DNA from: a virus
DNA: 22,328 nt
Direction: 5' to 3' (one strand)
IMG/VR virus record: IMGVR_UViG_3300040801_001569
Location: 1-22,328 of that record
Made by a program: the position numbers and the translations under genes. Below, piece by piece: positions 1 to 22,328 of the stretch; the first letter of the stretch is position 1; every line of letters begins with the position of its first letter. The notes under the pieces were generated by a model. The model worked only from the letters and a program-made list of their open reading frames with translations, made no database searches and was not told the origin of the DNA.

Positions 1-105
1 AGTAACTCAGAGACAATCACCAACCTTGCGCAAAAAGAGGATGTGCAAGAACTCAAGCAAGCATTTATTAATCTTGATGACCGGTTACGCGATAAGGGCA
101 TTTAA
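1..105 (+). CDS. C-terminal end of an unidentified phage protein (truncated by window edge)
   Basis: The frame is open from base 1 to a TAA at 103-105 and gives 34 residues, ending in DDRLRDKGI. The visible part is polar and helix-like, with heptad-like spacing (EDVQELKQAFINLDDRL), so it may be the end of a coiled coil. It lies 3 bases before the endolysin-like gene, where tail or fibre genes often end in phages. That placement is the only hint of function, and no family is recognised. Confidence 0.6.
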   Translation, partial: SNSETITNLAQKEDVQELKQAFINLDDRLRDKGI

Positions 106-108
106 GAT

Positions 109-717
109 ATGCAAATCACGCGGAACTATTTAAGACCTCAATCCGAATATTCTTTTTCGCACAGCTCAAGTGAATCAATTATTTTTCACACCACATTAGG
201 AAATAATTATCAGGGCGCACGCGACACACTAGCAATTCGACATCTTTCCTACCACTTTATTATCGACGAGTGGGGGCGTATTTTTCAGCTTATCGACATT
301 GGTCGTGGAGCGTGGGGAGCTGGAGCGACTTCAAACATGAATGTGCGAGCAACTGCTTTTTTTGGTAGAGTCAACCCAAATAAAAAGAGTGTGCAAATTG
401 CGTTCGTTCGAAACGGTCACAAAACCATTACCAAGTCGCAACGTGATTCAGCGGTTTGGCTGGTTAAGCATATTGGTCAGCAGACTGGTATCAGATACAA
501 CCGCACCAATATTTTCTATCACCGGGAAGTAACAAATTACAATGCTTGGGCAAAACCACCCGAGGTCGCCGGCTACATGGAGCAGGTGCTTGATGGGTTG
601 GTGGGGTTCAAGGACAATAAAGATAACGTCAGTGAGGATTATTTGCGCATGTACATCAAATATCTTCGACTAAAAATCCAGCTACTGCTACTTCAGCAGA
701 AAGCTGGTGTGCTATAA
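109..717 (+). CDS. N-acetylmuramoyl-L-alanine amidase (type 2 / PGRP-like endolysin)
   Basis: This 202-aa protein is probably the phage endolysin, cutting the amide bond between MurNAc and L-alanine in peptidoglycan. The amidase_2 pattern is visible: IIFHTT (H27), a buried SYHFIID strand (H49) and FYHREVT (H138), followed by the K149 region. In T7 lysozyme-like enzymes the third zinc ligand is a Cys or Asp two residues after that Lys; here the residue is P151, with E152 next to it, so zinc binding may be altered. The last 35 residues are rich in Leu, Tyr and Lys and could form an amphipathic helix. A holin-like gene follows directly, as expected for a lysis cassette. The family call is good; the catalytic state is uncertain. 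Confidence 0.8.
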   Translation: MQITRNYLRPQSEYSFSHSSSESIIFHTTLGNNYQGARDTLAIRHLSYHFIIDEWGRIFQLIDIGRGAWGAGATSNMNVRATAFFGRVNPNKKSVQIAFVRNGHKTITKSQRDSAVWLVKHIGQQTGIRYNRTNIFYHREVTNYNAWAKPPEVAGYMEQVLDGLVGFKDNKDNVSEDYLRMYIKYLRLKIQLLLLQQKAGVL

Positions 718-718
718 T
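710..718 (+). promoter_or_regulatory. Extended -10 promoter before the holin-like gene
   Basis: TGCTATAAT, a perfect -10 hexamer with a TG extension, overlaps the last codons and stop of the amidase gene. Transcription would begin near 725, giving the holin-like gene a leader of about 19 nt with no Shine-Dalgarno sequence. No clear -35 box is seen. Confidence 0.5.
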
Positions 719-743
719 TTACGAGTAATAATTTAATTTCACT

Positions 744-929
744 ATGGCAAAACTTTTCAAATCACGAACCGTTTGGACTATCATTCTGATGTTCCTTATC
801 GGTGGTACGGAAGCGTTGGGTGGATTGATTCCAGGCGACTTTCAAACATTCGTATTGGGACTTCTGGGTGCAATGGCAACCTACTTCAAGCTCAACCCAT
901 CACAAGATTACGGCGGTGGACGAAGCTGA
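744..929 (+). CDS. Holin-like small membrane protein
   Basis: This 61-aa protein has a basic start (MAKLFKSR), a first hydrophobic helix at about residues 9-27 and a second at about 34-49, then a short polar tail. Two short membrane helices, a basic end and a place directly after the amidase fit a phage holin, which makes pores or lesions so the endolysin reaches the wall. The sequence around KLNPSQ resembles small phage holins that I recall, but this is an analogy. A strong intrinsic terminator lies 55 bases downstream. The start is the only ATG in frame, and no Shine-Dalgarno sequence precedes it. Confidence 0.7.
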   Translation: MAKLFKSRTVWTIILMFLIGGTEALGGLIPGDFQTFVLGLLGAMATYFKLNPSQDYGGGRS

Positions 930-983
930 CCATCGCCGACTTTTTGGGCGTTAAGCCCAGGTACTCTCTACGTTGTCCAGAAT

Positions 984-1002
984 AGCCCTACGGGGCTTTT
1001 TT
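984..1002 (+). terminator. Rho-independent terminator after the holin
   Basis: AGCCC (984-988) pairs with GGGCT (993-997) around a TACG loop, a very stable UNCG tetraloop in RNA, and runs straight into six T. A second hairpin sits just upstream (TGGGC 945-949 with GCCCA 955-959). It ends the operon that carries the amidase and holin. Confidence 0.8.
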
Positions 1003-1035
1003 GGTAGGGGCTTGGATGACCGTTGCATGGGGCTT

Positions 1036-1080
1036 CCTACTTAACGTAACTAAACTGAACATAACTAAACCAAACCTAAC
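1036..1080 (+). repeat. AAC/TAAC-rich tract upstream of the lysozyme-like gene
   Basis: An imperfect repeat of TAAC/AAAC words with only two G on this strand lies between the terminator and the promoter of the next gene. It shares its wording (CTTAAC, TAACTAAAC, AACATAAC) with the longer tandem tract before the terminase gene at 15703-15767. It may be a protein-binding site or an AT/C-rich spacer. Confidence 0.55.
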
Positions 1081-1091
1081 GCAAAACGCGG

Positions 1092-1097
1092 TATAAT
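1092..1097 (+). promoter_or_regulatory. -10 box TATAAT before the secreted lysozyme-like gene
   Basis: A perfect TATAAT lies 15 bases before the ATG at 1113. The expected start near 1104 would leave a leader of about 9 nt, too short for a normal Shine-Dalgarno arrangement, and none is present. No good -35 is seen; the TAAC-rich tract occupies that place. Confidence 0.45.
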
Positions 1098-1112
1098 AAA
1101 TACAGCGTTTCT

Positions 1113-1610
1113 ATGAAACCCTCGATACCCAGCGCGCTGTTGCTCGTTTTGGCATTTGCCCCGAACAGTACAGCGCATCAAATAGTCGAACCCCCCACCC
1201 CACTGATGGTGGAGGAAATCGTTGAGCCTGCGCCAGCACCCGAGCCGGTCGATAAGATTGGCATACTTATCGATGCAATCGAGCAGTTTGAGGGGTACTA
1301 TCTTGGTAGCCGAGCGCACACCAATAACAATCCTTGCAACTTGCGTTGGAGCAAATACCAGTCTGGCAAGCTGGCTGGATTCTCTTACTTCGATAGCTAT
1401 GCAGTTGGACGTAAGGCGTGCCGACACCAAATCACAATCGCGGCTGACGGTCGGTCCAGCGTGTACTACCCGGAAATGACTCTGTTGCAATTTTTTAACG
1501 TGTACGCACCGCCGAGTGACAACAATCAGCCAAACGTGTATCATTCATTCGTCTTGAGAGCGACTCAGTTCGACGAAAATACGCGGATGCGAGACTTACT
1601 ACCAGAATAG
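1113..1610 (+). CDS. Secreted lysozyme / lytic transglycosylase-like protein
   Basis: This 165-aa protein has a signal peptide at 1-21 (hydrophobic LLLVLAFAP, likely cut after NSTA), a Pro/Glu-rich linker at 25-48 and a lysozyme-like domain at about 50-160. The domain shows FEGYYLGSRAHTNNNPCNLR (59-78), then a GFSYFDSYAVG segment and an APPSDNN segment, a pattern shared with phage and bacterial proteins that carry a small transglycosylase-like fold. E60 in FEG is the candidate catalytic residue. With the amidase it would give the phage two different wall-cutting activities. It stands alone between a terminator and the next operon, so it may be expressed separately. Two Cys (75 and 103) could pair outside the cell. 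Confidence 0.65.
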   Translation: MKPSIPSALLLVLAFAPNSTAHQIVEPPTPLMVEEIVEPAPAPEPVDKIGILIDAIEQFEGYYLGSRAHTNNNPCNLRWSKYQSGKLAGFSYFDSYAVGRKACRHQITIAADGRSSVYYPEMTLLQFFNVYAPPSDNNQPNVYHSFVLRATQFDENTRMRDLLPE

Positions 1611-1691
1611 TTACCAACACCCTTAGCGCGCATTCTGTGACGGTTCAGGGCATAGTTTAAGGTAATTACACTAACAGGGTAATTTATAATC

Positions 1692-2411
1692 ATGGCAAAA
1701 AGTAATAGTAGATATTTCAACACACGTTTTTGGAGGGACACTTACATCGAGAGTCTTGACCCATCAGAGAAACTTTTATACATCTACCTGTTCACCAGTC
1801 CGGAGGCTCGGATGTGCGGGATTAACGAGATGCCAAAGCGACTCATGGCGAGCGACACTGGTTTCAATGTCGATATGCTCGACAAGTTATTTGCTCGATT
1901 GGAGCGAGATAACAAAGCGTACTATCACGATGGATGGGTTTGCACCGTCAACACTATCAAACATCAGAACATCAACAATGGGAACACGGTCAAAGCTATC
2001 GAGCGCGAGCTCATTGAAGTCCCAGACGAAATCATTGCGCACTTTGTCGATAAAGCTGGCGAAAAGTATGCAGACACATTAGCCGAGTACGGTGCGGATG
2101 TGCCAAGTCGCAAACCTAGACCAGTCTTGAAAATAGAAAAAGTGGTTAAGAAAAAAAAAGAGCTAGTGGTGGAGGCGATAGTGTACCCAGACTGGCTGAA
2201 TGTCGAGGCGTGGCAAGAGTGGGAAGCATATCGAAAAACCAAAAAGAAAATTAGTGACGCTGCTCGTAAGCTCCAGTGGAAGTTGTTAGAGAAATACGAC
2301 CAACCAACCCAAGCGAAAATTATGGAGCATTCGATTCAAAACGATTATCAGGGATTGTTCCCACCAAAATCAGGTGGAGCAGGTAACTCAAAATCATTCC
2401 ATGTCGCCTAA
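1692..2411 (+). CDS. Replication initiator / replisome-organizer-like protein
   Basis: This 239-aa protein begins with a winged-helix-like segment at about residues 1-115: RYFNTRFWRDTYIESLDPSEK, a YIYL strand, then GINEMPKRLMASDTG and a CTVNTIKHQN segment. That layout is typical of phage DnaD-like replisome organizers. A Lys-rich linker follows at about 135-155. The C-terminal part (WLNVEAWQEWEAYRKTKKK to DYQGLFPPK) resembles the tail of phage replication proteins that recruit helicase. It would bind the phage origin and help load the helicase. It overlaps the next gene by 11 bases. The -10-like TATAAT one base before the ATG is too close to serve this start, so the true promoter is not resolved. 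Confidence 0.65.
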   Translation: MAKSNSRYFNTRFWRDTYIESLDPSEKLLYIYLFTSPEARMCGINEMPKRLMASDTGFNVDMLDKLFARLERDNKAYYHDGWVCTVNTIKHQNINNGNTVKAIERELIEVPDEIIAHFVDKAGEKYADTLAEYGADVPSRKPRPVLKIEKVVKKKKELVVEAIVYPDWLNVEAWQEWEAYRKTKKKISDAARKLQWKLLEKYDQPTQAKIMEHSIQNDYQGLFPPKSGGAGNSKSFHVA

Positions 2412-2808
2412 ATTTTTTTACTTGGTGAAGTTCAATGGACACATGTACGAGGTCCGTTACACCCCGGACAAAATCAAAGCTGTTATGGACGCGATTCAAA
2501 GTAAGGGTTGGATTATTTTGCGAGATGAAAAAATCCACACCAACTCCACCGGGATAGAAGATGTGTTTACTCCCGAGCAGTACGAGAATTGGATAGAGAC
2601 TCAGCGACCAAAACAGTACATCAAAAATGGTGTTTGGTACGAGGGAAAAACTAAGCACGAAATGCGCGTCGAGGATTGGAAAAAAATCGAGCGCGAACGC
2701 GAGAGTCAGGTCAACTTGCCGAAACCAGAAAAACCACTGACCGATGAGCAGAAAAAAAAGATTGCGGAAACCCGAGCCAACATCAGTCGAATGCTTGGCA
2801 AGGGGTAG
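2401..2808 (+). CDS. Unknown protein coupled to the replication gene
   Basis: I place the start at the ATG at 2401, inside the last codons of the preceding gene (11-base overlap), instead of the upstream GTG at 2374. The 135-aa product has an N-terminal alpha/beta-looking segment (FFYLVKFNGHMYEVRY) and a charged C-terminal helix from about residue 85 (EDWKKIERERE, then LTDEQKKKIAETRANISRMLGKG). The tail recalls C-termini of phage helicase loaders and replication partners, but no motif proves it. Translational coupling to the initiator-like gene supports a role in replication. No family is assigned. Confidence 0.7.
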   Translation: MSPKFFYLVKFNGHMYEVRYTPDKIKAVMDAIQSKGWIILRDEKIHTNSTGIEDVFTPEQYENWIETQRPKQYIKNGVWYEGKTKHEMRVEDWKKIERERESQVNLPKPEKPLTDEQKKKIAETRANISRMLGKG

Positions 2809-2812
2809 TCAC

Positions 2813-2841
2813 TTTACAAATTACAATTAACAAGGCATACT
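2813..2841 (+). promoter_or_regulatory. Promoter TTTACA-17-CATACT before the small secreted peptide
   Basis: A -35-like TTTACA at 2813-2818 and a -10-like CATACT at 2836-2841 are separated by exactly 17 bases. The start would fall near 2848, giving a leader of about 40 nt. The same wording (ACTTTAC plus CATAAT or CATACT) occurs in the two control regions at 3200 and 9549, so this is probably one promoter class. Confidence 0.5.
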
Positions 2842-2887
2842 GAGTTAGCTACCGTAACAAGTAGTTAGCGGATAAGAATTAATTCAT

Positions 2888-3034
2888 ATGAAAGCAACAC
2901 TACTTTCAACAGCACTTTTCGTTACACTGGTTGTTCCGAATGTGCCTAGCACCAATCCAGACCGTCCTCAATGTACGATGGTTCAATTTGGAACGGCAAT
3001 CCCGGCAGACTGTCTGGCGAGCCTCCAAGGTTAG
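2888..3034 (+). CDS. Small secreted or membrane-anchored peptide (48 aa)
   Basis: ATG at 2888 to TAG at 3032-3034 encodes 48 residues. The first 20 form a signal-peptide-like or membrane segment: MKA, then LLSTALFVTLVVPNV. The remainder is polar, with Cys29 and Cys42 able to form one disulphide. It has its own promoter-like sequence upstream and an ncRNA candidate immediately downstream. Secreted mini-proteins of this kind in phages can act in superinfection exclusion or lysis timing, but nothing in the sequence selects a role. It is too short for coding statistics to be decisive; the signal-like start and isolated position are the support. Confidence 0.5.
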   Translation: MKATLLSTALFVTLVVPNVPSTNPDRPQCTMVQFGTAIPADCLASLQG

Positions 3035-3043
3035 TGCTAGAAT
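3035..3043 (+). promoter_or_regulatory. Extended -10 TGCTAGAAT for the short ncRNA candidate
   Basis: TG at 3035-3036 and TAGAAT at 3038-3043 form an extended -10 box directly after the stop codon of the small peptide gene. Predicted initiation near 3050 coincides with the first base of a 7-bp hairpin. The -35 region is poor. Confidence 0.4.
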
Positions 3044-3049
3044 GGGCAA

Positions 3050-3166
3050 TCGGTTGTCATGAACCGATACCTGTTAGTGCATACTCTCAAAGTATTAAGT
3101 CCTTGGTGGTCTACAATACCAAAGCGTAAGCGCGAAATTACACCCCACTAAGGGGTGTTTTCTTTT
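3050..3166 (+). ncRNA. Candidate short regulatory RNA of about 115 nt
   Basis: No protein gene fits here. From a predicted start at 3050 the transcript would open with the hairpin ATCGGTT (3049-3055) / AACCGAT (3062-3068). Two weaker stems follow, ATAC/GTAT (3081-3084/3092-3095) and TTGGT/ACCAA (3103-3107/3118-3122). The transcript would finish with an intrinsic terminator (3140-3166). An extended -10, a 5' hairpin and a 3' terminator in under 130 bases is the usual shape of a small RNA gene. It could instead be the 3' leader-out of the upstream peptide mRNA. Confidence 0.45.
3140..3166 (+). terminator. Rho-independent terminator
   Basis: ACACCCC (3140-3146) pairs with GGGGTGT (3152-3158) around a 5-base loop and is followed by TTTTCTTTT. 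It isolates the peptide/ncRNA unit from the recombination operon that begins at 3266. Confidence 0.85.
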
Positions 3167-3170
3167 GTCA

Positions 3171-3190
3171 GTTACCCACAGTTACCCACA
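3171..3190 (+). repeat. Tandem 10-mer GTTACCCACA x2 (DnaA-box-like)
   Basis: GTTACCCACA is repeated head-to-tail at 3171-3180 and 3181-3190. The embedded nonamer TTACCCACA differs from the bacterial DnaA box TTATNCACA only at position 4. A third copy is at 9531-9539. One helical turn between copies fits a protein bound to one face of the DNA, either an activator just upstream of the promoter or an initiator. Confidence 0.6.
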
Positions 3191-3209
3191 TCGCTACACT
3201 TTACTTTTT
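3180..3209 (+). repeat. 30-bp perfect repeat, copy 1 (promoter-linked control element)
   Basis: These 30 bases, starting AGTTACCCACATCGC and ending ACTTTACTTTTT, recur without mismatch at 9529-9558. Both copies cover the -35 region of a promoter-like sequence and sit 56 and 48 bases before a start codon. This is very unlikely by chance in 22 kb and indicates co-regulation or a shared replication-protein site. Confidence 0.85.
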
Positions 3210-3228
3210 TATAAAAACCAGCCATAAT
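3200..3228 (+). promoter_or_regulatory. Promoter TTTACT-17-CATAAT of the recombination operon
   Basis: The -35-like TTTACT lies inside the 30-bp repeat and the -10-like CATAAT at 3223-3228 follows after 17 bases. Initiation near 3235 would leave a leader of about 31 nt before the ATG at 3266. A TTGACG at 3236-3241 is not followed by a good -10. Confidence 0.5.
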
Positions 3229-3265
3229 ATAACTGTTGACGCATTAACAGGTAATCAACAAAATC

Positions 3266-3433
3266 ATGACAACTAACATCATCAAATACAACAATCGAGA
3301 GTTCCCAGTTTTACGAACACGTTTTACTTGCACCGACTACCGCGACATTGTTTGCAGTTCAGTATCAGGTATCAAATTGCAATTCCGAGCGTGGCATGAC
3401 GGATTAGTAGAGTGCAAGGGTATTGCAAAATAG
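3266..3433 (+). CDS. Small hypothetical protein (55 aa), first gene of the early operon
   Basis: ATG at 3266 to TAG at 3431-3433. The product starts MTTNIIKYNNREFPV and carries Cys at 22, 30 and 50 in a beta-rich-looking short sequence with a basic, aromatic centre (LQFRAWHDG). It is the first reading frame behind the shared 30-bp control element and is followed one base later by the next gene. No family is recognised. First-in-operon small phage proteins often act against host functions, but that is only positional inference. Confidence 0.6.
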   Translation: MTTNIIKYNNREFPVLRTRFTCTDYRDIVCSSVSGIKLQFRAWHDGLVECKGIAK

Positions 3434-3434
3434 T

Positions 3435-3584
3435 ATGCCCGGGCAAGCCGAAATCGACTGCCCAGAGTGCAACGGCGTCGGTTACTTCTTAGACGACAGC
3501 TACGACCATCGGGGTGAACACGTTCAAACCGAAACCACTTGTATTGAGTGCGAGGGTCACGGCATAGTAGAAAGTTATGGATAA
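3435..3584 (+). CDS. Mini zinc-finger protein, DnaJ-type CxxCxGxG repeats (49 aa)
   Basis: The 49-aa product has two CxxCxGxG units, CPECNGVG at residues 9-16 and CIECEGHG at 36-43, separated by a charged loop with two His. This is half of the DnaJ central zinc-binding domain and would hold one zinc ion. Similar tiny zinc-finger proteins are common in phages and have no J-domain; they may bind proteins or nucleic acid. It begins one base after the preceding stop codon and overlaps the next gene by 8 bases. The paired motifs make the coding call reliable although it is short. Confidence 0.75.
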   Translation: MPGQAEIDCPECNGVGYFLDDSYDHRGEHVQTETTCIECEGHGIVESYG

Positions 3585-3726
3585 AGACCAACTCATCACC
3601 GTTACAATCGAAAAGCAAAACGGTGAGCAAATTAGTAGACGATACCGGGTGAGCGATGACGACATCAACACCCTCCACTGGCGCGGAATCATCGCGAGTA
3701 TGTGGGACACATTAAGCGGAGAATAG
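3577..3726 (+). CDS. Small hypothetical protein (49 aa)
   Basis: ATG at 3577, overlapping the zinc-finger gene by 8 bases, to TAG at 3724-3726. The product is charged and looks folded: a beta-hairpin-like start (QLITVTIEKQNGEQISRRYR) and a helical end (WRGIIASMWDTLSG). Nothing identifies its function. The tight overlap and the next ATG only 4 bases beyond its stop place it in the same translational unit. Confidence 0.6.
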   Translation: MDKDQLITVTIEKQNGEQISRRYRVSDDDINTLHWRGIIASMWDTLSGE

Positions 3727-3730
3727 TTCT

Positions 3731-3961
3731 ATGAGTACAACTTGGAGCGTAATACTTGCAGTGACGTTTACGATGGTTGGTTGGGTAGTTTTACTCAATC
3801 ACATCGACGCACGATGGGAGGCAAAGCCAGCCGACGAAAAAGTGCGAATCATTTTAGACATGAGAGATAGAGACCCACATTGTCAACCGGACACTGATTA
3901 CTACGGACACTGCCAGCGGATGTATCAAGACCGCGTGCAGGAAATAATCGACAGCCAATGA
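3731..3961 (+). CDS. Single-pass membrane protein (76 aa)
   Basis: Residues 4-22 form one clear transmembrane helix (WSVILAVTFTMVGWVVLL). A soluble charged part follows with DMRDRDPHC and DYYGHC, giving two Cys (51 and 61) and a short helical tail. Few positive charges precede the helix while the following part is mixed, so topology is unsure. It lies in an early operon next to recombination genes, where small membrane proteins sometimes alter host membranes or exclude other phages. That is inference from position only. It overlaps the next gene by 4 bases. Confidence 0.65.
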   Translation: MSTTWSVILAVTFTMVGWVVLLNHIDARWEAKPADEKVRIILDMRDRDPHCQPDTDYYGHCQRMYQDRVQEIIDSQ

Positions 3962-4182
3962 AAAAAATAAAACCAGACGAATGGTACACACCTTGGGAAA
4001 TAGTTTTAGGTGGTCACATCGACGACCACACCAAAGCCACCTCAAAGAATGTGAAATACCAATTGCTTATGCGCCTCATACGTTCCGGACGCATACCCGG
4101 CAAAAACTTAGGAACAGACAATCGACCGCGGTACATTGTGCCGGGAAGAACCTTAATAAAATTTATTGAATCAAAATCATGA
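3958..4182 (+). CDS. Small DNA-binding protein, excisionase/MerR-like winged helix
   Basis: This 74-aa protein has the plan of excisionase-type winged-helix proteins: an N-terminal WYTPWEIV helix start, a recognition segment (YQLLMRLIRSGRIPGKNLG at about 46-52 onward), then a wing (RPRYIVPGRTLIKFIES). The order TPWEI, RLIRSGRIPG, RYIVPGRTL closely resembles helix-turn-helix proteins that read short inverted or direct repeats. It could act on the operon promoter or on the 30-bp element upstream. ATGA overlaps join it to both neighbours. No integrase is in the window, so a true excisionase role is not supported. Confidence 0.65.
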   Translation: MKKIKPDEWYTPWEIVLGGHIDDHTKATSKNVKYQLLMRLIRSGRIPGKNLGTDNRPRYIVPGRTLIKFIESKS

Positions 4183-5033
4183 CCAATACAGCGGAACAAA
4201 AAACATTGCGTCAGTTAATCGAAGAGCGATTGACCGACGAAAAATACAATCAAGAGCAGGTGCGAACCTACGCAGTTTATTGTCAGGGACTCCTCAACGC
4301 TAAAAACAAGCAGGGACAACCGCAAAACCCATGGATGAGTCGAATGCACCCAGACCGATTAGCGAGTGAATTCAAAGCAATCGCGGCTGAGGGGTTAGTG
4401 TTCGACGGTAAGCACATCACATGGCAATCAACCGGGGTGAGTTTCGATTACGTGGCGTACAAAAACAAAATGCTGGTAGTGTACCCGGATTCAAAAATTG
4501 ACCTTCAAGTGGTGTATCAAGATGACACTTTTTCAGTTTCAAAAGAGTCAGGACGAGTAGAGTACAGTCACACGATTGCTGACCCATTTGGAAACGATGA
4601 GAGCAAAATCAAAGGCGCGTACTGCATCATCAAAAACATACGCGGTGAGTTCATCACTACTTTGAGCCTAGCGGAAATTCAAAAGCATCGTAGCGTAGCT
4701 AAAACTGACTACATCTGGGCTGCGTGGTTCAAAGAAATGACACTCAAAACGGTTATCAAAAAAGCCGTCAAATATCACTTCGACGACATTTACGTGAACA
4801 TTGAGCAGCGTGACAATGAGCAATACGACCCGGGTAAGGTCGTGACCAATGACAAGCCTACCGATGAGCAGATTGAGCAGACTCTTGCTGACTTGGACGG
4901 TTGTAAAACACTCGATGAAGCGCGCAAGTTTCACATTGGCTTGAGTCCGGCTATCCGAAACGATGACCGGGTACTAGAAGTGGTGGAGGGGTTATCAGAA
5001 AAATTTAAGCAAGACGAAAATGAAAATTCTTAA
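4179..5033 (+). CDS. recT: RecT-family single-strand annealing protein
   Basis: This 284-aa protein matches the RecT family in length and layout: an N-terminal helical part, a central MHPDRLASEFKAIAAEGLVFDGKHI segment (56-80), then a beta-rich core that includes VVYPDSKIDLQVVYQDD and GAYCIIKNIRGE. A conserved-looking TDYIWAAWFKEMTLKTVIKKAVKY stretch and an acidic C-terminal end follow. RecT binds ssDNA made by a 5'-3' exonuclease and anneals complementary strands, giving RecA-independent recombination. The partner exonuclease gene follows with a 14-base overlap, the standard pairing. The acidic, disordered tail probably serves partner contacts. Confidence 0.85.
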   Translation: MTNTAEQKTLRQLIEERLTDEKYNQEQVRTYAVYCQGLLNAKNKQGQPQNPWMSRMHPDRLASEFKAIAAEGLVFDGKHITWQSTGVSFDYVAYKNKMLVVYPDSKIDLQVVYQDDTFSVSKESGRVEYSHTIADPFGNDESKIKGAYCIIKNIRGEFITTLSLAEIQKHRSVAKTDYIWAAWFKEMTLKTVIKKAVKYHFDDIYVNIEQRDNEQYDPGKVVTNDKPTDEQIEQTLADLDGCKTLDEARKFHIGLSPAIRNDDRVLEVVEGLSEKFKQDENENS

Positions 5034-5787
5034 TGACATGGCTCAACAGTCCGAAGCGTGGTTCAAATGGCGCGAGGGCAAGATTACCAGTTCAGTAGCC
5101 AAAACACTGGTGGGGTATAAAGACCTACTGAAAGCTGATTTGCTACCCGAGGCTGCTAACTACGTTTCCGACGAGGCGGAATTGAAAAAACTGAAAGTCG
5201 ATGAGCTAAAAGCTGTCATCGCAGAAAATGACCCTGAGTTCGATTTTCGGAAAATGGCGTACAAGCAGAATGAAGACTTCGAGTACCGCATGTTGGCACA
5301 CGACTTATCAGACGGTACGGCTCCTGATGAAGACCCACGCGACCGGGGGCATCGACTTGAGCCAGAAGCGCGCGACTTATTTGCGGAAAAAGAGGGTAAA
5401 AAAGTGGAAGAGGTTGGCGGACTGGAGCGCACTGATGAACCGCGAATTGCTATGTCACCGGACGGCGTAATCTTTACAGACACACTTGCCATTCACGAGG
5501 CAGTAGAAATCAAAGCCTTGGCTGGTTGGAAGCACGTGAAGATTTGGCAGACTGACAAAGTATTACCAGAATTCAAAGAGCAATGCTTGCAGTACTTTGT
5601 GGTCAATGATGACTTGCAACAGCTACACTTTATTAGCTACTGTCCGGAAATCAAAAAGCACCCATTACACGTTATTGTCATCGAGCGTACCGAGTACGAG
5701 CGCGACATCGCTACTATGCTGGAGGCGCAACGCACGTTCCTCAAGGCGCACGATGAGCGACTAAACAAAATCTATTATGGCAGTTAA
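5020..5787 (+). CDS. YqaJ-family phage recombination exonuclease
   Basis: This 255-aa protein belongs to the lambda-Exo/YqaJ nuclease fold. Visible elements are QQSEAWFKWREGKITSS (9-25), RGHRLEPEARDLF (109-121), SPDGVI (146-151, metal ligand D148), VEIKAL (162-167, E163 and K165) and QCLQYFVV (188-195). It would degrade the 5' strand of dsDNA ends and hand the 3' tail to RecT. The start at 5020 overlaps recT; an ATG at 5038 (MAQQSEAW) is an equally good alternative, since the family usually begins close to this motif. An acidic and Lys-rich insertion at about 35-75 separates the first two motifs. The catalytic residues appear intact. Confidence 0.85.
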   Translation: MKILNDMAQQSEAWFKWREGKITSSVAKTLVGYKDLLKADLLPEAANYVSDEAELKKLKVDELKAVIAENDPEFDFRKMAYKQNEDFEYRMLAHDLSDGTAPDEDPRDRGHRLEPEARDLFAEKEGKKVEEVGGLERTDEPRIAMSPDGVIFTDTLAIHEAVEIKALAGWKHVKIWQTDKVLPEFKEQCLQYFVVNDDLQQLHFISYCPEIKKHPLHVIVIERTEYERDIATMLEAQRTFLKAHDERLNKIYYGS

Positions 5788-5995
5788 AGACTTTCGCTCC
5801 CAGCAGGAATGGGTGGTTACACAGCTCGACAAAAACGGATACATCAGTCGAAACCAATGCTTGCGCAACTACATTACTCGCTTGAGTGCAATTATTTACG
5901 ATTTACGTCAGGCTGGGTGGGACTTCGCCACGTACTACGTTGCGACTAGTGGCGGGAGTAAGGATTACAAATACGAGCTTATCAAGCGACCATGA
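5777..5995 (+). CDS. Small helix-turn-helix-like phage protein (72 aa)
   Basis: The sequence QEWVVTQLDKNGYISRNQCL, then a YDLRQAGWDFATYY segment, resembles the short winged-helix proteins in phages that start with a helix, a G-Y-I-S turn and a recognition helix, followed by RQAGWDI-type wing residues. It probably binds DNA. It overlaps the exonuclease by 11 bases and the next gene by 4. Phages commonly keep such a gene beside recombination or replication functions. Confidence 0.6.
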   Translation: MAVKDFRSQQEWVVTQLDKNGYISRNQCLRNYITRLSAIIYDLRQAGWDFATYYVATSGGSKDYKYELIKRP

Positions 5996-6423
5996 CTTGC
6001 GATTATTTGCGGTTGGCTAAGGCATTAGAAAACAAAAACCCATTTGACCAGTCGTTAGGTGAAAAAGCTCTAAAAGCCAAGCGTCAGCGTGAAAAATACC
6101 GTAGACAGGGTTATGAAGCCTGTTTGCACCAAATACGCGCTATGGGTCTTGTGCGAGCTCAGGAGACCATTTCAGAGACTAGGCACTTTCTTTGGTCGGC
6201 TTACGGACTCAGTACGCGCGAGATTACCGAGTTCCATATGCGCATAACTCAGGACGATTACGATGGGTTCTTTGACTGGTATCACACGACTGGGACATTG
6301 ATTGCCAACCGTAACGGCGGACTGACTAAGCTCGGGAAAATTAAAGACGATGAAAAAGTAGCACAAAAAATTACTCAACACATCAGCGACCGGATGGGGT
6401 CGGTATTAGACAAACTAAAATAA
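5992..6423 (+). CDS. Unknown basic protein (143 aa)
   Basis: The N-terminal 50 residues are Lys/Arg-rich helix (GEKALKAKRQREKYRRQGYEA). A middle part is aromatic (FLWSAYGLSTREITEFHM, then FFDWYHTTG), and the C-terminus is charged helix. No catalytic motif is seen. The basic helix suggests nucleic-acid contact. It starts by an ATGA overlap with the preceding gene and ends 4 bases before the SSB-tail gene, in a block that otherwise concerns recombination. No family is recognised. Confidence 0.65.
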   Translation: MTCDYLRLAKALENKNPFDQSLGEKALKAKRQREKYRRQGYEACLHQIRAMGLVRAQETISETRHFLWSAYGLSTREITEFHMRITQDDYDGFFDWYHTTGTLIANRNGGLTKLGKIKDDEKVAQKITQHISDRMGSVLDKLK

Positions 6424-6427
6424 ATTT

Positions 6428-6733
6428 ATGGCATCAGAAAATGATAAGGCGATTGGCGCACTGTGGGTCAAGAATGGTCCAAAGGGTCAGTACATGACTG
6501 GCGACATCGAGATTGACGGCAAAAAAACCAAACTTGTTTGTTTCTTGAACCAGTACAAAAAAGAGGAAAAACACCCGGACTGGCGCATTATGGAGAGCGA
6601 ACCTCGGGCGCAAGCTGGGTATGGCAACGCACCTGCACCGGTCGCTAGCGCAACACTGAACAATCCGAACCCGGAAATGGCACCGGCGACATTACCAGAT
6701 GAGCACATTAACCCTGAGGATATTCCATTTTGA
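6428..6733 (+). CDS. Small protein with SSB-like acidic C-terminal tip
   Basis: The 101-aa product has a compact domain at about 6-60 (IGALWVKNGPKGQYMTGDIEI, HPDWRIME), a pattern seen in short uncharacterised phage and bacterial proteins of OB-like or DUF736-like look. A Pro/Ala-rich flexible linker follows, and then the last residues HINPEDIPF. The tip PEDIPF imitates the DDDIPF tail with which SSB recruits DNA repair and replication enzymes. It may be a divergent phage SSB or an SSB-tail mimic. Its place among RecT, YqaJ and SNF2 genes agrees. The OB-fold identity is inference; the tail is seen directly. Confidence 0.65.
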   Translation: MASENDKAIGALWVKNGPKGQYMTGDIEIDGKKTKLVCFLNQYKKEEKHPDWRIMESEPRAQAGYGNAPAPVASATLNNPNPEMAPATLPDEHINPEDIPF

Positions 6734-6734
6734 T

Positions 6735-7136
6735 ATGCAAGTTACGAAATTCAGAGCATGGCATAAAACCAAAAAAGTAATGTGCTACGTCGACGCAATC
6801 TACTCACCGTTTGGTGGTGAGTATAGCCGATACGACTTGACTGTGATTGCTAATGACAAAAAAATTGGAGGTGTAGAAAAAGACGACATAAAGCTGTTGC
6901 AGTACACAGGTTTAGAAGACAAAAACGGAGTTGAGATATACGAGGGTGACTTAATCAAATGCAATTATTGCGATAAAGATTTGGCAGAAATGAGGTACAA
7001 CGTAGGTATGCACCGATTTCAGTTACAATGGAACTTGAAAAATTGTGGAAACGCACGTCACACTCGGGCAAATGAATCAGAAGTAGTTTGCAGCATACAT
7101 GGTAGTGGTATAGACCTAACAACATTGCGATTATGA
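6735..7136 (+). CDS. YopX-family phage protein
   Basis: I take the ATG at 6735, two bases beyond the preceding stop codon, because MQVTKFRAWHKTKKVM matches the usual YopX beginning (KFRAWDK...M). The upstream TTG would add a 12-residue non-family extension. The second hallmark is LLQYTGLEDKNGVEIYEGDLIK, typical of the family's C-terminal half. YopX proteins are small, widespread phage proteins of unknown function that form oligomers. Odd here is a Cys pair in NYCDKD and further Cys near the C-terminus. It overlaps the next gene by 4 bases. Confidence 0.85.
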   Translation: MQVTKFRAWHKTKKVMCYVDAIYSPFGGEYSRYDLTVIANDKKIGGVEKDDIKLLQYTGLEDKNGVEIYEGDLIKCNYCDKDLAEMRYNVGMHRFQLQWNLKNCGNARHTRANESEVVCSIHGSGIDLTTLRL

Positions 7137-7723
7137 TTACCAAAAATGGTTCAAAACAAATCTTGTACCTTGACCGGGACAGCCGGGTAGATGATGTGAT
7201 TCAAGAGCTAATCAATCGCGCAGTACCAGAATGGTGTGAGCACATTGAAGCTGAGATAAACAACTTGCAGGGTAAGGAGGCTGGCGAGTTTCGGACTATC
7301 GAGAATAACTTCAAAATAGGCAACACTGAATTGCAGCGATTACTGCGATTCTACAAAGGCGCGGTGATTCCATACTTTTATCGTCAAGAGTATGGCGACT
7401 GGGAGCAAAAAATCGACGGTGCATGTTTGCAGGATATGGATAAGGAAATCAAACAGCGCATTGGATTTGTGCTTTACGATAGCAAGGGTCACAAAACTGA
7501 TGAGCCAAACTCCACATTGACGTTCAAGCTGGCGCGTGAGTTCAATGAATTCCTTACTGACATCGAGAATGTGTGCTTTACGGACAATGGGTACATCTTC
7601 CCTGACAGTGACGAGTACAAAAAACGTGAAAAAAATATGGGCATTCAGGGCGCAAAAGAGTGGGCGCTGAACAATCTCAAAGAGCGAATTATGAACAAAT
7701 ACCCTAACCGCGAAATATCATGA
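7133..7723 (+). CDS. Unknown protein (196 aa)
   Basis: This soluble, acidic protein starts at an ATG overlapping the YopX stop. Predicted elements by eye are a helix-rich first half (DDVIQELINRAVPEWCEHIEAE), an aromatic middle (YFYRQEYGDWEQ) and a C-terminal segment with EFNEFLTDIENVCF and a basic end. No nuclease, kinase or methyltransferase motif is visible. Its neighbours (recombination genes upstream, helicase downstream) place it in the early DNA-metabolism operon. No family is assigned. Confidence 0.7.
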   Translation: MITKNGSKQILYLDRDSRVDDVIQELINRAVPEWCEHIEAEINNLQGKEAGEFRTIENNFKIGNTELQRLLRFYKGAVIPYFYRQEYGDWEQKIDGACLQDMDKEIKQRIGFVLYDSKGHKTDEPNSTLTFKLAREFNEFLTDIENVCFTDNGYIFPDSDEYKKREKNMGIQGAKEWALNNLKERIMNKYPNREIS

Positions 7724-8001
7724 TGCCAGAAATCAGTGACCAAATATACGAAGAAATGAACCATCGTACTGATACAGAAATCAAACGCATCATTGCGGAG
7801 CATGGACTAACAGTTGATGACTTCAAACCGGTGACAGGAAAGTACGTTATGACGTTTGACGAAAATGAAACACAAACCCTTCCGCCAGTCCCCGGTGAGC
7901 CATTTGAGGGATTTATGGTGCGAAAAAATATGCGGATTGTGATTAGTAAAAAAATCGACACCCATCAAATTAGGATAGCCCAAAAAGTAGACATCGTATG
8001 A
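7720..8001 (+). CDS. Small hypothetical protein (93 aa)
   Basis: It begins with ATGATG, overlapping the upstream stop codon; either Met may be used. The product is acidic at the N-terminus (EISDQIYEEMNHRTDTEIKRIIAEHG, helical) and turns beta-like and basic at the end (MRIVISKKIDTHQIRIAQKV). A FEGFMVRKNMRIV segment looks like a strand-turn-strand. Function is unknown. It shares a 4-base overlap with the next gene. Confidence 0.6.
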   Translation: MMPEISDQIYEEMNHRTDTEIKRIIAEHGLTVDDFKPVTGKYVMTFDENETQTLPPVPGEPFEGFMVRKNMRIVISKKIDTHQIRIAQKVDIV

Positions 8002-8216
8002 TTAAGAGGATTACTAACATGGACTTAGAGCGCGAGGTTGAGTTCGTTCCATACGGCAACGTGGATGCCGAGGGTATCATCAACTCTTACGACAACACCA
8101 ACAAAATTGCGTGGGTGATTTACAAGTGTGGTGAGACTGGCGAATGGCTTAACCACCCACCACGCGCAACCGATTATAAAGACTTAAAATTCAAACACAC
8201 CAACGGATATGATTGA
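7998..8216 (+). CDS. Small hypothetical protein (72 aa), possible SH3-like fold
   Basis: The ATG at 7998 overlaps the previous stop; a second Met at 8019 (MDLEREVEF) is also possible. The protein looks beta-rich, with REVEFVPYGNVDAEGIINSYD and KIAWVIYKCGETGEW, reminiscent of short KOW/SH3-like barrels such as those in small phage proteins. That likeness is weak. It overlaps the helicase gene by 8 bases, which suggests translational coupling to it. Confidence 0.6.
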   Translation: MIKRITNMDLEREVEFVPYGNVDAEGIINSYDNTNKIAWVIYKCGETGEWLNHPPRATDYKDLKFKHTNGYD

Positions 8217-9528
8217 GTTAATGGAACACCAAAAACGCTGCGTAGAGTATTACAGCGACCGTAGTGTATTGCTCGCGCATGAGATGGGTACTGGAAAATC
8301 CATCACTTCAATCGCAATGCACAAAGCACACGGCGCGGTCATTGTTTGCCCGGCAAAGTTAAAACAGAATTGGCATACCGAGCTCATGAAAATGGGGGTG
8401 AATGATAGCGAGATTCAGATTATTGAAACCGCAAAAGATGAAATACGCAACGTGAAATGGATAGTCATTTCTTACAGCGTCATCGACAAATTCGTTGGTC
8501 GACTAGACTTCTACCGCCGGCTCATTTGTGACGAAAGCCATTACATTAAAAATGCTAGCAAGCGTAGTAAGGCAGTGGTTAAGATTGCGCAAAACATGGA
8601 GGTTGTGACGTTACTTAGCGGTACCGCTATTATGAATCGACCAATTGAATTGTGGAATCAGCTCAAGTCAATCAATGCAAAATTACTCGACAAGTACAAC
8701 CGCACATCATTCAGTCAAAAGTTTTGCGACGGTCACATGCAAAACTTCGGTCGGCGCCGGTTTTGGTCGGAAAGTGGCGCGACGAATATCGAAGAATTGC
8801 GAATGGAGATTGTCGGCGATGTGGATATTGTAAAGAAAAGTGAAGTGTTGGATATTCCGCCAAAGGTCGTGCAAACCACCGTCATCGAGTTCACACCGGA
8901 ACAGCGACGCGGTTACAATAGCGAGTGGAAGCGGTACGTGGATTGGCTTAAGGCAAACCCTGAGTACTTCACCGAGTACACCGAAAAACGAAAGGTCGAT
9001 GGCAAGGTTGAGACACACGTCGTGACTCGTGAAGAACAATTTACCAACGTGGTCAATGCAAAACAGTTGGTCGAGCTACAGAAAATGAAGCAGGTCACGA
9101 GCCTCGCTAAAGTAGATTACTTCTTGGGATTGCTGGATGAGATTGGTGAACAGCAGGTTATTGTCTTTACTGAATTTATCGAGAGCATCGAGCGATTGAA
9201 CGCTGGACTCAAAAAAGCCGGGGCAACATACGCCACACTCAAAGACAGCGACTCGGTGGAGCGATTCCAAAGTGGTCAGGCGCAATTCTTTACCGCCAAC
9301 ATCGTCGCTGGTGGGCAGGGGTTGAACCTACAGTACGCTAGTAACGTATTCATTCTTGACCGTCACTGGACGCCTGGACAAAATGAGCAAGCTGAAGACC
9401 GGGTACACCGCAAGGGGCAGACTCAACAGTGTAATATCTATTACGTGGAGGTCAAAGACACCATTGACGAAAAACTAAAAGAGGCTAACGAACGCAAAAA
9501 ACAGGTAATAACAGACCTTATGGGGTAG
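8209..9528 (+). CDS. SNF2-family DEAD/DESH-box DNA helicase/translocase
   Basis: The 439-aa protein has a complete SF2/SNF2 core. Motif I is HEMGTGKS (24-31), motif Ia is VIVCPAKLKQNW, motif II is CDESH (107-111, DESH), and motif III is LLSGTAIM (135-142). The second RecA domain shows VIVFTEFIES, AGGQGLNLQYA and the SNF2 signature EDRVHRKGQTQ. The short length, with no accessory chromatin domains, is usual for phage versions. These use ATP to translocate along dsDNA and may remodel forks or strip proteins during recombination and replication. It is the last gene of the operon; its stop is followed directly by the second copy of the 30-bp control element. Confidence 0.9.
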   Translation: MIELMEHQKRCVEYYSDRSVLLAHEMGTGKSITSIAMHKAHGAVIVCPAKLKQNWHTELMKMGVNDSEIQIIETAKDEIRNVKWIVISYSVIDKFVGRLDFYRRLICDESHYIKNASKRSKAVVKIAQNMEVVTLLSGTAIMNRPIELWNQLKSINAKLLDKYNRTSFSQKFCDGHMQNFGRRRFWSESGATNIEELRMEIVGDVDIVKKSEVLDIPPKVVQTTVIEFTPEQRRGYNSEWKRYVDWLKANPEYFTEYTEKRKVDGKVETHVVTREEQFTNVVNAKQLVELQKMKQVTSLAKVDYFLGLLDEIGEQQVIVFTEFIESIERLNAGLKKAGATYATLKDSDSVERFQSGQAQFFTANIVAGGQGLNLQYASNVFILDRHWTPGQNEQAEDRVHRKGQTQQCNIYYVEVKDTIDEKLKEANERKKQVITDLMG

Positions 9529-9558
9529 AGTTACCCACATCGCTACACTTTACTTTTT
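9529..9558 (+). repeat. 30-bp perfect repeat, copy 2
   Basis: Identical to 3180-3209. It starts 1 base after the helicase stop codon, so the helicase gene end and the next operon's control element are abutted. It carries one TTACCCACA nonamer (9531-9539), while the first copy has an additional tandem nonamer upstream. Confidence 0.85.
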
Positions 9559-9576
9559 ACGCAGAAACGGCATACT
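9549..9576 (+). promoter_or_regulatory. Promoter TTTACT-16-CATACT of the second early operon
   Basis: TTTACT (9549-9554), inside the shared repeat, and CATACT (9571-9576) reproduce the arrangement at 3200-3228 with one base less spacing. Initiation near 9583 would leave a leader of about 24 nt before the ATG at 9607. No Shine-Dalgarno sequence is present, but a TAACAGG word lies at 9591-9597. Confidence 0.5.
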
Positions 9577-9606
9577 TACAGAGTAACAGCTAACAGGTTA
9601 CCAATC

Positions 9607-9960
9607 ATGACATCAACAAAAAACATTGACCGGTCGGCATTAACGACCTCACAAAAAGCAAGCATTATCAAAAAAGCAATCAAGGAGGCTCGACCAGACG
9701 TACTAAAAATATCAGTCACCAAAGGTAGCGGTACAGCTAGTGGTTGGATTACAACCCGGGTCACCCTCGTAGATGACGTAAGTGTTGAGCATAACGAGTT
9801 CGGCGTGCCAGAAACAAACAGCGAAAATCGACAGCACATTGAGGAAATTGCCCGGGAAGCGCTACAGGAAGCTGGGACTGACTTTTACACGTTCAGCAGT
9901 GACGATGGCTACGGTTCAGAAATGACATGTCACTCAATCGAAATCAGTTATGAGCAGTAA
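9607..9960 (+). CDS. LPD29-like small protein
   Basis: The 117-aa product has a helix-strand plan. TTSQKASIIKKAIKEARPDVLKISVTKGSGTASGWITTRVTLVDD resembles the short domain (large polyvalent protein associated domain 29) often found in phage and plasmid proteins, which begins A-I-R-x-A-L-K-x-x-F-P. The C-terminal half has NRQHIEEIAREALQEAG and a Gly/Ser-rich end. Its molecular role is unknown. It is first in the operon controlled by repeat copy 2. The start ATG has no Shine-Dalgarno sequence. The family call is from pattern memory and moderate. Confidence 0.6.
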   Translation: MTSTKNIDRSALTTSQKASIIKKAIKEARPDVLKISVTKGSGTASGWITTRVTLVDDVSVEHNEFGVPETNSENRQHIEEIAREALQEAGTDFYTFSSDDGYGSEMTCHSIEISYEQ

Positions 9961-10285
9961 AGCAAAACCGCTAGGCTCAGATGCCTTGCGCGCCGGAATC
10001 GACACGGCAATCATGCGCGCGTCCTACAAAGGCACAAACTGCGAACCGCTGGGGTATCGCGAGGGTGTGCCGAACGCTGGCTTCCTCAGCAACGTGAGCG
10101 GTGAAGAACCATACAAATTGCAAAATCAGTTGGAGCGATTAGGCTTCACACACTTTGCCATGCACGCCCCTTATTACTGGCATTGTAGAAATATTAAAGC
10201 CGGGGTAGTGGTCCAATACGTCGAGGGTGATGTGTACATCTACGACCGTATCGAGTTTGACAATGCACAACGTAATAAAAAATAA
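9950..10285 (+). CDS. Unknown protein (111 aa)
   Basis: It starts at the ATG overlapping the preceding gene by 11 bases. The N-terminus is polar and possibly unstructured. The middle (PYKLQNQLERLGFTHFAMHAPYYWHCRNIK) is aromatic with His and Cys, and the end is beta-like (GVVVQYVEGDVYIYDRIEF). No catalytic motif is clear. It is co-transcribed with the LPD29-like gene and followed 2 bases later by the next gene. Confidence 0.6.
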   Translation: MSSKAKPLGSDALRAGIDTAIMRASYKGTNCEPLGYREGVPNAGFLSNVSGEEPYKLQNQLERLGFTHFAMHAPYYWHCRNIKAGVVVQYVEGDVYIYDRIEFDNAQRNKK

Positions 10286-10287
10286 AC

Positions 10288-10746
10288 ATGAAAACTATTC
10301 AAGACATTCTTAACGAATTTAGTGGAGTAAAAACCCACATCGACATCAACGACGAAACCAGATTACGAGTCTCATTTGCTGGTGACTTAGACGATTTAGA
10401 AAATACCGACAGTGATATTGATTTTGATTTAAACGGCTTAACTATCGCTTGGATTCCCTCACAGTACGTCAAAGATGAAGAGATGCGAAATAATTCACTA
10501 AAAGAAAAGTTCCGAACAATGGACGGTAGATTCTTAGAGCATCACCGAGCAGTGTACGAAATCGTTTGCTGGTTAAAAGGTGAGTCGCCAGAAAAAGTGG
10601 AGGTAGACATCACTGCCACACCTGCAAAGGTTCTTGAAAAAGTAGTTCCAGACCCCGAAACAGAAAAGCAAATGCACATTGCTCATGGTAAGGTAGAGGC
10701 TTACGAAAAATTGTTAATCAACCGAACATTAGAAATCGGAAGCTAG
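10288..10746 (+). CDS. Unknown acidic protein (152 aa)
   Basis: The product is strongly acidic in its first half (DDLENTDSDIDFDLNG). A segment MDGRFLEHHRAVYEIVCWLKGESPEKVEVDI follows, then a helical end. The charge resembles DNA-mimic or chaperone-type phage proteins, but no motif supports either. Base use here is more A-rich than in the flanking genes, with runs such as AAAAAATAAAC before the start, which may show a separate origin. No Shine-Dalgarno sequence is seen. Confidence 0.6.
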   Translation: MKTIQDILNEFSGVKTHIDINDETRLRVSFAGDLDDLENTDSDIDFDLNGLTIAWIPSQYVKDEEMRNNSLKEKFRTMDGRFLEHHRAVYEIVCWLKGESPEKVEVDITATPAKVLEKVVPDPETEKQMHIAHGKVEAYEKLLINRTLEIGS

Positions 10747-10747
10747 T

Positions 10748-11068
10748 ATGCCCAAATCAAAAAAGCGTAAAAACAAAGTGGTCGATGTCAGCAAATTAAA
10801 AGATGACAAAAAGCAAATGCAGATACCAGTCACAGTCGGTGGTCGAGACTTTATCGCGTTACTGGAAGTTTCAAAGGACGCGAACGCTGAACAAATTGCT
10901 GCTGCCAAGCGCAACGTACACTTCCTTATTGCAAAGCAAATGGACGAGGCGTGGAGACAGGCAAGCTGGTGGAAAAAACTATACCGGCGAACAATCAACT
11001 TCTTCAAAAGCAGTCCAGCAACCCGGCGCGCAAACGCAATCATTCACGACCGGGACGCTGGAGAATAG
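10748..11068 (+). CDS. Unknown basic protein (106 aa)
   Basis: The N-terminus is a Lys/Arg cluster (MPKSKKRKNKVVDVSKLKDDKK). A predicted helical centre (EQIAAAKRNVHFLIAKQMDEAW) and a second basic patch (WWKKLYRRTINFFKSSPATRR) follow. Overall this looks like a nucleic-acid-binding protein, with a moderately amphipathic helix at about 70-90. It lies directly before the structured RNA, with only 2 bases between its stop and the RNA's -10 box. An RNA-binding role is tempting but rests on position and charge alone. Confidence 0.6.
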   Translation: MPKSKKRKNKVVDVSKLKDDKKQMQIPVTVGGRDFIALLEVSKDANAEQIAAAKRNVHFLIAKQMDEAWRQASWWKKLYRRTINFFKSSPATRRANAIIHDRDAGE

Positions 11069-11070
11069 GG

Positions 11071-11076
11071 TATACT
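11071..11076 (+). promoter_or_regulatory. -10 box TATACT of the structured RNA
   Basis: TATACT follows the stop codon of the upstream gene by 2 bases. The expected start, 7 bases on, is 11083, exactly the first base of the long closing helix of the RNA. No consensus -35 is seen, so an activator or read-through from upstream may contribute. Confidence 0.5.
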
Positions 11077-11082
11077 TACCAC

Positions 11083-11417
11083 GTGCGCTCCGCGCTGGTG
11101 AGGCGCAAAAGTTGACGCTATGGCAGTTCCCAGCCTGTTGAGGCAAAACGTGGAAGTTGGTCAAAAGAGGCTAGCCGGAATCGCTGTTCCTTTGGGAGCA
11201 TCGTGAACGGCGAGTTGCCTCTGGCGATTGACGGAAGCGTCGCGCTGAGGGACGAACACTGCCTAAACATGGGAATTGCAAGGTGACTAAACCGTACCGG
11301 ACTATAAATCTGGGGTTCGGGGAAATCCTTGCCACCAGCGCCGAGCGCGCGGTACGCTAGTTCTTTTAACAATCCATACCTCCAACATAGCAATTAACAC
11401 CAGCAATGGTGTTTTTT
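11083..11417 (+). ncRNA. Large structured non-coding RNA (about 335 nt) of unknown class
   Basis: No credible protein gene occupies 11069-11451. A 15-bp closing helix joins 11083-11098 to 11335-11350: 8 pairs including one G-U, a C-C mismatch, then 7 pairs. Inside are at least three arms. Arm A runs 11112-11164, with TTGAC/GTCAA at its base and a GCCT-GTTG-AGGC cap. Arm B runs 11166-11222, with AGAGGC/GCCTCT and TCGCTGTTC/GAACGGCGA, 6 and 9 pairs. Arm C runs 11278-11332, with GCAAGG/CCTTGC enclosing CCGGA-7nt-TCTGG. GGC/GCC (11223-11225/11261-11263) may close a fourth. A -10 box upstream and an intrinsic terminator at 11396-11417 bound the unit. It does not match tmRNA, RNase P, SRP, 6S or group I intron landmarks known to me. 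Confidence 0.65.
11396..11417 (+). terminator. Rho-independent terminator of the structured RNA
   Basis: AACACC (11396-11401) pairs with GGTGTT (11408-11413) around a 6-base loop, and six T run from 11412 to 11417. The -35 of the following leaderless promoter starts inside this T run, a very compact arrangement. Confidence 0.8.
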
Positions 11418-11445
11418 GCTTTTAACAGGTGCAAGCTGGTACAAT
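11416..11445 (+). promoter_or_regulatory. Leaderless promoter of the ninG-like gene
   Basis: TTGCTT (11416-11421), 18 bases, and the extended -10 TGGTACAAT (11437-11445). Counting 7 bases from the -10 end gives 11452, the first base of the GTG start codon, so the mRNA is probably leaderless. The same spacing occurs before 19322 and 21866. Confidence 0.6.
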
Positions 11446-11451
11446 AAGGGG

Positions 11452-12021
11452 GTGAAGCGTAGCGGATTCAAAAGACCGTCATATGACGAATATGTTAAAA
11501 AACAACGCCAAAAACAGGCGCGCAAATTAACTGCGAGTAAGACGGTCAAAAAACCTGCAATCAAGAAAAAACAGGTACCGGGCAAAACCAAATACCCCTC
11601 ACACGCTGGAGTCCGTAACTCTCGGCGGTGGGTGGGTTACAAAGGGGCGTTTTGGGCAATCTTTTCAATGTACACGCGCAAGCGTGATTTTCTGCGTTAT
11701 GGGGGTCGGTGCGTTTCATGTCCAAGAATTCTAGAAGATTGGCGCGACGGCGACGCTGGGCATTACGTTTCAGTGTCCCGAGGTGGTATTGACCTTTGCT
11801 TTGATGAGGACAATGTTCATCTGCAATGCAAACGATGTAACAATCCGGCTTGGACGGTAGACGCTGGGTTGCCGTTTGGCATGGAAGTTGACCGCCGGCT
11901 CGGAGATGGGGTCGCCCGGAAATTGCTTGAGCGCTCATTCAAAGAGACTGGTAAAGAGCCTAGTCAGGATGAGTACAAGCGACTCGTAGAGATTTATAAA
12001 GATAAATTTGATGCATTATGA
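11452..12021 (+). CDS. ninG: NinG-like recombination protein (lambda Rap/NinG family)
   Basis: I start at GTG 11452, giving VKRSGFKRPSYDEY, because NinG proteins begin close to a KRSGFKR-type basic motif and the leaderless promoter points to this base. A TTG at 11416 would lie in the terminator. The 189-aa product has a basic N-terminus. A zinc/HNH-like centre follows, with CVSCPRILEDWRDGDAGHYVSVSRGG, then HLQCKRCNNP. The C-terminus is helical (RKLLERSFKETGKEPSQDEYKRLVEIYKDKF). The Cys pairs and GHY(V/I)S motif are NinG hallmarks. NinG/Rap is a structure-specific endonuclease acting on branched DNA made during phage recombination, which complements RecT and YqaJ. It overlaps the next gene by 4 bases. 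Confidence 0.8.
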   Translation: MKRSGFKRPSYDEYVKKQRQKQARKLTASKTVKKPAIKKKQVPGKTKYPSHAGVRNSRRWVGYKGAFWAIFSMYTRKRDFLRYGGRCVSCPRILEDWRDGDAGHYVSVSRGGIDLCFDEDNVHLQCKRCNNPAWTVDAGLPFGMEVDRRLGDGVARKLLERSFKETGKEPSQDEYKRLVEIYKDKFDAL

Positions 12022-12575
12022 AATGGACACCAAAAACAGTCCCACTCGCTGATTTGAAACCGGCGGAATACAACCCCCGGCGTCAAAACAAAAAAGCCAA
12101 AAAAGCGTTTCAGAAAAACGCTGAAGAATTTGGCAACCTCGAACCGATTGTTGTGAACGCTGACGGCACAATCATCGGTGGTCACCAGCGTTACTACATT
12201 GCTATCGAGAACGGCGCTCAGGAAATGGAAGTCTTCATGCCTGATAAACCACTGAGTCAGGAAGATGAAATGGAGCTGAACGTAATTCTTAACAGCGTAA
12301 CTGGGCACACTGTCCTCGATAAATTACTCGAGAACAAACTCGACCAAGCGACTCTGGATGAATTAGGGTTCCGAGAGTTTCGACTGCCGGTAGTCAAAGC
12401 ACCGGACACCGCTGTTGTTGAGCAGGGTAAGCAAAAAAACCCTAGCGTGCTGGCACTATTCTTCGAAGTAGATGACATCATCGAAGTGAAGCGAGTGTTG
12501 AAAAAAATTATTAAGGATGAAGATAGCGTCGACGGCGTTGCTACAGCCATAATGCACCTTGAATCGTATGTCTAA
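12018..12575 (+). CDS. ParB/Srx-fold protein 1 of the DNA-modification cluster
   Basis: The 185-aa protein starts with a ParB N-terminal fold: VPLADLKPAEYNPRRQ (NPR at 19-21), a helical stretch, NLEPIVVNADG, then IIGGHQRYYIA with the GGHQR motif at 54-58. In ParB-like nucleotide hydrolases and phage modification proteins this motif binds phosphate or nucleotide. No helix-turn-helix partition domain follows; the C-terminal 90 residues are a different helical and beta segment. ParB-fold proteins lacking the DNA-partition domain recur beside TET/JBP dioxygenases and glycosyltransferases in phages. It overlaps both neighbours, so the cluster is probably one translational unit. Confidence 0.75.
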   Translation: MKWTPKTVPLADLKPAEYNPRRQNKKAKKAFQKNAEEFGNLEPIVVNADGTIIGGHQRYYIAIENGAQEMEVFMPDKPLSQEDEMELNVILNSVTGHTVLDKLLENKLDQATLDELGFREFRLPVVKAPDTAVVEQGKQKNPSVLALFFEVDDIIEVKRVLKKIIKDEDSVDGVATAIMHLESYV

Positions 12576-13143
12576 AGAAATCACATGGAGCAATGAGTTG
12601 GTCCCGGTCAGCAAATTGCAAGGCTACAAAGCGAACCCCCGGGAAATTACAAAAGACAATCTAGCTCGACTCAAGCGAAGCCTCAAAAAATACAGTCAGG
12701 TAAAACCATTGCTTTGCGATAAGGATTACACTGTCATTGGGGGCAATCAGCGACTCAGCCTGTTTGAAAAAGGTGAAGTGTGGGTGCGAGTACCACACCG
12801 CAAGTTAACTGCTGATGAAGTCAAGAAAATGGCAATCGTTCACAATAACAAAATCGGTGACTGGGACTTCGACAAGCTCGGGTCGCTAGGATTCGAAGAT
12901 GACACGCTGGTAGACGTGTTTGGGTTTGACCAAGAGCTCATTAACGAACTAGGGTTTGACTTCGATGACCTTGACTTTGATGACATGGATGAAGACCGGG
13001 TTATCAAAAAACTGCTTGTGTCGTTTCCAAAAGACGTAGATGTTGAGGCGATGACCAAACGAATCACGACCAAATTGCAAGTCGAGACGTTTGAAGAGGC
13101 GTTACTAATTCTAATTCAACGATATGAAGACAATCAATCTTAA
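12568..13143 (+). CDS. ParB/Srx-fold protein 2 of the DNA-modification cluster
   Basis: I choose the ATG at 12568 (MSKEITWSNE), overlapping the previous stop, over the TTG at 12559. The 191-aa product repeats the ParB plan of its neighbour: LVPVSKLQGYKANPREI (NPR at 23-25), VKPLLCDKDYTVIGGNQRLSLFEKG (GGNQR at 58-62), then HNNKIGDWDFDKLGSLGF. It adds a very acidic stretch at about 129-143 (LGFDFDDLDFDDMDED) that could mimic DNA or bind a basic partner. The pair looks like an old tandem duplication that diverged, perhaps acting as a heterodimer. A role in preparing or removing the base or nucleotide donor is inferred from the cluster. Confidence 0.75.
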   Translation: MSKEITWSNELVPVSKLQGYKANPREITKDNLARLKRSLKKYSQVKPLLCDKDYTVIGGNQRLSLFEKGEVWVRVPHRKLTADEVKKMAIVHNNKIGDWDFDKLGSLGFEDDTLVDVFGFDQELINELGFDFDDLDFDDMDEDRVIKKLLVSFPKDVDVEAMTKRITTKLQVETFEEALLILIQRYEDNQS

Positions 13144-13909
13144 AGAGGTGATGCCGGACCCAAAAGAGCTCATCAAGCAACCGGGTGACTTGGCGCATGG
13201 CGAAATTGCGCTCGATGAAGAGTTCATCGGGGTAGATGAGCATGGGGTAGTCCAATTGGTGTACACCAAACTGCCAGACGTTAAGGAAACCAAAATGTAC
13301 AAGGCACTGGTGAAAAAACTCCAGTACAACACCACACAACGCGTCAGTGGGCTGGTTACCACTTCAACCATTTTTGGGTACGCGCCACCGGTGGAGATGC
13401 GTCAGAAGCCATTTTGCTCAAGTACCAAAGTCGCTGAAGAACAGCCAAAAGAGAATCGATTCCTCGGGTGGTACTGTGAGAAATTCATCATGCCACTGTT
13501 CGAGCAACATTACGCGGATAACCTCAAACAGCACATGGAGGTGCTAGCGGCTGAGGGGCTAAAAGACGATTGGATTATGAAAGGGACTATCTTTACTGGA
13601 GGGGTGATTAACAAAGCCAATCAGCTCAACTACCACATCGACTCGCAAAACATCAAAGGCACAATCAACGCTATGGTGTACTTTGCTCGGGACATGGACG
13701 GTGGAGAGCTCGTGCTACCAAAATACAATGCCCGAATTGTGCCTCAAGATGAGTACGTATTGTTGTTCCGTAATGACTTGGTGCATGGAGTGGCACCGCT
13801 ACAGCCAAAAAATAAAGAGGCATACCGTTATTCAATCGTTTACTACGTGAACAACCGAATGCAAAACTGTGGGACGTTATCAGAGGAACTCGCTAAAGCA
13901 CGTGGGTAG
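13124..13909 (+). CDS. TET/JBP-family 2-oxoglutarate/Fe(II) dioxygenase
   Basis: This 261-aa protein has the family's key features. The metal motif H-x-D is at 171-173 (NYHIDSQN), and GGELVLP follows at 193-199. The distal His is H221 in LVHGVAPL, and R235 in YRYSIVYYV is the expected 2-oxoglutarate contact. Upstream, TTSTIFGYAPPVEMRQKPFC resembles the FG-x-x-P segment typical of TET/JBP enzymes. These oxidise the 5-methyl group of thymine (JBP) or 5-methylcytosine (TET) in DNA, making a hydroxymethyl handle. The glycosyltransferase two genes downstream would then act on it. All catalytic residues are present. It overlaps ParB-fold gene 2 by 20 bases. The substrate base cannot be told from sequence. 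Confidence 0.85.
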   Translation: MKTINLKEVMPDPKELIKQPGDLAHGEIALDEEFIGVDEHGVVQLVYTKLPDVKETKMYKALVKKLQYNTTQRVSGLVTTSTIFGYAPPVEMRQKPFCSSTKVAEEQPKENRFLGWYCEKFIMPLFEQHYADNLKQHMEVLAAEGLKDDWIMKGTIFTGGVINKANQLNYHIDSQNIKGTINAMVYFARDMDGGELVLPKYNARIVPQDEYVLLFRNDLVHGVAPLQPKNKEAYRYSIVYYVNNRMQNCGTLSEELAKARG

Positions 13910-13910
13910 T

Positions 13911-14066
13911 ATGTTCGAAGTCAGATTATTAAGTCAGTGGAGCGATAGTCAAGAGATTTTCTTTTGGCACTTCGGAGCGCATAATTGCGGTCACTGTTGG
14001 GGGTTCGACTTCTACATCTTTGGCGTAGGCGCCGGGTTTAGGGTCGTTAATAATCCAATGCCATGA
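13911..14066 (+). CDS. Aromatic/Gly-rich micro-protein between dioxygenase and glycosyltransferase (51 aa)
   Basis: The ATG at 13911 lies one base after the dioxygenase stop, and the gene ends by ATGA overlap with the glycosyltransferase. The 51 residues are unusually aromatic: FFWHFGAHNCGHCWGFDFYIFG, with a CxxC and three His nearby that could bind a metal. The core looks beta-like. Its tight placing inside the modification cluster suggests a small accessory, perhaps stabilising one of the enzymes or binding iron, but no family is known to me. Confidence 0.6.
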   Translation: MFEVRLLSQWSDSQEIFFWHFGAHNCGHCWGFDFYIFGVGAGFRVVNNPMP

Positions 14067-14992
14067 GGTCGCCTTACTTCCCAGCCGGTCGCATAAAAGT
14101 CTTTATTCCAAGTTACCAGCGCGCGGATAGCATAAAGACACATCGAGTGTTTGGTAACGAGAAATGGTGGGACACCAAAGTTGTGGTTCACACTGAGGAA
14201 GAAAAAGCTGAATACCTCAAACACAATCCCGAGCTTATGGGATGCATACTGGTTTCCAACGCTGATGGAATCGCAGGGCAACGGAAATTCATAGATGACC
14301 AAGTGGAGTTCGATGAGTGGTACTTATCTGGAGATGACGACATTGAAGCGATTACGGGGGTTACCGGCAAAAACTACGACTTGCCCGGGCAGTTACCTGA
14401 CAACCTCACAAAAGAGAATTACGGTCACGAGTATAAAGACTCCGAAACCAGACACCTCATGGTCGAGATGATGAAAGAGTCAGAGCGAATCGGTTGCAGA
14501 TTATTTGGATTCTCAGTTATGGACAATCCATTCTTCCGCAGTACCAAGTTACGCACCAACACGGTCATCAACGCGGGACTGTCTTGTACCAAAAAAAGCG
14601 CGGAGTGGGAGGTAGACACTGACATTCGACTTAAAGAGGATTACGAGCGCACCGCCAAGCATCTGCTGTATCATGGAATAACGCTCAGAAACGATTATGT
14701 GGCTATCAAAACCAAGATGTATACCAAAGGTGGGGTCGGTAGTTATAAAGACCGTGAGCGCGAATATGAGCAGTCTGTGGTGAAGCTGATGAACAATTAC
14801 CCGGGGCTATTTCGGAAAAACATGAGCCGGAACAACCCAAACGCTGAGGTACGCATTGTGCCGTCCACTAGTCAGCAAGTCGCATTGTGGAGATTACAGA
14901 TGATTCTCAAGGGGAAACTCCCCCCGGAATACGTGGACAAAATCCTCAACCCGGGACAGGCAATGCAATTTAAGAAAAAATATAACCTATAA
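14063..14992 (+). CDS. TAGT-type glycosyltransferase (TET/JBP-associated DNA glycosyltransferase)
   Basis: The 309-aa protein opens a GT-A-like fold: IKVFIPSYQRADSIKTHRVF (11-30), KVVVHTEEEKAEYLKHNP (39-56), then a strand CILVSNADGIAGQRKF and WYLSGDDDI (87-94). There D91-D93 supply the D-x-D metal and sugar-nucleotide motif. GDDDIEAI after an IAGQRKF-type helix is the mark of the TAGT group, found beside TET/JBP dioxygenases in phages. It would transfer a sugar from a nucleotide donor onto the hydroxymethyl base in DNA. It follows the dioxygenase in the same unit. An alternative substrate, such as a phage protein or the cell surface, cannot be excluded. Confidence 0.75.
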   Translation: MRSPYFPAGRIKVFIPSYQRADSIKTHRVFGNEKWWDTKVVVHTEEEKAEYLKHNPELMGCILVSNADGIAGQRKFIDDQVEFDEWYLSGDDDIEAITGVTGKNYDLPGQLPDNLTKENYGHEYKDSETRHLMVEMMKESERIGCRLFGFSVMDNPFFRSTKLRTNTVINAGLSCTKKSAEWEVDTDIRLKEDYERTAKHLLYHGITLRNDYVAIKTKMYTKGGVGSYKDREREYEQSVVKLMNNYPGLFRKNMSRNNPNAEVRIVPSTSQQVALWRLQMILKGKLPPEYVDKILNPGQAMQFKKKYNL

Positions 14993-14996
14993 AACT

Positions 14997-15227
14997 ATGA
15001 GCAAAATCGACGACATCAAAGTGCAGTTAATGGAAACCCAGGAACGAGTGAATCGGACTGGTGACCAAGAATCAATGACGGTAGATATTCTAGGCTACAA
15101 GTTCATGACGATTATCAAGCCAAAAGAGGACTTCACATTCGAGCTACCAAAGGTAGACGGTCCGAAAGCCACGCCACGTGTCCACAGGGGTCCGGGTGAT
15201 AATACTTGCACCGCGTGCGAGGGTTAG
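14997..15227 (+). CDS. Small hypothetical protein with C-terminal CxxC (76 aa)
   Basis: It begins 4 bases after the glycosyltransferase gene and ends 3 bases before the small-terminase-like gene. The N-terminal third is helical (DDIKVQLMETQERVNR), a short beta part follows (VDILGYKFMTIIKPKEDFTF), and the tail ends in GDNTCTACEG, a CxxC that may bind metal if the protein dimerises. It links the modification cluster with the packaging genes. Its role is unknown. Confidence 0.6.
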   Translation: MSKIDDIKVQLMETQERVNRTGDQESMTVDILGYKFMTIIKPKEDFTFELPKVDGPKATPRVHRGPGDNTCTACEG

Positions 15228-15230
15228 AGT

Positions 15231-15671
15231 ATGACTAAATCAGGAAAAAAACAGGAAAAAGAGCGCAACCCGGACGGGACATTCCCGAAAGGCAAAAGCG
15301 GAAATCCCAAGGGGCGTCCGAAAGGTAAGTCGCTGACCAACCAGCTACGCGAGGCTTTGCGTGAGATTGAAGCTAACACCGGTGAGCAGTACGATGTGCT
15401 GCTGGTTAAGCGCCTACTCGACAAAGCTATCAGCAAGGGTGATATGAAAGCGATTCAGATGATTTGGGAACGTCTTGAGGGCAAGCCAACGCAACAACAC
15501 GAACACAGTGGACTCAATGGTGACCCGATTGCCATGAAGCATGAGTACGAAGTTATGCTGGCGGAAATCGACAACATGGATAATCTTTGGGCTGGGGTAG
15601 CTGAGGCTACGGACGGTGAAGAATTTGCGTTTAGTGAAGATGATGTGGAGGCTGAAGATGAAGAGTCATAA
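15231..15671 (+). CDS. DUF5681-type protein, likely small terminase subunit
   Basis: The 146-aa protein has the basic, Gly-rich start PDGTFPKGKSGNPKGRPKGK typical of DUF5681 proteins. A helical domain follows (LTNQLREALREIEANTGEQYDVLLVKRLLDKAI, then GDMKAIQMIWERLEGKPTQ), and then a long acidic tail (SEDDVEAEDEES). Proteins with this plan lie directly before the large terminase gene in many phages and are taken as DNA-recognition (small) subunits. Here a tandem repeat tract lies between it and terL, a natural binding site. GAGGG eight bases before the ATG is one of the few Shine-Dalgarno-like sequences in the window. Confidence 0.7.
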   Translation: MTKSGKKQEKERNPDGTFPKGKSGNPKGRPKGKSLTNQLREALREIEANTGEQYDVLLVKRLLDKAISKGDMKAIQMIWERLEGKPTQQHEHSGLNGDPIAMKHEYEVMLAEIDNMDNLWAGVAEATDGEEFAFSEDDVEAEDEES

Positions 15672-15702
15672 GACGGTCATCGAAGACCCTTGCATGCCTC
15701 TG

Positions 15703-15767
15703 TCTACTTAACCTAACCTAACTAAACCTAACTAAACCTAACTAAACCTAACTAAACTAAACATAAC
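15703..15767 (+). repeat. G-free tandem repeat tract between small and large terminase genes
   Basis: For 65 bases this strand has no G. The unit ACTAAACCTA is repeated three times without mismatch at 15721-15730, 15731-15740 and 15741-15750, with imperfect copies on both sides (ACCTAACCTA before, ACTAAACTAA after). The period of 10 matches one helical turn. Sites with this layout next to terminase genes in other phages are small-terminase binding (pac or cosB-like) sites. A related, looser tract is at 1036-1080. Confidence 0.85.
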
Positions 15768-15770
15768 GCA

Positions 15771-17219
15771 ATGAAGCGATTATCAGCAGCCACCAAAAAA
15801 CGATTGGCGAATCCAACTCAAAGCACGTTCCGTAAGGGGCTGACTTCGAAGTATTTCTTTGTGTACCTGTACTGCTACTACGGTCAGAAGCTAAAACTAC
15901 CACCGGCTGGATTCCACATTGACCTCATTAACGACTTACAAAGCGTTGAGCGGTTTATTGCCGTTATGGGGTTTCGTGGGTGTGCGAAGTCAACCATTCT
16001 TGAAGCGTTCGCTGAATGGCAGTTGGTAACTGGGCGTAGCCGGTTTACGGTTTGGATTGGCGCGACTGACCCGGACGCTAAAGAAGCTCTTGCTAACATC
16101 GCTAGTAGCATTCGCGTTAACGAACGGCTGATACGAGATTACGAAATTGACATCGAGCGGAAAAAGCATGGCATGTACGACAAGTGGTCGGAGGGTCAGC
16201 TATCAATCGGCGGTTGTACTATCATCGCGCGCTCCCGGGGGCAAAAGCTCCGTGGGCGAAAGTTTGAAGATGAACGTATCAACACGATTATCGTTGACGA
16301 CCTTGAAGATACAGACGCGGTCAAGACGGCGGAAAAACGCAAGGCGACCCGGGTTTGGTTCTTTGCTGAGGTGATTAACGCGACGGCGCAAGGTGTGCTG
16401 GGTGATGATGTGAAAATCGTGATGCTTGGAAACTTGGTGCACAAAGATTGCCTCATCGCTAACCTGATGAAGCGTGAGGATATTGTCCGCGTCCACAAAG
16501 TTCCGTTGCTCGATGAGGATGGCAACATTGCTTGGACTGGACTGTACCCGAACATGGCTGCCGTCGAAAAAGAAAAAGAAAAAGTAATGCTCGCGGGTGA
16601 GGGGCTGGGGCACGTCATTTGGAATCGAGAGTATCTACTCAAGCTCGTTGATGAAGATGACCAAGTTATCAAGCGTGAGGATATCCACACCTACGACGAT
16701 AGCTGGCTACAGCGACCAAAACTCAAAGGTGGCGTCGGGGTTGACCTTGCCATTAGTGAAAAAGAGACTGCCGACTACACCGCGATGATTAAGGGGTGCA
16801 TCGTTGAGAATGATTACGGCGAACGGCGATTGCTAGTCATGAAAAATAACGTCAAAGCGCGCATGGACTTCCCGACCACTATGGCAAAAGCTAAGAGTCA
16901 GCGTCAGACCATGCCTGAGGGTACAGTGTTTTTCGTTGAGGATGTGGCGTATCAAAAAGCTGCGATTCAAGTCATGGAACGAAACGGTATACCGGTGCAG
17001 GGAATGACTGTCAGTAAAGACAAGCGCTCGCGTCTGGTGGCGGTTAGCGGCTACATCAAGTCGGGCATGGTGATGTTCCCGGAGAATGAAACCGATGACG
17101 TTGCCGACCTTATCGAGCAGTTGATTGCATTCGGAATGCAGGAACATGACGACATGGTGGACGGTCTTGTTCACTTGATTGATGGATTACTCAACACCGA
17201 TACGGTATACTTTGCATAA
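15771..17219 (+). CDS. terL: Terminase large subunit (ATPase-nuclease)
   Basis: The 482-aa protein packages DNA into the prohead. It has a Walker A variant GFRGCAKST (67-75) and Walker B TIIVDDLED (172-180, with E179 as the likely catalytic Glu). A coupling region follows at about 215-225 (VIVMLGNL). The RNase H-like nuclease domain begins with GVGVDLAIS (D325) and ends with DDMVDGLVHLIDGLL near residue 470, where a last acidic ligand is expected. Length and order are normal for TerL. It starts directly after the repeat tract with no Shine-Dalgarno sequence, and the portal gene follows after 2 bases. The Cys in the P-loop is a known, tolerated variation in TerL. Confidence 0.9.
   Translation: MKRLSAATKKRLANPTQSTFRKGLTSKYFFVYLYCYYGQKLKLPPAGFHIDLINDLQSVERFIAVMGFRGCAKSTILEAFAEWQLVTGRSRFTVWIGATDPDAKEALANIASSIRVNERLIRDYEIDIERKKHGMYDKWSEGQLSIGGCTIIARSRGQKLRGRKFEDERINTIIVDDLEDTDAVKTAEKRKATRVWFFAEVINATAQGVLGDDVKIVMLGNLVHKDCLIANLMKREDIVRVHKVPLLDEDGNIAWTGLYPNMAAVEKEKEKVMLAGEGLGHVIWNREYLLKLVDEDDQVIKREDIHTYDDSWLQRPKLKGGVGVDLAISEKETADYTAMIKGCIVENDYGERRLLVMKNNVKARMDFPTTMAKAKSQRQTMPEGTVFFVEDVAYQKAAIQVMERNGIPVQGMTVSKDKRSRLVAVSGYIKSGMVMFPENETDDVADLIEQLIAFGMQEHDDMVDGLVHLIDGLLNTDTVYFA
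17206..17211 (+). promoter_or_regulatory. -10 box TATACT within the end of terL, before the portal gene
   Basis: GGTATACT lies 10 bases before the portal ATG; initiation near 17218 would leave a leader of about 4 nt. It overlaps terL codons, and the -35 is weak, so this may be chance. Confidence 0.3.
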
Positions 17220-17221
17220 CT

Positions 17222-19282
17222 ATGAATTTACTCGACAGAGCAAAAGAGGCGTACAAAGCGTTCACTGTCACGACTGATAGCCCGATTTATCTTGGGGGCG
17301 GTGGCAATCAGATTGCGCTCGAAATGCTGGGGGATGACATCTCGGAGGCAGAGCTCATCAAAAACTACAAGCAATCGCTGTACGTGTTTGCTGGGGTAGA
17401 CAAAATTGCGACCGTGACATCAGCGGTCGATTATCACTTGTTCCGAATGCTCAACCTGGAGGGTGAGACTGAAAAAGTGTATGCCCATGAAGTGCTGGAC
17501 TTGCTGTACAAGCCAAACGAGAATCAAACCAAAACTGAGTTCTCGAGAATCTACACCATCAACATGAAACTGTCGGGTGAGACTTTTTTGCGACTCATCA
17601 AACCAGATGGCGTGACTATCACTGGCATGGTCAATGTGCGACCAGACATCGTTGACGTTGAGTATCGCGACCGGGGTAATGGTCCAGAAATCATGTACAA
17701 GGTACACGCTGGCGGAGAAATCATTGAGTTCGATACTAGCGAAATGGTACACATCAAGTTCCCTGACCCTGAGAATCCACTACGAGGGGCTGGTGTTTTG
17801 CGTCCAGCGTTTTCACGATTGACGGCTGAGAAAAAAGCGATGGCGTTGCAGGCGGACACGTTCGCTAACTCGGGACGCGTAGACGGCATTTTGTCAGTCA
17901 AAGGCTTGGACTCTCAAGAGGCTACTGACCGGCTGAAAAAGAAAATGAAGAATACGTTCAGCGGTAAGAACCGGGAAGAAAAAGTAGCCATCATCAGTAG
18001 CGATATGCAGTACCAGCAAGTCTCTCTTAATGCAAAAGAGATGGACTTTATCGAATCACTCAAGTTCTTGCGTGACGATATTCTACTTGGACTCGGAGTG
18101 CCAAAAGAGCTGATGACCATGGAGGATGTGTCGGGAATTGGAAACGCTGGGGACGCTGGGATTGCTCGATTTTTACGTTTCACTATCGAGCCACTGATGA
18201 GTCTGCTCGTCGAGGCTTTGAATGAGCGAGTGATTGACCCACACTTTGCTGAACCATTGACCCTCAAACATGAAGATATCGTGCCTGAGGATAGAAAAGC
18301 ATTGGTTGAAGAAAAAGTAAAACTAAAACAGGCTGGGATTATTTCAGTGAATACAGCGCGTGAAGAATTGGGGTATGACCCTGAGGACGGTTACGACGAA
18401 ATTGGCGCTGGCTCACCAATGGCACCAGCAGTGAGAATCGAGAACGCATTTAAGGGTCGTCCGCTGCTGGCTAAGAAAATGGAGTTACAAAACCGTTTGC
18501 ACAAGCGCGCGCGTGACATCGTTGCTAAAGAGTTTTTGACTACACCTAGTCCACAGTTCAAGCGTAAGTATCACAAAGCCATGAACGGTGTTACGGACAC
18601 GAACACTGGCTACATGGAGCGTGAAGCTGCCAAATATTTCCGTGAGCAAAAGGGTCGAGTAAAAGCTGCAATCGAAGCGCTGGGTGAAAAAGAAGCCATC
18701 ACTGCTGCTGGTATCTTCGACTTGGAAGCTGAGGGTGAGATTACAAAACGCCTTGCGATGCAGACGTTCCCGACCATGGCTCTGCGCGCCGGTAACGCTG
18801 CCTTGACCCCTATCAAAGCGTTTTACGAGAAAGTTGATGACGTGGTGATGGATAGAGACCTTATCGAGATTGTCGATGCTCGGGCAAAATTATTTGCTAC
18901 CAGCGTGGCTGGGGTGACATACGATAAGCTCGGTAAGCTCGTGGCAGTAGCTAGTGCCAACGGTGTGGGGCGAGATGTTTTGGCGCGCACTATCTTTAAC
19001 GCATTCGATGATATGACCCGAGTGCGGGCAAAGCGGATTGCGCAGACTGAAGCTGGCAATATGACCAGCGTGGGTACGCAACACGCATTCGATAAAGAGC
19101 CATTGGTCACGGGTAAGCAGTGGATTACTGCTAAGGACGGCAAGGTGCGTGATGAGCATTTAGCCAATGATGATAGAGTGGTGGATAAGGACGTGGCGTT
19201 CCCAAATGGGGAAATGTACCCGGCTGAGACTACAATCAACTGCCGGTGCGTCATGGCACCTGTTATTAAAAGTACAGAATAA
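17222..19282 (+). CDS. Portal protein fused to MuF-type minor head protein
   Basis: The 686-aa protein is longer than a normal HK97-type portal of about 400-450 aa. Residues 1 to about 420 are portal: the N-terminal YVFAGVDKIATVTSAVDYHLF, a TFLRLIKPDG segment, FDTSEMVHIKFPDPENPLRGAGVL, then LRDDILLGLGVPKELM and SVNTAREELGYDP. Residues about 430-686 are a MuF/SPP1 gp7 domain, ending with AKRIAQTEAGNMTSVG and WITAKDGKVRDEHLANDDRVV, and finally ETTINCRCVMAPV. The portal is the 12-fold DNA channel; MuF proteins are minor head or ejected proteins. Fusion would place 12 MuF domains at the vertex. No frameshift separates them. Coding is unambiguous. Confidence 0.9.
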   Translation: MNLLDRAKEAYKAFTVTTDSPIYLGGGGNQIALEMLGDDISEAELIKNYKQSLYVFAGVDKIATVTSAVDYHLFRMLNLEGETEKVYAHEVLDLLYKPNENQTKTEFSRIYTINMKLSGETFLRLIKPDGVTITGMVNVRPDIVDVEYRDRGNGPEIMYKVHAGGEIIEFDTSEMVHIKFPDPENPLRGAGVLRPAFSRLTAEKKAMALQADTFANSGRVDGILSVKGLDSQEATDRLKKKMKNTFSGKNREEKVAIISSDMQYQQVSLNAKEMDFIESLKFLRDDILLGLGVPKELMTMEDVSGIGNAGDAGIARFLRFTIEPLMSLLVEALNERVIDPHFAEPLTLKHEDIVPEDRKALVEEKVKLKQAGIISVNTAREELGYDPEDGYDEIGAGSPMAPAVRIENAFKGRPLLAKKMELQNRLHKRARDIVAKEFLTTPSPQFKRKYHKAMNGVTDTNTGYMEREAAKYFREQKGRVKAAIEALGEKEAITAAGIFDLEAEGEITKRLAMQTFPTMALRAGNAALTPIKAFYEKVDDVVMDRDLIEIVDARAKLFATSVAGVTYDKLGKLVAVASANGVGRDVLARTIFNAFDDMTRVRAKRIAQTEAGNMTSVGTQHAFDKEPLVTGKQWITAKDGKVRDEHLANDDRVVDKDVAFPNGEMYPAETTINCRCVMAPVIKSTE

Positions 19283-19287
19283 GTCGA

Positions 19288-19315
19288 TTGCGGGACAATT
19301 AACTCATGCTACAAT
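19288..19315 (+). promoter_or_regulatory. Leaderless promoter of the prohead protease gene
   Basis: TTGCGG (19288-19293), 16 bases, then the extended -10 TGCTACAAT (19307-19315). Seven bases beyond the -10 end is 19322, the A of the ATG. The 39-base gap after the portal-MuF gene therefore seems to be all promoter. Confidence 0.65.
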
Positions 19316-19321
19316 AATTTT

Positions 19322-20029
19322 ATGGATAAGAAGTTTCTCGCAGCGCTAACCAAAAAATCGTCAATTGACGAAAAAAACTACACGATTGATTTCGTGATGA
19401 CTATTGAAGTCCAAGACCGTCACGGTGACATGGTGGACGTTGACTCAATCAAGACTGAGGAATTCATGAAGAACCCGGTGTTCCTACCGGCTCATGACCA
19501 CAACGCAAAACCAATCGGTAAAATCATCGCGCTGGAATACGAAGTGATTGACGGCAAAAAAGCGCTCGTTGGTCGAGTCAAGTTTGCGGTCGAAGAGTAC
19601 GACCTAGCTAAGACATACTGGAATCTATACAAAGGCGGTTACATGTCTGCGGTTTCAATGGGCTTTATCCCCGAGAGTGGTGAGATGCGTGGCGACACAT
19701 TCTTGCTCATGGGGGCAAACATCTTGGAGCTATCAGCCGTTTCAATCCCTGCCAACCAGTTAGCCCTAGCGAAAGCTAAGGGTATCGACGTGCAACCAGT
19801 TATCGCTATGATGGACTTTCCGACGCAAGCTAAGGAAATGCGCGAGACACTAATCACATTTAAAGAGTTGTTTGATGTTGAGAAAGCTGTTAACGTGGTG
19901 GTACCGACCGAAACTGACACGCCAACCGAACCTCCGACTGAGGATAAAAAAGCTGACCGTTCAAAAATTGCTCGGGAGCGACTATTCAAAAACGTCAATC
20001 AAGCGATTCGTGAGTTGAAAAAAGTTTAA
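19322..20029 (+). CDS. HK97-type prohead maturation protease (peptidase S78)
   Basis: The 235-aa protein shows the S78 features: IEVQDRHGDMVDVDSIKTEEF, then NPVFLPAHDHNAKPIGK with the catalytic His (H58 or H60). YMSAVSMGFIPES follows with the Ser, best placed at S112 in the S-x-GF context. It cleaves the scaffold part of the major capsid protein during head maturation. The C-terminal 60 residues form a Thr/Pro-rich linker (TETDTPTEPPTED) and a basic helix, likely removed by self-cleavage. It precedes the capsid gene as usual and has its own leaderless promoter. Confidence 0.85.
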   Translation: MDKKFLAALTKKSSIDEKNYTIDFVMTIEVQDRHGDMVDVDSIKTEEFMKNPVFLPAHDHNAKPIGKIIALEYEVIDGKKALVGRVKFAVEEYDLAKTYWNLYKGGYMSAVSMGFIPESGEMRGDTFLLMGANILELSAVSIPANQLALAKAKGIDVQPVIAMMDFPTQAKEMRETLITFKELFDVEKAVNVVVPTETDTPTEPPTEDKKADRSKIARERLFKNVNQAIRELKKV

Positions 20030-20099
20030 TACTCAAAAGTGGTAGATATTACTTGACCCCTGGAAATGGGCTACCGGATTACAAATTAACTTTACTTAT

Positions 20100-21404
20100 A
20101 TGTTCAAGTACAAGTTGGTTGACGGTAAGAAATTTCTCGTTGACCTTAAAGGTCTCTTCATCAAAAATGAAGAGGGCGAAAATGTTGAAGCTCCTGAGGG
20201 AACTGAGGAATTCAACGAGGCTGACCAAGCTGCTACTGATGCTGTTGAGAACGGCACTGCAACTGACGCGCCTGAGGATGGTTCTGTCGAAGACATGAAG
20301 TCATACCTTGCGAGCAAGTCATCTGCACAAATCAAGGAACTACTTGGTGGTCTTGACCTTAAGGGGTTGTTTGCGGTTGAAAGTCGCAAAGCTCTGGTCG
20401 ACATGATTAAGGGTTCTGCTCCTGCAAAGGATAAGAGCATTGACGTCGAAGCTGTTAAGAAAGGATTTGCACACGCCAAAGGCGCTGCTGGTCGTTCTTA
20501 CGAAGTCAAAGTCAAAGAGCTGTCTGAGCTTAACTCACTCACCGGTGAAGTTATTGAAGAAGACCGCCGACCGGGTATCACTCGTGACCCAGTTGAAACT
20601 CCGTTCATCGAAGAATTAGCTACCACTGGTACGACTGGTTCTAACAAAGTAACGTGGGTTGAAGTTGGTACCGAGTCTGGTGGTCCAGCGACCACTGCCG
20701 AGCTTGCGAAGTTCCCTGAAAAGAACTACACATTCCTCGTGCAGTCTGCTGACGTTTACAAGATTGCCGTGATGTCAAAAGCATCAAACGAAATCCTTGA
20801 AGACGCTCCACAGCTTGTATCGTTCGTGCGTAACGCTTTGGTTGAAGACCTGCGAATCAAGTTCGACAACGAACTTCTTACAGGTAACGGTACTGGTACT
20901 TTCACTGGTATCTTGACTACTGCACCTGCATTTACTGGTGGTGGACTAGCTGGCACATTCGACGCTGGAACGGTGACACGTTTCGACGTACTGCGCGCTG
21001 TGATTAACGAAATCAAAGCGAACGGTAAGGGTGGATTTATGCCAACCGCTATCTGTCTGCACCCGGATGACGCGACTAAGCTTGACCTTGAGAAAGGTAG
21101 CGACGGTCACTACATTATGCCTCCGTTCTCAACCGCAGACCGTACAACCATTAAGGGCGTGCGTATTGTTGAGAACACCCAAATTACGTCAGGTTCATTC
21201 CTTGTGGGTGACTTCCGTAAAATGGTGGTTGCTAACCGTCGAGGGCTTGCTCTCCAGGTGGCAACTGAGAACGTCGATGACTTTGAAAAAGACATGATTT
21301 CAATGCGTCTTTCACGTCGCGCTGCATCATACGTCCGAACCAACGACATCGGAGCGTTCAGCCGTGGCACATTTGCTGCTGCGATTACTGCTCTTGAAAC
21401 CTAA
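20100..21404 (+). CDS. Major capsid protein, HK97 fold with N-terminal scaffold region
   Basis: The 434-aa protein has an N-terminal charged region of about 140 residues (acidic EGENVEAPEGTEEF stretch, then helices) that resembles the HK97 delta scaffold domain. The capsid core follows: DPVETPFIEELATTGTTG, YTFLVQSADVYKIAVMSKAS, LVEDLRIKFDNELLTGNGTG, TAICLHPDDATKLD, and a C-terminal GSFLVGDFRKMVVANRRGL to SRRAASYVRTNDIGAFSRGTF. The protease upstream would cut between the two parts. The 70 bases before the start hold TTGACC (20053-20058), but no well-spaced -10, and no Shine-Dalgarno sequence. Codons here are the most optimised-looking in the window, as expected for the most abundant product. 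Confidence 0.9.
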   Translation: MFKYKLVDGKKFLVDLKGLFIKNEEGENVEAPEGTEEFNEADQAATDAVENGTATDAPEDGSVEDMKSYLASKSSAQIKELLGGLDLKGLFAVESRKALVDMIKGSAPAKDKSIDVEAVKKGFAHAKGAAGRSYEVKVKELSELNSLTGEVIEEDRRPGITRDPVETPFIEELATTGTTGSNKVTWVEVGTESGGPATTAELAKFPEKNYTFLVQSADVYKIAVMSKASNEILEDAPQLVSFVRNALVEDLRIKFDNELLTGNGTGTFTGILTTAPAFTGGGLAGTFDAGTVTRFDVLRAVINEIKANGKGGFMPTAICLHPDDATKLDLEKGSDGHYIMPPFSTADRTTIKGVRIVENTQITSGSFLVGDFRKMVVANRRGLALQVATENVDDFEKDMISMRLSRRAASYVRTNDIGAFSRGTFAAAITALET

Positions 21405-21438
21405 GGGTAGTTGATTATTAGAGTTAAGGTTATAGCTT

Positions 21439-21807
21439 ATGTCAGACAAAGCACCAATCTATAAACCCGGCTCTATCGTCACTCACTCTGGCGGAACATA
21501 CGCGAAAGTGCTCCAGGTTAAGTACGGCGTACACATTTGTACTGACTGGTTCGACACCATGGCTGCTGCTAAAAAGGCAGACGAAGTCGGACTCGTTCGG
21601 TTCAATGAAAGCGCTCGTTCACAACTGGGCATCAAGCTGGCTTCCCAAGGGGGTAAAACTGGCGATGAGCCGAAACCATCTGACGCTGTTGTTGCTCTTG
21701 CAAAAGAGAACAACGTAGACCTCTCGACTGTGAAAGGTACTGGCGCAAATGGCAATATCCTTATTGACGATGTGAAAGCCGTCATTAAGGAACGTGACAG
21801 CAAGTAA
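21439..21807 (+). CDS. Capsid-associated protein with E3-binding-like (PSBD) C-terminal domain
   Basis: The 122-aa protein has an N-terminal beta-like part at 1-55 (IYKPGSIVTHSGGTYAKVLQ, VHICTDWFDTM), then a helix and a flexible charged link at about 70-82. From about 80 to 118 it shows SDAVVALAKENNVDLSTVKG, then TGANGNILIDDVKAVI. That is the peripheral-subunit-binding fold of 2-oxoacid dehydrogenase E2 proteins (xAxxLAxExGVDLxxVxGTGxxGRIxxxDV). Such domains on phage head proteins act as small protein-docking modules, for decoration or head fibres. It follows the capsid gene, where decoration proteins lie. It has a TAAGG 13 bases before the start, a weak Shine-Dalgarno sequence. Confidence 0.7.
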   Translation: MSDKAPIYKPGSIVTHSGGTYAKVLQVKYGVHICTDWFDTMAAAKKADEVGLVRFNESARSQLGIKLASQGGKTGDEPKPSDAVVALAKENNVDLSTVKGTGANGNILIDDVKAVIKERDSK

Positions 21808-21820
21808 TTGCTTCACTACT

Positions 21821-21844
21821 GCGCTTCTGATTATTCGGAGGCGC
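21821..21844 (+). other. Hairpin at the -35 position of the next promoter
   Basis: GCGCTTC (21821-21827) can pair with GAGGCGC (21838-21844) around a 10-base loop. No T run follows, so it is not an intrinsic terminator. It covers the -35 zone of the promoter at 21851 and may be an operator or an mRNA 3'-end stabiliser for the upstream gene. Confidence 0.4.
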
Positions 21845-21859
21845 GGATAGTGATACAAT
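21831..21859 (+). promoter_or_regulatory. Leaderless promoter before the BppU-like gene
   Basis: The extended -10 TGATACAAT (21851-21859) ends 6 bases before the ATG; counting 7 gives 21866, the start codon itself. TTATTC (21831-21836) with a 17-base spacer is a weak -35. Confidence 0.55.
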
Positions 21860-21865
21860 GGACAT

Positions 21866-22210
21866 ATGAACAAAAACATTTGCCAGTACAAGGGCGACAC
21901 CCACAAATTGAGTTTAGAGTTTACGGCTGAGGTGGACGGCGTAGAGACTCCGCATGACATTACCGGCTCTACAATCGTCCTCACGCTGAAAAAAAAGAAA
22001 AGTGACAGCGATGCACAGGCTTTGCTTACAAAAACCGTTACAAGTCATTCTGAGCCAACTGAGGGACGTACAGTTATCGTGATTGACCCGGCAGACATTG
22101 CCACTTTGGATTATTGCGATTACGTGTACGACATTGTGATGACGCAAGGTTCAACGGTCAACACGGTGCAGGTCGGACACTGGGAGATTCAAGAGCGCGT
22201 AAAAGATTAG
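21866..22210 (+). CDS. Baseplate upper protein-like / Ig-like N-terminal domain protein
   Basis: The 114-aa product has the form of the N-terminal domain of baseplate upper proteins (BppU). It shows a start with YKGDTHKLSLEFTAEVDG, then DITGSTIVLTLKKKK, a GRTVIVIDPADIATLDYCDYVYDIVM stretch and a final GHWEIQERV. The order of 'x-G-D-T', 'D-I-T-G-S/A-T/x' and 'Y-x-Y-D-I/V' is typical. In other phages this domain attaches receptor-binding parts to the baseplate or tail. Here it stands alone, without a C-terminal domain, right after head genes, so it could also be a head-decoration Ig-like protein. It has its own leaderless promoter. Confidence 0.65.
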   Translation: MNKNICQYKGDTHKLSLEFTAEVDGVETPHDITGSTIVLTLKKKKSDSDAQALLTKTVTSHSEPTEGRTVIVIDPADIATLDYCDYVYDIVMTQGSTVNTVQVGHWEIQERVKD

Positions 22211-22213
22211 TTT

Positions 22214-22328
22214 ATGAGTGAGATTGCTGTCAAAATCGTAGAGCATAAAATCACTGCAAAAATCGTTGAGCATGTCATCAAAGTCAATCTTGGTGATGCG
22301 GTGCCAATCATCGAGCGCGAGCTAGTGC
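22214..22328 (+). CDS. N-terminal fragment of an unknown protein (runs off the window)
   Basis: ATG at 22214, 3 bases after the previous stop, open to the window end for 38 codons. The first residues hold an internal repeat: AVKIVEHKITAKIVEHVIKV, with KIVEH twice at an 11-residue interval. This points to a beta-repeat or fibre-like start. Its position after the BppU-like gene suggests a tail, neck or fibre component. It cannot be identified from this fragment. Confidence 0.55.
   Translation, partial: MSEIAVKIVEHKITAKIVEHVIKVNLGDAVPIIERELV

Follow-up and report, generated by a model that had tools for sequence, protein, structure and literature searches.

The question raised by this locus is what occupies the 383 bases between a gene for a basic protein of 106 aa (10748-11068, + strand) and a ninG/Rap-like nuclease gene (11452-12021, + strand; Pfam NinG, E 5e-13) in the window, the whole 22,328-nucleotide stretch of viral DNA analysed here (IMG/VR record IMGVR_UViG_3300040801_001569). 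An initial annotation had placed an unclassified, self-contained structured RNA in this gap. Both the extent of the gap and the RNA were confirmed: a real structured RNA unit lies between the two genes. As far as sequence analysis reaches, the unit has a strong predicted fold, a conserved position, a closing helix with compensatory changes, a conserved core and flanking signal-like sequences.

Positions 11083-11350 of the + strand fold with a predicted energy of -120.7 kcal/mol (z -5.3); 200 dinucleotide-shuffled versions gave -94.7 +/- 4.9, and none of them folded as well. The opposite strand has a weaker fold (-98.0, z -3.8). When the whole window was scanned coarsely in 260-nt frames, with 20 shuffles per frame, those over parts of the RNA region were among the stronger, not the strongest.

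The two ends of the unit are joined by a helix, P1, in which the 5' strand (11083-11100) pairs with the 3' strand (11333-11350), both on the + strand. P1 comprises 18 positions, 11083-11090/11343-11350 and 11092-11100/11333-11341, with one C.C mismatch; its ensemble pair probabilities are 0.91-1.0, and an extra pair is found beyond it at 11082/11351. The 15-bp closing helix initially proposed is real, and extends inward by 2 bp more. The longest contiguous end-to-end helix in the window alone is 9 bp, a length that 190 of 3000 mononucleotide shuffles also attain; in the homologue described below it is 16 bp, attained by 1 of 3000.

A search of IMG/VR with the ninG protein identified two contigs, L002 and L003. 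Their ninG products are 65% identical to that of the window, which they match over numerous genes with protein identities of about 33-81%. Between ninG and a homologous basic ORF (37-40% identity between the window protein and its L002 counterpart), both contigs have a related RNA of about 215 nt. The two contigs look identical across the RNA and were therefore counted as one observation, so that the phages compared, which are related, supply two distinct sequences. The L002 RNA folds with a z of -6.7, for a stretch that takes in the downstream stem, and its opposite strand with a z of -3.8; in each phage the + strand has the stronger fold. The 5' block aligns between the window and L002 at 73% (E 1.6e-4). 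Among the 16 positions of P1 that were compared, 12 are identical pairs, two show two-sided compensatory changes, one shows a one-sided change, and one is paired only in L002, where the mismatch of the window is repaired; this mismatch excepted, the pair probability is about 1 in both phages. When the partner strands of P1 and P4 (see below) were slid by 1-3 columns, the share of paired cells fell from 98% to 34-44%. In a column-shuffle control, which is weak with two rows and cannot be strong because only two sequences are available, 61 of 500 shuffles reached the observed number of compensatory pairs. The initial annotation had suggested that homologous loci be gathered and inspected for compensatory changes; the L002/L003 locus supplies such changes in P1, from two distinct sequences only. 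The comparison of two homologues is thin, and the structure is a good candidate, not an established family.

Inside P1, a hairpin P2 (GGCG/CGCU, 11102-11119, + strand) is predicted with a probability of 0.89-0.99 in both genomes; its pairs are identical in the window and L002 and thus offer no covariation. Both P1 and P2 are supported. Helix P3, of 10 bp, pairs 11123-11132 with 11270-11279 on the + strand with a probability of 0.99 in the window. At the equivalent places L002 has the complementary strands GUUCGG/CCGAAC, with two compensatory changes, but the energy model favours GUUCGG/CCGGAC instead. Within P3 lies a variable arm (11133-11269, + strand) of about 137 nt; assuming the GUUCGG/CCGAAC pairing, its L002 counterpart measures about 28 nt. 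The conserved core TGCAAGGTGACTAAACC-GTACCGGAC (11277-11302, + strand) matches L002 at 85% over 27 columns, with a pairwise E of 4e-4. A possible helix P4 would pair GCAAGG at 11278-11283 (+ strand) with CCTTGC at 11327-11332; GCAAGG/CCUUGC in the window corresponds to GCAAGA/UCUUGC in L002, one compensatory change, and the predicted probability of the helix is 0.04 or less (0.04 in the window, near 0 in L002). The P3 and P4 helices of the comparison were chosen by eye and are not those chosen by the energy model in L002, so that support for P3 is limited to the window and P4 is a suggestion. Simultaneous folding and alignment with a home-made script again gave P1 and P2, and located P4 at a second copy of GCAAG in L002. 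Of two nested arms in the initial annotation, the outer one of 6 bp (11166-11171/11217-11222) has a probability of about 0.79 in the window, whereas the inner one of 9 bp (11181-11189/11205-11213) reaches 0.05, is disfavoured and is absent from the homologue. Because the interior folds of the two sequences are unlike, with different P3 partners and P4 not favoured, the internal arms proposed at first are unconfirmed. A tRNA-like reading of 11278-11337, made by eye, was dropped because L002 does not keep it.

The RNA is bracketed by signal-like sequences. A -10-like box, TATACT (11071-11076, + strand), predicts a start near 11083, at the foot of P1, as the initial annotation had it; no -35 hexamer was recognised for this box by the promoter scan. 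L002 has TATAAT at 4684, in the equivalent place 5' of P1. Downstream, the expected intrinsic terminator was found as a terminator-like stem with a T tail (AACACCA/TGGTGTT, 11396-11418, + strand, the stem itself being 11396-11413), and a stem of about -11 kcal/mol lies downstream of the RNA in L002. Another -10-like sequence, TACAAT (11440-11445, + strand), 12 bases 5' of the ninG start, is apparently a separate promoter, and TATAAT at 4965 precedes ninG in L002. These boxes are consensus matches, and the two-hexamer promoter scan listed neither of the window sites. The proximity of the -10-like box to the ninG start in both phages suggests a leaderless ninG mRNA, and since the box lies 3' of the terminator in both, the RNA need not belong to the ninG message. 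It looks like an independent gene rather than the leader of ninG.

Does this RNA belong to a known family? The Rfam covariance-model search that had been proposed for the segment matched no known family: Rfam 15 gave 0 matches in the window at the gathering score, a permissive search of 10980-11520 at E <= 10 returned only H19_2 (E 7.2), which lay outside the RNA on the opposite strand, and the L002 homologue had no Rfam match at E <= 1. No tRNA or tmRNA was detected in the window by ARAGORN, consistent with the earlier statement that the RNA is not a tmRNA. With no Rfam family, and with a homologue that keeps P1 through compensatory changes, the description as an unclassified, self-contained structured RNA stands. 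At the sequence level, and in two genomes, the conserved structure, lack of coding and own signals are those of the broad class of phage-encoded independent structured non-coding RNAs.

Several known RNAs invite comparison. 6S RNA, the RNA polymerase decoy, is a free-standing small RNA with a long closing helix, as is the RNA described here; however, 6S RNA is one hairpin with a central bubble, whereas the window RNA has a multi-branched predicted fold, and the Rfam model of 6S RNA is not matched by the window. The lambda 6S RNA, the late-promoter leader before tR', is a short, terminator-ended transcript near the nin genes and the late operon, and the window RNA would resemble it in all these respects. 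It differs in that no Q-like protein was identified here, that the ninG gene downstream has its own -10-like box, and that the window RNA has extensive conserved structure. GOLLD and ROOL are likewise phage- or prophage-encoded, stand-alone, structured and of unknown function. Their family models are not matched by the window, they often lie near tRNA islands while the window has no tRNA, and many GOLLD members exceed 800 nt, compared with about 270 nt here (PMC12286853); the initial suggestion of a member of the large ornate RNAs is thus not upheld. The put RNA of phage HK022, a protein-independent antiterminator, is also a phage RNA element close to a promoter, and the window RNA might similarly act on transcription. 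Unlike put, which acts in cis and consists of two stem-loops in about 70 nt (PMC9378689), the window RNA is three to four times longer and is closed by a long end-to-end helix, so that it departs from put in size and predicted shape.

The best reading of the sequence data is probably a new, narrowly distributed phage non-coding RNA. We hold with moderate confidence that the gap contains an independent gene for a trans-acting structured RNA, with its own promoter and terminator and probably binding a protein. Its own promoter, situated where the recombination/early genes give way to the ninG-to-terminase genes, would start transcription and its own intrinsic terminator would end it, giving an RNA of about 270-340 bases in the window. 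P1 would close the RNA end to end as a single domain of roughly 215-270 nt, the closed ends protecting the RNA, and the domain would carry the fixed small hairpin P2, the length-variable arm and the conserved core. We infer that the RNA acts in trans, the core binding a protein; candidate partners on the host side are RNA polymerase or a nuclease or defence protein, and on the phage side the upstream basic protein. The latter has no Pfam family above the cut-off, no solved relative at a meaningful E-value and no phage tblastn match at E <= 1, and its predicted structure, a modest model (pLDDT 72), has no PDB fold match at E <= 0.001. As it has neither a solved relative nor a fold match, its tie to the RNA is one of position only.

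The main rival, which we consider somewhat unlikely, is a cis-acting leader of the late operon that modifies RNA polymerase, or serves as the site of an N-like protein encoded by the basic ORF, and so allows read-through of the terminator (11396-11413), with ninG, the DNA-modification genes and the terminase transcribed as a result. The RNA lies directly 5' of a co-directional block from ninG to the structural genes, the order promoter-RNA-terminator is that of phage antitermination regions, the short basic protein is co-conserved alongside, and put provides a published protein-independent precedent (PMC9378689). On the other hand, the -10-like box of ninG follows the terminator in both phages, and the compact put contrasts with the 215-270 nt closed by P1 here.

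A bolder version of the trans-acting RNA, distinctly unlikely in our estimate, would make it the founder of a new RNA family in a little-known phage group with TET-type DNA-modification genes, controlling the early-to-late switch or blocking a host defence protein by binding through the core UGCAAGRUGACUAWAC..GUACCGGAC. Few structured RNAs of unknown function have come from phage genomes, and the small size of this one makes it amenable to testing; should it prove real, it would found a new family of RNAs from uncultivated phages and hint at regulation or counter-defence where early genes meet late ones.

P1 and P2 are also inverted repeats in the DNA, and the opposite strand beats its shuffles in both phages, as would be expected if a DNA-level element (a replication origin, or a recombination or packaging site) mimicked an RNA. 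This reading is quite improbable: the + strand has the better fold in both phages, promoter-like and terminator-like signals bracket the unit, and the G-U pairs of P1 (U-G at 11084/11349 in the window and at column 12 in L002) fit an RNA of the + strand only. A riboswitch or attenuator, in which ninG would be controlled by alternative pairings of the terminator, is highly improbable. The inner 5' strand of P1 can indeed pair with the 5' arm of the terminator in the window (shuffle p 0.03); the pairing is not seen in L002 (p 0.76), the terminator stands 45 nt past P1 with a stem of its own, and ninG has a separate -10-like box. A short protein-coding gene is hardly credible, in keeping with the initial view that the gap has no plausible gene, for although a 91-aa ORF with a TTG start lies on the minus strand (11118-11393), no convincing frame is shared by the window and L002 (best E 0.005, 29% identity, stops inside) and the two variable arms are unequal in length by about 110 nt, which argues against coding.

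The RNA is confined, among the collections searched, to the window and L002/L003: no more homologues were found in the IMG/VR scans, one genome scan, INPHARED or PLSDB (blastn). The IMG/VR queries were ninG (a single sequence and a 4-sequence alignment), the exact core, a relaxed core pattern, the basic protein, a 5' block pattern, the TET protein and the terminase. INPHARED held no DNA relative, and PLSDB gave only a 30-base fragment (E 0.3). The core-pattern matches in L008 and L013 are the same contigs as L002 and L003. The other core-pattern matches were attributed to chance, most by eye from the sequence: four in genomes, the only ones for which open frames were checked, lie within long open frames, and the folded stretch in L016 has a z of -0.11. 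Of 74 sources searched with a covariance model of P1 and P4, itself built from the window and L002, none gave a match except the window and the L002/L003 contigs; the match in the window is split, which was attributed to the long arm. L017, L019, L077 and L079, which are near by TET or terminase, gave no match and are short fragments starting downstream of the position. Three ninG relatives (L004, L005 and L024) had no match to the model and no counterpart on reading.

One of these, the more distant ninG relative L004, carries a different strongly folded hairpin RNA immediately 5' of ninG (4866-5000, z -4.7), not related in sequence as far as seen. Several matches to the hammerhead type II ribozyme, one above the Rfam threshold and the others below it, lie on one strand of L016, a phage contig that appears unrelated.

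Elsewhere in the window, positions 12018-14989 encode two ParB-like proteins, a TET/JBP-type 2OG oxygenase and a TET-associated glycosyltransferase-like protein, the last by a match below the Pfam cut-off, and this is likely to be a DNA-hypermodification cassette. A tandem repeat of about 10 bases (AACCTAACTA) lies just 5' of the large terminase gene (15709-15760); a similar repeat occurs at 5180-5220 of L013 and a related 15-base repeat at 1039-1080 of the window. The repeats near the terminase gene are possibly a packaging or protein-binding site. TACAAT-type boxes are found 12 bases before start codons (e.g. 11452, 19322 and 21866), and this spacing, together with the few visible Shine-Dalgarno sequences, suggests leaderless messages in the window. 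At the last of these sites, a long hairpin (21812-21855) stands directly 5' of the TACAAT box (21854) and the apparently leaderless ATG (21866), in a region (21711-21970) with a fold z of -4.4; in its counterpart in L013 (about 11401-11439) the arms differ at several places in a way that, by eye, seems compensatory.
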